A stretch of DNA of 64,000 nt from Streptomyces sp. PsTaAH-137 (GTDB lineage Bacteria > Actinomycetota > Actinomycetes > Streptomycetales > Streptomycetaceae), in the NCBI RefSeq assembly GCF_003259365.1, contig NZ_QLLY01000005.1, forward strand, positions 310,001 to 374,000, written 5' to 3'. The notes beneath the pieces were generated by a model, which saw nothing but the letters and a program-made list of their open reading frames with translations, was not told where the DNA came from and made no database searches. Positions 1 to 64,000 of this stretch are shown piece after piece (the stretch's first letter is position 1; each line of letters starts with the position of its first letter). Both the position numbers and the translations under genes were made by a program.

Positions 1-436
1 GCAGGTTCAGGGCAGCCGCGATCTCCGCCCTGCCCCCCTCCGGGACGGTCGCGAGGAACTCCGGCGCGCCCTGGTCGAGTTCCGCGCGATACCCGCCGGT
101 GATGGGCCGGGTGGACACCTCGACGGTCCTTCCGGTGAGGTGGAACGTCCAGCGCAGGGGGCCGGGTGCCCCGTCGCGCTCGTGGAGCACGGCGGCGGCG
201 CCCAGGACCGGGTGTCCGGCGAAGTCGAGCTCCTCGAAGAGGTCGAAGATACGCGCGGTGACGTGCCGCACCCCCTCTCCTCGGCTCAGGAAGATCGTCT
301 CGAAGTGGCGGAGCTCCTGGGTGATCGCCAGCATCTGCGCGGCGGAGAGTCCGGGATCGTCGGGGAAGACGGCAAGGCTGTTGCCGGTGTACGCCCGTGA
401 GGCGAACACGTCGACGTGGCGATAGAGCAGGGGCAT
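1..436 (-). CDS. PhzF-family isomerase, N-terminal part (cut by window edge)
   Basis: Reading the minus strand from the ATG at 436 gives MPLLYRHVDVFASRAYTGN, the classic opening of PhzF-like proteins (DVF..., TGN.LAVF), followed by a segment ending in LDFAGHPVLGAAAVL, which matches the conserved GHP.LG.A motif. About 145 residues are present out of roughly 280 usual for the family; the rest lies left of the window. PhzF proteins share the diaminopimelate epimerase fold; most chromosomal members have no assigned substrate, so only the family is claimed. It faces away from the MocR-type regulator at 523, a common arrangement for a regulator and its target. Confidence 0.82.
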   Translation of the reverse strand, partial: MPLLYRHVDVFASRAYTGNSLAVFPDDPGLSAAQMLAITQELRHFETIFLSRGEGVRHVTARIFDLFEELDFAGHPVLGAAAVLHERDGAPGPLRWTFHLTGRTVEVSTRPITGGYRAELDQGAPEFLATVPEGGRAEIAAALNL

Positions 437-504
437 GAGGTTCCCGGGCGGTGCGAGAGCGGTCTGGTACGTGTCGACGCTAGGCGGCGCCGCTCGGGCC
501 GTCA

Positions 505-530
505 TGGTCCAATCCGCGTAACGTGGACCA
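505..530. promoter_or_regulatory. Inverted repeat, candidate operator of the MocR-type regulator
   Basis: TGGTCCA at 505-511 and TGGACCA at 524-530 form a perfect 7-bp inverted repeat with a 12-nt spacer, lying in the 86-bp gap between the divergent phzF-like and mocR-like genes and covering the GTG at 523. GntR-type winged helices bind such palindromes. The link to the neighbouring regulator is inferred from position only. Confidence 0.4.
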
Positions 531-1947
531 GGTGGATGGTGTGGTGCGACGGGTCCCGGCGTCACGGTTTCCGTCCCTGCTCGGCGACTGGCGTGCGGGG
601 GACGGTTCGCTGGCGCGCCGACTGGCCGGCGCCGTAGAGAAGGCCGTGCGCGACGGGCGGCTGCCCCTCGAGGCGCGGCTCCCGGCCGAGCGTCTGCTCG
701 CCGACGAGCTGGGCCTCGCGCGGGGCACCGTGGCGGCGACCTACCAGATCCTGCGCGACGAGCAGCTGATCGTGACCCGCACCGGGTCCGGCAGCACGGT
801 CTCCCTGCCGCCCCGGCTGCACGACCGCCTCTCGCCGTGGGCCAGCGACCGGGGCGAGGCGGGCCGGGACGGAGCGCCGCTGGACCTCACCGTCGCGGAG
901 CCCGCGGCGCCCTTCGACGAACTGCTCCGGGCCGTGCGCGAGGCGACCGAGGCACTCCCGGCCGCGCTCCTGGGGAACGCTTCCGCGGGCCTGCACACGG
1001 CGGTCGCCGCGCTCTACGACTCCCAGGGCCTCCCGACCGGCCCCGAGAACGTCCTTCTGACCAGCGGAGCCGACGCGGCACTGAGCCTCCTCACGGCCGC
1101 ATACCTGCGCCCGAACAGCAGAGTCGTCCTGGACTCCCCCACCTACCCCGGCGCGCTCGCCCTGTTCCGGGCCGCCGGCGCCCGCCTGATCCCCCAGCCC
1201 CTCACACCCACCGGCTGGGACGTCCCCGCCCTGGACCGCACCCTCACCGAGGCCCGGCCGTCCCTGACCTACCTGGTCCCGGACTTCCACAACCCGACCG
1301 GCCTGCTGATGGGCGAGGAGGACCGTGCCGATCTCGGACGGCGACTGCGCGCCCACGACACCCTGCTCGTCCTCGACGAGACCATGCGGGACCTGGACCT
1401 GCGCGACGACGCCGCACCGCCGCCCCGGACCGCGGCGCGCGCCGGTGACCGGCGGGTCGCGTACGCGGGTTCCCTGAGCAAGTCACTGTGGCCGGGCCTG
1501 CGCGTGGGCTGGATCCGCGCCCACCCGGACACCGTCCGCCGCCTGGCGGCCCTCCCGCTCGCGGCAGCGCTGGCCCCCTCCCCCTTCGATCAGCTGGTGG
1601 CAGCCCGGCTCCTGGACCACAGGGAAGCGGTGCTCACCCGCCGACGCGCACAACTGCGCCTCCAGCGCGACCACTTGGCGACACGACTACGAACGTTGCC
1701 GTGGTGCCGCTTCCAGGTTCCGCAGGGCGGTCTGTCCCTGTGGCTGGAACTCCTCGACGCCGACTCCGGCCAGCTGACCACGCTGGCGGCCACCCGCAAC
1801 CTCGCCCTCACCCCGGGCCACCACTTCTCCCCCGACGGCGCCCTGGACCGCTACCTCCGCATCCCGTTCACCCTGCCGCCCGAGGCACTCGACACGGCGA
1901 TCGACAGGCTCGCCGAGGCGCATGAGGGGCTGGGGGGCGGGCGCTGA
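523..1947 (+). CDS. MocR/PdxR-like GntR-aminotransferase fusion regulator
   Basis: A 474-residue protein with an N-terminal GntR winged helix (about residues 15-85, including PAERLLADELGLARGTV) fused to a fold-type I aminotransferase domain (about 125-465). The PLP-binding lysine is in the AGSLSKSLWPGLRVGW segment, and DFHNPTG is the usual aspartate-aminotransferase signature. The family uses PLP or an amine/amino acid as effector to control adjacent genes. No Shine-Dalgarno precedes the GTG at 523; in-frame GTGs at 541 and 544 follow an AGGTGG and are good alternatives. Its likely target is the divergent phzF-like gene. Confidence 0.88.
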   Translation: MDQVDGVVRRVPASRFPSLLGDWRAGDGSLARRLAGAVEKAVRDGRLPLEARLPAERLLADELGLARGTVAATYQILRDEQLIVTRTGSGSTVSLPPRLHDRLSPWASDRGEAGRDGAPLDLTVAEPAAPFDELLRAVREATEALPAALLGNASAGLHTAVAALYDSQGLPTGPENVLLTSGADAALSLLTAAYLRPNSRVVLDSPTYPGALALFRAAGARLIPQPLTPTGWDVPALDRTLTEARPSLTYLVPDFHNPTGLLMGEEDRADLGRRLRAHDTLLVLDETMRDLDLRDDAAPPPRTAARAGDRRVAYAGSLSKSLWPGLRVGWIRAHPDTVRRLAALPLAAALAPSPFDQLVAARLLDHREAVLTRRRAQLRLQRDHLATRLRTLPWCRFQVPQGGLSLWLELLDADSGQLTTLAATRNLALTPGHHFSPDGALDRYLRIPFTLPPEALDTAIDRLAEAHEGLGGGR

Positions 1948-1965
1948 GGTTTCAGGGCCCGCCCC
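1934..1965. terminator. Hairpin overlapping the mocR stop codon
   Basis: GGGGCGGGC (1934-1942) pairs with GCCCGCCCC (1957-1965); inside it CTGA/TCAG (1944-1947/1952-1955) extends the stem past one mismatch. It contains the stop codon of the regulator and sits 15 bp from the stop of the convergent UPF0047 gene, so it can serve both strands. Confidence 0.6.
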
Positions 1966-1979
1966 AGCTCACGCTCTCG

Positions 1980-2402
1980 TCAACCGAGAAACGACAACCG
2001 CACCTGCCGCCGCGCATTGTCCACGTTCGTGTCCACCAAGCACACGGACTGCCACGTCCCCAGTTCCAGTCCTCCCCCGATCACCGGCAACGTCGCATGG
2101 GGCGGGACGAACGCCGGGAGGACGTGGTCGCGGCCGTGGCCGGGGCTGCCGTGGCGGTGCTGCCAGCGGTCGTCGGCCGGGAGGAGGGTGTGCAGGGCCG
2201 CGAGGAGGTCGTCGTCGCTGCCCGCGCCCGTCTCGATGACGGCGATGCCCGCGGTGGCGTGCGGGACGAAGATGTTCAGCAGGCCGTCGCGGCCGCGGGC
2301 GACGTCGCGCAGGAAGGACTCGCAGTCGCGGGTGAGGTCGACGATCCGCTCGGCGGAGCCGGTGGTGACGTTCAGGACGTGGGTTGTGAAGGCATCGGAC
2401 AT
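1980..2402 (-). CDS. YjbQ/UPF0047-family protein
   Basis: 140 residues from the ATG at 2402 (a second ATG lies 9 bp upstream at 2411), the normal size for this single-domain family. Conserved blocks are visible: NIFVPHATAGIAVIE near residue 40, a DDRW.HRHG block near 75, and LGTWQSVCLVD near the C-terminus. Members are often annotated as secondary thiamine-phosphate synthase because some rescue thiE mutants, but the physiological role is uncertain. It is transcribed away from the ssu leader region and is probably monocistronic. Confidence 0.87.
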   Translation of the reverse strand: MSDAFTTHVLNVTTGSAERIVDLTRDCESFLRDVARGRDGLLNIFVPHATAGIAVIETGAGSDDDLLAALHTLLPADDRWQHRHGSPGHGRDHVLPAFVPPHATLPVIGGGLELGTWQSVCLVDTNVDNARRQVRLSFLG

Positions 2403-2496
2403 AGGTGCCATTGTCGCCCACCAGGGCCGCCGAGCGACGGAAGGCCATCGCCCGGATCCCGCACCCTGGTACAGGGGTCCACCCAGCGAGACGGCA

Positions 2497-2525
2497 TTGA
2501 CGGTACGTCGACAGGTGGCTACGTT
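2497..2525 (+). promoter_or_regulatory. Promoter of the ssu leader peptide and operon
   Basis: TTGACG at 2497-2502 is followed after exactly 17 nt by TACGTT at 2520-2525, close to a HrdB-type -35/-10 pair. Transcription would start about 7 nt downstream of the -10, at or within a base of the ATG at 2533, which predicts a leaderless mRNA. Confidence 0.6.
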
Positions 2526-2532
2526 CTGGCGC

Positions 2533-2616
2533 ATGTTGCGTTCAGCCCTGCTCACCACGCGCGGTCACATCGACCTGCTGCGGGTGGCCTCCGCCGCGTG
2601 TCGCCGCGGCTGCTGA
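2533..2616 (+). CDS. Cysteine-rich leader peptide upstream of the ssu operon
   Basis: A 27-codon ORF whose product contains HIDLLRVASAAC and ends in CRRGC, with Cys codons at positions 24 (TGT) and 27 (TGC, the last before TGA). Small peptides with an (R/G)HIDLLRVAS core are a recurring putative leader peptide in actinobacteria upstream of sulfur genes. Cysteine-responsive attenuation by Cys-containing leader ORFs has been reported in mycobacteria. Here the peptide lies 136 bp upstream of ssuC, on the same strand, behind its own promoter. It has no Shine-Dalgarno, consistent with leaderless translation. Ribosome stalling at the Cys codons when charged tRNA-Cys is scarce is the inferred switch. 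Confidence 0.8.
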   Translation: MLRSALLTTRGHIDLLRVASAACRRGC

Positions 2617-2752
2617 CGCCCTTCTTCTCGCTTTTCTTCTTCCTTCCCCTTTCGCTCCGTCTCGGTCCACGCCTGTGCCGACGCGTCGCTGAGGCACGCC
2701 CGGCGCCGCCTCGACCGCCACCGGAGCGCACCCTCCCCTGCCCTGGAGTGCC
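2617..2752 (+). promoter_or_regulatory. Leader region between leader peptide and ssuC, with pyrimidine tract
   Basis: The first 45 nt after the leader stop are almost pure pyrimidine, with runs of CTTCTTC and CTTTTC. Downstream, GTGCC and GGCAC arms can pair around an internal GACG/CGTC, and CTCC just upstream can pair with the GGAG of the ssuC ribosome binding site (about 2745-2748). This is what an attenuation or RBS-masking leader would need, but no folding was calculated. Confidence 0.4.
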
Positions 2753-3655
2753 ATGAGCATCAGCCATGCCCCGCCCCAGAAACCGTCCAGCGACGCATCC
2801 GGTCAGTCCGGTGAGGTGGATTCGCCCCCGCCCGCCGATCCCGCGTCCGCGCTGGAACTGGTGCCGATCGTTCCCTCCTCCGCCCGTCGCACCCGCCTCC
2901 CCCGGTGGCTGCGCCGCACCTCCGGTCCTCTTCTTCTGCTCGCCCTGTGGCAACTACTCAGCTCCACGGGTGTGTTGACCCCCGAGGTGCTGGCCTCGCC
3001 GGGCACCATCGCCGGTGTAGCGCGTGACCTGTTCGCCGACGGCTCGCTGCCCACCGCGATGGGCGTCTCACTGCAACGTGTCGCCCTGGGGCTGCTGTTC
3101 GGCGTCGTCGTCGGAGTCGGGCTCGCGCTGGTGTCGGGGCTGTTCCGGATCGGTGAGGACCTGGTCGACGCGAGTGTGCAGATGCTGCGGACCGTCCCCT
3201 TCGTGGGGCTCATCCCGCTGTTCATCATCTGGTTCGGGATCGGCGAGGCCCCGAAGATCGCCATCATCACGCTGGGCGTGTCGTTCCCGCTGTACCTCAA
3301 CGTCTACGCGGGGATTCGCGGCGTCGACTCCCAACTCGTGGAAGCGGGCGAGTCGTTGGGGCTGAGCCGCTGGGGGCTCGTGCGCCATGTCGTGCTGCCG
3401 GGGGCGCTGCCCGGGGCCATGACCGGGCTGCGGTACTCGCTCGGGATCTCCTGGCTCGCGCTCGTGTTCGCCGAGCAGATCAACGCCGACGCCGGCATCG
3501 GCTTCCTGATGGTGCAGGCGCGGGACTTCCTGCGGACCGACGTCATCGTCGTCTGCCTGATTGTCTACGCGTTCCTCGGCCTGCTCGCCGATTTCGTCGT
3601 CCGAACCCTCGAAAGGCTGTTGCTGCAATGGCGACCGACGTTCACCGGCCGGTGA
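2753..3655 (+). CDS. ssuC: Sulfonate ABC transporter permease SsuC
   Basis: 300 residues: about 65 polar residues, then six hydrophobic segments from LLLLALWQLLSS onward. The BPD_transp_1 EAA loop is clear (EAGESLGLSRWGLVRHVVLPG, cytoplasmic, contacts SsuB). The protein resembles SsuC/TauC-type permeases for sulfonates, taurine or nitrate; the substrate is assigned from the ssuD gene in the same operon. The start has a GGAG six bases upstream. Its 3' end overlaps ssuB by 28 bp, so the two subunits are translationally coupled. Confidence 0.9.
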   Translation: MSISHAPPQKPSSDASGQSGEVDSPPPADPASALELVPIVPSSARRTRLPRWLRRTSGPLLLLALWQLLSSTGVLTPEVLASPGTIAGVARDLFADGSLPTAMGVSLQRVALGLLFGVVVGVGLALVSGLFRIGEDLVDASVQMLRTVPFVGLIPLFIIWFGIGEAPKIAIITLGVSFPLYLNVYAGIRGVDSQLVEAGESLGLSRWGLVRHVVLPGALPGAMTGLRYSLGISWLALVFAEQINADAGIGFLMVQARDFLRTDVIVVCLIVYAFLGLLADFVVRTLERLLLQWRPTFTGR

Positions 3656-4470
3656 CCCCGCCCGCCACCGCCCGCTCCGCGGTACGCGTCTCAGGACTCA
3701 CCCGCGCCTTCGACGGACGGGCCGTCATCGATGATCTGCACCTTGACGTACAGGAGGGCGAGTTCGTCGTTCTGCTCGGACGGAGCGGGTGCGGGAAGTC
3801 GACGCTGCTACGGATCCTGGCCGGGCTCGACCGGGACATCAAGGGCACCGTCCTGGTGCCGCGCCGCAAGGCCGTGGCCTTCCAGGCGCCTCGCCTGATG
3901 CCGTGGAAGCGGGTGTGGCGCAACGTCCTGCTCGGCCTGCCGGGCTCCCCGGGGCGGGACGTCGCCGAGCGGGCGCTGGACGAGGTCGGTCTCGCCCACC
4001 GTACGAATGCCTGGCCGAAGACCCTCTCCGGCGGCGAGGCCCAGCGCGCCTCGCTCGCCCGGGCCCTCGTCCGTGAGCCCGAACTGCTGCTGCTGGACGA
4101 GCCGTTCGGAGCGCTGGACGCCCTGACCCGGATCAAGGCCCAGCGCCTGGTCGGCGAGCTGTGGCAGCGGCGGGGCTGCGCCGTCCTGCTGGTCACCCAC
4201 GACGTCGAGGAAGCGGTACTCCTCGCCGACCGGGTGCTCGTGATGGACGACGGCGTCATCGCGTACGAGACCAGGATCGATCTGGACCGGCCGCGCGACA
4301 TCGGCGACCCGCGCTTCGCCGAACTGCGGGCCGAGTTGCTGCGGCGGCTCGGCGTCGACGACAACACCGACAGCGGCGAGGCCATCGGCAGCGGATCCGG
4401 CGGTGGACCCCACCAGCAGGACGCGCAGGACGCTCCCTCGGCGACGGTCGCGAAGCAACCCGTCACCTGA
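3628..4470 (+). CDS. ssuB: Sulfonate ABC transporter ATPase SsuB
   Basis: 280 residues with all motors parts intact: Walker A GRSGCGKST (51-59), Q-loop QAPRLMPW, signature LSGGE (133-137), Walker B LLLLDEP (153-159) and the H-loop LLVTHD (His 191). About 40 residues of polar, Gly/Ser-rich tail follow the NBD. It energises the SsuC permease. The start inside ssuC is supported by codon bias beginning there and by the usual ssuCB overlap; the next gene, ssuA, starts 55 bp downstream. Confidence 0.92.
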   Translation: MATDVHRPVTPPATARSAVRVSGLTRAFDGRAVIDDLHLDVQEGEFVVLLGRSGCGKSTLLRILAGLDRDIKGTVLVPRRKAVAFQAPRLMPWKRVWRNVLLGLPGSPGRDVAERALDEVGLAHRTNAWPKTLSGGEAQRASLARALVREPELLLLDEPFGALDALTRIKAQRLVGELWQRRGCAVLLVTHDVEEAVLLADRVLVMDDGVIAYETRIDLDRPRDIGDPRFAELRAELLRRLGVDDNTDSGEAIGSGSGGGPHQQDAQDAPSATVAKQPVT

Positions 4471-4525
4471 TCACGCCCGCTCCCCCACCTTCCCCAACTC
4501 CTCTCTCCCCGAACGGACTTCCACC

Positions 4526-5572
4526 ATGCGACGCCTCCTCCCCCTCCCCGCCCTGCTCACCCCGCTGGCCCTGCTCCTCGCCGCCTGCTCGGGCGCCTCC
4601 TCCGCCACCACGTCCACCGCGGGTGCGGGAGGCGGCGGCACAGACGGAAAGGGCTCGCTCACGCTCAACGTCGGTGACCAGAAGGGCGGTTCGGAGGCCG
4701 TCCTGCGGGCCGCCGGTGAGCTGGACGACCTCGACTACAAGATCCGCTGGTCCACCTTCACCTCCGGACCACCGTTGCTCGAAGCCGTCAACGCCAAGGC
4801 CGTGGACATCGGCGGAGTCGGCAACACCCCGCCCGTCTTCGCGGCCGGCGCCGACTCGAAGATCAAGGTGGTGTCGGCCAGTCACGGCACCGCGAAGGGC
4901 GACACCATCCTCGTACCGAAGGACTCCTCGCTGCGTACACCGTCCGAGCTGAAGGGGAAGTCCATCGCGGTGGCGCAGGGATCGTCCGCGCACTACCAGT
5001 TGGTCGCCTCCCTGAAGAAGGCCGGGCTCGGGTTCGGGGACGTCAAGGTCAAGTACCTCCAACCGGCCGACGCGCTGGCCGCGTTCACCGGCGGCAAGGT
5101 CGACGCGTGGGCGGTCTGGGACCCGTACACCTCGCAGGTGCTGCGCGCCAAGCAGGGCCGGGTGCTCACCGACGGCGACGGGGTCACCAACGGGCTGGCC
5201 TTCCAGGTCGCCTCCCCGACCGCCCTCGCCGACAAGAAGAAGTCCGCGGCCATCAAGGACTACCTGGACCGGCTGCGGCGCGCCCAGAACTGGGTCTACA
5301 AGCACCCCGAGGAGTGGGCGAAGGTCTGGGCGAAGGACACCGGGCTGCCCTACGACGTCGCGCTCGACGCGGTGAAGCGGACGAACGGCACACGCGTGAC
5401 CGTCGCCATCGACAAGGACGTCATCGCCTCGGAGCAGCAGATAGCCGATGCCTTCACGGAGTTGAAGCTGATCCCGCGCAAGGTCGACTTCTCGGAGTTC
5501 GTCGATACGCGGTTCAACGGCGATCTGCCCGCCTCCAGCACCGCCCCGCGCACCTACGCCAAGGAGTCCTGA
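4526..5572 (+). CDS. ssuA: Aliphatic sulfonate-binding lipoprotein SsuA
   Basis: 348 residues from the ATG at 4526. The N-terminus is a lipoprotein signal peptide ending in the lipobox LLAAC (Cys about 18), then a Gly/Ser/Thr linker and a periplasmic-binding fold of the SsuA/THI5/NMT1 type (VGDQKGGSEAVLRAAGEL, VDIGGVGNTPPVFAAGA, VAVAQGSSAHYQLV). It captures sulfonates outside the membrane and delivers them to SsuCB. An upstream in-frame extension to 4403 overlaps ssuB and lacks a signal peptide, so it was rejected. The ssuD start follows after only 2 bp. Confidence 0.92.
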   Translation: MRRLLPLPALLTPLALLLAACSGASSATTSTAGAGGGGTDGKGSLTLNVGDQKGGSEAVLRAAGELDDLDYKIRWSTFTSGPPLLEAVNAKAVDIGGVGNTPPVFAAGADSKIKVVSASHGTAKGDTILVPKDSSLRTPSELKGKSIAVAQGSSAHYQLVASLKKAGLGFGDVKVKYLQPADALAAFTGGKVDAWAVWDPYTSQVLRAKQGRVLTDGDGVTNGLAFQVASPTALADKKKSAAIKDYLDRLRRAQNWVYKHPEEWAKVWAKDTGLPYDVALDAVKRTNGTRVTVAIDKDVIASEQQIADAFTELKLIPRKVDFSEFVDTRFNGDLPASSTAPRTYAKES

Positions 5573-5574
5573 CC

Positions 5575-6744
5575 ATGACCGTGTCCCTGCACTGGTTCCT
5601 GCCGACCGGTGGCGACGGCCGGAGCCTGGTCGACCGGCACGCGTTCAGCGGTGGTGCGCTGGGCGGCACTCCGGGCGGCGCGGTCACCGGGGTGCGGGCG
5701 CCCAGCCTGGACTATCTGATCCAGATCGCCAAGGCCGCCGAGCAGTTGGGCTTCGAAGGGGTCCTCACGCCGACCGGCACCTGGTGCGAGGACGCCTGGC
5801 TGACGACCGTGGCGCTCGCCCAGCACACACGCCGGCTCAAGTTCCTCGTCGCGTTCCGGCCCGGTGTGATCTCTCCGGTGCTGGCCGCGCAGATGGCGTC
5901 GACGTATCAACGCCTCACTCAGGGACGGCTGTTGCTCAACGTCGTCACGGGTGGCGATTCGGCCGAGCAGCGTCGCTACGGCGATCACCTCGACCACGAC
6001 CGTCGCTATGCCCGCACCGACGAGTTCCTCTCCGTGGTGCGCGGCGTGTGGGGCGGGAGCGCGCAGGCACCGTACGACTTCGCGGGCGAGCACTACCGGA
6101 TCGACGCGGGCTACTCGGCGCTGCCGCCCGAGCCCGTGCCGCAGATCTTCTTCGGTGGTTCGTCGGCCGCGGCCGGGCCGGTCGCCGCACGCCACACGGA
6201 CGTCTATCTGACGTGGGGCGAGCCGCCGGAGCAGGTGAAGGAGAAGATCGACTGGATCCGGTCCCTCGCGGAGAAGGAGGGGCGGACCGTACGGTTCGGG
6301 ATCCGGCTGCACACGATCACCCGCGACTCGGCGCGCGACGCGTGGACCACCGCCGACCGGCTGCTCGACGACCTCTCCCCCGAGACGGTCGCGGCGGCGC
6401 AGTCCGCGCTCGGGCGCAGCGAGTCGGTGGGACAGCAGCGGATGCTCGCACTGCACGGCGGCAAGCGGGAGGGCCTGGAGATCTCGCCCAATCTGTGGGC
6501 CGGGATCGGTCTCGTGCGCGGTGGCGCGGGGACCGCGCTCGTCGGCAGCCACGCCGAGGTCGCCGACCGGATCGAGGAGTACCACGCGCTCGGCATCGAG
6601 CACTTCGTCCTCTCCGGCTATCCGCATCTGGAGGAGGCGTACTGGTTCGGGGAGGGCGTGATCCCCGAACTGGTGGCGCGCGGGCTCGTGGCGCCGGTGG
6701 CGGCCGGGAGCGGTGCGCCGCTGCTGGTGGCCGGCGGGCGCTGA
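5575..6744 (+). CDS. ssuD: FMNH2-dependent alkanesulfonate monooxygenase SsuD
   Basis: 389 residues of the bacterial luciferase-like fold. SsuD features are visible: an opening SLHWFLPTGGDGR, the TPTGTWCEDAW segment carrying the conserved active-site Cys, RPGVISPVLAAQMASTYQRL, LLLNVVTGGDSAEQRRYGD and a final HFVLSGYPHLEEAYWFGEGV. The enzyme oxidises alkanesulfonates to aldehyde and sulfite using FMNH2 from a separate reductase; no ssuE-like reductase is in the window. It ends the operon 18 bp before a strong hairpin. Confidence 0.94.
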   Translation: MTVSLHWFLPTGGDGRSLVDRHAFSGGALGGTPGGAVTGVRAPSLDYLIQIAKAAEQLGFEGVLTPTGTWCEDAWLTTVALAQHTRRLKFLVAFRPGVISPVLAAQMASTYQRLTQGRLLLNVVTGGDSAEQRRYGDHLDHDRRYARTDEFLSVVRGVWGGSAQAPYDFAGEHYRIDAGYSALPPEPVPQIFFGGSSAAAGPVAARHTDVYLTWGEPPEQVKEKIDWIRSLAEKEGRTVRFGIRLHTITRDSARDAWTTADRLLDDLSPETVAAAQSALGRSESVGQQRMLALHGGKREGLEISPNLWAGIGLVRGGAGTALVGSHAEVADRIEEYHALGIEHFVLSGYPHLEEAYWFGEGVIPELVARGLVAPVAAGSGAPLLVAGGR

Positions 6745-6761
6745 GTCCGGGCGGGCGCGGA

Positions 6762-6796
6762 CGTGCGGGGCCCGGGAAGATCCCGGGCCCCGCACG
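6762..6796 (+). terminator. Strong terminator of the ssu operon
   Basis: A perfect 16-bp GC-rich stem (6762-6777 with 6781-6796) closed by a 3-nt AGA loop lies 18 bp after the ssuD stop. There is no T-run, as usual in Streptomyces. It separates ssu from the next gene on the same strand. Confidence 0.85.
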
Positions 6797-6809
6797 AGTT
6801 GGTAGAAAT

Positions 6810-7976
6810 GTGAACGAGATCGGGGTACGAGAGACGCCCGCCGGTACCGAGGGCGCGCGGCAGGTCGACGTCGTGGTCATCGGTGCGGGGCAGGCTGGCC
6901 TGTCCGCCGCCTTCCACCTGCGGCGGGTCGGCTTCGAGCCGGAGCGGGACTTCGTCGTCCTCGACCACGCGCCCCGGCCGGGCGGTGCCTGGCAGTTCCG
7001 CTGGCCCTCACTCACCTACGGCAAGGTGCACGGGATGCACTCGCTGCCGGGTATGGAGCTGACCGGCGCCGATGCGGCGCGGCCGTCGTCGGAGGTCATC
7101 GCCGAGTACTTCGACACGTACGAGAAGACCTTCGGGCTGCGGGTGCGGCGGCCCGTGGACGTGCGGCGGGTGCGCGAGGGTGACGGCGGGCGGCTGCTCG
7201 TCGAGACCTCGGCCGGAGTGTGGTCGACGCGCGCGCTGATCAATGCGACGGGGACCTGGGACCGGCCGTTCTGGCCGCGTTATCCGGGGCAGGAGACGTT
7301 CCTGGGGCGGCAGGTGCACACCGCGCAGTACCCGGGGCCCGAGGCCTTCGCGGGACAGCGGGTCGTCGTGGTCGGCGGGGGCGCGTCCGGGACCCAGCAT
7401 CTGATGGAGATCGCCCCGTACGCCGCGTCGACGACTTGGGTGACGCGGCGGCCACCCGTCTTCCGCGAGGGACCTTTCGACGAGGATCGGGGCCGGGCCG
7501 CGGTCGCCCTGGTCGAGGAGCGGGTGCGACAAGGGCTCACGCCGCTGAGCGTGGTGTCGGTGACCGGGCTTCCGGTGAACGACGCGATCCGCGAGGCCCG
7601 GGCGAACGGGGTCCTGGGCCGGCTGCCGATGTTCGACCGGATCACGCCGACGGGCGTGGCCTGGGACGACGGGCGTGAGGTCGCGGCCGATGTGATCCTG
7701 TGGGCCACCGGGTTCCGTGCGGCGATCGACCATCTCGCTCCGCTCAGGCTGCGTGAGCCCGGCGGCGGGATCCGCATGGCGGGGACGCGCGCGGCGCTCG
7801 ATCCGCGGGTGCATCTGGTGGGGTACGGGCCGTCGGCGAGCACGATCGGCGCGAACCGTGCGGGGCGCGCCGCGGTACGAGAGATCCAGCGGCTGCTCGA
7901 CCGGGAGAACCCCGAGAGCCAAGCGGACCACGATGGTGGTGACGGCCGGAAGCAGGAGTCGGCCGTCGTGGCCTGA
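6810..7976 (+). CDS. FAD-dependent monooxygenase/oxidoreductase
   Basis: 388 residues from the GTG at 6810. It has two dinucleotide-binding motifs: VVVIGAGQAGLSAAFHL near residue 22 for FAD and VVVVGGGASGTQHLM near 185 for NAD(P)H, followed by the ATG motif VILWATGFR near 300. Layout and length resemble small flavin-containing monooxygenases and CzcO/Trk-like oxidoreductases. The substrate is unknown. It follows the ssu operon on the same strand, which hints at organosulfur oxidation, but the strong terminator between them argues for separate transcription. Starting earlier would overlap the terminator. Confidence 0.82.
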   Translation: MNEIGVRETPAGTEGARQVDVVVIGAGQAGLSAAFHLRRVGFEPERDFVVLDHAPRPGGAWQFRWPSLTYGKVHGMHSLPGMELTGADAARPSSEVIAEYFDTYEKTFGLRVRRPVDVRRVREGDGGRLLVETSAGVWSTRALINATGTWDRPFWPRYPGQETFLGRQVHTAQYPGPEAFAGQRVVVVGGGASGTQHLMEIAPYAASTTWVTRRPPVFREGPFDEDRGRAAVALVEERVRQGLTPLSVVSVTGLPVNDAIREARANGVLGRLPMFDRITPTGVAWDDGREVAADVILWATGFRAAIDHLAPLRLREPGGGIRMAGTRAALDPRVHLVGYGPSASTIGANRAGRAAVREIQRLLDRENPESQADHDGGDGRKQESAVVA

Positions 7977-8044
7977 GCCGATCTGCGGGTTTGAGGGCGC
8001 GGCGAGTCCGGCCGCGCCCGCCGTACCGGCGTGGGCCAGAGCCC

Positions 8045-8881
8045 TCAGCCGTTCTTCTTCTCCGCCGCCTTGTTCTTGTTGAACTCCGCGACGTTCTTCT
8101 GGTGCTCGGCGAAGTCCGCGGTGAAGCGGGTGTCCCCCGGCTTGACCGTGACGAAGTACAGCCAGTCGCCCTGCGGCGGTGCGGCGGCCGCCTTCAGCGC
8201 CTGCTCGCCGGGGTTGCCGATCGGTGACGGCGGCAGGCCCATACGCGCGTACGTGTTGTACGGGTTGTCGCTCTTGGTGTCCTTCTCGGTGGTCGCCAGC
8301 GTGGAACGGCCGAGCCCGTAGTTGAGCGTGGAGTCCATCTGCAGCGGCATGCCGTGGTTCAGCCGGTTGTAGACGACGCGGGCGACCTTGCCCATGTCCT
8401 CCTTGTTGTCGGCTTCGGCCTCGACGATGCTCGCGATGGTGACGGTCTGGTACTGGCTCACCGTGTTCGGCTGGGCCCCCGCCGTGGAGTTCGGCCCGCG
8501 GAACTTCTTGTTGGCCGTGTCGACCATGTACGCGAGAAGGGACTGCGGAGTCGACTTGTCACCCAGGGGATAGGTCGCCGGGAAGAGGTAGCCCTCGGGG
8601 TTGCCCGCCGCGTCGCTGGGGAGCTTGAGGCCCGCCTCGGGAACGGCTTTCTTAGTGGTGCCGGCCGGCACACCGAGCACCTTGTCGACGGCTGCGTAGA
8701 CCTGGCTCGACCGCCAGCCCTCGGGAACGGTCAGCGCCTGGGGAGCGCCCTCGTCGTCACCGAACATGGTCAGCGGTACCACCACGGCGGTGGCCGCCGC
8801 GACGGCCCCGGTCGCCAGCAGGGCGATGCGCCCTCTGCGTGTGAGTCGGATCGTGCTCCGTCGCGGAGTCTCGTTCAGCAT
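8045..8881 (-). CDS. Short MltG-like endolytic murein transglycosylase
   Basis: 278 residues: a basic cytoplasmic N-terminus, one membrane anchor (IALLATGAVAAATAVVVPL, about 19-38), then a YceG/MltG catalytic region. Family motifs include TIASIVEAEA with the catalytic Glu, PLQMDSTLNYGLG, YNTYARMGLPPSPIGNPG and YFVTVKPGDTRF. MltG cuts nascent glycan strands and sets their length. Canonical actinobacterial MltG is longer and sits next to aroE/ruvX; this one is shorter, alone and has no LysM-like domain, so it is probably an accessory paralogue. Confidence 0.88.
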   Translation of the reverse strand: MLNETPRRSTIRLTRRGRIALLATGAVAAATAVVVPLTMFGDDEGAPQALTVPEGWRSSQVYAAVDKVLGVPAGTTKKAVPEAGLKLPSDAAGNPEGYLFPATYPLGDKSTPQSLLAYMVDTANKKFRGPNSTAGAQPNTVSQYQTVTIASIVEAEADNKEDMGKVARVVYNRLNHGMPLQMDSTLNYGLGRSTLATTEKDTKSDNPYNTYARMGLPPSPIGNPGEQALKAAAAPPQGDWLYFVTVKPGDTRFTADFAEHQKNVAEFNKNKAAEKKNG

Positions 8882-8993
8882 GCGGGAACGGTAACCCGCC
8901 CATAAGGGTATTTACGGCATATCTTCACTCCGGAACCCGCACCGCCCCCGGGTGGGCCAGTGCCCGCGACGGTGCCCCGACGGCGCTCCGGCG

Positions 8994-10811
8994 TCACGCC
9001 GCCGTCTTCTCCAGCTGGGCGTCGCGCCGCACCAGGGCCGCGTACCGGCCGTCACTGTCCAGCAGCTCGTCGTGGGTGCCGCGCTCGACTATGCGGCCGG
9101 AGTCCAGGACCACGATCTGGTCGGCGTCGCGGACCGTGGACAGGCGGTGCGCGATGGTGAGCGTGGTGCGATCGGCCGAGAGCGCGTCGATGGCTTCCTG
9201 CACGGCGTGCTCGGTGCGGGTGTCGAGGGCGCTGGTCGCCTCGTCCAGGATGAGGATCGGCGGGTCGCGCAGGATGGTGCGGGCGATGGCCAGCCGCTGC
9301 TTCTCGCCTCCCGAGAAGCGATGTCCGCGCTCGCCGACCACGGTGTCGTAGCCGTCGGGCAGCGAGGCTATGTGGTCGTGGATCTGAGCGGCCCGCGCGG
9401 CGGCGTGCAGCTCCGCGTCGGTGGCGTCGGGCTTGGCGAACCGCAGGTTCTCCGCGACCGAGGCGTGGAAGAGATAGGCCTCCTGGGAGACGACGCCGAT
9501 CGACCGCGCGAGGGTGTCGAAGTCCAGGTCGCGCACATCGACGCCGTCGACCGTGACCCGGCCGCCCGTGACGTCGTACAGCCGGGGCACCAGATAGCTG
9601 AGTGTGGACTTGCCGGAGCCGGTGGGGCCGACGACGGCGAGGCTGCCGCCCGCGGGAACCGTGAGGTCGATGCCGTCGAGGACCGGGCCGTGCCGGTCGT
9701 CCGTGACGTCGTAGCGGAACTCGACGTCCTCGAAGCGGACCTCTCCCTTGACGGCGTCGAGGTGGACCGCGTCCGCCCGCTCCGTGATGTCGATGGGCAG
9801 ATCGAGGTACTCGAAGATGCGCTGGAACAGGGCGAGCGAGGTCTGGATCTGGACGCCGGTCTGCAGCAGGCTCACGGTCGGCCGGAACAGGCCCTGCTGG
9901 AGCGAGACGAACGCGACGAGCGTGCCGATGGAGACCGTGGGGCCGCCGAGCTGAAGGGCTATGCCGGCCGTCCAGTAGATGACCGCGGGCATGGCGGCCA
10001 TGACGATGGAGATGATCGCCATGCGCCAACGGCCCGCCATGTTCGACCGGACTTCGAGGTCGACCAGGCCGTCCGACTCGTCGGCGAAGGACCGGGTGAG
10101 GGAGTCGGCGCGGCCCATGGTGCGGCCGAGCAGGATGCCGCTGACGGACAGCGACTCGGTGACCGTGGCGGCCATCGCCGCCATCTGCTTCTGGCGCTGG
10201 GTGGCGATCTTCTTGCGCTCGCGGCCGACCCTGCGGCTGATCCACACGAAGACGGGCAGCAGGAGAAGGGACACGATCGTGAGGCGCCAGTCGAGGGCGA
10301 CCATCGCGATGATCGTGGCGACGACGCTCGTCAGGTTCGAGACCAGGGAGGTCGCCGTGGAGGTCACGGTCGCCTGCATGCCGCCGATGTCATTGGCGAT
10401 GCGGGACTGGACCTCGCCGGTGCGGGTCCGGGTGAAGAAGGCGAGGGACATGCTCTGCAACCGGCCGTAGACGGCCGTGCGCAGGTCGTGCATGACGCGC
10501 TGGCCGACGGTGGTGCTGATGAGCGTCTGCAGCACGCCGAAGGCGCTGGTGACGACCGCGCTCACGATCATGCCGAGGGCCAGCAGGCTGAGCAGCCCGG
10601 TGCGGCCCTGCGGGATGGCGACGTCGAGGATCTCTCGAAGCAGGAACGGCGTCGCGACCGTGACCAGAGAGGCGGCGCCGACCAGTAGCCCGACGAGGGC
10701 GAGGCGGCCGCGGTAGGGGCGGAAGAGGGACAGGATGCGTCGGATCTGTCGCGGCTGCCCCGAGCTCTTGGCATCGGGGGGCGGCGTCCAGGTGATGTCG
10801 TCGCGGGGCAT
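8994..10811 (-). CDS. ABC exporter, fused membrane and ATPase domains
   Basis: 605 residues. Residues 30-310 carry six membrane helices of a type IV exporter; the NBD follows with Walker A VGPTGSGKST, Q-loop VSQEAYLF, signature FSGGEKQRL, Walker B ILILDEATSALD and H-loop TIAHRLS. All catalytic residues are intact, so it can work as a homodimer, moving drugs or lipids out of the cell. It diverges from a MarR regulator 95 bp away, with an inverted repeat in the gap, so control by that MarR protein is likely. Substrate unknown. Confidence 0.92.
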   Translation of the reverse strand: MPRDDITWTPPPDAKSSGQPRQIRRILSLFRPYRGRLALVGLLVGAASLVTVATPFLLREILDVAIPQGRTGLLSLLALGMIVSAVVTSAFGVLQTLISTTVGQRVMHDLRTAVYGRLQSMSLAFFTRTRTGEVQSRIANDIGGMQATVTSTATSLVSNLTSVVATIIAMVALDWRLTIVSLLLLPVFVWISRRVGRERKKIATQRQKQMAAMAATVTESLSVSGILLGRTMGRADSLTRSFADESDGLVDLEVRSNMAGRWRMAIISIVMAAMPAVIYWTAGIALQLGGPTVSIGTLVAFVSLQQGLFRPTVSLLQTGVQIQTSLALFQRIFEYLDLPIDITERADAVHLDAVKGEVRFEDVEFRYDVTDDRHGPVLDGIDLTVPAGGSLAVVGPTGSGKSTLSYLVPRLYDVTGGRVTVDGVDVRDLDFDTLARSIGVVSQEAYLFHASVAENLRFAKPDATDAELHAAARAAQIHDHIASLPDGYDTVVGERGHRFSGGEKQRLAIARTILRDPPILILDEATSALDTRTEHAVQEAIDALSADRTTLTIAHRLSTVRDADQIVVLDSGRIVERGTHDELLDSDGRYAALVRRDAQLEKTAA

Positions 10812-10857
10812 GGGCCTCCTAGATTCTGCGAAGTCGAGCGACTCGAGGAGCTTAGCT

Positions 10858-10880
10858 CATTGTTACCTATACTCACAATG
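10858..10880. promoter_or_regulatory. Candidate MarR operator
   Basis: CATTGT (10858-10863) and ACAATG (10875-10880) form a perfect 6-bp inverted repeat spaced by 11 nt, in an AT-rich patch between the divergent ABC exporter and MarR genes. Size and spacing suit a MarR dimer. On the minus strand it overlaps a TTGTGA/TAAGCT promoter-like pair with 18-nt spacing. Confidence 0.5.
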
Positions 10881-10906
10881 CACAAAGTCCTGGTAATGTT
10901 CCCGGC

Positions 10907-11350
10907 ATGAACACCCCGGACGCCGACGGGTTCCTCGCCGAACAGCTGCTGCGGCTGACCCGCCGCCTGCACCGCATCCAGAAGCGCCAGCTGGAGCCGG
11001 TCGGGATCACCCCCGCTCAGTCCCGACTGCTGCGCGCCCTCGTCCATTACGAGACGCCGCCCCGGATGGCCGATCTGGCCGATCGGCTGGAAGTGGTGCC
11101 GCGCGCCGTGACCACCGTGGTGGACGGCCTGGAGGCGGGCGAGCTGGTCCGCCGGGTGCCGGACCCGACCAATCGCCGGGTCATCCGGATCGAGCTCACG
11201 GAGCGGGGCCGGGCCGCCCTGCGGGAGCTGCGCAGCGCGCGCCGAGCGGCGGCAGAGGAGATCCTGGCCCCATTGGACACGGAGCAGCGCGCCCAGCTGA
11301 CGGTCTTGCTGAACGCTCTGTTCGAAGCCCCGCGGGAGCGGGGCTGCTGA
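10907..11350 (+). CDS. MarR-family transcriptional regulator
   Basis: 147 residues with the MarR winged helix: recognition helix region MADLADRLEVVPRAVTTVVDGLE (about 50-72) and the wing DPTNRRVIRIELTERG (about 83-98). It probably represses the divergent ABC exporter and itself through the inverted repeat at 10858-10880. The gene ends 40 bp before a large dehydrogenase gene on the same strand, which it could also co-express with or regulate. Confidence 0.9.
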   Translation: MNTPDADGFLAEQLLRLTRRLHRIQKRQLEPVGITPAQSRLLRALVHYETPPRMADLADRLEVVPRAVTTVVDGLEAGELVRRVPDPTNRRVIRIELTERGRAALRELRSARRAAAEEILAPLDTEQRAQLTVLLNALFEAPRERGC

Positions 11351-11390
11351 CACCGCGGGCCGCTGATCGTCCGCCGACCTAGGAGAGGCC

Positions 11391-14351
11391 ATGCCGCTGC
11401 TGGAGCCGAAGCCGGAAGCCCTGCGTCCGGGGTCCCGACCGTCCGACCCGGCGCCCGACCGGGTCCGGGACCGGCAGGCCGGCGGCACGCCCGAGCCGCT
11501 GCGCACGGACCTGACCGAGCTGCTCGGCGCGGACAAGGTGCTGACCAAGATCTCGGACCTGGTGCGCTACGCCTCGGACGCGAGCCCGTACCGCTTCGTG
11601 CCGCAGGTCGTGGTGGTCGCCGAGGACATCGACGACGTCTCGGCCGTGCTGTCGTACGCGCACGGCAAGGGCCGCGAGGTCGTCTTCCGCGCGGCGGGCA
11701 CGTCGCTGAACGGGCAGGCGCAGGGCGAGGACATCCTCGTCGACGTACGACGGTTCTGGGCGGGCGTCGAGGTGCTCGGCGACGGTGAGCGGGCCCGTAT
11801 CGGCCCCGGCACCACGATCGTGCGGGCCAATGTCACGCTCGCGCGTCACGGGCGGGTCCTGGGCCCCGATCCGGCGAGCGCGATCGCCTGCACCATCGGC
11901 GGCGTGGTCGCGAACAACGCCTCGGGCATGACGGCGGGCACGACACGCAACTCGTACCGGACACTCGCCTCGCTCACCTTCGTCCTGCCGTCGGGCACGG
12001 TCGTCGACACCGCGGACCCGCAGGCGGACGCGGATCTCGCGCAGGCCGAGCCGGCGCTGTGCGAGGGCCTGCTGGCGATCAAGAGCGAGATCGAGGCGGA
12101 CGCCGAGCTGACCCGGCGCATTCGGGCCAAGTACGAGATCAAGAACACGAACGGCTATCGGCTCGACGCGTTCCTGGACGGTTCGACGCCGGTCGAGATC
12201 CTGCGCGGCCTGATGGTGGGTTCGGAGGGCACCTTCGGCTTCATCTCCGAAGTCGTCTTCGACACGCTGCCGTTGGACCGCAGGGTGTCGACGGCGCTGC
12301 TGTTCTTCCCTTCGCTGCCGGCGGCGGCAGCGGCGGTGCCGGTCTTCAACGAGGCGGGGGCGCTGGCCGTCGAACTGATGGACGGCAACACACTGCGCGC
12401 CTCGGTGAGCGTCCAGGGCGTTCCGCAGGACTGGGCCCAGCTGCCCAAGGAGACGACGGCGCTGCTCGTGGAGTTCCGCGCGCCGGACGAGACGCAGCAG
12501 GAGGCGTACGAGGAGAAGGCCGCGCAGGTGCTCGACGGGCTCGACCTGGTCGCGCCCGTCGCCTCGGTGACCAATGAGTTCACGCGGGACGCGAAGACGA
12601 TCTCGGGCTTCTGGAAGGCGCGCAAGGCGTTCGTGACGGCGGTCGGCGGCTCACGCCCCTCCGGCACGACGCTGATCACGGAGGACTTCGCCGTGCCGCC
12701 CGGGCGCCTGGCGGAGGCCTGTGAGGCGCTGCTCGAACTCCAGACCCGGCACGGCTTCGACGCCGCTGTGGCGGGTCACGCCGCGCACGGGAATCTGCAC
12801 TTCCTGCTGGCGTTCGACGCGGGGAAGCCGGCGGACGTGGACCGTTATGCGGCCTTCATGGACGACTTCTGCGCGCTCACGGTGGAGCGGTTCGACGGCT
12901 CGCTGAAGGCGGAGCACGCCACGGGCCGCAACATCGCGCCGTTCCTGGAGCTCGAATGGGGCCCCAGGGCGACGGAGTTGATGTGGCGCACCAAGCAGGT
13001 CATCGACCCGGACGGGGTGCTGGCCCCGCGGATCGTCCTGGACCGCGATCCGAAGGCCCATCTGCGCGGCCTGAAGACGATCCCGAAGGTCGAGCTGATC
13101 GCGGATCCGTGCATCGAGTGCGGCTTCTGCGAGTCCACCTGTCCCAGCGAGGATCTGACCACGACGCCGCGGCAGCGGATCGTGCTGCGCCGCGAGATGA
13201 TGCGGCAGCCGTCGGGATCACCGGTCGAGGACGAGCTGGTCGATGCCTACGGGTACGACGCGGTCGACACCTGCGCCGGGGACTCCACCTGCAAGCTGGC
13301 CTGTCCCGTCGGCATCGACACGGGCGCCTACATGAAGGGCTTCCGGCACGCCCGGCACTCGCCGCGCGAGGAGAAGGTGGCCGCGCTCACCGCGAAGAAC
13401 TTCAAGGCCGTCGAGGCGTCGGCCCGGCTCGCCGTGGGAGCCGCCGGAAAGATCAGTGACCGGCTGCTGACGGGCGTCACCGCCGCCGCCCGCAAGGCGA
13501 TCCGCCCCGACCTCGTTCCCGAGTGGCTGCCGGAGATCCCCGCCGCGGCGGCCCGCACGATGCCGCGCACGACACGCCCGAGCGCCACGGCCGTCTACTA
13601 CCCGGCCTGTGTGAACCGCATCTTCGGCACCCCCGGCGACGTCTCCCTCCCCCAGGCCGTCGTCGCGGTCTCCGCGCGCGCGGGCAAGCCGGTCTGGATC
13701 CCCGACGACGTCGCCGGGACGTGCTGCGCCACGATCTGGCACTCGAAGGGCTACGACGAGGGCAACACGATCATGGCGAACCGGATCGTCGAGGCGGCCT
13801 GGGGCTGGACCGCGGGCGGCCGTCTCCCGCTGGTCGTGGACGCGTCCTCGTGCACGCTCGGCATCGCGCACGAGGTGGTGCCGTATCTCACCGACCACAA
13901 CCGCGCGTTGCACGCCGAGCTGACCATCGTCGACTCCCTGGTGTGGGCGGCCGAGGAGCTGCTGCCCCACCTCACCGTCGAGCGGACGATCGGCTCGGCC
14001 GTGCTGCACCCCACCTGCTCGATGGAACACCTGGGTGACGTGGACCAGTTGCGGGCGGTCGCCGAGGCCTGTGCCGACGAGGTCGTGATGCCGGACGACG
14101 CGGGCTGCTGCGCCTTCGCCGGCGACCGCGGCATGCTGCACAAGGAGCTGACCGAGTCGGCGACGGCGAAGGAGGCCGCGGAGGTCACCTCCCGCTCCTA
14201 CGACGCGCATCTGTCGGCGAACCGGATGTGCGAGGTCGGCATGGATCACGCCACGGGCCGCACCTACTACTCGGTTCTCGTGGAACTGGAGCGTGCGACG
14301 CGGCCGGCGGGCGCCGGTCGCCCCGAGCACGGGAGTCCAAAGGCCCGGTAA
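11391..14351 (+). CDS. FAD-linked oxidase with Fe-S and CCG domains (D-lactate dehydrogenase-like)
   Basis: 986 residues. The N-terminal half is a GlcD/VAO-type FAD domain (AAGTSLNGQAQG, IGPGTTIVRANVTLARHGR, IGGVVANNASGM). Around residue 575 begins a ferredoxin-like pair: CIECGFCESTCP and CAGDSTCKLACPVG. The C-terminal part carries two CCG-type cysteine motifs (CCATIWHSKGYDEGN; DDAGCCAFAGDRG). The order FAD - 4Fe4S - CCG on one chain matches type II quinone-linked D-lactate/2-hydroxyglutarate dehydrogenases, which feed electrons to menaquinone. The substrate is not determined. A consensus AGGAGAG precedes the ATG. Confidence 0.88.
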   Translation: MPLLEPKPEALRPGSRPSDPAPDRVRDRQAGGTPEPLRTDLTELLGADKVLTKISDLVRYASDASPYRFVPQVVVVAEDIDDVSAVLSYAHGKGREVVFRAAGTSLNGQAQGEDILVDVRRFWAGVEVLGDGERARIGPGTTIVRANVTLARHGRVLGPDPASAIACTIGGVVANNASGMTAGTTRNSYRTLASLTFVLPSGTVVDTADPQADADLAQAEPALCEGLLAIKSEIEADAELTRRIRAKYEIKNTNGYRLDAFLDGSTPVEILRGLMVGSEGTFGFISEVVFDTLPLDRRVSTALLFFPSLPAAAAAVPVFNEAGALAVELMDGNTLRASVSVQGVPQDWAQLPKETTALLVEFRAPDETQQEAYEEKAAQVLDGLDLVAPVASVTNEFTRDAKTISGFWKARKAFVTAVGGSRPSGTTLITEDFAVPPGRLAEACEALLELQTRHGFDAAVAGHAAHGNLHFLLAFDAGKPADVDRYAAFMDDFCALTVERFDGSLKAEHATGRNIAPFLELEWGPRATELMWRTKQVIDPDGVLAPRIVLDRDPKAHLRGLKTIPKVELIADPCIECGFCESTCPSEDLTTTPRQRIVLRREMMRQPSGSPVEDELVDAYGYDAVDTCAGDSTCKLACPVGIDTGAYMKGFRHARHSPREEKVAALTAKNFKAVEASARLAVGAAGKISDRLLTGVTAAARKAIRPDLVPEWLPEIPAAAARTMPRTTRPSATAVYYPACVNRIFGTPGDVSLPQAVVAVSARAGKPVWIPDDVAGTCCATIWHSKGYDEGNTIMANRIVEAAWGWTAGGRLPLVVDASSCTLGIAHEVVPYLTDHNRALHAELTIVDSLVWAAEELLPHLTVERTIGSAVLHPTCSMEHLGDVDQLRAVAEACADEVVMPDDAGCCAFAGDRGMLHKELTESATAKEAAEVTSRSYDAHLSANRMCEVGMDHATGRTYYSVLVELERATRPAGAGRPEHGSPKAR

Positions 14352-14402
14352 AGAAAGTCCAACGCTCCGACCACGTGGGGCTCTTGCGCCCCGCCTGCAC
14401 CG

Positions 14403-14452
14403 CCTCCAGGGTGGCTTGCGTTTGCCACGCACCGCACCCACCACCCTGGAGG
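14403..14452 (+). promoter_or_regulatory. Inverted repeat sequestering the RBS of the GH109 gene
   Basis: CCTCCAGGGTGG (14403-14414) is perfectly complementary to CCACCCTGGAGG (14441-14452). The right arm contains the GGAGG Shine-Dalgarno used by the ATG at 14457. A smaller alternative stem, GTGGC/GCCAC (14411-14415/14424-14428), competes for part of the left arm. It could be an RNA switch, a protein target or a DNA operator. Confidence 0.5.
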
Positions 14453-14456
14453 TCCG

Positions 14457-15887
14457 ATGCACGACGCCACCCCGCCTCTCAACACCCCTGAGAACGAAGG
14501 CCGTTCACGACGCGACGTCCTGCGCACGGCAGGCGTCGCGGGAGCCGGAATCGGGCTCGGCACGCTGGGGTCGGGAACGGCACACGCCGCGCCGTCCGCG
14601 GACGAGCCGACGCAGCAGAGCGCGGCTCCCGCCCGGCAGGGCGCCACGATGATCGGCGTACCGTTCGAGCGGCGCTCCACGGTGCGTGTCGGGATCATCG
14701 GCCTCGGCAACCGCGGCGGCAGCATGATCGACCTCTTCCTGGCGATGCCGGGTGTACGGGTGGTCGCGCTGTGCGACCCGGTGAAGGACAAGACCGAGCG
14801 GGCCGCCGCCAAGGTGACGGCCGCGGGCCAGCCGGCCCCGGCGACGTACACCAAGGGCGATCACGACTACGAGAATCTGTGCAAGCGCGGCGACGTGGAC
14901 TTCGTGTACGCGGCGACCCCCTGGGACCGGCATTTCGAGATGGCGAAGACGGCGATGCTGAACGGCAAGCACGTCGGCGTCGAATGCCCCATCGCGCTCC
15001 AGCTCGACCAGCTGTGGGAGCTGGTGAACCTCTCCGAGCGCACCCGCCGGCACTGCATGCAGCTGGAGAACTGCTGCTACGGCCGCAACGAGATGCGGGT
15101 GCTGCGGATGGCGCACGCCGGCAAGTTCGGTCAGCTCCTGCACGGTGCGGGGGCGTACAACCACGATCTGCGCGGCCTGATGTTCGACCCCGACTACTAC
15201 GAGGGCCCGTGGCGTCGCCTGTGGCACACCCGGCTGCGCGGCGATCTCTACCCCAACCACGGCTTCGGTCCGGTCGCCAACTACATGGACGTCAACCGCG
15301 GTGACCGGGTCACGCACATCTCCAGCTTCGGTACGCCGTCCCTCGGTCTCGCCGAGTACCGGGCCGCGAACATGCCCGCCGGCGATCCGAGCTGGAAGGA
15401 GTCCTACATCGAGTCGGACCGCACGATCAGCCTCGTCCAGACGGCGAAGGGCCGGGTGATCCGGCTCGAACACGATGTCAGCACCCCGCACCCGTACTCG
15501 CGGATCAATCAACTCGGCGGCACGAAGGGCGTGTTCGAGGACTATCCGGAGCGCATCTACATCGAGCCCGACCACAAGGACGACGAGTGGGGCGACTTCT
15601 CGACGTACGCCGACTGGGACCACTGGCTGTGGAAGGAGCACGCCGACCCGCCCGGCGGCCACGGCGGTATGGACTACATCATGGTCTACCGCCTGACGCA
15701 GACGATGCGGCTCGGTCTCGTTCCGGACTTCGACGTGTACGACGCCGCGACCTGGACCTCGCCGGTGCCGCTGAGCCATCTCTCCATCAAGGCGAAGGGC
15801 GCGCCGCAGCCGATCCCGGACTTCACGCGCGGCAAGTGGCATGAGAAGCGCGGCGGCGTCGACTCGGAGAAGCCGGCCGAGGAGTAG
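14457..15887 (+). CDS. Tat-exported Gfo/Idh/MocA enzyme of GH109 type
   Basis: 476 residues. A twin-arginine signal ([10 protein letters not shown], then a Gly/Ala-rich core ending in AHA) is followed by an NAD-binding Rossmann motif [10 protein letters not shown] at about 76. The C-terminal half carries motifs of the GH109 glycosidases: [60 protein letters not shown] and [15 protein letters not shown]109 enzymes (alpha-N-acetylgalactosaminidases) hydrolyse sugars through a bound NAD and are exported folded by Tat, which fits. Activity is inferred. The RBS is inside a 12-bp inverted repeat. It ends at a shared terminator. Confidence 0.85.
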
Positions 15888-15926
15888 GCACCGCGGAGTA
15901 CCGGGCGGTGCTGGTCGACGTCGGCC

Positions 15927-15957
15927 ACGCGGGCGGGACATGCGGTCCCGCCCGCGT
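15927..15957. terminator. Bidirectional terminator between GH109 and LDT genes
   Basis: A perfect 13-bp stem (15927-15939 with 15945-15957) and ATGCG loop lies between two convergent genes, 40 and 26 bp from their stops. Confidence 0.75.
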
Positions 15958-15983
15958 CGCGCCGGCTGAGCCGGGGCCCGGTG

Positions 15984-16736
15984 TCAGGTCGCCGCGAGTT
16001 CGGCCTTGTCCCCCATGACCACCACCGGATGCTGCGCGGGGTCGAGGGTCTTGAGCAGGTACTCCATGTTCGCCTTCGACTGGCTCACGCAGGCCGAGGT
16101 GCCGCTGCCGTGGTCCATGTGCAGCCAGATGCTGCCGCCCTTGGTCTGACCCTGCGGTCGGGTCGGGTCGTTCGGCGCGGTGCCCTTCACCCGGTTGTAG
16201 TCGATGGCGATGACGTAGTCGAAGTCGTGCCAGTGCGACTTCGCCCAGTAGTGCGGCGCCTGGATCGACGCAGTCTGCGTGTAGGGCAGCTTCGCCCCCG
16301 GATCGGCCAGCACACCACCGGCGTCGCTGAGCGTGAACACTCCGACGGGGCTGCGCTTGTCGTCCTCCCGGTGGTTCGTCGTCCAGCCCTTCTTGCCGTT
16401 GTGCCCGGACCAGCTGCGGGCCTTCTTCCAGGTGTCGCCCGACTTGGTGTAGACGACGATCGTCGAGTCCGCGGAGTTCTTCCCGTCCCCGTAGACCGCG
16501 ACGACCTGCCGTGAGTTCGCGGGGATCTGCTTCTGGTAGCGGGCGCCGACGTCCGGGATCGTCTTCGAGTCGGTCCGGCGCGCCGCGTCGGTGTGCGCGC
16601 CGTCATCGGATCTGCGCGCTCCTGACGTGGCGCTTCCGTCGTCCGCGCCGCACGCCGCCACCGTCGTCAGCAACACCCCGCAGGCCGCCGCCGCGACACC
16701 CGCCCGAACCGCACCCGCAATACGCATGCGTTCCAT
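15984..16736 (-). CDS. Lipoprotein with L,D-transpeptidase-like domain
   Basis: 250 residues from the ATG at 16736, which has GGAG nine bases upstream. The signal peptide ends in a lipobox TVAAC (Cys 29). After a polar linker comes a YkuD-related domain: RSPVGVFTLSDAG near 128 and a catalytic-type region with His 206 (WLHMDHGS) and Cys 216 (SACVS). The HGC motif of classical enzymes is relaxed here to ACVS, so cross-linking activity is likely but not certain. It would act on peptidoglycan at the outer face of the membrane. Further upstream starts lack a signal peptide. Confidence 0.78.
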   Translation of the reverse strand: MERMRIAGAVRAGVAAAACGVLLTTVAACGADDGSATSGARRSDDGAHTDAARRTDSKTIPDVGARYQKQIPANSRQVVAVYGDGKNSADSTIVVYTKSGDTWKKARSWSGHNGKKGWTTNHREDDKRSPVGVFTLSDAGGVLADPGAKLPYTQTASIQAPHYWAKSHWHDFDYVIAIDYNRVKGTAPNDPTRPQGQTKGGSIWLHMDHGSGTSACVSQSKANMEYLLKTLDPAQHPVVVMGDKAELAAT

Positions 16737-17027
16737 GCTCGCACTCCGGCCGGCGAACCCCCGCGCCGGGCCCGGCCGCCGCGGTCGTACCCGGCCGAAT
16801 CTTTGCCGCCCGGCGAAAAACCGTTTGCCTCCGGTCACTGAGGGGCGCGAACCTTTCACGGTTTGTTCCGCCCGCTTCCGCTCTGCCCGTCCGCATCCGG
16901 TCTCCACCCCTCCTGATCTCCTCCTTCTCCCTCTCCGCCGCCTCCGCGACCTCTTCCCTCTCTCCCGTCTCCGTCAACTCCGCCAGCCCCTTCCTCTTCT
17001 TATCGACATGTCGATACCTGGGACGTC
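16737..17027. other. 291-bp intergenic region with pyrimidine-rich tract
   Basis: No gene seen. From about 16902 to 17000 the plus strand is strikingly CT-rich (runs of CTCC, CTTC and TCTCC), ending at the palindrome described separately. It holds the divergent promoters of the lipoprotein and of the ABC exporter pair. Confidence 0.5.
17001..17016. promoter_or_regulatory. Perfect 16-bp palindrome upstream of ABC exporter pair
   Basis: TATCGACATGTCGATA is a perfect palindrome, 12 bp before the ATG of the first exporter gene, where a bound repressor would block transcription or initiation. It looks like a homodimer operator; the regulator is not next door and is unknown. Confidence 0.6.
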
Positions 17028-18929
17028 ATGCAGATCTCCGACCTTCCGTACTCCGATCCGGGTGTGGCCGACGCACGCTCCGGCCCCCGGTTCCTGCTCT
17101 GGCTCGGCCGGAACCAGATCGGTGGCCAGCTCAAGTCCCTCGCCTGGGGACTGCTCCACTTCAGCTCGGTCGCCGGCCTCCCGTACGGCGTTGGCTACGC
17201 CGTCCAGGCCGTCGTCGACCGCTCCGGCACCCGGCTCGCCGCCGCGGGCGGGCTGATCGTGCTGCTCGGTGTCGCCATCGCGCTCGGCGACACCATGCTG
17301 CACCGCACCGCGGTCACCAACTGGATCACCGCGGCCGCCCGGGTGCAGCAACTGCTCGCCCGCAAGACCGCCGCGCTCGGCGCCGCGCTGACCCGGCGGG
17401 TGGCCGCCGGTGAGGTCGTCGCGGTGTCCACCGGTGATGTCGAGAAGATCGGCTGGTTCGTCGAGGCGCTGTCGCGCTTCGCCGCCGCCGCGCTCACCGT
17501 CCTCCTGGTCTGCGTCGGACTCGTGGTGTACCAGCCCGCGCTGGGGGCCGTCGTCGCGATCGGCATGCCGGTTCTCGCGCTCGCCGTCCTGCCGCTGCTG
17601 CCCCGCGCCACCCGGCGCGCGGACCATCAGCGGGAGAAGGCGGGCCGCGCCACCGAACTCGCCTCGGACACGGTCGCCGGGCTGCGCGTGCTGCGCGGCA
17701 TCGGCGGCGAGGAACTCTTCCTCGACCGCTACCGCCGTGCCTCGCAGGAGGTGCGCAGGGCCGCCGTACGCAGTGCCCGTATGTGGTCGCTCATCTCCGC
17801 GATCCAGGTCCTCCTTCCCGGGCTGCTGCTGATCGTGGTCGTCTGGTACGGCGTCCACCTGGCCCGCGAGGGCCGGATCAGTGTGGGTGAACTCGTCACC
17901 GTGTACAGCGCCGTGATGATCCTCAACTACCCGCTGCGGCACTTCGAGGAGATCGCCATGGCGTACTCCTTCTCGCGGCCGTCGGCGCAGCGCGCCGCCA
18001 GGGTGCTCTCGCTGCAGCGCGTCACCGAGCCCGCGGGCGGGCTTCTCGACGCGACCGCGCCGTCCGGTGATCTGTACGACCCGGCCACCGGCGTGCTCGC
18101 CCCGTCCGGGCTCCTCACCGCCGTGGTGTGCGGTGACCCGGATCTGGCGGGACGGCTGGCCGACCGGCTCGGCGGCCATCCGGCCTCGACGGAGCCGGCG
18201 GACACCCCGGACACCACGGACTCCGTGGACTCCGTGGATGGCACCGCCGCCGGTGCGGACGAGCGTGGAGCCGAGGAGACCGGGCTGCCGTCCGTCCTGC
18301 TGGGCGGAGTGCCGCTGGACGAACTGCCCTTGGACGTGGCCCGCTCGGCCGTGCTCGTCCAGGACAAGGACCCGGTGCTGCTCTCCGGGACGCTCGCCGA
18401 ACTGCTCTCCGTACCGTCCTCGGGATCGGTCCGGCCGGACGAGGCGCTGGCCGCGGCGCAGTGCGCGGACGTCCTCGACGCCCTGGCACAGGCGTCCCTG
18501 GACGAGGACCCGATGAACGCCCGGATCACCGAACGCGGCCGCTCGCTCTCGGGCGGCCAGCGCCAGCGGCTGGCCCTGGCCCGGTCACTGGTCACCGACC
18601 CGGAGGCGCTGGTCCTCGACGAGCCCACGTCCGCGGTCGACTCGCACACCGAGGCCCGGATCGCCCAGGGACTGCGCGCCCTGCGGCATGGCCGCACGAC
18701 GGTGGTCCTCACCTCGTCCCCGCTGCTCCTGGACCGCGCGGACCGTGTGGTGTTCGTCCAGGACGGCGCGGCCGTCGCGGTCGGCGAGCACCGCGAACTG
18801 GTGCGTACAGAACCCCGGTACCGCGCGGTCGTCACCCGTGAGACCGACGCGGAGCCCGCGGCCGTGCGCACGGGCCCACGGTCGGCTTCCGAAGCCGACA
18901 TCGAGATCGACATCGAGGAGACGGCATGA
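17028..18929 (+). CDS. Heterodimeric ABC exporter, subunit with degenerate Walker A
   Basis: 633 residues: six membrane helices (about 35-320) and an NBD. Where Walker A should be (about 366-376) the sequence is VCGDPDLAGRL, with no GKS/T, and the H-loop position reads LTSSP instead of a His. Yet the signature LSGGQRQRL (507-515) and Walker B ALVLDEPTSAVD (527-538) are intact. A Thr/Asp-rich insert (about 388-412) sits in the NBD. This pattern is that of the non-hydrolysing half of an asymmetric exporter, whose partner is the next gene. Stop and next start overlap by 4 bp (ATGA). Confidence 0.9.
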   Translation: MQISDLPYSDPGVADARSGPRFLLWLGRNQIGGQLKSLAWGLLHFSSVAGLPYGVGYAVQAVVDRSGTRLAAAGGLIVLLGVAIALGDTMLHRTAVTNWITAAARVQQLLARKTAALGAALTRRVAAGEVVAVSTGDVEKIGWFVEALSRFAAAALTVLLVCVGLVVYQPALGAVVAIGMPVLALAVLPLLPRATRRADHQREKAGRATELASDTVAGLRVLRGIGGEELFLDRYRRASQEVRRAAVRSARMWSLISAIQVLLPGLLLIVVVWYGVHLAREGRISVGELVTVYSAVMILNYPLRHFEEIAMAYSFSRPSAQRAARVLSLQRVTEPAGGLLDATAPSGDLYDPATGVLAPSGLLTAVVCGDPDLAGRLADRLGGHPASTEPADTPDTTDSVDSVDGTAAGADERGAEETGLPSVLLGGVPLDELPLDVARSAVLVQDKDPVLLSGTLAELLSVPSSGSVRPDEALAAAQCADVLDALAQASLDEDPMNARITERGRSLSGGQRQRLALARSLVTDPEALVLDEPTSAVDSHTEARIAQGLRALRHGRTTVVLTSSPLLLDRADRVVFVQDGAAVAVGEHRELVRTEPRYRAVVTRETDAEPAAVRTGPRSASEADIEIDIEETA

Positions 18930-20716
18930 TCGGCGTAGCGCCACCGGCCTACGACCCGGCGGCCCCGACCACGGCGAACACCCTGCCGATCGGCGCGCCT
19001 GCGACGGTGCGCGGCTATGTGCGCGAGCTGTACCGGCGCCATCGGCGCGCCTTTCTGCTGCTCATCGGCGTCAACACGGTCTCGGTCGTCGCGTCGATGG
19101 TCGGTCCCTATCTGCTGGGCGGCCTGATCGAGGACGTCACGGCCGGTGCGGGCGCACTGCGCGACCTGCACCTGGAACGCGTCGTCGCCGTGTTCGCGCT
19201 CGCTCTCGTCGTGCAGGCCGTGTTCACCCGGCAGGTGCGGCTGCGCGGGGCGATGCTCGGCGAGCGGATGCTGGCGGATCTGCGCGAGGACTTCCTGGTG
19301 CGCTCGGTCGGGCTGCCGCCCGGTGTCCTGGAGCGGGCCGGCACGGGCGATCTGCTCTCCCGGATCACCACGGACATCGACCGCCTGGCGAACGCCATGC
19401 GGGAGGCCGTGCCGCAGCTGTCCATCGGTGTCGTGTGGGCGGCCCTGCTCATCGGCGGGCTCGCGGTCACCGCGCCGCCGCTCGCTCCCGCGGTCCTGAT
19501 CGCGGTACCGGTCCTGGTGATCGGCTGTCGCTGGTACTTCAAGCGGGCGCCGTCCGCGTACCGCTCGGAGGCGGCGGGGTACGCGGCCGTCGCCGCGGCG
19601 CTCGCGGAGACCGTGGACGCCGGACGCACCGTCGAGGCGCACCGGCTCGGCGACCGCCGTGTGGAGCTGTCCGAGCGGCGCGTGAAGGAATGGACCGCGT
19701 GGGAGCGCTACACGCTCTATCTGCGCTCGGTCCTCTTCCCCGTGATCAACGCGGTGCATGTCCTGGTGCTGCTGTCCGTCCTCCTGGTCGGCGGCGTCTT
19801 CGTCCTCCAGGGCTGGATCGACGTCGGCCAGCTGACCACCGGCGCGCTGATCGCGCAGATGCTGGTGGATCCGGTGGGCCTGATCCTGCGCTGGTACGAC
19901 GAGCTGCAGGTGGCGGGGGTGTCCCTGGCGCGGCTCGTCGGCGTCCGGGACATCGAGCCGGACGCGGGCGACGCCTCGGTACGCCCCGAGGGGCGTGACG
20001 TGCACGCGGACGAGGTGCACTTCGGCTACCGCGAGGGCGTCGACGTGCTGCGCAGGGTCTCCCTCGAGGTGCGGCCGGGCACACGGCTCGCCCTGGTCGG
20101 CCCCTCCGGCGCGGGCAAGTCGACGCTGGGCCGGCTGCTCGCCGGTATCTACGCGCCGCGCACCGGGCAGGTCACGCTCGGCGGCGCGGAGCTGTCCCGG
20201 ATGCAGGCGGAGCGGGTCCGCTCGCACGTGGCGCTGGTCAATCAGGAGCACCACGTCTTCGTCGGCTCGCTCCGCGACAACCTGCGGCTGGCCCGCACCG
20301 ACGCCGAGGACGCCGAGCTCTGGGCGGCGCTCGGCGCGGTCGACGCCGACGGATGGGCGCAGGGTCTGGCCGAGGGCCTCGACACCGAGGTCGGGTCGGG
20401 CGGGACGGCGCTCACTCCGGCGCAGGCCCAGCAGATCGCCCTGGCCCGGCTGGTCCTCGCCGACCCGCACACCCTGGTCCTGGACGAGGCGACCTCGCTG
20501 CTCGACCCGCGCGCGGCCCGCCACCTGGAGCGCTCGCTCGCCCAGGTGCTGGACGGCCGCACGGTCGTGGCGATCGCGCACCGGCTGCACACCGCGCACG
20601 ACGCGGACGTGATCGCCGTGGTCGAGGGCGGCCGCATCCGCGAGCTGGGCAGCCATGACGAGCTGGTCGCGGCCGACGGGGCGTACGCCGCGCTGTGGCG
20701 GTCCTGGCACGGGTGA
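18926..20716 (+). CDS. Heterodimeric ABC exporter, subunit with intact Walker A
   Basis: 596 residues with six membrane helices and a C-terminal NBD. Walker A VGPSGAGKST (391-400), Walker B LVLDEATSLLD (E521) and H-loop AIAHRLH (His 552) are all intact, but the signature is LTPAQ (496-500) instead of LSGGQ. Together with its partner this gives one consensus ATP site (this Walker A with the partner's LSGGQ) and one fully degenerate site. Such exporters move drugs, peptides or siderophores; the substrate is unknown. The stop codon lies inside a hairpin terminator. Confidence 0.92.
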   Translation: MIGVAPPAYDPAAPTTANTLPIGAPATVRGYVRELYRRHRRAFLLLIGVNTVSVVASMVGPYLLGGLIEDVTAGAGALRDLHLERVVAVFALALVVQAVFTRQVRLRGAMLGERMLADLREDFLVRSVGLPPGVLERAGTGDLLSRITTDIDRLANAMREAVPQLSIGVVWAALLIGGLAVTAPPLAPAVLIAVPVLVIGCRWYFKRAPSAYRSEAAGYAAVAAALAETVDAGRTVEAHRLGDRRVELSERRVKEWTAWERYTLYLRSVLFPVINAVHVLVLLSVLLVGGVFVLQGWIDVGQLTTGALIAQMLVDPVGLILRWYDELQVAGVSLARLVGVRDIEPDAGDASVRPEGRDVHADEVHFGYREGVDVLRRVSLEVRPGTRLALVGPSGAGKSTLGRLLAGIYAPRTGQVTLGGAELSRMQAERVRSHVALVNQEHHVFVGSLRDNLRLARTDAEDAELWAALGAVDADGWAQGLAEGLDTEVGSGGTALTPAQAQQIALARLVLADPHTLVLDEATSLLDPRAARHLERSLAQVLDGRTVVAIAHRLHTAHDADVIAVVEGGRIRELGSHDELVAADGAYAALWRSWHG

Positions 20717-20726
20717 CCGTGCCAGG
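20703..20726. terminator. Terminator hairpin containing a stop codon
   Basis: CCTGGCACGG (20703-20712) and CCGTGCCAGG (20717-20726) form a perfect 10-bp stem around GTGA, which holds the exporter TGA. The convergent membrane protein stops 20 bp away. Confidence 0.7.
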
Positions 20727-20745
20727 GTGCGGTGGGCGGCCGGGC

Positions 20746-21540
20746 TCAGATGAAGTTGAGCGCGGCCGCGCACCCCACTCCGCCGAGCAGCATGAACACG
20801 GGCATGAGCACCTTCAGCTCGACCCAGCTGCCGGCCCGGAACCGCATGGGCTTGGGCGGGCCGATCGGGTACCAGCGCTTGCGGCCGACGGGGATGGGCC
20901 ACAGGATCGGGCAGCCCGAGACCGTGAGCGCGTCCCCGATGTCGTGGACGAGGGCGCCGAGCACGATCGGCAGGCCCAGCCACAGGTACTCCTGGCCGGG
21001 GTCGGTGAACAGCCAGTCCGACCCGTTCGTCGGCTGGTCCAGCACACCGGCGAGGATCCAGGCGCTGGTGGCCGCGAGCAGCCACACCAGCACGTCGCTG
21101 CTGGATCCGCGGGCGGCCCGCCACAGCAGTCCTTCGATGGCGAGCACCATGTGGACGAAGAGGATGGCGAGGACGGCCCAGCGGCCGCCGGTGATCGCCG
21201 CGACCGAGGCGCCGGCGCCGATGAGGACGGCCCACAGCCACGTATGGGTGAGGGTGCGGTGTCCACCTGAGCGACGGGGGTCGGCCGGCTTCCTGGTCGC
21301 CTTGTAGACGGCGTACGAGAGTTTGTCGACGATCTCGCAGAGCCAGCGGGAGAGCGGGCCGAAGGCGCGCGAGATGGTCGCCGCCTTGTGGTCGAGGTCG
21401 GGGGCGAGTGCCGCACCCGCGCAGATCAGCGCGCCCACCAGGACGACCGGCCAGGGCATCGGATGCCCCGCGGCCGCCGCCGCCGCGCCCACCCCCAGCC
21501 AGGCCGCCGCTCCTGACAACGAGTGTGCCGGTCCCATCAT
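20746..21540 (-). CDS. YdjM-like membrane-bound metal-dependent hydrolase
   Basis: 264 residues from MMGPAHSLSG. The N-terminal His (HSLSG), the ALAPDLDH segment near 47, GGHRTLTHTWLW near 92 and ALVHDIGDALT near 195 are the conserved metal-ligand positions of the YdjM/LexA-regulated membrane hydrolase family. Five or six hydrophobic segments separate them. Biochemical function is unknown. Longer in-frame starts exist up to 21639, but family members begin with this M(M)GxxH motif. Confidence 0.82.
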   Translation of the reverse strand: MMGPAHSLSGAAAWLGVGAAAAAAGHPMPWPVVLVGALICAGAALAPDLDHKAATISRAFGPLSRWLCEIVDKLSYAVYKATRKPADPRRSGGHRTLTHTWLWAVLIGAGASVAAITGGRWAVLAILFVHMVLAIEGLLWRAARGSSSDVLVWLLAATSAWILAGVLDQPTNGSDWLFTDPGQEYLWLGLPIVLGALVHDIGDALTVSGCPILWPIPVGRKRWYPIGPPKPMRFRAGSWVELKVLMPVFMLLGGVGCAAALNFI

Positions 21541-21733
21541 TGTTCTGTTCCGCCCCTGTCCCACTTGTGCCGACCGTCCGCGTGGTGTCGACATGTCCCT
21601 TGCACCGACGCTCCGTTGACCCCTTGAGGGTGTGCGCACCCTGACGCCCCGTCGGCGACCCAGAGTAACCTTCGTGATCTTCGTACGGGCATCCGATTGC
21701 CGGATCGGAGCAGAAGGCAGGCAAGATGGTGAC

Positions 21734-24247
21734 GTGACCCTTATCGATCAGCTCCCGCAGACCGCAGATCCGGACGCCCTCTACGACGCCTTCGAGTCGT
21801 GGGTGCAGGAGCGTGGTCTCACCCTCTATCCCCACCAGGAGGAGGCGCTGATCGAGGTGGTGTCGGGTGCGAACGTGATCGTGTCGACGCCCACCGGCTC
21901 CGGCAAGAGCATGATCGCGGCCGCTGCGCACTTCGCGGCGCTCGCCCGGGACGAGGTCACCTTCTACACGGCGCCGATCAAGGCGCTCGTCTCCGAGAAG
22001 TTCTTCGAGCTGTGCAAGATCTTCGGCACGGAGAACGTCGGCATGCTCACCGGCGACGCGTCGGTCAACGCGGACGCGCCCGTGATCTGCTGCACCGCCG
22101 AGGTGCTGGCCTCCATCGCGCTGCGCGACGGCGCCCAGGCCGACATCGGCCAGGTCGTCATGGACGAGTTCCACTTCTACGCGGAGGGCGACCGCGGCTG
22201 GGCCTGGCAGATCCCGCTGCTGGAACTGCCGCAGGCGCAGTTCATCCTGATGTCGGCGACGCTCGGCGACGTCTCGATGTTCGAGAAGGACCTGACGCGC
22301 CGCACCGGCCGCCCCACCTCGGTGGTCCGCTCGGCCACCCGCCCGGTACCGCTGTCCTACGAGTACCGGCTCACGCCGCTCACCGAGACGCTGACCGAGC
22401 TGCTCGACACGAGGCAGGCCCCGGTCTACATCGTGCACTTCACCCAGGCGCAGGCCGTCGAGCGTGCGCAGGCGCTGATGAGCATCAACATGTGCACGCG
22501 CGAGGAGAAGGACCAGATCTCCGAGCTGATCGGCAACTTCCGGTTCACCACCAAGTTCGGCCGCAACCTGTCCCGTTACGTGCGGCACGGCATCGGCGTG
22601 CACCACGCCGGCATGCTGCCCAAGTACCGGCGCCTCGTCGAAAAACTCGCCCAGGCGGGCCTGTTGAAGGTCATCTGCGGCACCGACACCCTCGGCGTCG
22701 GCGTCAACGTCCCGATCCGTACGGTGCTGTTCACGGCGCTCACCAAGTACGACGGCACCCGGGTGCGGACGCTGCGCGCCCGTGAGTTCCACCAGATCGC
22801 GGGCCGGGCCGGGCGGGCCGGCTTCGACACGGCGGGCTTCGTCGTGGCCCAGGCGCCCGAGCACGTCATCGAGAACGAGAAGGCGCTGTCGAAGGCGGGC
22901 GACGACCCGAAGAAGCGGCGCAAGGTCGTCCGCAAGAAGGCTCCCGAGGGTTTCGTGGGGTGGACGGAGAGCACCTTCGACAAGCTCATCACCTCCGATC
23001 CGGAGCCGCTGACCTCCCGCTTCCGCGTCACGCACACGATGCTGCTGTCGGTCATCGCCCGCCCGGGCAACGCGTTCGAGGCGATGCGCAAGCTGCTCGA
23101 GGACAACCACGAGCCGCGCAAGGCCCAGCTGCGGCACATCCGTCGGGCGATCGCGATCTACCGGTCGCTGCTCGACGGCGGCATCGTCGAGAAGCTGGAC
23201 CAGCCGGACGCCACGGGCCGCATCGTCCGCCTGACCGTCGACCTCCAGCAGGACTTCGCGCTCAATCAGCCGCTGTCGACGTTCGCGCTCGCCGCTTTCG
23301 ACCTGCTCGACAAGGAGTCGCCGTCGTACGCGCTCGACATGGTGTCGGTCGTGGAGTCCACGCTCGACGACCCGCGGCAGATCCTGCACGCCCAGCAGAA
23401 CAAGGCGCGCGGTGAGGCCGTCGCCCTGATGAAGGCGGACGGGGTCGAGTACGAGGAGCGCATGGAGCGACTCCAGGACGTCTCGTACCCCAAGCCCCTG
23501 GAGGACCTGCTCTTCCACGCGTACAACACCTACCGCACGAGCCACCCGTGGGTCGGTGACCACCCGCTGTCGCCGAAGTCGGTGATCCGGGACATGTACG
23601 AGCGGGCGATGACCTTCACCGAGTTCGTCTCCCACTACGAGCTCGCGCGCACCGAGGGCATCGTCCTGCGCTACCTGGCCAGCGCCTACAAGACGCTCGA
23701 CCACACGGTGCCCGACGACCTCAAGTCGGAGGACCTGGAGGATCTGATCGCCTGGCTGGGCGAGATGGTGCGCCAGGTCGACTCCAGCCTCCTGGACGAG
23801 TGGGAGCAGCTGGCCAACCCGGAGGTGATGACCGCCGAGGAGGCCCAGGAGAAGGCCGACCAGGTCAAGCCGGTCACCGCGAACGCACGTGCCTTCCGCG
23901 TCCTCGTCCGCAACGCGATGTTCCGCCGGGTCGAGCTCGCCGCGCTCGACAACGTCGAGGAACTCGGTGAGCTGGACGGCGACGCGGGCTGGGACGCCGA
24001 CGCGTGGGGCGACGCCATGGACAAGTACTGGGACGAGTACGAGGACCTCGGCACCGGGCCCGACGCGCGCGGCCCGAAGCTGCTCATGATCGAGGAGGAT
24101 CCCGAGCACGGCCTGTGGAAGGTCCGCCAGACCTTCGCCGACCCGAACGGCGACCACGACTGGGGTATCAGCGCCGAGGTCGACCTCGCGGCCTCCGACG
24201 CCGAGGGCAGGGCCATCGTCCGGGTCACGGACGTCGGTCAGCTGTAG
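21734..24247 (+). CDS. Ski2-like DExH RNA helicase
   Basis: 837 residues from the GTG at 21734 (MTLIDQLP), the start conserved in Streptomyces homologues as remembered. Walker A is STPTGSGKS near 59, motif II is DEFH near 144, motif III SATLGD, motif VI QIAGRAGRAG near 355. A long C-terminal region of the DUF3516 type follows, with acidic stretches. It should unwind or remodel RNA in an ATP-dependent way; its target is unknown. A hairpin follows before tesB. Confidence 0.9.
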   Translation: MTLIDQLPQTADPDALYDAFESWVQERGLTLYPHQEEALIEVVSGANVIVSTPTGSGKSMIAAAAHFAALARDEVTFYTAPIKALVSEKFFELCKIFGTENVGMLTGDASVNADAPVICCTAEVLASIALRDGAQADIGQVVMDEFHFYAEGDRGWAWQIPLLELPQAQFILMSATLGDVSMFEKDLTRRTGRPTSVVRSATRPVPLSYEYRLTPLTETLTELLDTRQAPVYIVHFTQAQAVERAQALMSINMCTREEKDQISELIGNFRFTTKFGRNLSRYVRHGIGVHHAGMLPKYRRLVEKLAQAGLLKVICGTDTLGVGVNVPIRTVLFTALTKYDGTRVRTLRAREFHQIAGRAGRAGFDTAGFVVAQAPEHVIENEKALSKAGDDPKKRRKVVRKKAPEGFVGWTESTFDKLITSDPEPLTSRFRVTHTMLLSVIARPGNAFEAMRKLLEDNHEPRKAQLRHIRRAIAIYRSLLDGGIVEKLDQPDATGRIVRLTVDLQQDFALNQPLSTFALAAFDLLDKESPSYALDMVSVVESTLDDPRQILHAQQNKARGEAVALMKADGVEYEERMERLQDVSYPKPLEDLLFHAYNTYRTSHPWVGDHPLSPKSVIRDMYERAMTFTEFVSHYELARTEGIVLRYLASAYKTLDHTVPDDLKSEDLEDLIAWLGEMVRQVDSSLLDEWEQLANPEVMTAEEAQEKADQVKPVTANARAFRVLVRNAMFRRVELAALDNVEELGELDGDAGWDADAWGDAMDKYWDEYEDLGTGPDARGPKLLMIEEDPEHGLWKVRQTFADPNGDHDWGISAEVDLAASDAEGRAIVRVTDVGQL

Positions 24248-24256
24248 TCGCCCGAC

Positions 24257-24280
24257 CGGCCGGACGACAGGGTCCGGCCG
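24257..24280 (+). terminator. Hairpin between helicase and tesB
   Basis: CGGCCGGAC (24257-24265) pairs perfectly with GTCCGGCCG (24272-24280) around a GACAGG loop, 10 bp after the helicase stop. Confidence 0.6.
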
Positions 24281-24329
24281 CGTCCTCGCGCCGGATCCGT
24301 CCGGGCGCCCACACGAGAGAGAACCACGC

Positions 24330-25202
24330 ATGACGAATCCCGCGGAGCGGCTTGTCGACCTGCTCGACCTGGAGCAGATCGAGGTCAACATCTTCCGTGG
24401 GCGCAGCCCGCAGGAGTCCCTGCAGCGCGTCTTCGGCGGGCAGGTCGCCGGGCAGGCCCTGGTGGCCGCGGGCCGTACCACCGAGGGCGACCGTCCCGTG
24501 CACTCGCTGCACGCGTACTTCCTGCGCCCGGGCCGCCCGGGCGTGCCCATCGTGTACCAGGTCGAACGGGTCCGGGACGGCCGCTCGTTCACCACCCGCC
24601 GGGTCACCGCCGTCCAGCAGGGCCGCACGATCTTCAATCTCACCGCCTCCTTCCACATGCCCGAAGAGGGAGCCTTCGAGCACCAGTTGCCGCCGGCCCG
24701 GGAGGTTCCGGACCCGCAGTCGCTGCCGACCATCGCCGAAGAGATCAAGGGGCATCTGGGGGCGCTGCCCGAGGCTCTGGAGCGCATGGCCCGGCGCCAG
24801 CCCTTCGACATCCGGTACGTGGACCGGCTGCGCTGGACCCCGCAGGAGGTCGAGAGCGCCGAGCCGCGCAGCGCCGTGTGGATGCGCGCGGTCGGTCCCC
24901 TCGGTGACGACCCGCTCGTGCACACCTGCGCGCTCACGTACGCCAGCGACATGACGCTGCTCGACGCCGTGCGGCTGCCGGTCGAGCCGCTGTGGGGCCC
25001 GCGCGGTTTCGACATGGCCTCGCTCGACCACGCCATGTGGTTCCACCGTCCTTTCCGTGCCGATGAGTGGTTCCTGTACGACCAGGAGTCTCCGATCGCG
25101 ACGGGCGGCCGCGGTCTGGCCCGCGGCCGCATCTACGACGTCGAGGGGCGACTGCTGGTGTCCGTGGTGCAGGAAGGCCTGTTCCGGAAGCTCGGGTCGT
25201 GA
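24330..25202 (+). CDS. tesB: Acyl-CoA thioesterase II
   Basis: 290 residues, the usual TesB length, with two hot-dog domains. Typical segments are FRGRSPQESLQRVFGGQVAGQALVAA, HSLHAYFLRPGRP and the C-terminal SLDHAMWFHRPFRADEWFLYDQESP with the catalytic Asp. It hydrolyses acyl-CoAs to free acids, trimming CoA esters in lipid turnover. A TPR protein gene starts within its stop codon (GTGA overlap), so the two are co-translated. Confidence 0.93.
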   Translation: MTNPAERLVDLLDLEQIEVNIFRGRSPQESLQRVFGGQVAGQALVAAGRTTEGDRPVHSLHAYFLRPGRPGVPIVYQVERVRDGRSFTTRRVTAVQQGRTIFNLTASFHMPEEGAFEHQLPPAREVPDPQSLPTIAEEIKGHLGALPEALERMARRQPFDIRYVDRLRWTPQEVESAEPRSAVWMRAVGPLGDDPLVHTCALTYASDMTLLDAVRLPVEPLWGPRGFDMASLDHAMWFHRPFRADEWFLYDQESPIATGGRGLARGRIYDVEGRLLVSVVQEGLFRKLGS

Positions 25203-25723
25203 GCGCCGTGGAGTCGGACGACCTGGAAACGCTGCTGGCGCAGTCCGTGCGGCTGCGCGAGACCGGCCACCGGGAGGAGGCACGCGAGCAACTGCTCGCC
25301 CTGCGCGCCCGGTTCCCCGAGGACGTCCGTGTCGCCTACCAGGCGGCGTGGGTCCACGACGTGCTCGGCCTCGAGGCGGAGGCCGTCCCGCACTATGTCG
25401 ACGCGCTCGCGGGTCCGGGGCTGGCCACGGAGGAACGGCGCGGTGCGCTGCTCGGCCTGGGCAGCACCTACCGCACCCTCGGCCGGTACGAGGACGCCGT
25501 CGCCACGCTGAGCGCGGCGACCGTCGAATTTCCCGAGGACAACGCGCTCAGGACGTTCCTGGCGATGGCGCTGTACAACGTGGGGCGCTCTCATGACGGC
25601 ATGCGGCTGCTCCTGACGGTGCTGGCAGCGACCAGCTCCGACCCGGACATCGTGGGCTACCGGCCCGCGATCGAGCACTACGCCCAGGACCTGGACGCCG
25701 TCGAGGGCGGCGGCTCCGCATAG
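25199..25723 (+). CDS. Tetratricopeptide-repeat protein
   Basis: 174 residues from a GTG that overlaps the tesB stop. Three degenerate TPR units can be seen: GHREEAREQLLALRARFPED, LGLEAEAVPHYVDAL and LGRYEDAVATLSAATVEFPED, each with the A..L / Y..A spacing. TPRs bind other proteins; no catalytic motif is present. Coupling to tesB suggests a helper role, but this is inference. Confidence 0.85.
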   Translation: MSAVESDDLETLLAQSVRLRETGHREEAREQLLALRARFPEDVRVAYQAAWVHDVLGLEAEAVPHYVDALAGPGLATEERRGALLGLGSTYRTLGRYEDAVATLSAATVEFPEDNALRTFLAMALYNVGRSHDGMRLLLTVLAATSSDPDIVGYRPAIEHYAQDLDAVEGGGSA

Positions 25724-25741
25724 GCCGTCCCGCCGTCGCGT

Positions 25742-26635
25742 TCAGCCTCGTCTGCCGAGGAGGCGCCCCCACAGGCTTCGGGCCGGCTCGGCCGGGGCGG
25801 GGATCGTGAAGTTCTCGGGACGCGTCGGGTCCTCGGGCGTTCGCGGTCCGTTGAGTGCGGGCCGTTGAGCGGTCAGGGGTGGCGCCGGTCGCAGTCGGCG
25901 GGCCTTGTCCAGGCTCATCAGCAGATGGGTCCGCAGCCAGCTGATCTCGTCCGGGCCGTCGGCGACGAGGATCCGCTCGACGACCTGTGCCGTGGGCGAG
26001 TCCGGCGCCCCGTACCAGCTCTCGTGGGGCCGCAGCCGCAGCAGGTGGGTCCGCTCGCGGGGGCTCTCGACCATCTCGGCGAGCAGGTCCGCGTCGAGGA
26101 ACGTGGTGATCGCGGCGGCCCGCTCCCAGGGATCGCCGCACTGGCCGAGCAGATATCCGGCGTGCCGGGCCCGCCAGGTCCGTGGCCGCAGGTCCTCCCC
26201 GGCGGCGATCCGGACGCGCATCTCCGCCGGAGCCCGGCCGGTCAGGAGCGGGGCGTGGACCTCGGACCGCGCGAACTCCCGCAGTTCTTCCGCCAGATAC
26301 AGCCACACCACGGTCCTGTACCGGTTCACGTAGAACTTCGCGGGCCTCAGCAGCCCGGCGCGGGCGAGCCGGGTGAAGCGGCTCGACGGAATGTCCATGA
26401 TCGACGCGCCCTGCGCGGTGCCCACCACGCGGACCTGCTCACGCAGGGCGTCCGGAAATCCTTCGGCTTCGCGAATGCGGTCGATCTCTTCGCGCGGGAC
26501 CCGGCGCAGCCCGCCGTCCGGTGCCGCGACGGTGCGGATCCGGCCGAGCCGCACGGCCAGATCGAACTCGCCTCGTTTGAGCCCCAGTTCACGCGCAGCG
26601 CTGCCCTGGGGCCTGGTCATGGTGTTGCCTTGCAC
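25742..26635 (-). CDS. DUF6397-type protein with HTH-like N-terminus
   Basis: 297 residues from the GTG at 26635, which follows GGGGGAG at ideal distance; an ATG 15 bp in is the alternative. The first 55 residues (SAARELGLKRGEFDLAV, then RRVPREEIDRI) look like an excisionase/MerR-type winged helix. The middle contains RFTRLARAGLLRPAKFYVNRYRTVVWLYLAEEL, also like a DNA-binding unit. The tail is Pro-rich and ends RSLWGRLLGRRG. As remembered, Streptomyces homologues are grouped as DUF6397. Function unknown; a DNA-binding role is inferred. Confidence 0.8.
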   Translation of the reverse strand: MQGNTMTRPQGSAARELGLKRGEFDLAVRLGRIRTVAAPDGGLRRVPREEIDRIREAEGFPDALREQVRVVGTAQGASIMDIPSSRFTRLARAGLLRPAKFYVNRYRTVVWLYLAEELREFARSEVHAPLLTGRAPAEMRVRIAAGEDLRPRTWRARHAGYLLGQCGDPWERAAAITTFLDADLLAEMVESPRERTHLLRLRPHESWYGAPDSPTAQVVERILVADGPDEISWLRTHLLMSLDKARRLRPAPPLTAQRPALNGPRTPEDPTRPENFTIPAPAEPARSLWGRLLGRRG

Positions 26636-26762
26636 GATGGTTCTCCCCCGTCGAACGGAACCGTCTGATCACTCTCCGTGACCGACTGGGAAAACCGTAG
26701 CGCGGATCGACCCTCCCCGTGCGAGCCTGTGGATAACTCCACCGCCGCCGAAAAACCGCAGG

Positions 26763-27176
26763 TCAGCGCTCCGCCGCGGGGGTCCTTTCCGGCTGTCGCT
26801 TGCCGACCCCGAGGTGTTCGCCGACCCGGTTGACCAGAAGGGTCATCTCGTACGCGACCTGGCCGATGTCGGCCTCCGCGTCGCTGAGCACGCACAGGCA
26901 GCTGCCGTCCCCGGCGGCCGTGACGAACAGGACGGCGTCATCGAACTCGATCATCGTCTGCCGGACGCCCCCGGCGCCGAAGTGCCGGCCCGATCCCTTG
27001 GCGAGGCTGTGCAGTCCTGACGAGACGGCGGCGAGGTGTTCGGCGTCCTCCCGGCCCAGCTCGGTACTGGCACCGGTGACGAGGCCGTCGTTCGACAGGA
27101 CGAGGGCGTGGCGTACGTGTTCGACACGCCCCGTCAGGTCGTCGAGCAGCCAACCGAGTCCCGTGTTCTCCGCCAT
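26763..27176 (-). CDS. Roadblock/LC7 protein, extra CvnB paralogue
   Basis: 137 residues that closely resemble the conservon CvnB at 28822-29259: both have WLLDDL, VLSNDGL, REDAEHLAAV, SLAKG(S/T)GRHFG, GGVRQTM and VTAAGDGSCL or near variants. Roadblock proteins dimerise and act on small GTPases of the MglA/CvnD type. A GGGGAG lies upstream of the ATG. It is separated from the conservon by a PPOX-type gene on the other strand, so it is a split-off or second input subunit. Confidence 0.9.
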   Translation of the reverse strand: MAENTGLGWLLDDLTGRVEHVRHALVLSNDGLVTGASTELGREDAEHLAAVSSGLHSLAKGSGRHFGAGGVRQTMIEFDDAVLFVTAAGDGSCLCVLSDAEADIGQVAYEMTLLVNRVGEHLGVGKRQPERTPAAER

Positions 27177-27294
27177 GTTCCTGTCTCCCCGATCCCCTGT
27201 GACTCCCCGTCCCCGGGCACGGCGCTCCCCTGCCCGGAGGATGTGTCTCGCAAGCCTTCCCCACGGCCGCGCTCCGGGCAAGCAGGATGGACCC

Positions 27295-27723
27295 ATGGCA
27301 CACAAGATGACCGATGAGGAATGGCATGCCTTCGTCTCCGAGGGCACGCGCACGGCCAAGCTGTCCACGGTGCGGGAGGACGGCAGACCGCACATCGCGC
27401 CGGTCTGGTTCGTCCTGGACGGCGACGACATCGTCTTCAACACCGGCAAGGACACGATGAAGGGCCGCAATCTGGCCCGCGACGGCCGCGTCGCCCTGTG
27501 CGTGGACGACGAACGGCCGCCGTTCTCGTTCGTGACGATCCAGGGCCACGCCGAACTCAGCGAGGACCCGGTGGAACTGGTGGAATCGGCCACCCGGATC
27601 GGCGGCCGGTACATGGGCGCGGACCGCGCCGAGGAGTTCGGCAGGCGCAACGGAGTACCCGGCGAACTCGTCGTCCGGGTCCGCGTCGACAAGGTCGTGG
27701 CGCTCGGTGACGTAGCCGACTGA
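27295..27723 (+). CDS. PPOX-class F420-dependent oxidoreductase-like protein
   Basis: 142 residues, one split beta-barrel domain: GTRTAKLSTVREDGRPHIAPVWFVLDG, then DIVFNTGKDTMKGRNLARDGRVALCVDDE. This layout is that of Rv1155/Rv2074-type proteins that bind F420 or a flavin and reduce unknown substrates. It lies between two roadblock genes but on the opposite strand, and converges with cvnD. Confidence 0.85.
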   Translation: MAHKMTDEEWHAFVSEGTRTAKLSTVREDGRPHIAPVWFVLDGDDIVFNTGKDTMKGRNLARDGRVALCVDDERPPFSFVTIQGHAELSEDPVELVESATRIGGRYMGADRAEEFGRRNGVPGELVVRVRVDKVVALGDVAD

Positions 27724-27737
27724 ACCGGCCGGGCCGG

Positions 27738-28340
27738 TCAGCCGACCGAGTCGAGCAGCCGGGCGGTGTACATCCGCCCGGCGTACTCGACGAGCCTGAT
27801 CAGCACCTCCTTCCCCGAGTCCTTGTCGCGCGCGTCGCACAGCACCACGGGGGTCCCGCGGTCGAGGTCGAGGGCCTGTGCCACTTCGTGCGCCCCGAAC
27901 GCCCTCGCGCCCGGGAAGCAGTTGACCGCCACGACGAACGGGATGCGGCGGTGCTCGAAGTAGTCCACAGCGGGGAAGCAGTCCTCGAGCCGTCGGGTGT
28001 CCGCGAGGACGACGGCGCCGAGGGACCCTTGCGACAGCTCGTCCCACAGGAACCAGAAGCGGTCCTGTCCCGGCGTGCCGAACAGGTAGAGCGACAGACC
28101 TGATCTGATGGTGATGCGCCCGAAGTCCATGGCCACGGTCGTGGTGGTCTTGCGGGCCACGGCCGCGGTGTCGTCCACCGACTGGCCCAGCTCGCTGAGG
28201 CGTTCCTCGGTGCGCAGCGGCCGGATCTCGCTGACCGCGCCGACCAGCGTGGTCTTGCCCACCCCGAAGCCGCCCGCGACCAGGATCTTCAGGGCCAGGG
28301 ACGCGCCCTCGGCGGTGGCGTCAGAGTGCTCGGAGTCCAT
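27738..28340 (-). CDS. cvnD: Conservon small GTPase CvnD
   Basis: 200 residues. G1/P-loop GGFGVGKTT near residue 23, a TTTTVAMDFGRI switch segment and a DXXG-equivalent YLFGTPGQDRFWF near 85; the NKxD-like region reads VAVNCF. CvnD proteins are MglA-like GTPases that end a conserved four-gene unit with a membrane kinase-like CvnA, a roadblock CvnB and DUF742 protein CvnC; together they behave like a membrane G-protein system. The start overlaps the end of cvnC by 20 bp. Confidence 0.93.
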   Translation of the reverse strand: MDSEHSDATAEGASLALKILVAGGFGVGKTTLVGAVSEIRPLRTEERLSELGQSVDDTAAVARKTTTTVAMDFGRITIRSGLSLYLFGTPGQDRFWFLWDELSQGSLGAVVLADTRRLEDCFPAVDYFEHRRIPFVVAVNCFPGARAFGAHEVAQALDLDRGTPVVLCDARDKDSGKEVLIRLVEYAGRMYTARLLDSVG

Positions 28341-28803
28341 CGATGACTTCTCTCAAGATCGTTTCGGCCGGTAGCCGTGCGGGCGGAACGGGGCTGCTGA
28401 CCGTGACGCAGCCCCGTTCGAGCAGGTCACCGAGGAGCACCCGGACCACCCCCACGGGAACCTGGATGCCGGCGGCGAGTTCGGCGACGGTCTGCGTCTC
28501 GGCGCGGCACATCTCGATGATCGACCGGTGCTCGGGCCCGAGGTCGGTGTCGTCGGAGACGTCCGACGACGCGGATTCCAGCGACACCAGGGCGATCAGG
28601 TCGCACTGCGCTCCCTGGGGGCCGGCCGAGGTCCGGCCGGCCGTCACGGTGTAGGGACGGACCATCGGGCCGGCCTCGTGATCGAACCACTGGCCGCCCG
28701 GTACTTCCGGACGGCCGCGCTCCTGAGGGCCCGCGCGGGTCTGCCAGGGGTCGTCGAACAGGTCGTCGTCCAGGTGATGCGGGTCGTCCGCGTCGTCGTC
28801 CAT
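28321..28803 (-). CDS. cvnC: Conservon DUF742 protein CvnC
   Basis: 160 residues: a long acidic N-terminus (DDDADDPHHLDDD), then MVRPYTVTAGRT and a winged-helix-like part (QTVAELAAGIQVPVGVVRVLLGDLLERG) ending ETILREVIDGLRAL, all hallmarks of DUF742. It sits between cvnB (18-bp gap) and cvnD (overlap). Its role is probably a linker between the receptor complex and the GTPase. Confidence 0.92.
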   Translation of the reverse strand: MDDDADDPHHLDDDLFDDPWQTRAGPQERGRPEVPGGQWFDHEAGPMVRPYTVTAGRTSAGPQGAQCDLIALVSLESASSDVSDDTDLGPEHRSIIEMCRAETQTVAELAAGIQVPVGVVRVLLGDLLERGCVTVSSPVPPARLPAETILREVIDGLRAL

Positions 28804-28821
28804 CGCGTGGCAACCGCTCGC

Positions 28822-29259
28822 TCAGACCGCGCCGGCCGACGACCCGCCGAACCGGGTCGGTGTACGCAGGTGTTCACCGACCCGCTTCACCAGGCGGGCC
28901 ATCTCGTAGGCGACGAGACCGATGTCCGCCATGGCGGTGCTCAGGACCGCGAGGCAGGAGCCGTCACCTGCGGCGGCCACGAAAAGGAATCCGTCGTCCA
29001 TCTCCACCATGGTCTGCCGCACACCGCCGGTGCCGAAGTGCCGGCCGGTGCCCTTGGCGAGGCTGTTGAACCCGGAGGCGACGGCGGCGAGGTGTTCGGC
29101 GTCCTCGCGGACGAGGCCGTTGGAGGCGCCGACGGCCAGCCCGTCGTTGGAGAGCACCACGGCGTGCCGTAGTTCCGTGACCCGCGTGACCAGGTCGTCG
29201 AGGAGCCAGTCGAGTTCGCCGGAGCCGTGGGCCGTGCCCGTCGTCGGTTCCTTGATCAT
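28822..29259 (-). CDS. cvnB: Conservon roadblock/LC7 protein CvnB
   Basis: 145 residues of the roadblock fold (VLSNDGLAVGAS, REDAEHLAAVASGFNSLAKG, VRQTMVEMDDGFLFVAAAGDGS). By analogy with MglB it should act as a GTPase partner of CvnD. The ATG overlaps the cvnA stop by 4 bp (ATGA), giving translational coupling. A close paralogue lies 1.6 kb downstream. Confidence 0.93.
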   Translation of the reverse strand: MIKEPTTGTAHGSGELDWLLDDLVTRVTELRHAVVLSNDGLAVGASNGLVREDAEHLAAVASGFNSLAKGTGRHFGTGGVRQTMVEMDDGFLFVAAAGDGSCLAVLSTAMADIGLVAYEMARLVKRVGEHLRTPTRFGGSSAGAV

Positions 29260-31739
29260 GTGAGGTCTCCTCCGCTGCTGTCACTGCCTGGTGGACGTCC
29301 GCCGCCCCGGAGCCAGCCGTCCCGGAAGGACGCCATCCGGGCCCGGACCTGTTCGGGGGTGCGCTCCCCCGGCTCCGGAACACCACGCACGGAGGGCGGC
29401 CGGTCCTCGGGGCGCGTACGCAGTTGGGGCGCGAGACTGGCCTGGCGCACCCGGCGCGGCAGACCTCTGGTGTCCTCGGAGTCGTCGCCTTCCGGGCTCG
29501 GGGGCACGCGCGACCCGAGCGCGGTGACGCCGGGAGGATGCGGCGTTTCGTCGGGTGCCGGTCCCGCCGAGGGGGCGAGCGCCGGGCGGGATGTCGGTGC
29601 GGGGACGGGGTTTCCGTTCATGGGCGCTGCTTCGGGCTCGGGCACGCGCGCGTAGCGGCGCTCTTCTTCGGACGGTGGGTGCGGGGTGTCGGCGGTCTCG
29701 GCGACGTCCTTGTGCAGCAGGGAGGTCGGCATGAGGACCACCGCTGTGGTGCCCCCGTAGGGGGAGGTGCGCAGGTTGACCTTGATGTCGTGCCGACGGG
29801 CGAGGCGGCTCACCACGAAGAGGCCGAGCCGGTCGCTGTCGAACAGGTGGAGTGTCTCGGACTGCTGAATGCGTTCGTTCGCCTCGTCGAGGGCCTCTCT
29901 GCCCATGCCGAGACCGCGGTCCTCGATCTCGATCGCATAGCCGTTGGCGACGGGCTCGCCATTGATGCGCACTTTGGTGTGCGGAGGTGAGAACTGGGCG
30001 GCGTTCTCGACGAGTTCGGCCAGCAGGTGGGTGAGGTCGGCGACGACGGCGCCCGCGACGTCGACGGCCGCGAGGTGGCGTACCTCCACGCGCGCGTAGT
30101 CCTCGATCTCCGAGACCGCCGCACGACAGACGTTCGTCAGCGGGACGGGTACCCGCCAGGCGCGGCCCGGTGCGGCTCCGGAGAGGATGATGAGGCTCTC
30201 CGCGTGGCGGCGCATCCGGGTGGTGAGGTGGTCGAGGCGGAAGAGGTCGCCGAGTTCGCCGGGGTCCTCGGCGCGGCGCTCCATGCTGTCCAGGAGCCCG
30301 AGTTGACGGTGGACGAGCACCTGGCTGCGGCGGGCCAGGTTCACGAAGACACCGGAGATGCCGTTGGCGAGTTCGGCGCGCTCCACGGCTGCGTGCAGGG
30401 CCGCGCGGTGCACCGTGGTGAGCGCTTCCGAGACCTGTCCGGTCTCGTCCTCCGCGGGTGGCCCCTGGGGCGCCTCCGCCGCCACGTCGATCTCCTCGCC
30501 GGCCCGCAGTTTGCCCATCGCGTGCGGGAGTTTGCGTCGGGCGATCTCCAGGGCGGTGTTGCGCAGGCTGATCAGTTCGACCACGAGGCCGCGGCCGATC
30601 CGGACGGAGATCACCAGCGAGGCGGCCACGGCGACGAGGCCGAAGAGCACGGCCGCTCCCGCCGGTGTGAACAGCCCCCTGGTGAACGGACCGGCGCGGC
30701 CTGTGGTCGTGTCGGCACCGATGGCGCGCATGCCGTCCTGCACGGTCGCGTGTGCCACGACCCAGGTGTCCGTGGCTGCCGCGGCGAGCGCCTTGCGCCC
30801 GGGCCGCGCGCTGAGCGTCCGGTCCTCGACGGCGCGTACGTCGCCGTACGCGCTCCCCTCCGCGAGGCGGTTCCAGGCGGCTCGGTCGGGCCCGCGCAGA
30901 TCGGTGGTGGCCGTGTCGGTGAGCGTCCTGCGGGTCTCGGCGGCGCCGATGAACAGCCGGAGGCGCACGTCGTCCAGGTCTCCGGTCAGCCGGGCGCTCG
31001 TCAGCAGGGCGTTCTCCCGGGACAGCATCTCGGCCGCGCGGCCGAATTCGAGCAGTACGCGCGCGTCGGAGCCCGATGCCGGGTCCTGGATGCCGGTGAG
31101 TGTCCCGACCGCGGTGAAGGCCGTGCCGATGCTCCCGGTGTACTGCCCGTAGGCGGTGTCCCAGCCGGTACGGCGCTCCAGGACCGCGACGCGTACGGAG
31201 CGCAGCTTCTCGGCGCCCGTGACGAAGGCGGCGAGCCGGTCGGCCACGCCGTGCGGCAGGTCGACGCCGTCGGCCACGGTGGTGTCCCGGCCCGTACGCA
31301 GGGCGGCGACTGCGCGATCGGTGGTGGTGCCGAGCCGCTTGAGCACATCGCCCCGGTCGGCCGCGGGCGCGGTGGCGTAGCCCACCGCCGCTTCCCGCTC
31401 CGCCTGGAGCGCCGTCACCGCCCTGATGACGGGCTTGCGCACCGTGGAGTCGACCTGCTGCGCCTGCCGGATCCGTGCGACGTCCTGGGTGGTGGCCACG
31501 GTCGCGTAGCCCCACAGGGCGAGCAGGGAGACGACGGGCACCATCAGCAGACAGATGATCTTCGCCCGGACCGTACGGGGGCGCAGATGGCGGCGGCCCG
31601 CGCGCGTGGGCCGCCCGTCCGGCAGGAGCCCGTCGGCGTCCTCGGCAGCGGGTGGTCCGGCGTGGGCGCGCCGTCCGCGCGCCAGGGGCGCGGGGGTCGG
31701 TGGCGGGCCTGAGCCGGGAGTACTGCGGGGCGGGCGCAT
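29256..31739 (-). CDS. cvnA: Conservon histidine-kinase-like membrane receptor CvnA
   Basis: 827 residues. After a basic N-terminus comes a first membrane helix (IICLLMVPVVSLLALWGYA), a long extracellular nitrate/sulfonate-sensor (NIT)-like domain to about residue 355, a second helix (AAVLFGLVAVAASLVISV), a HAMP-like linker, a region without a canonical phospho-accepting H box, and an ATPase domain with N box VENAAQFSPP and G box DRGLGMG. The C-terminal 180 residues are Pro-rich and disordered. CvnA proteins act as receptors that scaffold CvnB-D rather than as ordinary kinases. It starts 48 bp after the MHYT gene and may share its promoter. Confidence 0.9.
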   Translation of the reverse strand: MRPPRSTPGSGPPPTPAPLARGRRAHAGPPAAEDADGLLPDGRPTRAGRRHLRPRTVRAKIICLLMVPVVSLLALWGYATVATTQDVARIRQAQQVDSTVRKPVIRAVTALQAEREAAVGYATAPAADRGDVLKRLGTTTDRAVAALRTGRDTTVADGVDLPHGVADRLAAFVTGAEKLRSVRVAVLERRTGWDTAYGQYTGSIGTAFTAVGTLTGIQDPASGSDARVLLEFGRAAEMLSRENALLTSARLTGDLDDVRLRLFIGAAETRRTLTDTATTDLRGPDRAAWNRLAEGSAYGDVRAVEDRTLSARPGRKALAAAATDTWVVAHATVQDGMRAIGADTTTGRAGPFTRGLFTPAGAAVLFGLVAVAASLVISVRIGRGLVVELISLRNTALEIARRKLPHAMGKLRAGEEIDVAAEAPQGPPAEDETGQVSEALTTVHRAALHAAVERAELANGISGVFVNLARRSQVLVHRQLGLLDSMERRAEDPGELGDLFRLDHLTTRMRRHAESLIILSGAAPGRAWRVPVPLTNVCRAAVSEIEDYARVEVRHLAAVDVAGAVVADLTHLLAELVENAAQFSPPHTKVRINGEPVANGYAIEIEDRGLGMGREALDEANERIQQSETLHLFDSDRLGLFVVSRLARRHDIKVNLRTSPYGGTTAVVLMPTSLLHKDVAETADTPHPPSEEERRYARVPEPEAAPMNGNPVPAPTSRPALAPSAGPAPDETPHPPGVTALGSRVPPSPEGDDSEDTRGLPRRVRQASLAPQLRTRPEDRPPSVRGVPEPGERTPEQVRARMASFRDGWLRGGGRPPGSDSSGGDLT

Positions 31740-31787
31740 GGGCTCCTCGATCGGGATGGGGGTCGGCGGACGCGTCGCGGCCGATGG

Positions 31788-32564
31788 TCAGCGGGCTGTG
31801 CTGCTCTCCAGTGCTTGCTGGGCCGACGCGGAGGCCCGCCGTTCGTGCGCGGTCGGGGACAGCGCGACGAACGCCGAGGTCAAGAAGAGGTACGAGCCCA
31901 GTCCCACCGCGAGAGGGAAGACGAACTGCATCACCGAGGCGCCGGGCAGCGACGTCGTCGCGGGGGTCACGCGCACGCTCACCGCGAACATGCCGGTGTA
32001 GTGCATGCTGCTCACCGCGCCGCCCATGACCAGGGACGCGACCGCCACCGCCGCAGGCGACTTGATGTTGAGGCCCGCCCAGAGCGCCACGGTGGCGGCG
32101 ATGACGGCGACCACCACGGACAGCGCCACCAGGAGCGGGTCGTAGCTGATGCTGCCGTGCAGACGCAGGGCGGCCATCCCCAGGTAGTGCATGCTCGCGA
32201 CACCGAGCCCGGTGGTGAGGCCGCCCAGGGCGAGGGCCCGGGTCCGCTCGCGGCTGTAGCCGACGGCGAAGACCCCGGCGCCGACGACGGCCATCGCGAC
32301 GACGAGGCTCAGGATGGTGAGCGGCACGTTGTAGCGGATCTCGGTACCGGTGACGCCGAAGCCGAGCATCGCCACGAAGTGCATCGTCCAGATCCCGGTG
32401 CCGAGGGCCGAGGCCGCTGTGATGAGCCAGTTGCGCCGGGTGCGGCCGGTGGCGTTGAGGGCGCGCACGGTGCAGCGCAGGCCGAGCGCCGCGCCGATGC
32501 AGGCCATCAGATACGACAGCACGGGGGTCAGCCAGCCGAAGGTGGCGTGGTCCAGGTGTCCCAT
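31788..32564 (-). CDS. MHYT-domain integral membrane sensor
   Basis: 258 residues, seven hydrophobic helices with three MHYT-type motifs at about 61 (MHFVAML), 125 (MHYLGMA) and 187 (MHYTGMF), each at an outer membrane face. The domain is thought to bind copper and sense a gas such as O2, CO or NO. No output domain is attached; the next gene downstream on the strand is cvnA, 48 bp away, so it may feed the conservon. That link is inferred. Confidence 0.9.
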   Translation of the reverse strand: MGHLDHATFGWLTPVLSYLMACIGAALGLRCTVRALNATGRTRRNWLITAASALGTGIWTMHFVAMLGFGVTGTEIRYNVPLTILSLVVAMAVVGAGVFAVGYSRERTRALALGGLTTGLGVASMHYLGMAALRLHGSISYDPLLVALSVVVAVIAATVALWAGLNIKSPAAVAVASLVMGGAVSSMHYTGMFAVSVRVTPATTSLPGASVMQFVFPLAVGLGSYLFLTSAFVALSPTAHERRASASAQQALESSTAR

Positions 32565-32772
32565 GGCTCAGGGACGCTAGCCCTGGTGGGGGCGCACGAC
32601 TGGGGCGCATTTCGAAAGGTGTTGGAAGATGACTGAGATGCGGCACTGAACGACCGCACCAGGGTCGAACGTGTGCACCGTACGCGCTTGCGACCCTTTC
32701 GGTTCGGATGGGCATCTTTCGACGTTCCGTCCGCCTGCCGCGCCACCGTTGATGTCAGTGGGCTGCGCAATC

Positions 32773-33381
32773 ATGGTGCGCATGAGCGATGACCCCACAC
32801 GCGTGCAGGAGTTCTTCTCGGCCCGGGCCGCCGACTGGGACGCCCGCTTCCCCGACGACGGTCCGGCGTACGCGGCCGCGGTCTCCGCCCTGGGACTGCG
32901 TCCCGGCGGCAGAGTGCTCGACGCCGGGTGCGGGACGGGTCGGGCGCTGCCCGCGCTGCGGGCGGCCGTGGGCCCTGCGGGGTCGGTGCTGGGCGCCGAT
33001 CTGACACCGGCGATGCTGGCGGCGACCGTGCGGGCGGGCCGGGACGGCGACGGGCAGTTGCTGCTGGCGGACGTGTCCCGGCTGCCGCTGCGGGCGGGTG
33101 TCCTGGACGCGGTCTTCGGAGCGGGGCTGATCTCGCACCTGCCGCATCCGGAGGAGAATCTCCGTGAACTCGCGCGTGTGGTGCGGCCCGACGGGATCCT
33201 CGCCCTCTTCCATCCGATCGGCAGGGCCGCCCTGGCCGCGCGCCACGGCCGGCAGCTCACCCCGGACGACCTGCGGTCGGAGCCCCGCCTGCGCCCGCTG
33301 CTGGCCGGATCGGGCTGGCGGCTGACGTCGTACGTCGACGAGGACACGCGCTTCCTCGCGCTGGCGGTGCGCGAGCGCTGA
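32773..33381 (+). CDS. Class I SAM-dependent methyltransferase
   Basis: 202 residues (199 if the ATG at 32782 is used). Motif I is VLDAGCGTGRALPAL near 45, the acidic loop GADLTPAML follows, then LLLADVSRLPLRAGVLDAVF and LREFARVVRPDG-like LRELARVVRPDG. This is the UbiE/Methyltransf_11 layout for small-molecule methylation; substrate unknown. Neither start has a clear Shine-Dalgarno. Confidence 0.85.
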   Translation: MVRMSDDPTRVQEFFSARAADWDARFPDDGPAYAAAVSALGLRPGGRVLDAGCGTGRALPALRAAVGPAGSVLGADLTPAMLAATVRAGRDGDGQLLLADVSRLPLRAGVLDAVFGAGLISHLPHPEENLRELARVVRPDGILALFHPIGRAALAARHGRQLTPDDLRSEPRLRPLLAGSGWRLTSYVDEDTRFLALAVRER

Positions 33382-33411
33382 GCCGGTCCGGGCCTGCCGG
33401 GCCGGGGCTCG

Positions 33412-34164
33412 TCACCCGCTGACGGCGGCCACGAAGGCGTCCAGGGCGTCGAACATGACGTTGTGCCCCGCGCCGGGCACCTCGACGATCCGGACGCCCG
33501 AGGCCGTCAGGCGCTCCGCGCCGGGCAGTTCCCCGCTGAGCGCGCCCTGGACGTAGACCCGGTCGATCTCCAGCGCCTCCAGCATGGCGCGCACGGTGGG
33601 TTCCGTACCGCGGACGAGGCCGACGGCGCTGCGGTGCAGGGCGAGCGGGTCGGTGAGGCGCATGGTGGCCGCCCACAGGGGACCGACGTGCTCCAGCACA
33701 CGCGCGTAGCCGCCCCTGGTCACGAACGTGTCTTCTTCGTAGGACGCGATTCCGCTGCTGCCCGCGGTGAGCGGCGGGTGCGGGTCGAGGTTGCCCTCGG
33801 TGACGACGAGCCGTGACACCAGGTCACGCCGTCGGTGCGCGAGGACGATCGCCACGGCGCCGCCCATGCTGTGCCCGACGATCTCCGCCCCGCTCACTCC
33901 CGCGGCGTCGAGCGCGGCGGCCAGGGCGTCCGCGTGGTCCTCCAGCGTGTAGCCGAAACCGGCGGGACGGTCGCTGATGCCGTGCCCCGGCAGGTCCACG
34001 AACAGCGAACGGCGGCCGGCCAGTTCGGGCCGGGCCGCGACATGGGCGTGATAGACGGTCGAGGCCGCGCCGAGGCCGTGGACCCACACCCGGGCCGGCT
34101 CCGCGCCCGCCACCTCCGTCCATCGGACATGGCTCCCCGACCCATCGAACGCCGCCTGTCGCAT
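33412..34164 (-). CDS. Alpha/beta hydrolase
   Basis: 250 residues from the ATG at 34164, preceded by GGGAG. The oxyanion region is VWVHGLGAAS, LFVDLPGHGISD follows, the nucleophile elbow is GHSMGGAVA (Ser about 100), and the catalytic His is in VPGAGHNVMFDAL near the end. Typical of small esterases/lactonases; substrate unknown. It is divergent from the PadR gene, with direct repeats in the gap, so PadR control is plausible. Confidence 0.88.
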   Translation of the reverse strand: MRQAAFDGSGSHVRWTEVAGAEPARVWVHGLGAASTVYHAHVAARPELAGRRSLFVDLPGHGISDRPAGFGYTLEDHADALAAALDAAGVSGAEIVGHSMGGAVAIVLAHRRRDLVSRLVVTEGNLDPHPPLTAGSSGIASYEEDTFVTRGGYARVLEHVGPLWAATMRLTDPLALHRSAVGLVRGTEPTVRAMLEALEIDRVYVQGALSGELPGAERLTASGVRIVEVPGAGHNVMFDALDAFVAAVSG

Positions 34165-34236
34165 GACGCACTCCCGCCCGGATCGCTTGCCGATCCCCTC
34201 GACCACCACTTCCTGCGTCTTCGACGATACATCGGC

Positions 34237-34262
34237 TACGAAGTACTACGCATACGAGGTAC
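34237..34262. promoter_or_regulatory. Tandem TACGARGTAC repeats, candidate PadR site
   Basis: TACGAAGTAC (34237-34246) and TACGAGGTAC (34253-34262) are near-identical 10-mers 16 bp apart, in the gap between the divergent hydrolase and PadR genes. Same-face tandem half-sites suit a PadR dimer pair; this is inference. Confidence 0.4.
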
Positions 34263-34295
34263 CCCGGCGATGGTCACATGCGCCACAATGTGGGG

Positions 34296-34829
34296 ATGCT
34301 GGAGCTCGCCATCCTCGGTTTCCTCTTCGACGCCCCCCTGCACGGCTATGAGCTGCGCAAACACATCACGGCGCTCACCGGTCACGTACGACCCGTCGCC
34401 GAGAGCACGCTGTACCCGGCGATCAAACGCATGGAGAAGGCGGGGCTGCTCACGCGGGAGACACAGCCCGGTGCGGTCGCGGCGCCCCGGCACATGCTGA
34501 GCCTCACGGAAGCGGGCCGCTCGGAGCTGCGGCGCAGGCTCCGGGAGCCCGCCCGCGCGGACATCACCGACGAGAACCGCTGGTTCACCGTGCTCGCGTT
34601 CCTGCGGCACCTGGAGGATCCGCGGGAGCAGGCGGACGTACTGCGACAGCGCCTCGTCTTCCTGGAGGAGCCCGCGAGCTTCTTCTACGCGGGTGAACGG
34701 CCGCTGCGGGCGGAGGAGTTGGACGACCCGTTCCGGCAGGGGATCCTGACCATCGCGCGAGCGACCAGCCGCACCGAACTCGTCTGGCTGCGCGACATGC
34801 TCACCTCGCTTTCGCCGGAGGCGAGTTGA
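34296..34829 (+). CDS. PadR-family transcriptional regulator
   Basis: 177 residues from the ATG giving MLELAILGFLFD, the usual PadR opening; upstream in-frame starts at 34278 and 34290 are possible. The winged helix runs through HGYELRKHI and RPVAESTLYPAIKRMEKAGLL (about 20-55), followed by a C-terminal dimerisation helix region (EDPREQADVLRQRLVFLEE). It most likely represses the divergent alpha/beta hydrolase and itself. Confidence 0.9.
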   Translation: MLELAILGFLFDAPLHGYELRKHITALTGHVRPVAESTLYPAIKRMEKAGLLTRETQPGAVAAPRHMLSLTEAGRSELRRRLREPARADITDENRWFTVLAFLRHLEDPREQADVLRQRLVFLEEPASFFYAGERPLRAEELDDPFRQGILTIARATSRTELVWLRDMLTSLSPEAS

Positions 34830-34941
34830 CGGTCGCCGTCCAGGAGTCGGCCCGGCCGCCTTCTGCCACCATGGCTTCAACTCGACGCCGCGTCGACGTA
34901 CTTGATCGACCGATGACGATCAACTGGGGACGGTGGCCCTC

Positions 34942-35283
34942 ATGCTCGACAGAGTCCGCAAGGCATGGAGCACGTGGCGCAAGAGGTCCGCACGCCGCGA
35001 GGAACGACGGCGGGACGAGGCGCAGGCGGCGCCCGGGCCCGGGCCGACGGCGGGCGGAGCGCGACGGGCGCCCAATCTGTTCGAAGCGGCGGCCGCCTAC
35101 GTGGCGGCGTGCGCCGAGGACGACCAGGAACGCGTCGACGAGGCCGTGAGCTGGGTGGACCCCAACGCCCTGGCCTTCGGGGTCAACGAACTGGCGTGCC
35201 GGGCGATCGTCGCGCTCGCGCGGGAGCGCGACGAGTCGCCCCGAGCCGTCGCACGCAGCCTCCTCGGCCTGCCCGCCGCCTGA
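34942..35283 (+). CDS. Small hypothetical protein
   Basis: 113 residues from the ATG at 34942 (GGGGA about 12 bases upstream). The first 40 residues are very basic (RKAWSTWRKRSARREERRRDEAQ), then PNLFEAAAAYVAACAEDDQERVDEAVSWVD and a helical C-terminus RAIVALARERDESPRAVARSLLGL. No family recognised. Codon use is typical of the genome. It could be a small helical adaptor. Confidence 0.7.
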   Translation: MLDRVRKAWSTWRKRSARREERRRDEAQAAPGPGPTAGGARRAPNLFEAAAAYVAACAEDDQERVDEAVSWVDPNALAFGVNELACRAIVALARERDESPRAVARSLLGLPAA

Positions 35284-35311
35284 CATCGCCGGGCACCTCT
35301 GTCCCCCACGG

Positions 35312-35341
35312 CACGTGAGGTACATGAGACACGTGAGGCAC
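35312..35341 (+). repeat. Short direct repeat CACGTGAGGYAC
   Basis: CACGTGAGGTAC (35312-35323) and CACGTGAGGCAC (35330-35341) recur with an 18-bp period, each starting with a CACGTG palindrome, in the gap before the acidic hypothetical gene. It may be an operator; an ORF of 27 basic codons (35324-35407) starts between the copies but is not well supported. Confidence 0.45.
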
Positions 35342-35490
35342 ACAAAGCGCACACGTCTTGTCGACATGCCGTCCACCAGCCGCGTACACGTCCGTTCCGG
35401 CGACTGATTTTCCTGGTCATCGCCCCTGTACGACATCGTCCGCGACTGACTAAGGTCACGCCGACGGAACGAAGCTCAGGGGAGGCTGGC

Positions 35491-36399
35491 ATGGCCGGGA
35501 CGGACGACGCTGTCGCCACCGGGGACGACGCGCTGTACGTACTGACCGCGGTGCTGCTGACGCCCGCGAAGTTCCCCAGCGTGCTCGGCGACGACTACCC
35601 GGAGGCGTGCTCCGCGCTGGGGCTCGCGCCGCTGGCCGACGGGTACGGGCTGGTGCTCGGCCAGGACGGGGACGGCGCGCGTTGGACGGTCGTCGTCGAC
35701 GACGTGTCCCTGGTCGCCGTCGCCATCGCGTCCTGGGACTGCGGCATGGAGTACGACCTCTCCCCCGACGAGAACAGCATGGTGTCGGCGCTGCCCGGCT
35801 GGCCGCTGGCGCTCGCGGTGTCGGCGCCGGGCGTTCCGGCGCCGCACGACCCCGCGCCCGACTCCGAGGCGGACGACGGGCCGCCGCTCACCCCGCCCGA
35901 CACGGAGACGTGGGGGCCGGCTCAGCGGCGCCTGGGAGCGGACGAGATAGCCCTCCAGTGGGCCGAGTGGCGCGCACAGATCGACGACAGCCAGTTCGCC
36001 ACAGAGGGAGCTGACGAAAGCACTGAAGGCACCGAGGTGACGGCGGACGCGGCGGGCGGCGACAAGCCCGCCGACGCGACGGACGACACCGCCGCGGCAG
36101 AATCCGACGACACGACCGCCCCGGACGAGCCCCATGCAGGCATCCGTCGCGTGTTGGCGGAGGTCCGTGCCTACGTGGACTCGCCGCCGCCACTGGGCCG
36201 CGTACGCTCGGCGTTCGCCTCCGGCGACGCCCGGACGCTGCGGGCCGACGGTCCCGGCTGGTCGATGGTGGCGCGGACGGACGACATCGCCTTCGTCCTC
36301 CTCGACGACGAACCGGGCGAAGTGCTTCCGGTCGGCCGGGGCGCCGAGCTGCCCGGCCTCCTCGAGGCGCTCGACAAGATGGCGGTGCGTCCGGTCTGA
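35491..36399 (+). CDS. Acidic hypothetical protein
   Basis: 302 residues with a consensus AGGGGAGG before the ATG. The N-terminal 120 residues look globular (YVLTAVLLTPAKFPSVLGDDYPEACSALGL, WTVVVDDVSLVAVAIASWDCGMEYDL). Residues 122-218 form a highly acidic, Pro/Thr/Ala-rich linker, and the C-terminal 80 residues are globular again (RRVLAEVRAYVDSPPPLGRVRSAF to the end). No signal peptide or membrane helix. Not recognised; the layout of two small domains joined by an acidic spacer suggests a protein-interaction role. Confidence 0.75.
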   Translation: MAGTDDAVATGDDALYVLTAVLLTPAKFPSVLGDDYPEACSALGLAPLADGYGLVLGQDGDGARWTVVVDDVSLVAVAIASWDCGMEYDLSPDENSMVSALPGWPLALAVSAPGVPAPHDPAPDSEADDGPPLTPPDTETWGPAQRRLGADEIALQWAEWRAQIDDSQFATEGADESTEGTEVTADAAGGDKPADATDDTAAAESDDTTAPDEPHAGIRRVLAEVRAYVDSPPPLGRVRSAFASGDARTLRADGPGWSMVARTDDIAFVLLDDEPGEVLPVGRGAELPGLLEALDKMAVRPV

Positions 36400-36511
36400 G
36401 CCGCCGCTGCCCCAGCGGTACGTCAGGTGTGAACCGTCGCTGCCACATAGGACGTTGACGCCCGATGTGGCCCCGCCCCATAGGTGCGCGCGTGCGGCGC
36501 GCCGACGATGA

Positions 36512-36539
36512 GGCCTCTTCATCCCCTCATGAGGAGGCC
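36512..36539 (+). promoter_or_regulatory. Hairpin burying the RBS of the secreted esterase
   Basis: GGCCTCTTCAT (36512-36522) pairs with ATGAGGAGGCC (36529-36539), 11 pairs with one G-T wobble, closed by CCCCTC. The right arm contains the GAGGAGG Shine-Dalgarno (36531-36537) for the ATG at 36545. Confidence 0.5.
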
Positions 36540-36544
36540 GTTCG

Positions 36545-37921
36545 ATGCGTACGCCCAGAGCCGTTCCCCTGCTTGCCGCCGCTCTCGTGGTGCTGACCGC
36601 TTCCGGGTCGCACCTCGCGAGTGCGGCCACGCCCCAGGTCGCGCAGTGCGCACGGCAGGAGCACACGCGTGTGCCGGGCGCCGCCTTCCAGCAGCGGGCC
36701 TGTCTGGACGACCTGACCACGGCGGGCCTGGCGGGCACCGCGTACACCGACATGGCCGACCAGGCCGGGCTGACCGCCAAGGGCACCCTGAATCCTTCCG
36801 GCGTGCCGGGGATCCAGCTCGACGGCTACTTCCGCGACGGCTCGCACACGAACACCACGCACGGCTGGAACCACGACGCCCAGTTCGTGATCCGGCTGCC
36901 CGACCACTGGAACGGCGGCCTGGTGGTGACCGCCGCGCCGGGCAACCGCAAGCAGTACTCGACCGACACGGCCATCTCCGACCGCGTCCTCGCCCAGGGA
37001 TACGCCTACGCCGCCACCGACAAAGGCAATACGGGGCCGGACTTCTACCGGGACGGTACGCGCGCCGGTGACGCAGTCGCCGAATGGAACGACCGCACCA
37101 CTCAGCTCACGCGAGCAGCGAAAAAGGCCGTCGCCCTCCGCTACGGCCACTCCCCCCGGCGCACCTACATGACCGGCATCTCCAACGCGGGCTATCTCAC
37201 GCGCTGGCAGTTGGAGAACCATCCCGAGCTGTACGACGGCGGCGTCGACTGGGAGGGCGTGTTGTGGACGGCGCACGGCCCCGGTCTGCTCACCTCGCTG
37301 CCGACCGCCGTGGCGTACGGCCGGGGGACGGCCGACGCGGACGACATGTACGCGGCCGGTTTCGCGCGAGGCTCCGAGTTCCTGTGGCCCTACCACCAGA
37401 AGGCGTACTGGGGGCTGACGCAGAAGGTGTACCGCGCCGCGTTCGACCCCGCGTACGACCCGGACTGTCCGGGGACCTCGGCCGGCTCGACGCTGGACCA
37501 GATCCTCGCGCCCTGCGCCTCCGACGCCTCCTACCGCTACACCGACCGCCCCGCGTCGGTCCGCCGGGCCGTCGAACGCGTGGCGCTGACCGGACGCGTC
37601 GGCAAGCCCCTGCTGACGCTCCAGGGCGACCTGGACACGCTGCTGCCGATCGCCACGGACGCCGACGTGTACGCGCGGATGACGGCCGCGCAGGGGCGCG
37701 AGCGGCTGCATCGCACGTACCGGATCCAGGACGGCACGCACACCGACGGCCTGTACGACACGTATCCGGACCGGCTGCGGCCGATCCTGCCGTGCTACCG
37801 GGACGCCTTCGACACGCTCACCACGTGGGTGGAGCACGGCACGAGGCCGCCCGCGGACCACACCGTGGCGCGGCCGGCGAGCGGTGACGTCGTCAACTCC
37901 TGCGACGTCGGTGCGTCGTAG
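36545..37921 (+). CDS. Secreted alpha/beta hydrolase, tannase/3-hydroxybutyrate-oligomer-hydrolase-like
   Basis: 458 residues. A Sec signal peptide (RAVPLLAAALVVLTASGS, then ASA) precedes a mature enzyme with FVIRLPDHWNGGLVVTAAPGN (oxyanion region), TYMTGISNAGYLTRW (Gly-x-Ser-x-x-Gly nucleophile near 215), KPLLTLQGDLDTLLPI (catalytic Asp) and a His near the end in DGTHTDGLY. Six Cys suggest disulfides, as in tannase/feruloyl esterases. The substrate is open: an ester of plant phenolics or a hydroxybutyrate oligomer. Translation may be limited by the hairpin over its RBS. Confidence 0.78.
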   Translation: MRTPRAVPLLAAALVVLTASGSHLASAATPQVAQCARQEHTRVPGAAFQQRACLDDLTTAGLAGTAYTDMADQAGLTAKGTLNPSGVPGIQLDGYFRDGSHTNTTHGWNHDAQFVIRLPDHWNGGLVVTAAPGNRKQYSTDTAISDRVLAQGYAYAATDKGNTGPDFYRDGTRAGDAVAEWNDRTTQLTRAAKKAVALRYGHSPRRTYMTGISNAGYLTRWQLENHPELYDGGVDWEGVLWTAHGPGLLTSLPTAVAYGRGTADADDMYAAGFARGSEFLWPYHQKAYWGLTQKVYRAAFDPAYDPDCPGTSAGSTLDQILAPCASDASYRYTDRPASVRRAVERVALTGRVGKPLLTLQGDLDTLLPIATDADVYARMTAAQGRERLHRTYRIQDGTHTDGLYDTYPDRLRPILPCYRDAFDTLTTWVEHGTRPPADHTVARPASGDVVNSCDVGAS

Positions 37922-37928
37922 GTCCGGC

Positions 37929-38111
37929 CTAGCGTCCTATCTCCCTGCGTGACACGCGGCGCAGCCGGCGCCGCTGTGACGGATCGAGCATCAGGTAGGC
38001 CGCGGTGGGCACGCCCAGCACGATGAGCAGGGCCGCCCACCAGGGCAGCCAGATCAGCAGGATGATCCCGGCCGCCACGCCTCCCACGGCGATCTTCGCG
38101 TTCCTCGACAT
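37929..38111 (-). CDS. Small membrane protein
   Basis: 60 residues with an AAGGAGG at ideal distance from the ATG. Two hydrophobic segments (AVGGVAAGIILLIWLPWW and ALLIVLGVPTAAYLML) are followed by a basic tail RRRLRRVSRREIGR, so the C-terminus is cytoplasmic. No known family; good RBS and codon bias make it a real gene. Confidence 0.75.
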   Translation of the reverse strand: MSRNAKIAVGGVAAGIILLIWLPWWAALLIVLGVPTAAYLMLDPSQRRRLRRVSRREIGR

Positions 38112-38241
38112 GTGTCTGGCCTCCTTCGGGGCGGCTCGCCCTCGGATGGGTGGAGCGGGCTCGCCTCTGCTGTGAGAAACGGGCCCGCGTCGCCCACGGT
38201 TCCTGTGGACGACCCTGAGATGTCCCTGATCCCGCGCCCCG

Positions 38242-38264
38242 GGGCGCCCCTGGGCGGGGCGCCC
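38242..38264 (-). terminator. Terminator of the desaturase gene
   Basis: GGGCGCCCC (38242-38250) and GGGGCGCCC (38256-38264) make a perfect 9-bp stem with a TGGGC loop, 15 bp past the stop of the minus-strand desaturase. Confidence 0.6.
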
Positions 38265-38278
38265 TCCGCGGGGGCGTG

Positions 38279-39316
38279 TCAGATGTCGGCCCGCAGCGGC
38301 TCTCCCACTTCATACATGTGCCGCAGTGCCTGGCGGTAGGAGTCGATGAGACCGGTCTCCGTGAAGGGGACGCCGAGTTCCCGGCAGTGTGCCTTGACCA
38401 TGGGCTGCGCGAGGCGCAAGTGCGGGCGGGGCATGCTGGGGAACAGATGGTGCTCGATCTGGTAGTTCAGGCCGCCGAGGAACCAGTCGGTCAGCGGGCC
38501 GCCCTTGATGTTGCGCGACGTGAGGACCTGGCGGCGCAGGTGCCCCCATTTGTCGCCGTCGGGGTCGGGCATCTCCATGCCCTTGTGGTTGGGCGCGAAC
38601 GCCATGCCAAGGTGCAGTCCGAACAGTGCCTGGTGCAGCGCGGCGAAGGCGAGGGCGTGGCCGAGCGGCATCAGTGTCAGCAGCAGGGTGACGTAGCCGG
38701 CGACGTGGGCGACGAGGAGCGTGCCCTCCACCAGGCGCTCGCGGCCGCTCTGGCGGCGCAGGTCCTGGAAGCCGGACACCTTCAGGGCCAGGCCCTCCAG
38801 GAGCGTGAGCGGGAAGAAGAGCCAGGCCTGGTGGCGGGTGAGCCAGCCGCGGAAGCCGGTGCGCGTGGCGGCCTGTCCGCTGGTGAAGACGAGCACGTCG
38901 GCGGCGACGTCGGGGTCCTTGTCGATGTGGTTCGGGTTCGCGTGGTGCCGGTTGTGCTTCTGGTTCCACCAGGAGTAGCTCATGCCGAGCAGCAGATTGC
39001 CGTGGACGAGGCCGATGGCGCGGCTCACGGAGCGGTTCGCGGTGATCTGGGAGTGGCCCGCGTCGTGCCCGATGAACGCGGTGCGGGCGCCGAGTACCGC
39101 GAGGACGGGGGCGAGCGCCAGCACCCACCAGGAGGCGCCTATGAGTGCCACACCGGCCACCACGGCGGCGAGCGCGAGGGCGTTGCCCGCTATGACGCGC
39201 ACGTACCAGCCCGTACGCCGGTCGAGCAGTCCCTGCCCTTTGACGTCCCTCAGCAGCGGGGTGAATTCGCTGCTCGTGTCGGGCGGGGACGGCGGTGCGG
39301 CGACGGCCAGCGACAT
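38279..39316 (-). CDS. Membrane fatty-acid desaturase
   Basis: 345 residues. The three histidine boxes of the di-iron membrane desaturases are all present: HDAGH (84-88), HNRHH (121-125) and QIEHH (286-290); the Q in the third box is typical of front-end or acyl-lipid types. Four hydrophobic spans lie between them. It inserts a double bond into membrane acyl chains, using an electron donor not encoded nearby. The gene is monocistronic and ends at a hairpin. Confidence 0.92.
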   Translation of the reverse strand: MSLAVAAPPSPPDTSSEFTPLLRDVKGQGLLDRRTGWYVRVIAGNALALAAVVAGVALIGASWWVLALAPVLAVLGARTAFIGHDAGHSQITANRSVSRAIGLVHGNLLLGMSYSWWNQKHNRHHANPNHIDKDPDVAADVLVFTSGQAATRTGFRGWLTRHQAWLFFPLTLLEGLALKVSGFQDLRRQSGRERLVEGTLLVAHVAGYVTLLLTLMPLGHALAFAALHQALFGLHLGMAFAPNHKGMEMPDPDGDKWGHLRRQVLTSRNIKGGPLTDWFLGGLNYQIEHHLFPSMPRPHLRLAQPMVKAHCRELGVPFTETGLIDSYRQALRHMYEVGEPLRADI

Positions 39317-39540
39317 GGCAGTTCTCCGGTCTGTGACGGGCGACGGCGTGGGGGCGGGCCGTGTGTCGGCCCGACCTCAACGAACGTACGGATCGGGCGC
39401 CTTGGGCAGCCATGGCGCCACCACCCGGCCTCCGAAGGGGGTTAGCCACACCCTTAGGGGTGGGGTGATTCAGGTCACGACCGGAGGGTGACCGTCCGCT
39501 CGGCGCCGGGGTGTAACCTCGGCGCCTCCAGAGCGGGTAG

Positions 39541-39580
39541 TCAAATTTGATGACCGGGACAATCGATGCAGAGATCGATT
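39541..39580. promoter_or_regulatory. AT-rich palindromes upstream of the SNF2 gene
   Basis: TCAAATTTGA (39541-39550) is a perfect palindrome, and AATCGAT/ATCGATT (39561-39567/39574-39580) is a perfect 7-bp inverted repeat with a 6-nt spacer. Low GC and poor third-position GC here indicate that the region is non-coding and probably the promoter or operator of the SNF2-SWIM operon. Confidence 0.5.
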
Positions 39581-39600
39581 CTGATGAGTCCGAGCATCCG

Positions 39601-42498
39601 ATGCCTTCGAGACGGAAGAACGAGGAAGCAGTCATCTCCGAGCACACGCATCCCGCGCCCACACCCGCCGAGACGGCGGAACTCGTGCGCTGCTGCGCCC
39701 TGTTCCTTCCCTCCGATCCGGCGCGTGCCTCGACCGTCGCCTTCTGGCGCCCCGACGGTGACGAGGTGCCCCTGCCGGCGGCGGGTTCCCGGGTCCGGGT
39801 GCCCCTGGTGCTGCCCGGCGAGGAGGTGACGGTGTCCGCCGTGGAGCTGCCGGTGCGAGTGGCGCTTCCCGTGCTCACGCGCGCGCGGGCGGCCGCGCAC
39901 GCCGACCCGACGACGGCGTTCTGGGGCGCCGCCGCTCTGCTCGCAATGCAACTCGCCGCCCGGGGGCTGCTGTTGCCCGGACTGAGCGCCGAGGAGCACG
40001 ACGCCTGGCGGTCCGGCCCGCTGGGCGCGGAGGATCTGGAACGGCTGCGCGAGCTGGCCGCCGCGATGCCACCACAGGCGCACGCTGTCCCGCTGGACGG
40101 ACACGAGCCGCCCCGGCTGCACGCTCCGGAGCGGCTGCTGCGGGCCTTCCTGGACGCGGTGGCCGACACCCTGCCGCGCTCCCCCGCGGCGCAGGCGGCC
40201 ACCGGGTCCGCCGTGTTCGCCGCGCGGGGTCCGCGCCGGGTGCCCGAGCTGCGTCCGTGGGCGGCGGACGTCGCGGCCGGGCACGACGCCGGGGTGCGGA
40301 TCTCCCTGCGGGTGGAGGTGCTGGGCCTGGCGCCGGCCACCGAGGAGGAGACGCGGCCGTCCTTCCGGGCCGTGCCGCAGCTGCACAGCGTCGCCGACCC
40401 CACGCTGATGGCGGACGCGGCGGAGGTGTGGGCGGGCGACGGCCCGGCCGCGCGGGCCTTCGGCGCACGGGCCCGGATGGACGCGCTCCTGGCACTGCGG
40501 CGCGCCTCGCGCGCGTGGGCACCGCTCGCCCCGCTGCTGTCGGCCGCCGTCCCGGAAGCCGTCGAGCTGGCCGACGAGGAGGTCACAGACCTGCTCGGGG
40601 ACGGGGCGCGGGCCCTGTCGGCGGCGGGTGTCGAGGTGCACTGGCCGAAGGAACTCGCCCGGAAGCTGACGGCACGCGCGGTGATCGGCCCCTCGGACGG
40701 GGACGGGGACGACCGGCTCACGTCGGGCGCGCCGTCGGTCCTGTCCGCCGACGCGCTGCTGGCGTTCGACTGGTGGTTCGCCCTCGGTGACCAGGAGTTG
40801 AGCAGGGCCGAGCTGGACGCACTCGCCGAGGCGAACCGGCCGGTGGTGCGGCTGCGCGACCAGTGGGTGCTGATCGATCCGGACGAGGCGCGGCGGGCCC
40901 GCGCCCACCAGGACCGCAAGGTCACCCCGGTCGACGCGCTGAGCGCCGTTCTGACGGGCTCGACGGAACTGGACGGCCGCCGGGTCGAGGTGCGCCCGAC
41001 GGGCTGGCTGGAGGGGCTGCGGGACCGCCTCGCGGACCCCGAGGGGACGGACCCGGCCGAGCGGATCGAGCAGCCCGCCGCGCTGGCCGCCGAACTCCGC
41101 GACTACCAGCTGCGCGGCCTGAACTGGCTGGCCCGGATGACCTCGCTGGGCCTGGGCGCCTGTCTCGCCGACGACATGGGTCTCGGCAAGACGATCACGC
41201 TGATCGCGCTGCACCTGCACCGGCAGACCGGCGACGGGACCGCGGGCCCGACGCTGGTGGTCTGTCCGACCTCGCTGATGGGCAACTGGCAGCGCGAGAT
41301 CGAGAAGTTCGCGCCGGGCGTCCCGGTCCGCCGGTACCACGGTGGACGCCGGTCCCTGGAGGACCTGGCGGACGGCGAGTTCGTCCTCACCACGTACGGG
41401 ACCATGCGCCTCGACGCCGCCCGGCTGGCCGCCGCTTCGTGGGGGATGGTCGTCACCGACGAGGCCCAGCACGTCAAGAACCCCTTCTCGGCGACCGCGC
41501 GGGAGCTGCGCACCATCGGCGCACGCGCGCGTGTGGCGCTCACCGGCACGCCCGTGGAGAACAACCTCTCCGAGCTGTGGGCGATCCTGGACTGGACGAC
41601 CCCCGGCCTGCTGGGCAGGCTCGGCACCTTCCGCACCCGGTACGCGCAGGCCGTCGAGGGCGGCAAGGATCCCGCGGCGGCCGAGCGGCTCTCCCGGCTG
41701 GTGCGGCCCTTCCTGCTGCGGCGCCGCAAGTCGGATCCGGGCATCGCGCCCGAGCTGCCGCCCAAGACCGAGACCGACCGGGCCGTGTCGCTGACCAAGG
41801 AGCAGACGGGTCTGTACGAGGCCGTGGTGCGCGAGACCCTGGCGGAGATCTCGGGCGCCGAGGGGTTCGAGCGGCGCGGTCTCGTCGTCAAACTGCTGAC
41901 CGCTCTGAAGCAGATCTGCAACCACCCGGCGCAGTACCTCAAGGAGGACCGGCCGCGCATCGCGGGACGCTCCGGAAAGCTGGAGCTGCTGGACGAGCTC
42001 CTGGACACGATCCTGGCCGAGGGCGCGGGCGTGCTGGTCTTCACGCAGTACGTACAGATGGCCCGACTGGTGGAGCGGCACCTCACGGACCGGGGCATCA
42101 CCAGCCAGTTCCTGCACGGCGGCACCCCTGTCGCGCGGCGCGAGGACATGGTGCGGCGCTTCCAGGACGGAGAGGTGCCCGTCTTCTTGCTCTCTCTGAA
42201 GGCGGCCGGTACCGGTCTCAATCTCACGCGAGCGGAACACGTCGTGCACTACGACCGCTGGTGGAACCCGGCCGTCGAGGCGCAGGCCACCGACCGCGCG
42301 TACCGGATCGGGCAGACGCGCCCCGTCCAGGTGCACCGGCTGATCACGGAGGGCACGATCGAGGACCGCATCGCCGAGATGCTCGTCCGCAAGCGGGAGC
42401 TGGCGGACGCCGTGCTGGGGGCGGGCGAGGCGGCCCTCACCGAGCTCAGCGACGCCGAACTGGCCGATCTGGTCGAGCTGCGAGGGGGATCGCGATGA
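39601..42498 (+). CDS. SNF2-family helicase/ATPase
   Basis: 965 residues from the ATG at 39601; in-frame starts at 39547/39550 lie in AT-rich palindromes and were rejected. The N-terminal 500 residues are an actinobacterial SNF2_N-associated region. The motor follows: Walker A ADDMGLGKTITLIAL near 535, motif II DEAQH, motif III TGTPVENNLSELW, and the C-terminal lobe with LSLKAAGTGLNLTRA and AYRIGQTRPVQVHRL. Bacterial SNF2 proteins of the HepA class move on double-stranded DNA. The stop overlaps the SWIM gene (ATGA), so both make one complex or pathway. Confidence 0.9.
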   Translation: MPSRRKNEEAVISEHTHPAPTPAETAELVRCCALFLPSDPARASTVAFWRPDGDEVPLPAAGSRVRVPLVLPGEEVTVSAVELPVRVALPVLTRARAAAHADPTTAFWGAAALLAMQLAARGLLLPGLSAEEHDAWRSGPLGAEDLERLRELAAAMPPQAHAVPLDGHEPPRLHAPERLLRAFLDAVADTLPRSPAAQAATGSAVFAARGPRRVPELRPWAADVAAGHDAGVRISLRVEVLGLAPATEEETRPSFRAVPQLHSVADPTLMADAAEVWAGDGPAARAFGARARMDALLALRRASRAWAPLAPLLSAAVPEAVELADEEVTDLLGDGARALSAAGVEVHWPKELARKLTARAVIGPSDGDGDDRLTSGAPSVLSADALLAFDWWFALGDQELSRAELDALAEANRPVVRLRDQWVLIDPDEARRARAHQDRKVTPVDALSAVLTGSTELDGRRVEVRPTGWLEGLRDRLADPEGTDPAERIEQPAALAAELRDYQLRGLNWLARMTSLGLGACLADDMGLGKTITLIALHLHRQTGDGTAGPTLVVCPTSLMGNWQREIEKFAPGVPVRRYHGGRRSLEDLADGEFVLTTYGTMRLDAARLAAASWGMVVTDEAQHVKNPFSATARELRTIGARARVALTGTPVENNLSELWAILDWTTPGLLGRLGTFRTRYAQAVEGGKDPAAAERLSRLVRPFLLRRRKSDPGIAPELPPKTETDRAVSLTKEQTGLYEAVVRETLAEISGAEGFERRGLVVKLLTALKQICNHPAQYLKEDRPRIAGRSGKLELLDELLDTILAEGAGVLVFTQYVQMARLVERHLTDRGITSQFLHGGTPVARREDMVRRFQDGEVPVFLLSLKAAGTGLNLTRAEHVVHYDRWWNPAVEAQATDRAYRIGQTRPVQVHRLITEGTIEDRIAEMLVRKRELADAVLGAGEAALTELSDAELADLVELRGGSR

Positions 42499-43811
42499 GT
42501 GACCTGTACGACGACCAGGACGCGTTCGGCGAGGGCCGCGAGGCCGGCGATGCCCAGGAGCGCGTCTTCGCCGCTCTGCCGCCCGCCCAGGGCAGGGGCT
42601 TCGCCGCGACCTGGTGGGGTCAGGCGTGGCTGAAGGCCCTGGAGGACACGGCCCTCGACCTCTCCCAGCTCAAGGCGGGCCGCAGGCTGGCACGGGCCGG
42701 GGCGGTCGGTGCGGTGTCGGTACGGCCGGGGCGGATCACCGCCGTCGTACGGGACCGCGGCGGCGCGCTGCACCGCTCCGACGTGCTGCTGCACCAGCTG
42801 GACGGCGACGACTGGGACCGCCTCCTGGGCATGGCCGTCGAACGGTCGGGGCACATCGCCGCACTCCTCGACCGTGAGATGCCGCCGCACCTGGTGGAGG
42901 ACGCGGCGGCGGCCGGTGTGGAACTCCTGCCGGGGATCGGCGACCTGGAGCCGCGGTGCGACTGTGACGCGTGGGACCACTGCGCGCACACGTCCGCGCT
43001 GAGCTATCAGGTGGCACGACTGCTCGACCAGGATCCTTTCGTGCTGCTTCTGCTGCGCGGGCGGGACGAGCGGTCCCTGCTCGACGAGCTCCAGGTGCGC
43101 AGCGCGGCGGCCGCCGCGCCCGCGCCGGCCGAGCGGGAGAGCGGAGAGCCCGGGGGCGTGGACGCCGCCGATGCCTACGCGTCGGCGATCGTCCTGCCGC
43201 CGCTGCCCCCGCCGCCGCTCCTGCCGGCCGAGCCCGGGCTGCCGCCGGTCCTGGACACCGAGACGGCGCCGCCCGGGGACACGGACGTCGACGCGCTGGA
43301 GTTCCTGGGCGCGCAGGCCGCCGCCGAGGCCCACCGGCTGCTGTCCGACGCGCTCACCACCGGTCATCCGCAGCGACCCGTCGCGGAGGAGTTGTCGCCG
43401 TCCGCCGATGCCGCGCGGCTCGCCGCGGCGGCGCCGCCGGAGCACGTCGCCGTACGGCTCGCGCGCGCGTCGGGCCGGGACCGGGAAGGTCTCGCGCTGG
43501 CCGCCCGCGCCTGGGAGCACGGGGGCGTCGCCGCTCTGGCCGTCCTGGAGGACGCATGGACTCCCGACGCCCGAAGTGCGGCACGCGCGCGTGCCGCACT
43601 CGAAGCGGCCTGGGAGGAGGACGAGCGGCCGGTCCTCAAGGGCGCGCGCGGGCGCTGGACGCTCTCGGACGGCGCCACCCAGCTGCGGCTCGGCCGCGAC
43701 GGCCGCTGGTGGCCGTACCGCAAGGAACGGGGGCGCTGGGCCCCCGCGGGTCCCGCCGCGTCCGATCCGGCGGCCGCGCTCGTCACCGCGCTGGGCACCG
43801 GCCAGGCCTAG
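42495..43811 (+). CDS. SWIM zinc-finger protein
   Basis: 438 residues. The zinc motif CDCDAWDHCAH near 156 (CxC...CxH) is the SWIM signature, preceded by WWGQAWLKALED and followed by YQVARLLDQDPFVLLLLRG, a fixed pattern in SNF2-linked SWIM proteins. Residues 210-260 are Ala/Pro-rich and probably a linker. The C-terminus (LKGARGRWTLSDGATQLRLGRDGRWWPY) resembles a small beta domain. SWIM fingers bind DNA or proteins; coupling to SNF2 by a 4-bp overlap suggests a common DNA-related function, still unknown. Confidence 0.88.
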   Translation: MSDLYDDQDAFGEGREAGDAQERVFAALPPAQGRGFAATWWGQAWLKALEDTALDLSQLKAGRRLARAGAVGAVSVRPGRITAVVRDRGGALHRSDVLLHQLDGDDWDRLLGMAVERSGHIAALLDREMPPHLVEDAAAAGVELLPGIGDLEPRCDCDAWDHCAHTSALSYQVARLLDQDPFVLLLLRGRDERSLLDELQVRSAAAAAPAPAERESGEPGGVDAADAYASAIVLPPLPPPPLLPAEPGLPPVLDTETAPPGDTDVDALEFLGAQAAAEAHRLLSDALTTGHPQRPVAEELSPSADAARLAAAAPPEHVAVRLARASGRDREGLALAARAWEHGGVAALAVLEDAWTPDARSAARARAALEAAWEEDERPVLKGARGRWTLSDGATQLRLGRDGRWWPYRKERGRWAPAGPAASDPAAALVTALGTGQA

Positions 43812-43905
43812 AGAAAACGGCCACGAGGCCGGGCCACGGTCACTCGCCGCGCGACCGGCATGGAGTAGTCCGACGGGACGAACGGCGCCCGGCGGGTGAT
43901 CGTGG

Positions 43906-43933
43906 GTGGACCTCCCCGTGACGGGGAGGCCAC
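43906..43933 (+). terminator. Hairpin between the SWIM gene and rppA
   Basis: GTGG plus CCTCCCCG (43906-43918, with one bulged A) pairs with CGGGGAGG plus CCAC (43922-43933) around TGA. It may end the SNF2-SWIM operon or be part of the rppA 5' region; it lies 36 bp before the rppA ATG. Confidence 0.5.
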
Positions 43934-43968
43934 TCTTCAGCCGGGGGGCGACCAGAAGGCGCAGGCTC

Positions 43969-45051
43969 ATGGCCACTTTGTGCAGACCCGCTGTCTCCGT
44001 GCCCGAACACGTCATCACCATGGAAGAGACGCTCGCTCTGGCACGCTCCCACCACGCCGACCACCCTCAACTCCCGCTGGCGCTCCGCCTGATCGAGAAC
44101 ACGGGCGTGCAGACGCGACACCTCGTGCAGCCCATCGAGGAGACCCTGAAGCACCCGGGGTTCGAGGACCGCAACGCGCTCTACCAGGCGGAGGCCAAGG
44201 CCCGGGTGCCCGCGGTGGTGCGGCGGGCACTGGACGACGCGCAGCTCAGGGCCGCCGACATCGACGTGATCATCTACGTGTCCTGCACGGGCTTCATGAT
44301 GCCGTCGCTGACCGCGTGGCTGATCAACGAGATGGACTTCTCCAGCGACACCCGCCAGATACCCATCGCCCAGCTGGGCTGCGCGGCGGGCGGCGCCGCG
44401 GTGAACCGGGCGCACGACTTCTGCACGGCCTATCCGGACGCGAACGCGCTGATCGTGGCCTGCGAGTTCTGCTCCCTGTGCTACCAGCCGACGGATCTGG
44501 GCATCGGCTCGCTGCTGTCGAACGGGCTCTTCGGCGACGGTGTCGCGGCCGCCGTGGTGCGCGGTCGCGGCGGAACCGGCATCACCCTGGAGCGCAACGG
44601 CTCGTACCTCATCCCGAAGACCGAGGACTGGATCGCGTACGACGTCCGCGCCACCGGGTTCCACTTCCTGCTCGACAAGCGGGTGCCCACCACGATGGAA
44701 CCGCTCGCTCCGGCGCTCCACAAGCTGGCGGGCCTGCACGGCTGGAACGCGTCTGAGCTGGACTTCTACATCATTCACGCGGGCGGGCCGCGCATCCTGG
44801 ACGACCTCAGCAAGTTCCTCCAGGTCCCGCCGAACGCGTTCCGCTTCAGCCGGGCCACGCTCACGGAGTACGGGAACATCGCCAGTGCCGTGGTCCTGGA
44901 CGCGCTGCGCCGGCTCTTCGACGAGGGCGGCGCGCACGACACGGCCCGCGGGATGCTCGCCGGGTTCGGCCCCGGGATCACCGCGGAGATGTCGCTGGGC
45001 CGCTGGAGCCGCGCGGACGACCGTCAGCCGCTCGTGGAGGCCGTCGTATGA
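43969..45051 (+). CDS. rppA: 1,3,6,8-tetrahydroxynaphthalene synthase (type III PKS)
   Basis: 360 residues. The catalytic triad of THN synthase aligns exactly by count: Cys 138 (AQLGCAAGG), His 270 (IIHAGGPRILDD) and Asn 303 (TEYGNIAS); Cys 106 (YVSCTGF) and Cys 171 are also in place. RppA condenses five malonyl-CoA to THN, which oxidises to flaviolin and polymerises to melanin-like pigments. The start MATLCRPAVSVPEHVITM matches known RppA openings. The P450 gene starts inside its stop codon (4-bp overlap). Confidence 0.97.
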   Translation: MATLCRPAVSVPEHVITMEETLALARSHHADHPQLPLALRLIENTGVQTRHLVQPIEETLKHPGFEDRNALYQAEAKARVPAVVRRALDDAQLRAADIDVIIYVSCTGFMMPSLTAWLINEMDFSSDTRQIPIAQLGCAAGGAAVNRAHDFCTAYPDANALIVACEFCSLCYQPTDLGIGSLLSNGLFGDGVAAAVVRGRGGTGITLERNGSYLIPKTEDWIAYDVRATGFHFLLDKRVPTTMEPLAPALHKLAGLHGWNASELDFYIIHAGGPRILDDLSKFLQVPPNAFRFSRATLTEYGNIASAVVLDALRRLFDEGGAHDTARGMLAGFGPGITAEMSLGRWSRADDRQPLVEAVV

Positions 45052-46277
45052 CCGATGTGACCGAGGAGACCACCACCAGGCCGCCGGTCCGTCCGTGGCC
45101 GTCCCTGGACCTGCACGGGGTCGACTTCGACCCGGTGCTGGCCGAGCTGATGGCCGAGGGCCCGGTGACCCGGATCCGGCTGCCCAACGGCGAGGGCTGG
45201 GCCTGGCTGGTCACGCGCTACGACGACGTGCGCACGGTGACCAACGATTCGCGCTTCAGCCGTGAGGCCGTCGTGGGGCGCCAAGTCACCCGTCTCGCCC
45301 CGCACTTCATCCCGCAGGCGGGAGCCGTGGGCTTCGCCGATCCGCCCGACCACACGCGGCTGAGGCGGGCCGTGGCGGCGGCGTTCACGGCGCGCGGTGT
45401 GGAACGGCTGCGCACGCGCGCGCAGGAGATGCTCGACGAACTGGTGGACGGCCTGCTGCGCGACGGCCCGCCCGCCGATCTCACCGAGCGGCTGCTGGCC
45501 CCCTTCCCGATCGCCGTCATCTGCGAGCTGATGGGCGTGCCCGCGGCCGACCGGCAGCTGATGCACACCTGGACGCAGCTGATCCTGTCGTCGGCGCACG
45601 GGGCCGAGGTCAGTGAGCGCGCCAAGAACGAGATGTCGGCCTACTTCGCCCGGCTGATCCGCTCGCGCGACGACGGCACCGGCGAGGACGTCACCTCCCT
45701 GCTGGGCACGGCGGTCGGGGCGGGCGAGCTGACGGAGGACGAGGCGGTCGGGCTCGCGGTCCTGGTGCAGATCGGCGGCGAGGCCGTGACGAACAACTGC
45801 GGCAACATGGTCTACATCCTGCTCACGCGACCCGATCTCGCCGCGCGGCTGCGCGCCGAGCCGGAGCTGCGGCCCCGGGCCATCGACGAACTGCTGCGCT
45901 ACATCCCGCACCGCAGCGCCGTCGGCCTGTCCCGGATCGCCCTGGAGGACGTCGACGTGGCGGGGGTGCGCATCTGTGAGGGCGACCCGGTCTACGTGTC
46001 CTACTTGGCGGCCAATCGCGATCCGGACGTCTTCCCCGACCCGGACCGCATCGACTTCGACCGCGCGGCGAACCCGCACGTCTCCTTCGGCTTCGGACCG
46101 CACTACTGCGTGGGCGGCATGCTGGCGAAGCTGGAGTCGGAGCTGCTGGTGGGGGCGTTGCTCGACCGCTTCCCCGGGCTGCGGCTCGACGTGCCGCCGG
46201 AGCAGGTTCCGTTCCGCAAGGGCGCGCTGATCCGCGGCCCCGAGTCCGTTCCGGTGACCTGGTCGGCGGCCGGATGA
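45048..46277 (+). CDS. cyp158A2: CYP158A-type P450 (flaviolin/THN coupling)
   Basis: 409 residues with the P450 core: ExxR (ELLR 281-284), heme loop FGFGPHYCVGG (Cys 354) and I helix QIGGEAVTNN. The I-helix threonine that usually aids oxygen activation is Ala (246 by my count), as described for CYP158A2 of S. coelicolor, where substrate hydroxyls and water take over. CYP158 enzymes join flaviolin or THN units into dimers and trimers. It is translationally coupled to rppA before and the cupin gene after. A1 versus A2 is not resolved from sequence alone. Confidence 0.9.
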   Translation: MTDVTEETTTRPPVRPWPSLDLHGVDFDPVLAELMAEGPVTRIRLPNGEGWAWLVTRYDDVRTVTNDSRFSREAVVGRQVTRLAPHFIPQAGAVGFADPPDHTRLRRAVAAAFTARGVERLRTRAQEMLDELVDGLLRDGPPADLTERLLAPFPIAVICELMGVPAADRQLMHTWTQLILSSAHGAEVSERAKNEMSAYFARLIRSRDDGTGEDVTSLLGTAVGAGELTEDEAVGLAVLVQIGGEAVTNNCGNMVYILLTRPDLAARLRAEPELRPRAIDELLRYIPHRSAVGLSRIALEDVDVAGVRICEGDPVYVSYLAANRDPDVFPDPDRIDFDRAANPHVSFGFGPHYCVGGMLAKLESELLVGALLDRFPGLRLDVPPEQVPFRKGALIRGPESVPVTWSAAG

Positions 46278-46837
46278 CGGCGCTGACACCCTCGGAGGGG
46301 CTGCTGGTGCCGCCGGGACACGGCCGGACCGTGCAGACGGCGGCCCAGCAGGTCACCTTCAAGGTCACCGGGGACCATTCGAGCATCGCGTCCAGTTTCG
46401 AGGTCGTGGTGCCGCCGGGCTTCGACGTCGGGGCCCATGTGCACACGCGGAGCGAGGAGTTGTTCTACGTCCTCGAAGGGGAGCTGGACGTGCTCGCCTT
46501 CGAGCCGCGGGTGCGCACTCCCGACAACTGGCGGCGCTGGCAGTCACCTTCGGGCAACAAGGTGGTGCGGGCGACACCGGGCACGGTGATCGTGGTGCCG
46601 CCCGGCTGCCCGCACGCGTTCGCCAATCCGACGGACACGCCGGCGAAGATGTTCTTCCAGGCCTCTCCCCCGCCGGACCACGAGCGCTACTTCGAGGAAC
46701 TGCTGGAGATCCTCTCGGCGGGCGGTCCGCCCGACCACGCGGCGATCGCCGACCTCCGCGCGCGCTACGACATCGAACAGCTGACGCCGCTGCGCCATGG
46801 TGGGCACCTCGACGAGAAGGCCGGCAGGAGGAGTTGA
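46274..46837 (+). CDS. Cupin quinone-forming monooxygenase, MomA-like
   Basis: 187 residues of a single cupin barrel: GFDVGAHVHTRSEELFYVLEGELDVLAFEP (metal His/Glu motif 1) and VPPGCPHAFANPTDTPAKMFF (motif 2). Its place in the rppA operon identifies it with the MomA/SCO1208-type family that oxidises THN to flaviolin without obvious cofactors. The ATG overlaps the P450 stop by 4 bp. A nested hairpin terminator follows. Confidence 0.87.
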   Translation: MTALTPSEGLLVPPGHGRTVQTAAQQVTFKVTGDHSSIASSFEVVVPPGFDVGAHVHTRSEELFYVLEGELDVLAFEPRVRTPDNWRRWQSPSGNKVVRATPGTVIVVPPGCPHAFANPTDTPAKMFFQASPPPDHERYFEELLEILSAGGPPDHAAIADLRARYDIEQLTPLRHGGHLDEKAGRRS

Positions 46838-46877
46838 GGCCGGTGTTGTCGGCGGCCTCCGGACGGCGCTGACCGGG

Positions 46878-46918
46878 CCCGCACGATGACGTCCGCCACA
46901 GTGAACGTCTCGTGCGGG
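46878..46918. terminator. Nested hairpin between cupin and acyl-CoA dehydrogenase genes
   Basis: CCCGCACGA (46878-46886) pairs with TCGTGCGGG (46910-46918); inside, GACGT and ACGTC arms extend it. It lies between convergent stops at 46837 and 46947. Confidence 0.6.
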
Positions 46919-46946
46919 GCGCCGGCCGAACCGTGAGCCCTGGGGG

Positions 46947-48173
46947 CTAGCGGATGGGCATGCCGGACAGGGTGCGGGCGATGACCAGGCGCTGGATCTC
47001 GCTCGTGCCCTCGAAGATCGTGTAGATCGCCGCGTCGCGGTGCATGCGCTCGACGGGGTACTCACGCGTGAAGCCGTTGCCGCCGAGGATCTGGACGGCC
47101 TGGGCGGTGACCTTCTTGGCGGTCTCGCTCGCGAACAGCTTGGACATGGAGCCCTCGGCGTTCTCGAACTTCTTGCCGGTGGTCGCCATCCAGGAGGCGC
47201 GCCACACCAGGAGGCGCGCGGCGTCGATCGAGGTGCGCATGTCGGCCAGCTGGAACGCGACGCCCTGGTTGTCGATGATCGGGCGGCCGAACTGCTCGCG
47301 CGTCTTGGCGTACTCCAGCGCCTCCTCGTAGGCGGCGCGGGCGGTGCCGACCGCCATCGCACCGACGGCCGGGCGGGAGGCCTCGAAGGTCGCCATGGCG
47401 GCGTTCTTCACGCGCTCGCCGCCCTTCTGGGCCTTCTCGCGCGAGCGGGCCAGACGCTCGTCCAGCTTGTCCTTGCCGCCGAGCAGGCAGGAGCCGGGGA
47501 TCCGCACGTTCTCCAGGACGACCTCGGCGGTGTGCGAGGCGCGGATGCCGTGCTTCTTGAACTTCTGGCCCTGGGACAGGCCCGGCGTGTTCGGCGGCAC
47601 GATGAAGGACGCGTGGCCCTTGGAGCCGAGCGCGGGGTCGACGGAGGCGACGACCACGTGGACGTTGGCTATGCCGCCGTTGGTCGCCCACGTCTTGGTG
47701 CCGTTGAGCACCCACTCGTCCTTGGCCTCGTCGTAGACGGCACGCGTGCGCATGGCGGCGACGTCCGATCCGGCGTCCGGCTCGGAGGAGCAGAAAGCGG
47801 CCACCTTCACGTCGTTCACATCGCCGTACATCTGCGGGATCCAGGTGCCGATCTGCTCCTCGGTACCGTTGGCGAGGACGCCGACCGCGGCGAGGCCCGT
47901 GCCGACGATCGACAGCGCGATGCCCGCATCGCCCCAGAACAGCTCCTCCATGGCCATCGGGATGCCGAGGCCGCTCGGGTCGAAGAACTGCTGCGCGTAG
48001 AAGTCGAGGGAGTAGATTCCGAGCTTGGCCGCTTCCTGGATGACCGGCCAGGGGGTTTCCTCGCGCTCGTCCCACTCGGCGGCCGCGGGGCGGATCACAT
48101 CGGCGGCGAAGCCGTGAAGCCAGTCACGGACTTCCTTCTGCTCGTCGTTGAGATCCATCGTGAACTCGGCCAT
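46947..48173 (-). CDS. Acyl-CoA dehydrogenase
   Basis: 408 residues from the ATG at 48173, which follows GGAGG. FAD-binding segments are clear: KVAAFCSSEPDAGSDVAAM, KTWATNGGIA and the C-terminal QILGGNGFTREYPVERMHRDAAIYTIFEGTSEIQRLVIAR with the catalytic-type Glu. It performs the first oxidation of an acyl-CoA in fatty-acid or branched-chain degradation. A TetR regulator diverges from it over a gap with two operator-like repeats, so repression relieved by acyl-CoA is likely. Confidence 0.94.
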   Translation of the reverse strand: MAEFTMDLNDEQKEVRDWLHGFAADVIRPAAAEWDEREETPWPVIQEAAKLGIYSLDFYAQQFFDPSGLGIPMAMEELFWGDAGIALSIVGTGLAAVGVLANGTEEQIGTWIPQMYGDVNDVKVAAFCSSEPDAGSDVAAMRTRAVYDEAKDEWVLNGTKTWATNGGIANVHVVVASVDPALGSKGHASFIVPPNTPGLSQGQKFKKHGIRASHTAEVVLENVRIPGSCLLGGKDKLDERLARSREKAQKGGERVKNAAMATFEASRPAVGAMAVGTARAAYEEALEYAKTREQFGRPIIDNQGVAFQLADMRTSIDAARLLVWRASWMATTGKKFENAEGSMSKLFASETAKKVTAQAVQILGGNGFTREYPVERMHRDAAIYTIFEGTSEIQRLVIARTLSGMPIR

Positions 48174-48204
48174 GACCCCTCCAGGGCTTGCGTGCACTGC
48201 ATAT

Positions 48205-48242
48205 GTTACTTGCGGTAACGAGAGTCTGTTACTCGCCAGTAG
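48205..48242. promoter_or_regulatory. Tandem operator-like repeats between acyl-CoA dehydrogenase and TetR
   Basis: GTTACTTGCGGTAAC (48205-48219) is a 5-bp inverted repeat with a 5-nt spacer; GTTACTCGCCAGTAG (48228-48242) is a diverged second copy 23 bp downstream. The match in sequence and phase suggests binding of two TetR dimers. Confidence 0.55.
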
Positions 48243-48337
48243 ATCGTGTCAACCTCCGAGCGAGCGTTCGATCCCGAAGTGGGGGCGGGTGTTACCTTTC
48301 GCGTGCGTCAAGCAATCGCACGGGCGGGGAGAGCGTC

Positions 48338-48991
48338 ATGGAGACCAAGCAACGGACGGACCAGCGCGCGGAGCAGCAGACCGCCGCCGAGCGCCGGCGG
48401 CGCGAGCTGCTGGAGGCCGCGGACCGCGTGGTGCTCCGGGACGGTCCCGGCGCCTCGATGAACGCCATCGCCGCGGAGGCCGGGATCACCAAGCCGATCC
48501 TGTACCGGCACTTCGGCGACAAGGGCGGACTGTACGCGGCGCTGGCCAAGCGGCACACGGACGCCCTGCTGGCCTCGCTCCGGGCCGCCCTGGACGCCCC
48601 CGCGGAGCGCCGCGAGCGGGTCGAGGCCACGCTCGACACCTACCTCGCGGCGATCGAGGCGAGGCCGCAGGTCTACCGCTTCCTGATGCATCCGGCGGAG
48701 GGCGCCCCCGTCGAGGCGGGGTTCGACGTCGGGCGGCACTCCGCACCGCTGCTGCGCCGGATGGGCGAGGAACTGGCCGAGGTCATCGAGGAGCGGGTCG
48801 ACCTCGGACCCGGGAGCCAGCAGCTCGCGCGCGTGTGGGGACACGGGATCGTCGGCATGATGCACGCCGCCGGTGACTGGTGGCTCGGCGAACGGCCGTG
48901 CTCGCGGGCCGAGTTGGTGCGGGGGCTCGCCGATCTGCTGTGGGGGCGGCTCGCCGCCGCGGGCGACAAGGCGGGCGGGCCCGGATTCTGA
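48338..48991 (+). CDS. TetR-family regulator of the adjacent acyl-CoA dehydrogenase
   Basis: 217 residues from the ATG after GGCGGGGAGAG. The N-terminal HTH is plain (ASMNAIAAEAGITKPILYRHFGDKGGLY, about 40-67). The C-terminal ligand domain has a large hydrophobic middle (YRFLMHPAEGAPVEAG). TetR regulators next to acyl-CoA dehydrogenases usually respond to acyl-CoA. Extending the frame upstream would cross the operators, so this start is preferred. Confidence 0.9.
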   Translation: METKQRTDQRAEQQTAAERRRRELLEAADRVVLRDGPGASMNAIAAEAGITKPILYRHFGDKGGLYAALAKRHTDALLASLRAALDAPAERRERVEATLDTYLAAIEARPQVYRFLMHPAEGAPVEAGFDVGRHSAPLLRRMGEELAEVIEERVDLGPGSQQLARVWGHGIVGMMHAAGDWWLGERPCSRAELVRGLADLLWGRLAAAGDKAGGPGF

Positions 48992-49016
48992 CCCGGCACG
49001 GCTTCGCGCCACAGCC

Positions 49017-49580
49017 CTAGCGGGGCGCCTTCGCCCACGGCGCCTTCGCCCACGGCGCCTTCGCCGCCTGCCTCAGGACGCGGCGGCGGCGCCAGCCCGT
49101 GACGCGGTCCGCGTAGATGCGGCCCTCCAGGTGGTCGCACTCGTGCTGAAGGCACCGGGCGAACCAGCCCGTGCCGTGGACCACCACCGGCTCCCCCTTC
49201 AGGTTCTGGCCCTCCACGCGCGCGTGGTCGAAGCGCGGGGTGCCCGCCTCCAGGCCCGGCAGGGACAGACAGCCCTCGGGCCCGCGGATCACCACGCCGT
49301 CCGCCTCGACCAGGCGCGGGTTCACGAGGTACCCGACATGGCGGACATCGTCGTCGTCCTCGCAGTCGTACACGAAGACGCGCAGCGATTCACCGATCTG
49401 GTTCGCGGCGAGGCCGACGCCCTCGGCCGCGTACATTGTCGCGTACATGTCCTCGACGAGGCGTGCGAGGGACGGCCCGAAGTCCGTCACCTCCTCGCAC
49501 GGGCGGTGCAGCACAAGATCACCGAGCAGGGTCAGGGGTCGTACGCGCCCGGAGGCGCCCGGTACAGAGCCGTGTCGCAT
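49017..49580 (-). CDS. def: Peptide deformylase
   Basis: 187 residues with the three metal motifs: GVGLAANQ (54-61), EGCLS (102-106) and HECDH (146-150). The enzyme removes the formyl group from nascent proteins. No Shine-Dalgarno precedes the ATG, so it may be leaderless. The C-terminus ends in three copies of a Lys-Ala-Pro(-Trp-Ala) unit encoded by a 15-bp tandem repeat. Streptomyces carry several def genes; which one this is cannot be told here. Confidence 0.94.
   Translation of the reverse strand: MRHGSVPGASGRVRPLTLLGDLVLHRPCEEVTDFGPSLARLVEDMYATMYAAEGVGLAANQIGESLRVFVYDCEDDDDVRHVGYLVNPRLVEADGVVIRGPEGCLSLPGLEAGTPRFDHARVEGQNLKGEPVVVHGTGWFARCLQHECDHLEGRIYADRVTGWRRRRVLRQAAKAPWAKAPWAKAPR
49024..49065. 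repeat. 15-bp tandem repeat inside def
   Basis: The unit GGCGCCTTCGCCCAC recurs 2.8 times head to tail at 49024-49065, encoding the repeated WAKAP at the deformylase C-terminus. Such in-frame repeats can change copy number without breaking the gene. Confidence 0.85.
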
Positions 49581-49709
49581 GAGCGCAAGGGTACGGTCGA
49601 GCGGTACCCCGAGCCGCAGTTCGGGCTTGTCAGGGGATCTCGATAGGCTGGGCCAGGAAAGCGATGCCGGGGGCAGGCGCGGCGCCGTACGCAAGGAGGA
49701 CCCAAGAAG

Positions 49710-50948
49710 ATGGCAGGCAACTCGGAGTCGATGACTCCGCGGGCCAAGCTCGCCGTGACGGCGGGCAAGGCCGCAGCGGCGGTGTCGCGCGCGGCAGGCC
49801 GCGGCAGCGGTTCGGTGATCGGCGGCAAGGTCGCGCTCAGGCTCGACCCCGAGCTGCTCGGACGGCTCGCCCAGCACCTGGACACGGTGCTCGTCTCGGC
49901 CACCAACGGCAAGACGACCACCACCCGCCTCATCGCTGAGGCCCTGCGCGCCAGCGGCGAGGTCGTGTCGAACGCGCTGGGCGCGAACATGCCTGCCGGA
50001 ATCACCTCCGCGCTGGCCGGTGGCTCCGACGCCAAGTTCGGCGTCATCGAGGTCGACGAGAAGTACCTCGCCGGGGTCGCCCGTGACGTGACCCCCAAGG
50101 CGATCGCGCTGCTCAACCTCTCGCGCGACCAGCTCGACCGCGCCGCCGAGACCCGCATGCTCGCCGAGAAGTGGCGTGAGGGGCTGGCCGGTTCGAAGGC
50201 CATCATCGTCGCGAACTCCGACGACCCGCTGGTCGTCTGGGCCGCGTCCTCCTCGCCGAACGTCGTGTGGGTCGCCGCGGGCCAGGAGTGGAAGGACGAC
50301 GCCTGGTCCTGCCCCGCCTGCGGTGGTGTGATGCAGCGTCCCGGCGACGACTGGTTCTGCGGCGAGTGCGGTTTCCGCCGCCCGACGGCGAGCTGGGCGC
50401 TCCAGGGCGACTACGTCCTGGACCCGCACGGCTCCGCCTGGCCGATCCACCTCCAGCTGCCGGGCCGGGCCAACAAGGCGAACGCGGCCACCTCCGCGGC
50501 CGTCGCCGCCTGCTTCGGCGTCCCGCCGCAGGTCGCCCTGGAGCGGATGTACCAGGTGCAGGCCGTCGCCGGCCGCTACGACGTCGTGCAGTTCCAGGGC
50601 CGCGACCTGCGGCTGCTGCTCGCCAAGAACCCGGCGGGCTGGCTCGAAACGTTCACTCTGATCGACCCGCCGCCCACCCCGGTGATCCTTTCGGTGAACG
50701 CGCGGGGTGCGGACGGCACCGACACCTCCTGGCTGTGGGACGTCGACTACACCCGTCTGGCCGGGCACCCGATCGCCGTCATCGGCGACCGCAAGCTGGA
50801 CCTCGCGGTGCGTCTGGAGGTGGCCGGCCTGCAGTTCCAGGTCTGCGACACGATCGATCAGGCCGTGCAGGCGTCGCCGCCCGGACGGATCGAGCTGATC
50901 GCCAACTACACCGCGTTCCAGGACGTCCGTCGCCGCGTCGGCAACTGA
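49710..50948 (+). CDS. murT: Lipid II isoglutaminyl synthase subunit MurT
   Basis: 412 residues. Mur-ligase ATP motif VSATNGKTTTTRL near 63, a central domain interrupted by a four-Cys zinc ribbon (Cys 201, 204, 217, 220), and a C-terminal MurT domain. With GatD it amidates the D-Glu of lipid II to isoglutamine. AAGGAGG precedes the ATG. A TAGGCT -10-like box is at 49644-49649. gatD follows 32 bp later, so both are co-transcribed. Confidence 0.94.
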   Translation: MAGNSESMTPRAKLAVTAGKAAAAVSRAAGRGSGSVIGGKVALRLDPELLGRLAQHLDTVLVSATNGKTTTTRLIAEALRASGEVVSNALGANMPAGITSALAGGSDAKFGVIEVDEKYLAGVARDVTPKAIALLNLSRDQLDRAAETRMLAEKWREGLAGSKAIIVANSDDPLVVWAASSSPNVVWVAAGQEWKDDAWSCPACGGVMQRPGDDWFCGECGFRRPTASWALQGDYVLDPHGSAWPIHLQLPGRANKANAATSAAVAACFGVPPQVALERMYQVQAVAGRYDVVQFQGRDLRLLLAKNPAGWLETFTLIDPPPTPVILSVNARGADGTDTSWLWDVDYTRLAGHPIAVIGDRKLDLAVRLEVAGLQFQVCDTIDQAVQASPPGRIELIANYTAFQDVRRRVGN

Positions 50949-50980
50949 CCCCGGCCGACCACGAGAGCCAGCGAAGGATC

Positions 50981-51721
50981 ATGAGCATGAGTGACAGCAG
51001 CCTGCGTCTCGTGTGGGTCTACCCCGACCTGCTCAGCACGTACGGAGACCAGGGCAACGCCCTGGTGGTGGAGCGCCGGGCCAACCAGCGCCGCCTCCAG
51101 GTCGAGCGGGCCGACGTCCGCAGCGACCAGCCGGTGCCGACCTCCGGCGACATCTATCTGATCGGCGGCGGCGAGGACCGGCCGCAGCGGCTGGCCGCGG
51201 AGCGGCTGCGCCGTGACGGCGGCCTGCAGCGCGCGGTGGCCAACGGCGCCATCGTGTTCTCGGTGTGCGCCGGGTACCAGATCCTCGGCCACGAGTTCAT
51301 CAACGACCTCGGCGAGCGCGAGCCGGGCCTCGGTCTGCTCGACGTCGTCTCGACGCGCGGCGAGGGCGAGCGGTGCGTCGGTGACGTCCTGGGCGACATC
51401 GACCCGCAGCTGGGGCTGCCGCCGCTGACCGGGTTCGAGAACCACCAGGGCATCACGCACCTGGGCCCGTCGGCCCGGCCGTTCGCCCGCACCCGCATCG
51501 GCAAGGGCAACGGCACGGGGGACGGCACCGAGGGCGCCTTCAACGACACGGTGTTCGGCACGTACATGCACGGGCCCGTGCTCGCGCGGAACCCGCAGAT
51601 CGCCGACCTGCTGCTGAAGCTGGCGCTGGATGTCAACGCGCTGCCGCCCGTCGACGACCGGTGGTACGAGGCGCTCCGCAATGAGCGGATCGCTTCTGCG
51701 ACGGCTGCGCAGCCCGCCTGA
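50981..51721 (+). CDS. gatD: Lipid II isoglutaminyl synthase subunit GatD
   Basis: 246 residues of a class I glutamine amidotransferase, CobB/CobQ type: nucleophile Cys 96 in FSVCAGYQILG and catalytic His 197 in GTYMHGP. It frees ammonia from glutamine and passes it to MurT. An AAGGA lies before the ATG at 50981; an ATG six bases in is the alternative. It is second in the murT-gatD operon. Confidence 0.94.
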   Translation: MSMSDSSLRLVWVYPDLLSTYGDQGNALVVERRANQRRLQVERADVRSDQPVPTSGDIYLIGGGEDRPQRLAAERLRRDGGLQRAVANGAIVFSVCAGYQILGHEFINDLGEREPGLGLLDVVSTRGEGERCVGDVLGDIDPQLGLPPLTGFENHQGITHLGPSARPFARTRIGKGNGTGDGTEGAFNDTVFGTYMHGPVLARNPQIADLLLKLALDVNALPPVDDRWYEALRNERIASATAAQPA

Positions 51722-51870
51722 CCGTCCGGTCTCTTCTGCCGCCGGCGGACACGGTCCCGCGCCCCTGAAGGGCGCTTCCGCGCCCATATGAGCGGGGCTG
51801 TCCACCTGGCGGACGCCCCATACGGGCGGCACCCCGGGCGCCGCTAAGGTACGGGCATTCCCGCCGGACG

Positions 51871-51895
51871 ACGTGGTCCGGTCATCGGGCCACGT
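51871..51895 (+). promoter_or_regulatory. 5'-UTR hairpin of the phosphofructokinase gene
   Basis: ACGTGGTCCG (51871-51880) and CGGGCCACGT (51886-51895) pair over 10 positions with one G-T wobble, loop GTCAT, 21 bp before the pfkA start and just before its AAAGG RBS. A TAAGGT -10-like box is at 51845-51850, so the hairpin would be near the mRNA 5' end. Confidence 0.45.
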
Positions 51896-51916
51896 TTGCA
51901 AAGGTATTCCGGGCTT

Positions 51917-52942
51917 ATGCGTATTGGTGTCCTCACTTCAGGCGGCGACTGTCCCGGCCTGAACGCGGTGATCCGTTCGGTCGTGCACCGGGCCGTCGTC
52001 GACCACGGCGACGAGGTCATCGGCTTCCACGACGGGTGGAAGGGTCTACTTGAGTGCGACTACCGCAAGCTTGACCTGGACGCGGTGGGCGGCATCCTCG
52101 CCCGCGGCGGCACCATCCTCGGCTCCTCGCGGGTGCAGCCCGCCCATCTGCGCGACGGGGTGGACCGGGCCAAGGGGCACGTCGCCGACCTCGGTCTCGA
52201 CGCCATCATCCCGATCGGCGGCGAGGGCACCCTGAAGGCGGCCCGGCTGCTCTCCGACAACGGGCTGCCGATCGTCGGCGTACCGAAGACGATCGACAAC
52301 GACATCGCTGTCACGGACGTGACCTTCGGTTTCGACACCGCCGTCGGCGTCGCGACCGAGGCCCTCGACCGGTTGAAGACGACCGCCGAGTCGCACCAGC
52401 GGGTGCTGATCGTCGAGGTCATGGGGCGGCACACCGGCTGGATCGCGCTGCACTCGGGCATGGCCGCCGGCGCGCACGCCGTCGTCGTGCCGGAGCGCCC
52501 CTTCGACATCGAGGAGCTGGCCGCGAAGGTCGGCGAGCGGTTCGACGCGGGCAAGAAGTTCGCGATCGTCGTCGCCGCCGAGGGCGCCAAGCCGCGCGCC
52601 GGATCGATGGCGTTCGACGAGGGCGTCAAGGACATGTACGGCCATGAGCGCTTCGCCGGGATCGCCCGCCAGCTCTCCATCGAGCTGGAGCAGCGGCTCG
52701 GCAAGGAGGCGCGGCCGGTGATCCTCGGCCATGTGCAGCGCGGCGGCACCCCGACCGCGTACGACCGGGTGCTCGCCACCCGCTTCGGCTGGCACGCCGT
52801 GGAGGCCGTGCATCGCGGGGAGTTCGGGCACATGACCGCGCTGCGCGGCACCGACATCGTGATGGTGTCGCTCGCCGAGGCCGTGGAGACCCTCAAGACG
52901 GTACCCGAGGAGCGGTACGCCGAGGCGGAGTGCGTGCTCTAG
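51917..52942 (+). CDS. pfkA: 6-phosphofructokinase
   Basis: 341 residues starting MRIGVLTSGGDCPGLNAVIRS. The substrate loop is PKTIDNDIAVTDVTFGFD. Position 104 is Gly (GGEGT) and 124 is Lys (PKTIDND): Gly 104 favours ATP, while Lys 124 is found in pyrophosphate enzymes; this mixed pair marks the actinobacterial ATP-dependent group. It phosphorylates fructose-6-phosphate in glycolysis. The upstream in-frame ATG at 51896 would remove the RBS and was not used. Ends in a very strong terminator. Confidence 0.95.
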   Translation: MRIGVLTSGGDCPGLNAVIRSVVHRAVVDHGDEVIGFHDGWKGLLECDYRKLDLDAVGGILARGGTILGSSRVQPAHLRDGVDRAKGHVADLGLDAIIPIGGEGTLKAARLLSDNGLPIVGVPKTIDNDIAVTDVTFGFDTAVGVATEALDRLKTTAESHQRVLIVEVMGRHTGWIALHSGMAAGAHAVVVPERPFDIEELAAKVGERFDAGKKFAIVVAAEGAKPRAGSMAFDEGVKDMYGHERFAGIARQLSIELEQRLGKEARPVILGHVQRGGTPTAYDRVLATRFGWHAVEAVHRGEFGHMTALRGTDIVMVSLAEAVETLKTVPEERYAEAECVL

Positions 52943-52968
52943 CCCCGCGCCTGCCCCCGACCCACCAC

Positions 52969-53008
52969 AGAACTGCCCCCGGCCGATGTCCCGGCCGGGG
53001 GCAGTTCT
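52969..53008 (+). terminator. Strong terminator after pfkA
   Basis: A perfect 17-bp stem (52969-52985 with 52992-53008) with an ATGTCC loop begins 26 bp after the pfkA stop. It is among the two or three strongest hairpins in the window. Confidence 0.88.
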
Positions 53009-53056
53009 AGTCTGGTGGCGCACAATCCGTACGAATCGAGCACCTGGAGCCGGCCG

Positions 53057-54013
53057 ATGGACCACAGCGGGCACGGCATGGACGGCATGGATCTGCCGCC
53101 GTTCACGCTGGGGAACGGCCTTCAATGGTCGGCCGACCCCTTCTTCCTCGTCGGCTGCCTCCTCGCCCTCGCGCTCTACGGGTGGGGCGTCGTGCGCCTC
53201 GCGCGGCGCGGGGACTCCTGGCCGGTGGCCCGTACCGTCTCGTTCGTCGTGGGCGTGCTCACCATCGGTCTGGTGATGTGCACCAAGCTGAACGACTACG
53301 GCATGGTCATGTTCAGCGTGCACATGGTGCAGCACATGGTGATCAGCATGCTGTCGCCGATCCTGCTGCTGATGGGCGCCCCGATCACGCTGGCGCTGCG
53401 GGCGCTGCCGGTGGCGTCGAAACGCGGCAGCAAGGGCCCGCGGGAACTGCTGCTGATGCTGCTGCACAGCCGCTACATGCGGATCATCACGCATCCCGCG
53501 TTCACCATTCCGCTGTTCATCGCGAGCCTCTACGTCCTCTACTTCACACCTCTGTTCGACTTCCTGATGGGGTCGCAGATTGGGCACCTCGCGATGATGG
53601 TGCACTTCCTGGCCGTGGGCGTGGTGTTCTTCTGGCCGATCATGGGCGTGGACCCGGGACCGCACCGGCCCGGCTACGTGATGCGGATGCTGGAGCTCTT
53701 CGCGGGCATGCCCTTCCACGCGTTCTTCGGGATCGCGCTGATGATGGCGAGCACCACGATGGTCGGCACGTTCGAGAACCCGCCGGCCTCGCTGGGCCTC
53801 GATCCGATGGCCGACCAGACGGCCGCCGGCGGTATCGCCTGGGCATTCAGCGAGGTGCCGTCGGTGCTGGTGCTCCTCGCGCTGCTCTTCCAGTGGAAGA
53901 AGTCCGAGGAGCGGCAGGCGCGGCGCAAGGACCGCGCCGCGGACCGGGACGGCGACAAGGAGCTGGAGGCGTACAACGCCTATCTGGCCTCGCTGAACGC
54001 ACGCGGGCAGTAG
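53057..54013 (+). CDS. ctaG: CtaG-type cytochrome c oxidase assembly protein
   Basis: 318 residues from the ATG at 53057 (GGAG seven bases upstream). It opens with MDHSGHGMDGMD, a His/Met cluster that could bind copper outside the membrane, then seven hydrophobic helices with MFSVHMVQHMVISML and HFLAVGVVFFWPIMGVDPGP, hallmarks of the caa3_CtaG family. It helps assemble CuA/CuB of cytochrome c oxidase. An earlier GTG at 53015 overlaps the pfkA terminator and was rejected. Confidence 0.9.
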   Translation: MDHSGHGMDGMDLPPFTLGNGLQWSADPFFLVGCLLALALYGWGVVRLARRGDSWPVARTVSFVVGVLTIGLVMCTKLNDYGMVMFSVHMVQHMVISMLSPILLLMGAPITLALRALPVASKRGSKGPRELLLMLLHSRYMRIITHPAFTIPLFIASLYVLYFTPLFDFLMGSQIGHLAMMVHFLAVGVVFFWPIMGVDPGPHRPGYVMRMLELFAGMPFHAFFGIALMMASTTMVGTFENPPASLGLDPMADQTAAGGIAWAFSEVPSVLVLLALLFQWKKSEERQARRKDRAADRDGDKELEAYNAYLASLNARGQ

Positions 54014-54114
54014 CGCCACGGGCCGTTCCCGGGTGAGGATGGCCTTCTGGCCGCGGCACGGGCGCCGCACAACACCGCCGTACGGCGTCCCGGCTGCCGG
54101 GAGGAGGGTGTGTG

Positions 54115-54273
54115 ATGCCCGGATCCACGAAGACGATGGGCGTGTTCACCGTCGGTGGCCTGGTGGCCGTGACCGCCTACACGGTGGCGCTCGGCAGCAA
54201 CGGCTGGCTCTGGTTCGGCTGGATCGTGCTGGGCCTGATCACGGTGGCGATGGTGGCCTCGCACAACCCCTGA
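54115..54273 (+). CDS. Small membrane protein (52 aa)
   Basis: A 52-codon ORF with an excellent GGGAGGAGGG before its ATG. The product has two hydrophobic segments (VFTVGGLVAVTAYTVAL and LWFGWIVLGLITVAMVA) joined by GSNGW, and a HNP end. GC-rich third positions and RBS support it; homologues of this kind are remembered from other Streptomyces. Function unknown. Confidence 0.75.
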   Translation: MPGSTKTMGVFTVGGLVAVTAYTVALGSNGWLWFGWIVLGLITVAMVASHNP

Positions 54274-54341
54274 CACCCGGCCTGGGCGGGGGTTACTGTG
54301 CGTTCGCTTCCGTAAGTGCTGCATGGGGGAAGGCGACGGCC

Positions 54342-55058
54342 ATGTTCTACCGACTGCTCAAGTACGTGATCCTGGGGCCGCTGCTGCGGCTGATGTTCCG
54401 GCCGCGCATCGAGGGGCTGGAACACGTGCCGGACGAGGGCGCCGCGATCGTCGCGGGGAACCATCTGTCGTTCTCGGACCACTTCCTCATGCCGGCGATC
54501 CTCAAGCGGCGGATCACGTTCCTGGCGAAGGCCGAGTACTTCACCGGGCCCGGGGTGAAGGGCCGGCTCACCGCCGCGTTCTTCCGCAGCGCCGGGCAGA
54601 TCCCGGTCGACCGCTCCGGCAAGGAGGCGGGGCAGGCCGCGATCCGCGAGGGGCTCGGGGTGCTGCGCCGCGGCGAGCTGCTCGGCATCTATCCGGAAGG
54701 CACCCGCTCGCACGACGGCCGCCTCTACAAGGGCAAGGTCGGGGTCGCGGCGATGGCCCTGAAGGCGCAGGTCCCGGTGATCCCGTGCGCGATGATCGGC
54801 ACGTTCGAGGCGCAGCCGCCGGGCCAGAAGATCCCGAGCATGCGCCGGATCACCATCCGCTTCGGCGAGCCGCTGGACTTCGCGCGGTACGCGGGGATGG
54901 ACGGCGAGAAGGCGATCCTGCGGGCGGTCACCGACGAGATCATGTACGCGATCCTGGAGCTGTCCGGGCAGGAGTACGTGGACAAGTACGCGGCGCAGGT
55001 GAAGGCGGAGGCCGAGGAGGTCACGGCCCGGAAGTTCCCGCGGATGCCCTTCGGCTGA
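54342..55058 (+). CDS. plsC: 1-acyl-sn-glycerol-3-phosphate acyltransferase
   Basis: 238 residues from the ATG after GGGGGAAGG. Acyltransferase motif I is NHLSFSDHF (H and D catalytic) near 42, motif III LGIYPEGTRS near 110, motif IV VPVIPCAM near 145. It acylates lysophosphatidic acid to phosphatidic acid at the membrane. Streptomyces have several PlsC-like genes. Confidence 0.92.
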   Translation: MFYRLLKYVILGPLLRLMFRPRIEGLEHVPDEGAAIVAGNHLSFSDHFLMPAILKRRITFLAKAEYFTGPGVKGRLTAAFFRSAGQIPVDRSGKEAGQAAIREGLGVLRRGELLGIYPEGTRSHDGRLYKGKVGVAAMALKAQVPVIPCAMIGTFEAQPPGQKIPSMRRITIRFGEPLDFARYAGMDGEKAILRAVTDEIMYAILELSGQEYVDKYAAQVKAEAEEVTARKFPRMPFG

Positions 55059-55131
55059 GACGCGGGCCGCGCTTCTCTGCGCTGGGCAGAAAACGGTGCG
55101 CCCGCGCCGCTGGTCGCCGTACGGTCCGGGC

Positions 55132-56163
55132 ATGAAGACGGCTTTGGTGATCGGTGCGGCAGGGCAGATCGGGCGACCGGCGGTACGGGCGCTCGCTCAG
55201 GACGGATGGGCGGTGACGGCGGCGTCGCTCGGCGGCGGGCGCGATGCGGACTGGCCCGACGAGGTGCGGTCGGTGCGGCTCGACCGGGAGGACGGTGCCG
55301 CCGTCGCGGCGCTGGTCGGGGACGGCGTCGATCTCGTCGTCGACCTGGTGGCCTTCGGTGCGGCGCACGGGCAGCAGCTCGCGGGGCTCGCCGACCGGAT
55401 CGGGTCGGCGGTCGTCGTCTCCAGTGCCGCGGTGTACGAGGACGAGCAGGGCCGCGGCTTTCACACGCAGGACCAGCCGGACGGCTGGCCGCACTATCCC
55501 GTGCCGATCCCGGAGAGCTGCCGGACGGCGGCGCCGGGGGACGGTTCCCGGGCGCGCAAGGTGCGGATCGAGCAGGACCTCCTCGCGCTCGGCGACCGGC
55601 TGCCGACGACCGTGCTGCGGCCGCCCGCCGTGTACGGCCCGCACTGCCGCACCCCGCGCGAGCTGTACTTCGTGAAGCGGAACCTGGACGGGCGCCGGAC
55701 GCGCGTGCTCGCGTACAACGGCGCGAGCCGCTTCCATCCGGCGAGCGTGCACAACCTGGCGGAGCTGGTGCGGCTGGCCGCGGCCAGGCCCGGCTCCCGG
55801 GTGCTGAACGGGGGCGATCCCGACCATCCCACCGTCGGCGAGATCGGCGCGATGATCGACGCGCTGATGGGTGTGGAGACGGAGTCGGTGCTCGTGGACG
55901 GCCCGCCGCCCGCGCCGAACGTCGGGGACTCCCCGTGGTCGGTGCCGCACTCGCTGATCCTCGACTTGTCGGCCGCCGAGCGCGAACTCGGGTACAAGCC
56001 TGTGACGACCTACGCGGATGCGCTTCCCGAGACCGTCGAGTGGCTGGCCGCGCGGCTGCGTGAGCGGGACTGGCAGGAGGGCTTCCCGAAGATGGTGGCC
56101 GCGTACACGACCGGGATCTTCGACTACGCGGCCGAGGACGCCTGGCTGGCGACGCGCGGATAG
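55132..56163 (+). CDS. NAD-dependent epimerase/dehydratase-family protein
   Basis: 343 residues with the extended-SDR opening MKTALVIGAAGQIGRP. The usual YxxxK active site is not obvious (SSAAVYEDEQGRG follows the VVSS strand), so it may be an atypical or non-catalytic member. Later motifs PPAVYGPHCRTPRE and FHPASVHNLAELV are normal for the family. It lacks a Shine-Dalgarno and may be leaderless. It ends 3 bp before a strong hairpin. Confidence 0.85.
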   Translation: MKTALVIGAAGQIGRPAVRALAQDGWAVTAASLGGGRDADWPDEVRSVRLDREDGAAVAALVGDGVDLVVDLVAFGAAHGQQLAGLADRIGSAVVVSSAAVYEDEQGRGFHTQDQPDGWPHYPVPIPESCRTAAPGDGSRARKVRIEQDLLALGDRLPTTVLRPPAVYGPHCRTPRELYFVKRNLDGRRTRVLAYNGASRFHPASVHNLAELVRLAAARPGSRVLNGGDPDHPTVGEIGAMIDALMGVETESVLVDGPPPAPNVGDSPWSVPHSLILDLSAAERELGYKPVTTYADALPETVEWLAARLRERDWQEGFPKMVAAYTTGIFDYAAEDAWLATRG

Positions 56164-56166
56164 CGG

Positions 56167-56202
56167 AACGGCCCGGCCCCCCCTCGGGGGGGCCGGGCCG
56201 TT
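56167..56202. terminator. Bidirectional terminator
   Basis: A perfect 17-bp stem (56167-56183 with 56186-56202), including seven C:G pairs in a row at the tip, separates the convergent epimerase and peptidase genes. Confidence 0.85.
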
Positions 56203-56215
56203 CGTCAGGCGGCGG

Positions 56216-57835
56216 TCACGGCTTGGGGGTGGCGTGCGGGGTGCACGTCACGTCCTTGCTGTCGACCTTGCCGGTGAGCAGGTACGTGTCGACCCGGTCG
56301 TTGATGCAGGGGTTGGTCAGACCGGTGACACCGTGCGAGCCCGCGTCCTTCTCGGTGATCAGGCGGGAGCCCTTGAACCGCTTGTGCAGCTCGACGGCGC
56401 CCTCGTACGGAGTGGCCGCGTCTCGCTCGGACTGCACGATCAGGACCGACGGCAGACCCTTGCCGGTCCTGACCTCGGTCGGCGTCTGCTGCTTGGTCTT
56501 CCAGGTGGCGCAGGGCAGGTTCATCCACGCGTTGGCCCACGTCATGAACGGGTACTTCTTGTGGAGCTCGGTGTTGTCCCTGTCCCACTTCCGCCAGCTG
56601 GTCGGCCACTTGGCATCCGCGCACTCGACGGCGGTGTAGACCGCGTTGCCGTTCTCCGAGGACGCGTTGCCCGCGGTGTCCGACAGGTCGGGGGCGGCGG
56701 CGTCGATCAGCGCCTGCGTGTCGCCGGCGACGTACTTGCTCCAGACCTGGGCGGTGGGCGCCCACGCGGAGTCGTAGTACGGCGCGCTCTGGAAGAAGCC
56801 GATCAGCTCGGCCGGGCCGAGGACCCCGCCGATGGGATTCTTCTTCGCGGCGGCGCGCAGCGTCTCCCACTGCTGCTGGACCTTGGCGCGGGTGTCGCCG
56901 AGGTGGTAGGTCGCGTCGTTCTTGGCGACCCAGTCCTGCCAGTCCTTCCAGCGGCCCTCGAAGGCGATGTCCTGGTTCAGGTTGGCCTGGTACCAGATGT
57001 TGCTCTTCTCGGGGTTGACGACGCTGTCCACGATCATGCGGCGGACGTGGCCCGGGAAGAGCGTGCCGTAGACGGCGCCCAGGTAGGTGCCGTACGAGAC
57101 GCCCAGGTAGTTGAGCTTCTTCTCGCCGAGCGCGGCACGGATGACGTCGAGGTCGCGCGCGGTGTTCGGCGTCGTCATGAAGGGCAGCATGTCGCCGCTC
57201 TTCTCGTAGCAGCCGTCCGCGTACTCCTTGGCGAGCTTGCGCTGGGCGCGCTTGTCCGCCTCGCTGTCGGGGACCGGGTCGGCCTTGGGGGCCTTGACGA
57301 ACTCCTGCGGGTCGACGCAGGAGATCGGCGCCGAGTGGCCGACGCCGCGCGGGTCGAAGCCGACGAAGTCGTACGCCTTCGAGGTCTTCGCCCACAGCGG
57401 GTTCTTGGTGGTCACCCGGGTCGGGAAGCGCATGCCGGAGCCGCCGGGGCCGCCCGGGTTGTAGACGAGGGCGCCCTGGCGCTCGTCCTGGGTGCCGGTG
57501 CTGACGGCGCGGTCGACGGCGAGCTTGATCTGCTTGCCGAAGGGCTTCGCGTAGTCGAGCGGCACGGTGACGTAACCGCACTGGATCGGCTTGGCCAGAC
57601 CCCAGTCGGCGGGACAGTCCTGCCAGTCGATGCCGTGCTTGGCCGCCCTGGCCGCGGCGATCGCCGCGCCCACGGCCTCGCGGTCGAAGCTGCTCGCGCC
57701 CTTCGAGTGCTGCGCCGAGGCGCTGGCGGACGGGGCGGTGACCGCGCCCGCTATCAGCGCCGCCACGGCGACGGCACCGGCGGAACCGGCCGCCACCCGC
57801 CGTCTGCCGCTTCCCGTCTGTCGAGTCCGTCTCAA
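56216..57835 (-). CDS. Secreted tripeptidyl aminopeptidase-like hydrolase
   Basis: About 539 residues. Start chosen at the TTG at 57835 because GGGAGG sits six bases upstream; ATG at 57853 is the alternative. A signal peptide (RRRVAAGSAGAVAVAALIAG... ASASA) is followed by ALVYNPGGPGGSG (oxyanion region), GFDPRGVGHSAPI, nucleophile GVSYGTYLGA, catalytic Asp in LIVQSERDAATPYEGA, and His in DAGSHGVTG. Length and motifs match the SlpD/SlpE and tripeptidyl-aminopeptidase family of Streptomyces. It is exported and trims peptides outside the cell. Confidence 0.88.
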   Translation of the reverse strand: MRRTRQTGSGRRRVAAGSAGAVAVAALIAGAVTAPSASASAQHSKGASSFDREAVGAAIAAARAAKHGIDWQDCPADWGLAKPIQCGYVTVPLDYAKPFGKQIKLAVDRAVSTGTQDERQGALVYNPGGPGGSGMRFPTRVTTKNPLWAKTSKAYDFVGFDPRGVGHSAPISCVDPQEFVKAPKADPVPDSEADKRAQRKLAKEYADGCYEKSGDMLPFMTTPNTARDLDVIRAALGEKKLNYLGVSYGTYLGAVYGTLFPGHVRRMIVDSVVNPEKSNIWYQANLNQDIAFEGRWKDWQDWVAKNDATYHLGDTRAKVQQQWETLRAAAKKNPIGGVLGPAELIGFFQSAPYYDSAWAPTAQVWSKYVAGDTQALIDAAAPDLSDTAGNASSENGNAVYTAVECADAKWPTSWRKWDRDNTELHKKYPFMTWANAWMNLPCATWKTKQQTPTEVRTGKGLPSVLIVQSERDAATPYEGAVELHKRFKGSRLITEKDAGSHGVTGLTNPCINDRVDTYLLTGKVDSKDVTCTPHATPKP

Positions 57836-57984
57836 GAGAGCCCTCCCGTACATGGATTCGATCATTACGTCGATCGGGTTGCCGACCGGTACGGGGATCC
57901 TGTCGGCTGTGAGCACCCTGAGGACAGTCGCGACGTCCGATCTTTACCAATCCGATAAACGGGATAACTCGCCCCGGTGAGCGG

Positions 57985-58752
57985 TCAGTCGACCAGACGG
58001 AGCAATGCCGCGTCCAGCGTGCGGCGCAGCCGCAGGGCGTCCGGGGCGACCGCGGTGACGAGGACGGCGGGACCCGCGAGCGGGGTGAGCGCGGCCGTGC
58101 CCCGCTCGTCCAGGACCGCGGCGGCCGGCCGGTCCGTCTCGAACTCCGGCCGTACGACGATCAGCTGGCCGAGCGCCCGGTGCCCGGCCAGGACGGCGGG
58201 ACCGTCCCAGCCCCCGGGTGCGCCGGGGCCGCAGGCCAGTTCCTGGTCGAGGAGCGGGCGGCCGGCGCGGTGCACGGTCAGCCGGCTGGTCAGGCGGCCC
58301 GGCTCCTCCCCCACCCGGCCCAGCACCTGCTCCTCGCGCAGCACGAGCCGGGCGCCCGGGGCGAGCTCGGCGCGGGTGGTGACGCGCAGGTCGCTGCCGT
58401 GCGCCGAGATCAACTGCTCGGGCAGCCAGTCGAGGCGGGCGCCGTCGGCGACGGTGATCCTGACGTCGTAGCGGGCCTCGCCCTTGGCCTGTCCGGGCAG
58501 CGCGAGGGTGGCGGCGACGGAGCCGACGTGCAGCCGGGCGCCCTCGTCCGCGCGGGCCTCGACGGTGAAGCGGTCGCCGCCGAGGGGGCCGCTCATCGCG
58601 CCGACGAGCATGACGCGCGCCTCGTCGGCGTGCGCGGCCCGGGTGCGGCGCACGGCGAGCGAGCCCTCGCCCTCCAGAACCGGCAGGGCGGTGCCGCCCC
58701 GCCCGTCGCCGCGGGCGGCGATCCGGGCGGTGGACAGGACACCCGCGGTCAT
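57985..58752 (-). CDS. ureD: Urease accessory protein UreD
   Basis: 255 residues, start ATG sharing one base with the ureG stop (TGATG). UreD signs: PLGGDRFTVEARADEGARLHVGSVAATLALPG and DWLPEQLISAHGSDLRVTTRAEL. UreD binds apo-urease and recruits the UreF-UreG complex for nickel delivery. It is the last gene of ureABCFGD here. Confidence 0.93.
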   Translation of the reverse strand: MTAGVLSTARIAARGDGRGGTALPVLEGEGSLAVRRTRAAHADEARVMLVGAMSGPLGGDRFTVEARADEGARLHVGSVAATLALPGQAKGEARYDVRITVADGARLDWLPEQLISAHGSDLRVTTRAELAPGARLVLREEQVLGRVGEEPGRLTSRLTVHRAGRPLLDQELACGPGAPGGWDGPAVLAGHRALGQLIVVRPEFETDRPAAAVLDERGTAALTPLAGPAVLVTAVAPDALRLRRTLDAALLRLVD

Positions 58753-59429
58753 CACGCCGTCCAGGCCGCGAGCCGGCCGCGCGCCCAGGCGGCCACGTCG
58801 CCGACCCCGCCCTCGGACCGCAACGACTGGAGGACCACGGGCAGTTCGCCGCGCTGCGCCTTGGCGTCCGCGGCCATCCGGCCCAGATCGGAGCCGACGT
58901 ACGGGGCGAGGTCGGTCTTGTTGATGACGAGCAGGTCGGCGGTGGTGACGCCGGGGCCGCCCTTGCGCGGGATGTCGTCGCCGCCCGCGACGTCGATCAC
59001 GAAGATCTGGGCGTCGACGAGCCCCTTGGAGAAGGTCGCGGTGAGGTTGTCGCCGCCGGACTCCACGAGGATGAGGTCGAGCGGCCCGACCTCGTCCTCC
59101 AGGTCCTCGACGGCCTCCAGGTTGGCGGAGATGTCGTCGCGGATGGCGGTGTGCGGGCAGGCGCCGGTCTCCACGGCGGTGATCCGCTCGGGCGGCAGCA
59201 CGGCTTCGCGCAGCAGGAACTCGGCGTCCTCGCGCGTGTAGATGTCGTTGGTGACGACGGCGAGGGACAGTTCGTCGCGCAGGGTGCGGCAGAGCGCGGC
59301 GACGGTGGCGGTCTTGCCGGACCCGACGGGTCCGCCGAGTCCGATGCGCAGGGCGCGCCGGGTTCCGTCGGGCCGCCGGGCGTCGGCGGAGACGGCGGAG
59401 GCTTCGTCGTGGGTGTGTCCCAGGTGCAT
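58752..59429 (-). CDS. ureG: Urease accessory GTPase UreG
   Basis: 225 residues from MHLGHTHDE, a His-containing N-terminus that can hold nickel. P-loop GGPVGSGKT (32-40), nickel-binding CPH motif ([13 protein letters not shown]), Mg motif [15 protein letters not shown] and guanine motif NKTDLAP. It hydrolyses GTP to load nickel on urease. The gene is separated from ureF by 102 bp carrying a dispersed repeat. Confidence 0.96.
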
Positions 59430-59438
59430 GCTGATCAC

Positions 59439-59531
59439 GGCTCCAGAGATGTGTCTGTTCAGCCCGTCCGGCGTTTGAGGACGAGGCCGTTCAGGCCGAT
59501 AGAGGGGTCCGGGGGCGCAGCCCCCGGGGGT
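59439..59531. repeat. Dispersed Streptomyces intergenic repeat with hairpin, between ureF and ureG
   Basis: The sequence AGCCCGTCCGGCGTTTGAGG (59461-59480) and the following ACGAGGC are a phrase remembered as recurring many times between genes in Streptomyces genomes. It ends in a hairpin, CCGGGGGC/GCCCCCGG (59509-59516/59520-59527) with a GCA loop. It interrupts an otherwise tight operon. Confidence 0.7.
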
Positions 59532-60206
59532 TCAGGACGCGAACAGCCGCACAGGCCAAGCGGCGTGCGTCTCCGCGCCGATCTCCAGCAGCGGAGCGCT
59601 TCCGGCGGGCAGGGCGTCGACCCCGAGGTCGACGGCTCGTCTCGCCGCGTCCACGGCGTCGGCGACGACCCGGTCGAGATCCGGCGCGAGCCGCGCCAGG
59701 GCCCCGGTCGCGTCGAACGGGTCGAGGCTCAGCAGCCGCACGACGGCGGTCGCGGGCCCGCTGATTCCCTCGTACGCGGAGCAGTACGCGGCGTCCTCGG
59801 GCCCGAGTCCGGCGGCCCGGGCGGTGAGCCCGAGCACCACCGGCTGGTGGGCGCCCTTGGGGAATTGCTGCGCCAGGGCGTCGAGTTCGGGGTGCGGCCA
59901 GGTGGCGCGGGCAGCCCGCATGAGCTGCCGGCCGAGCTTGCGGGCGGCGACCCGCAGCGCGGCCGAGGGAGTCCTGGCGTCGGCGGCCGCGTCGAGGGCG
60001 ACCGGGTCGACGCCGAGCGCCGCCGCCGCGGCGAGGGCCGCCGAGACGGCCCCGCTGGTGTGCAGCCGGCCTCGGCAGAACTCCTCCAGGCTCGCACCGC
60101 CCGTGATGCGGCCCGCCTTCACCGCGGCCTCCGCCCCGCCGGAGTGGGCGTGCCCTCCGGCGGGGAAGCGGCCGTCGGCCAGGACGAGCAGGGTCGCGCG
60201 TGTCAT
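59532..60206 (-). CDS. ureF: Urease accessory protein UreF
   Basis: 224 residues, all-helical. UreF segments are present: LLVLADGRFPAGGHAHSGGAEAAV at the start and GISGPATAVVRLLSLDP near 150. UreF links UreD to UreG and checks nickel transfer. The end abuts a dispersed repeat rather than the next gene. Confidence 0.93.
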   Translation of the reverse strand: MTRATLLVLADGRFPAGGHAHSGGAEAAVKAGRITGGASLEEFCRGRLHTSGAVSAALAAAAALGVDPVALDAAADARTPSAALRVAARKLGRQLMRAARATWPHPELDALAQQFPKGAHQPVVLGLTARAAGLGPEDAAYCSAYEGISGPATAVVRLLSLDPFDATGALARLAPDLDRVVADAVDAARRAVDLGVDALPAGSAPLLEIGAETHAAWPVRLFAS

Positions 60207-60228
60207 CGGATACGTACCCGTTCCGTGC

Positions 60229-61950
60229 TCAGAACAGGAAGTACCGCTGCGCGAGCGGCAGTTCGGCGGCCGGGGCGGGTTCGACGAGTTCGCCGTCGAT
60301 GGTCACGGCGAACGAGTCGGGGGCGACCTCGACGCGTGGCAGGGCATCGTTGTTGATCATGTCCGCCTTGGTGCGGCCACGGGTGGACCGGATCGGGACG
60401 AAGGACCGGTCGAGCCCGAGCCGCTCCACGAGTCCGTCCTCGATCGCCGCCTCGGTCACGAAGTTGAGGGAGTTGGCGGCCGGGGCCTTGCCGTGCGCGC
60501 CGAACATCGGGCGCGGCAGCACCGGCTGCGGGGTGGGGATGGAGGCGTTGGCGTCGCCCATCTGCGCGTAGGCGATCTGCCCGCCCTTTATGACCACCAG
60601 CGGCTTCACGCCGAAGAACCGCGGGTCCCAGAGGACCAGGTCGGCCAGCTTGCCGCTCTCCACGGAGCCGAGTTCGCCCTCGATGCCCTGGGCGATCGCC
60701 GCGTTGATCGTGTATTTGGCGACATAGCGACGCGCGCGCTGGTTGTCGGCGCGCAGATCGCCGGGGAGCAGGCCGCGGCGGCGCTTCATCACGTGCGCGG
60801 TCTGCCAGGTGCGCATGATGACCTCGCCGATGCGGCCCATGGCCTGCGAGTCCGACGACATGATCGAGATGGCGCCCAGGTCGTGCAGGATGTCCTCGGC
60901 CGCGATGGTGGTGGGGCGGATGCGGGACTCGGCGAAGGCGAGATCCTCGGGGACCGCCGGGTTGAGGTGGTGGCAGACCATCAGCATGTCGAGGTGCTCC
61001 TCGACGGTGTTGACGGTGTGCGGCCGGGTCGGGTTGGTGGAGGACGGCAGCATGTTGGGCAGCTGCACGGCGGTGATCATGTCGGGGGCGTGACCGCCGC
61101 CCGCGCCCTCGACATGGAAGGCGTGCAGGGTGCGGCCGCCGACGGCGTCGAAGGTGTCCTGGACGAAACCCGCCTCGTTCAGGGTGTCGGAGTGGACGGC
61201 GAGCTGGGCGCCGGACTCCTCGCAGACGTCGAGGCAGGCGGAGATCACGGCCGGGGTGGCGCCCCAGTCCTCGTGGATCTTGAACCCGCAGACTCCGGCG
61301 CGCAGTTGGTCGCGCATGGACTCCTTCGACATGGTGTTGCCCTTGCCGAGGAAGCCGATGTTGACGGGGCTGTTCTCCATCGCGGCGAACATCCGGGCGA
61401 GATGCCAGGAGCCGGGCGTGATGGTGGTGGCCTTCGATCCCTCGGCCGGTCCGGTGCCGCCGCCGACGAGCGTCGTGACGCCGGACGCGAGGGCCTCGTC
61501 GACGATGGTCGGCGAGATGAAGTGGATGTGGGTGTCGATGCCGCCGGCGGTGACGATCTTCCCGTTGCCCGCGAGGACCTCCGTCTCGGGCCCGATGACG
61601 AGATCCGGGTGGACGCCGTCCATGGTGTCCGGGTTGCCGGACTTGCCGATGGCGGTGATCCGGCCGTCACGGATGCCGATGTCGGCCTTGACGATGCCCC
61701 AGTGGTCGATGATCACGGCGCCGGTGATGACGGTGTCCGGGGTGCCCTCCGCGCGCGTGGCACGCGACTGGCCCATGGACTCGCGGATGACCTTGCCGCC
61801 GCCGAAGACCGCCTCGTCGCCGGAGCGGCCCGGGCCGCCGGAGCGGTCCTCCTCGATCTCGACGAACAGGTCGGTGTCGGCGAGCCGTATGCGGTCGCCC
61901 GTGGTGGGACCGAACAGGTCGGCGTAGGCGGCGCGGGACAGCTCAGGCAT
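60229..61950 (-). CDS. ureC: Urease alpha subunit UreC
   Basis: 573 residues with every nickel ligand: His 141 and 143 (THIHFISP), carbamylated Lys 224 (GFKIHEDWG), His 253 ([10 protein letters not shown]), His 279 ([13 protein letters not shown]) and Asp 367 ([10 protein letters not shown]); the mobile flap Cys 326-His 327 is in [13 protein letters not shown]. It cleaves urea to ammonia and carbamate. Its start overlaps the ureB end by 8 bp. Confidence 0.98.
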
Positions 61951-62254
61951 CGAGGGGACCTCCGGTCTCGCCGCGCAGGCCGGGGACGATCCGGCGGCCC
62001 GCGAGGGGTACGAGTTCGACGTCGACGGGGATGCCGGGCTCGAAGCGGACGGCGGTGCCCGCGGCGATGTTCAGCCGCTTGCCGCGGGCGGCGGCGCGGT
62101 CGAAGTCGAGACCGGGGTTGGCCTCGGCGAAGTGGTAGTGGGAGCCGACCTGGACCGGGCGGTCGGCGGCGTTGAGGACCGTCATGCGGGTGACGTCGCG
62201 GCCCTCGTTGTAGGCGACGGGCGCGTCGGCGAAACGGATCTCTCCGGGAATCAT
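61943..62254 (-). CDS. ureB: Urease beta subunit UreB
   Basis: 103 residues from the ATG giving [13 protein letters not shown], preceded by GGGGAAG. The middle [19 protein letters not shown] and the C-terminal [10 protein letters not shown] are typical of separate bacterial UreB. It forms the (ABC)3 trimer with UreA and UreC. It lies 16 bp after ureA and overlaps ureC. Confidence 0.97.
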
Positions 62255-62270
62255 GGCTGCCGCTTCCCCG

Positions 62271-62573
<303 letters not shown>

Positions 62574-62646
62574 GGTCCCACCTCACAGTCCTTCGCTCCG
62601 GGCCGTGCGGGGCCCGGCTGCCGCGGCCACCGCGACGGATATAGAT

Positions 62647-62662
62647 GTAACACACAAGAAAT
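62647..62662. promoter_or_regulatory. GlnR-box-like half site upstream of ureA
   Basis: GTAAC (62647-62651), six bases, then GAAAT (62658-62662) matches the first pair of the GlnR consensus (GTnAC-N6-GAAAC) with one mismatch; a second pair is not evident. Two TGCGCA palindromes follow at 62662-62679. Streptomyces ureA is a known GlnR target, so this is a sensible candidate. Confidence 0.4.
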
Positions 62663-62771
62663 GCGCATGATCTTGCGCACCCCGGTTACGAAAACCCCTG
62701 GTGGCGTGGGCCGCAGGCTAATGGCGCGGAGTTTCAGCGACGTTAACCGTTGCTTGACCGCGTCATGGTGA

Positions 62772-63392
62772 TCAGCTGACCTCGCCCATGCTCATCAGGC
62801 CCCGCAGACCCGCCTGGAGGGACTCGACCGGCACCCGGTCGAAGAGCGCCTGCTGGGTGAGGAATCCCTGCGCCGCGGCGACCATCACCCGCGCGACGGC
62901 CTCCGGATCCGCGTCGGCGCTCATCATCCCCGCGCGCTGATACCCCTCGACGATCCTCACCCAGGCGGCGGTGACCTTGCTGAACCCGTCCTGGATCACC
63001 GCCGCGAGCTCGGGATCGCGCAGGGTCTCGGTCCACACCTGGATCATCAGGCGCGCGAAGACCGGAACGCCCGCCTCGCGCAGCCCGGGGCGCAGCCCGT
63101 GCACATCGCGGAGCACCTTGTCGATCAGCTCGTACGGCGGCGGGGGCGGGGCCTGCCGGCCCGCCTCTTCGTACACCGTCCGCACGTCGTCCAGCACCTC
63201 GGTGACGATGGCGCGGATCAGCTCCTCCTTGCCGCTGAAGTAGCGGTAGACCGCCCCGGCGGACAGTCCCACCTCCTTGAGGACGTCCTGCATGGAGGTG
63301 GCGTGGAAGCCACCCCGCGCGAAGCAGAGGGCGGCGCCGTCCATGATCTGCCGGCGGCGGGCGTCGAGGTGCTCCTGGGATACACGGGCCAT
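62772..63392 (-). CDS. TetR-family regulator
   Basis: 206 residues from MARVSQEHLDARRRQIMDGA. The HTH runs through HATSMQDVLKEVGLSAGAVYRYFSGKEEL. The C-terminal domain has QVWTETLRDPELAAVI, the TetR_C pattern of QacR/AcrR-like drug regulators. It is divergent from the membrane protein at 63515; near-identical operator-like repeats flank the two promoters. Confidence 0.9.
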   Translation of the reverse strand: MARVSQEHLDARRRQIMDGAALCFARGGFHATSMQDVLKEVGLSAGAVYRYFSGKEELIRAIVTEVLDDVRTVYEEAGRQAPPPPPYELIDKVLRDVHGLRPGLREAGVPVFARLMIQVWTETLRDPELAAVIQDGFSKVTAAWVRIVEGYQRAGMMSADADPEAVARVMVAAAQGFLTQQALFDRVPVESLQAGLRGLMSMGEVS

Positions 63393-63404
63393 GATCCCCA
63401 AAAT

Positions 63405-63481
63405 AAAACGAACATTCATTCTTGACAAGGCGCGAGGCGGCCAGGACAGTGGGACCCGCTCGTAAAACGAACGCTCATTCT
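63405..63481. promoter_or_regulatory. Duplicated TetR operators between divergent genes
   Basis: AAAACGAACATTCATTCT (63405-63422) and AAAACGAACGCTCATTCT (63464-63481) differ at two of 18 positions. Each contains a GAAC..TCATTC dyad typical of TetR sites. The first is adjacent to TTGACA (63422-63427), which has GACAGT after 17 nt as a weak -10 for the plus-strand gene. Confidence 0.6.
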
Positions 63482-63514
63482 CTCAAATGTGCCGAACGCC
63501 CCCCGGAGGAACCG

Positions 63515-64000
63515 ATGCCCGCCCCGGACCGGACGACCAGGAAGTCGGCCGCCGTCGTCATCCTTGTGCCCCTGCTCGCCGCCCTCGCCCTGTGGGCGTT
63601 CGCCTGGCCCGCCGCACGGACGGCACCGCGCGATCTGCCGCTCGGGGTCGCCGGACCCACCGCCGCGACGGCCCCGGTCGCCCGTCAACTGGAGTCACGG
63701 AAGGGTGCGTTCGAGATCCACCGGTACGCCGACGAGGCCGCCGCGCGGGCCGCGGTCGAGGACCGGGCGGTCTACGGGGCGGTGGTGGTGACCCCGGGCG
63801 GGCCGAAGCTGCTGACCGCGTCGGCGGCGAGCCCGGTCGTCGCGCAGCTGCTGGAGCAGGCGGTGACCGCACAGGCGCCGGCGGGGACGAAGGTGACCAC
63901 GGTCGACGTGGTGCCCGCGCCAGCCGCCGACCCCCGGGGCGCCGCCCTGAGTTCGAGCGTGCTGCCGCTGGCCATCGCGGGGGTCGCGGGCGGCGCGATC
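63515..64000 (+). CDS. Membrane protein, N-terminal part (YhgE/ABC-2 or SNG1-like)
   Basis: 162 residues visible, running off the window. GGAGGA precedes the ATG. One N-terminal helix (AAVVILVPLLAALALWAFAWPA), then a soluble region (DLPLGVAGPTAATAPVARQLESRKGAFEIHRYADEAAARAAVEDRAVYGAVVVTPGG) resembling YhgE/DUF3533-type membrane proteins, and the beginning of further helices (VLPLAIAGVAGGAI). Probably an exporter component under the divergent TetR. Confidence 0.75.
   Translation, partial: MPAPDRTTRKSAAVVILVPLLAALALWAFAWPAARTAPRDLPLGVAGPTAATAPVARQLESRKGAFEIHRYADEAAARAAVEDRAVYGAVVVTPGGPKLLTASAASPVVAQLLEQAVTAQAPAGTKVTTVDVVPAPAADPRGAALSSSVLPLAIAGVAGGAI

Follow-up and report, generated by a model that had tools for sequence, protein, structure and literature searches.

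The ssu-like operon of Streptomyces sp. PsTaAH-137 (source genome of 8.96 Mb) is preceded by a short, strongly conserved leader ORF, in which a Cys codon close to the stop is nearly always UGU and is nearly always followed by a pyrimidine. The ORF is located in the window, i.e., the whole stretch of 64,000 nucleotides that was analysed. We give about an even chance to the reading that this ORF would act in cis as a sensor of Cys-tRNA for the ssu operon, with stalling of the ribosome at UGU and Rho-dependent attenuation after the leader stop codon. The leader, its conservation, the genome-wide set to which it belongs, the rule for the Cys codon and the next base, the near-stop position and the composition bias are read from the sequence. 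Translation, stalling, the direction of the response and the role of Rho are what we infer, the direction being assumed from the target genes. The locus contains the following features:

2497–2502, plus strand: −35-like hexamer TTGACG, read from sequence
2520–2525, plus strand: −10-like hexamer TACGTT, after a 17-nt spacer behind TTGACG
2533–2616, plus strand: leader ORF of 27 codons, ATG at 2533, peptide MLRSALLTTRGHIDLLRVASAACRRGC followed by the stop
2560–2601, plus strand: conserved peptide core RGHIDLLRVASAAC, with core residues kept class-wide
2599–2601, plus strand: proposed sensor codon Cys23, TGT, with C as the next base (2602)
2611–2613, plus strand: Cys27, TGC, poorly conserved
2617–2658, plus strand: stretch adjoining the stop, rich in pyrimidines and poor in G, rut-like by composition only
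2745–2748, plus strand: ssuC Shine–Dalgarno sequence GGAG, read from sequence
2753–3655, plus strand: ssuC-like permease gene, the first past the leader (best NCBIfam match NF008470 SsuC, E 1.1e-71, under the cut-off)
3628–4470, plus strand: ssuB-like ATPase gene (best NCBIfam match NF008420, E 1e-76, under the cut-off)
4526–5572, plus strand: ssuA-like binding protein gene, start inferred (TIGR01728 SsuA_fam, 204.7 bits, cut-off 163.5)
5575–6744, plus strand: ssuD-like alkanesulfonate monooxygenase gene (NF001939, E 7.8e-140, and TIGR03565, E 2.8e-137, both under the cut-off)

The ssuC, ssuB, ssuA and ssuD models are the best matches in this order, and the curated cut-off is passed by ssuA only. 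The leader peptide matches the NCBIfam model NF042934, ‘putative leader peptide’ (30.4 bits, cut-off 27, model positions 2–19 of 19), and scores 21.8 bits with NF042936, the model of the Cys-rich leader Ms4527A, under the cut-off of 45. No match for the peptide was found in Pfam, and a search of Rfam with the region 2300–2900 (E up to 10) returned two matches, both far under their gathering scores. A generic promoter scan of window positions 2380–2860 found no promoter. In the preliminary description, a −35/−10 pair with 17-nt spacing was reported to place the transcription start at the ATG of the ORF; the pair is present and the gap between TACGTT and the ATG is 7 bases, the start itself remaining a prediction from the spacing in orthologues. 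The 27-codon ORF was likewise described correctly, as was its Cys codon 27, but the first Cys is codon 23 and not codon 24.

To place the leader among its orthologues, SsuC was searched in 150 genomes of the genus and every one of the 59 places with E < 1e-120 was examined; a partial ssuC match of 82% identity (G005) lies beyond this limit and was left out of the orthologue count. The leader is present at 57 of the 59 places, which amounts to 57 of the 58 orthologues with usable upstream DNA. The two places that lack it are L033, with 108 bases of upstream DNA only, and L083, a second copy that is 71% identical. At eleven farther SsuC paralogues (57–58% identity) the leader was not found. In a set of 80 loci from named genomes, all labelled Streptomyces, the leader occurs in 79, the remaining locus (L102) being without upstream DNA; this set and the 57 orthologues share organisms. 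Together with the NF042934 score over the cut-off, the presence at the ssuC orthologues means that the leader, as judged from its sequence, is more than a chance ORF.

The promoter-like elements are kept as well. A TANNNT hexamer ends before the ATG in all 57 orthologue leaders, at 7 nt in 52 and at 6 nt in five, and TTGAC stands 17–18 nt ahead of the −10-like hexamer in 56. This spacing suggests that transcription starts at or adjoining the leader ATG, because of which translation would be of the leaderless type. The earlier view that the ssu operon has a Cys-containing leader, probably of the leaderless type, is supported by the family match, the orthologues and the hexamer spacing. In many ssu orthologues a GTCCA...CGAGAC(A/G)CC block was seen by eye just 5′ of the −35 (window 2478–2502), which may represent an operator.

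Codon 23 is TGT in 56 of the 57 orthologue leaders and in all 79 leaders of the named Streptomyces; the lone exception carries TAT (Tyr) and retains the last Cys. Residue 27 is Cys in 33 of the 57 (Arg in 19, His in one, others in four) and in 55 of the 79, and its role as a regulatory codon, which had been proposed, is weakened by its replacement in 24 leaders of either set. All 79 leaders of the named Streptomyces contain one to three Cys residues. The ssu leader at L072 (reverse strand) ends in GDGCCCYCCCYC, a poly-Cys tail that resembles the mycobacterial form. Conservation extends to synonymous sites, where the mean share of the most frequent codon is 0.97 in the ssu leaders vs 0.79 in conserved SsuC codons (79 loci), a level that was reached by none of 20,000 draws. 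Codon 11, for instance, is GGT in 57 of 57 leaders, and the synonymous sites across 2533–2601 are almost frozen. As these sites vary far less than those of SsuC, the ssu leaders must be constrained at the nucleotide level beyond the peptide.

The leader belongs to a family that is widespread in the class. A profile search of the own genome with NF042934 gave 23 matches at E up to 10, nine of them above the cut-off, compared to 10 of 14 control genomes with a match at E up to 10 and none above the cut-off. After reading in orientation, 14 matches were accepted as leaders, five of them under the curated cut-off, and three (L015, L020 and L021) were rejected; six of the weakest matches (L017, L018, L019, L022, L023 and L024) fell outside this reading. 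Downstream ORFs were picked mechanically by length and codon composition. Recognisable genes, mostly of sulfur or cysteine metabolism, follow 12 of the other 13 leaders, the remaining one being L012. Their Pfam domains are sulfatase, PALP (cysK/cysM type), three luciferase-like monooxygenases, cysteine dioxygenase, a glutathione-transferase C-terminal domain, rhodanese, nitrite/sulfite reductase, SDF symporter, flavin reductase and a Cys/Met metabolism PLP enzyme.

At E up to 1e-4, NF042934 is found in 233 of 394 genomes and 83 of 137 genera of the class, and in none of the 14 control genomes. In a phylum-wide draw 16 of 296 genomes match, all 16 labelled as own, same genus or same class, and a plasmid search returned two records with a match. 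The matches across the class agree with the earlier suggestion of a kinship to mycobacterial Cys leaders and of a wide spread in actinobacteria. Among 86 class loci, 18 hand-picked downstream ORFs encode sulfite reductase, PAPS reductase (three times), SDF (twice), two flavin/FMN reductases, CbiX, several binding proteins, pyruvate:ferredoxin oxidoreductase, an ROK protein and a conserved hypothetical protein, with one ORF lacking a match. At L206 two divergent family leaders lie within 240 bases, both with TGT, and one of them precedes a gene with a CbiX domain. A few family matches (L006 in the own genome, near 1501, L316 and L318) keep the RxHIDLxRV core and lack the Cys, having Met, Gly or a stop after Tyr instead; one of the three precedes a glutathione-transferase-like gene. 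These Cys-less matches have either decayed or sense something else.

The codon rule was established on a first set of 100 distinct leaders (14 from the own genome and 86 class-wide, from 26 families), where each of the 99 leaders with a motif Cys encodes it by TGT. A second set of 85 new distinct leaders, from which ten duplicates had been removed beforehand, was examined after the codon prediction had been fixed; here the motif Cys is TGT in 80, TGC in three and absent in two. Thus, three of the 185 leaders in both sets are without the motif Cys. Four leaders had been left out of the first set, namely those at L239, L249 and L263, which among the 89 class loci failed the motif pattern, and the second leader at L206; they all have TGT, which brings the total to 183 of 186 Cys-bearing leaders. 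As a background, TGT accounts for 15–23% of Cys codons, i.e., 45 of 239 in the mechanically chosen downstream ORFs, 31 of 163 and 27 of 118 among the other Cys codons of first-set and second-set leaders, respectively, and 21 of 142 in the window genes. Since the leaders share descent, nominal p-values overstate independence and are indicative only.

In leaders with at least two Cys codons including the motif one (n = 114, class and second set), motif position 11 is TGT in 112, compared to TGC in 75 of 81 at position 4. Sixteen poly-Cys leaders share the motif, with TGT at position 11 in 15 of them, and the contrast is weaker there as positions 9, 12 and 13 are also mostly TGT; seven of these leaders precede an ORF that resembles, by eye, the rhodanese gene after leader L010. 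The codons for the motif Asp and Arg vary, unlike the motif Cys codon. The base after TGT (n = 179) is C in 138 cases, T in 32 (three of these being stop codons), A in seven and G in two, as compared to G as the first codon base at 41% in downstream ORFs. The expectation that G would never follow TGT failed in two of 80 leaders of the second set. The residue after the motif Cys varies (mostly Arg, Pro, Cys, Leu, Gln or His in the first set), and as these residues differ in chemistry, it is the first codon base that they share. The sensor Cys is 0–5 codons ahead of the stop in 154 of 169 leaders.

Both tRNA-Cys genes that were found by a pattern search, which divergent genes would escape, have the anticodon GCA, so that the choice of isoacceptor is unlikely to explain UGU. 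UGU is read by this tRNA with a wobble pair at the third base. Regarding the next base, a change from C to A 3′ of an amber codon raised suppression tenfold for one suppressor, and the direction and size of the context effect differed among suppressor tRNAs (PMC6266110, available part). What UGU and the following pyrimidine have in common, by analogy, is weak reading by the tRNA, which suggests that a single Cys codon is slow by design. A +1 frameshift at UGU was weighed by eye and dropped, since re-pairing is not favoured by the codons ahead of UGU.

Directly behind the leader stop, the pyrimidine tract of the preliminary description is indeed real: the first 40 nt contain 18 C, 19 T, three G and no A. 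In the 20 nt that follow the stop, the C and G fractions are 0.50 and 0.15 in ssu leaders and 0.45 and 0.27 in the class and second set, with C exceeding G in 52 of 57 ssu leaders and 142 of 171 class leaders. For comparison, these fractions are 0.34 and 0.33 in 32 further intergenic stretches of the window, 19 of which have C above G; this is a small control of 45-nt stretches at −60 to −15 of gene starts, the geometry of which differs from that of the post-stop 20 nt. An excess of C over G is a weak predictor of Rho sites. A scan of window positions 2380–2860 found no site resembling an intrinsic terminator, which does not fit a classical transcription attenuator with such a terminator in this region of the window.

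In the mechanism that we propose, transcription would start at or next to the AUG, and a 70S ribosome would begin leaderless translation at once. The ribosome would meet UGU at 2599–2601, four codons before the peptide ends, while the exit tunnel holds the conserved chain R-G-H-I-D-L-L-R-V. With its wobble reading and weak 3′ context (a C follows), the UGU of codon 23 should be the first codon to starve when Cys-tRNA falls, and the nascent chain probably slows decoding at the same Cys codon. With enough cysteine, the ribosome would finish and leave, exposing C-rich and G-poor RNA on which Rho would load, so that transcription would end ahead of ssuC. Under cysteine shortage, the ribosome stalled at UGU would hinder Rho and ssuCBAD would be made. 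Several observations stand against this explanation, i.e., the three leaders with TGC, the ssu orthologue with Tyr-23, the three Cys-less family matches and the derivation of the 3′ context rule from amber suppression. Another one is the presence of a leader at a cysteine dioxygenase gene, which should rather be needed at high cysteine. This leader (L005, with TGT) lies just upstream of the gene at 1662–2198 on contig C3 of the own genome, and leader peptides much like it (RLWRRVHMDL...) are present in other genomes. As an enzyme that destroys cysteine is not expected to be induced by Cys starvation, the sign of the response may be reversed at this locus.

In mycobacterial polycysteine attenuators, the leader RNA sequesters the downstream RBS. 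Translation attenuation, as described for the M. smegmatis relatives, which are not presented as Rho-dependent in the available text (PMC13236596, PMC9031893), remains the main rival to Rho-dependent attenuation. According to this explanation, which we consider somewhat unlikely, a ribosome stalled at Cys would stop the leader RNA from sequestering the ssuC RBS; short leader arms masking this RBS had also been suggested in the preliminary description. The unusual conservation of synonymous sites in the ssu leader is in its favour. So are the folds of 48 of the 57 orthologous leader RNAs (spacing up to 260 nt, GGAG present; thermodynamic prediction only), in which the ssuC Shine–Dalgarno region is mostly paired, with a mean unpaired fraction of 0.11. 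However, its pairing with the leader averages only 4% in these RNAs, and when a stall was modelled by keeping the leader unpaired near the Cys codon, the Shine–Dalgarno region became more accessible in two and less accessible in nine of the 48, by which the masking by leader arms loses its support. Moreover, the Shine–Dalgarno region folds no better than shuffles, and the distance between the leader and ssuC, with the ssuC start placed by an upstream GGAG in 57 of 57 orthologues, ranges from 104 to 404 nt. A covariance check, which had been called for earlier, was also negative: in an alignment of 24 ssu leaders, RNAalifold predicted 23 pairs inside the leader, none of which has a compensatory change, which leaves a conserved structure of the leader RNA unsupported. 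Considering the lack of a terminator in the scanned region of the window, the variable spacing, the absence of covariation and the little pairing between leader and RBS, Rho-dependent attenuation of the tna type fits best.

The peptide itself is selected too, since all 171 leaders have Arg at motif position −2, encoded by no fewer than five different codons, and this suggests that the nascent chain helps the stall. It also favours an arrest peptide, in which the stall would be caused not by a shortage of Cys-tRNA but by the nascent chain acting jointly with free cysteine or some other sulfur metabolite, as TnaC does with tryptophan. In that case, which seems unlikely to us, some genes could respond with the opposite sign, and the cysteine dioxygenase among the targets would find a place, as would the single Cys in 50 of the 171 leaders and the stall of TnaC at the leader stop with the rut site just after it (PMC8429421, available part). 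The motif Asp and the second Arg do not vary either, although the pattern that located the motif demanded both, so that their invariance is partly imposed; in L249, which this pattern had missed, Glu replaces the Asp. By itself, however, an arrest peptide gives no reason for UGU over UGC nor for the pyrimidine at the next base, and many targets are assimilation genes, expected to go up at low cysteine. Finally, UGU with its pyrimidine could be a signal in the RNA, such as a ribonuclease cut, a protein site or a base-pairing element, to which the Cys residue would be secondary. The constraint does cross the codon boundary, with C or T after UGU in 170 of 179 leaders whatever the residue. Yet this explanation is very unlikely, as the codon is in frame with a conserved peptide and the Cys is lost in only three of 185 leaders. 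Among the ssu leaders, pairing between TGT and the ACG in codon 9 is possible, but no common partner of UGU was found class-wide (86 leaders), and pairing is therefore rejected as the general reason for TGT.

A Rho-dependent model for mycobacterial cys leaders is reportedly due to Seliverstov and colleagues. It was offered in 2005 as a tna-like model, in a comparative genomics study that predicted Cys leader peptides in Mycobacterium, P. acnes and B. longum, where it was termed weak (PMC1262725, available part). Those leaders are similar to the ones described here in having Cys codons near the stop, no terminator hairpin and poly-pyrimidine motifs; in the part of that paper available, there is neither a Cys leader from Streptomyces nor mention of a single-Cys form or a codon rule. 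Cys-rich leaders on leaderless mRNAs are known in mycobacteria as well (PMC4633059, in part), and polycysteine leaderless short ORFs were the work of Canestrari et al. 2020 (as cited in the available parts of PMC13236596, PMC9031893 and PMC9094748). Compared with the latter, the ssu leader is also a short Cys-containing ORF, predicted to be leaderless, ahead of Cys or sulfur genes, here an ssu-like operon. Unlike those polycysteine ORFs, it lacks a contiguous Cys run, C23 and C27 of the window being isolated and only one of them well conserved, and unmasking of the RBS is unsupported, with no release of the Shine–Dalgarno sequence in 46 of 48 RNAs modelled by thermodynamic prediction. The likeness to TnaC and the tna operon (PMC8429421) lies in the leader peptide, the near-stop stall and the rut site directly after the stop. 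TnaC, however, senses high free tryptophan at a stop codon, whereas for the ssu leader the signal is most likely a shortage of Cys-tRNA, read at a sense codon. The Cys attenuator uORFC-8-2 before cysS in Rhodobacterales equally has Cys codons in a short upstream ORF, but according to the available part of PMC8632094 these are in tandem with UGC dominant and an intrinsic terminator follows, in contrast to UGU and no terminator in the window region for the ssu leader. At the protein level no difference was seen between the window peptide and NF042934 cis_reg_atten, the one-line description of which is silent on codons, mechanism and ligand. Hence, the peptide family (NCBIfam), the leaderless Cys-rich leaders of mycobacteria and the idea of Rho are already known. 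Searches of openly licensed papers found no description of the rule of UGU plus pyrimidine, of leaders with a single Cys or of the leader set in Streptomyces.

Beyond the first reading of this DNA, the analysis adds the near-invariant UGU, the pyrimidine next to it and the interpretation of the pyrimidine tract as a site where Rho may act. A network of cysteine leaders that had been known in mycobacteria is extended to Streptomyces and to no fewer than 26 families sampled in the class; one genome alone has 14 accepted leaders, several of them with one Cys only. UGU before a pyrimidine would be the weakest place for reading Cys, by wobble and 3′ context, so that a single codon would replace the usual run of regulatory codons. 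tRNAs that read codons starting with U often have a sulfur-containing modification at A37, so that the sensor might also read under-modified tRNA-Cys, i.e., sulfur itself. It is tentatively conceivable that the tetranucleotide UGU-pyrimidine, in a fixed position behind a conserved nascent chain, is a code of decoding weakness, shared as a sensor by many sulfur operons of Actinomycetes. The near-uniform use of the rare TGT at the key Cys hints at the way in which the cell would read its supply of cysteine, and the near-fixed UGU-pyrimidine offers, in one synonymous base, a test of whether attenuators tune their sensitivity via the codon–anticodon strength of a single codon.
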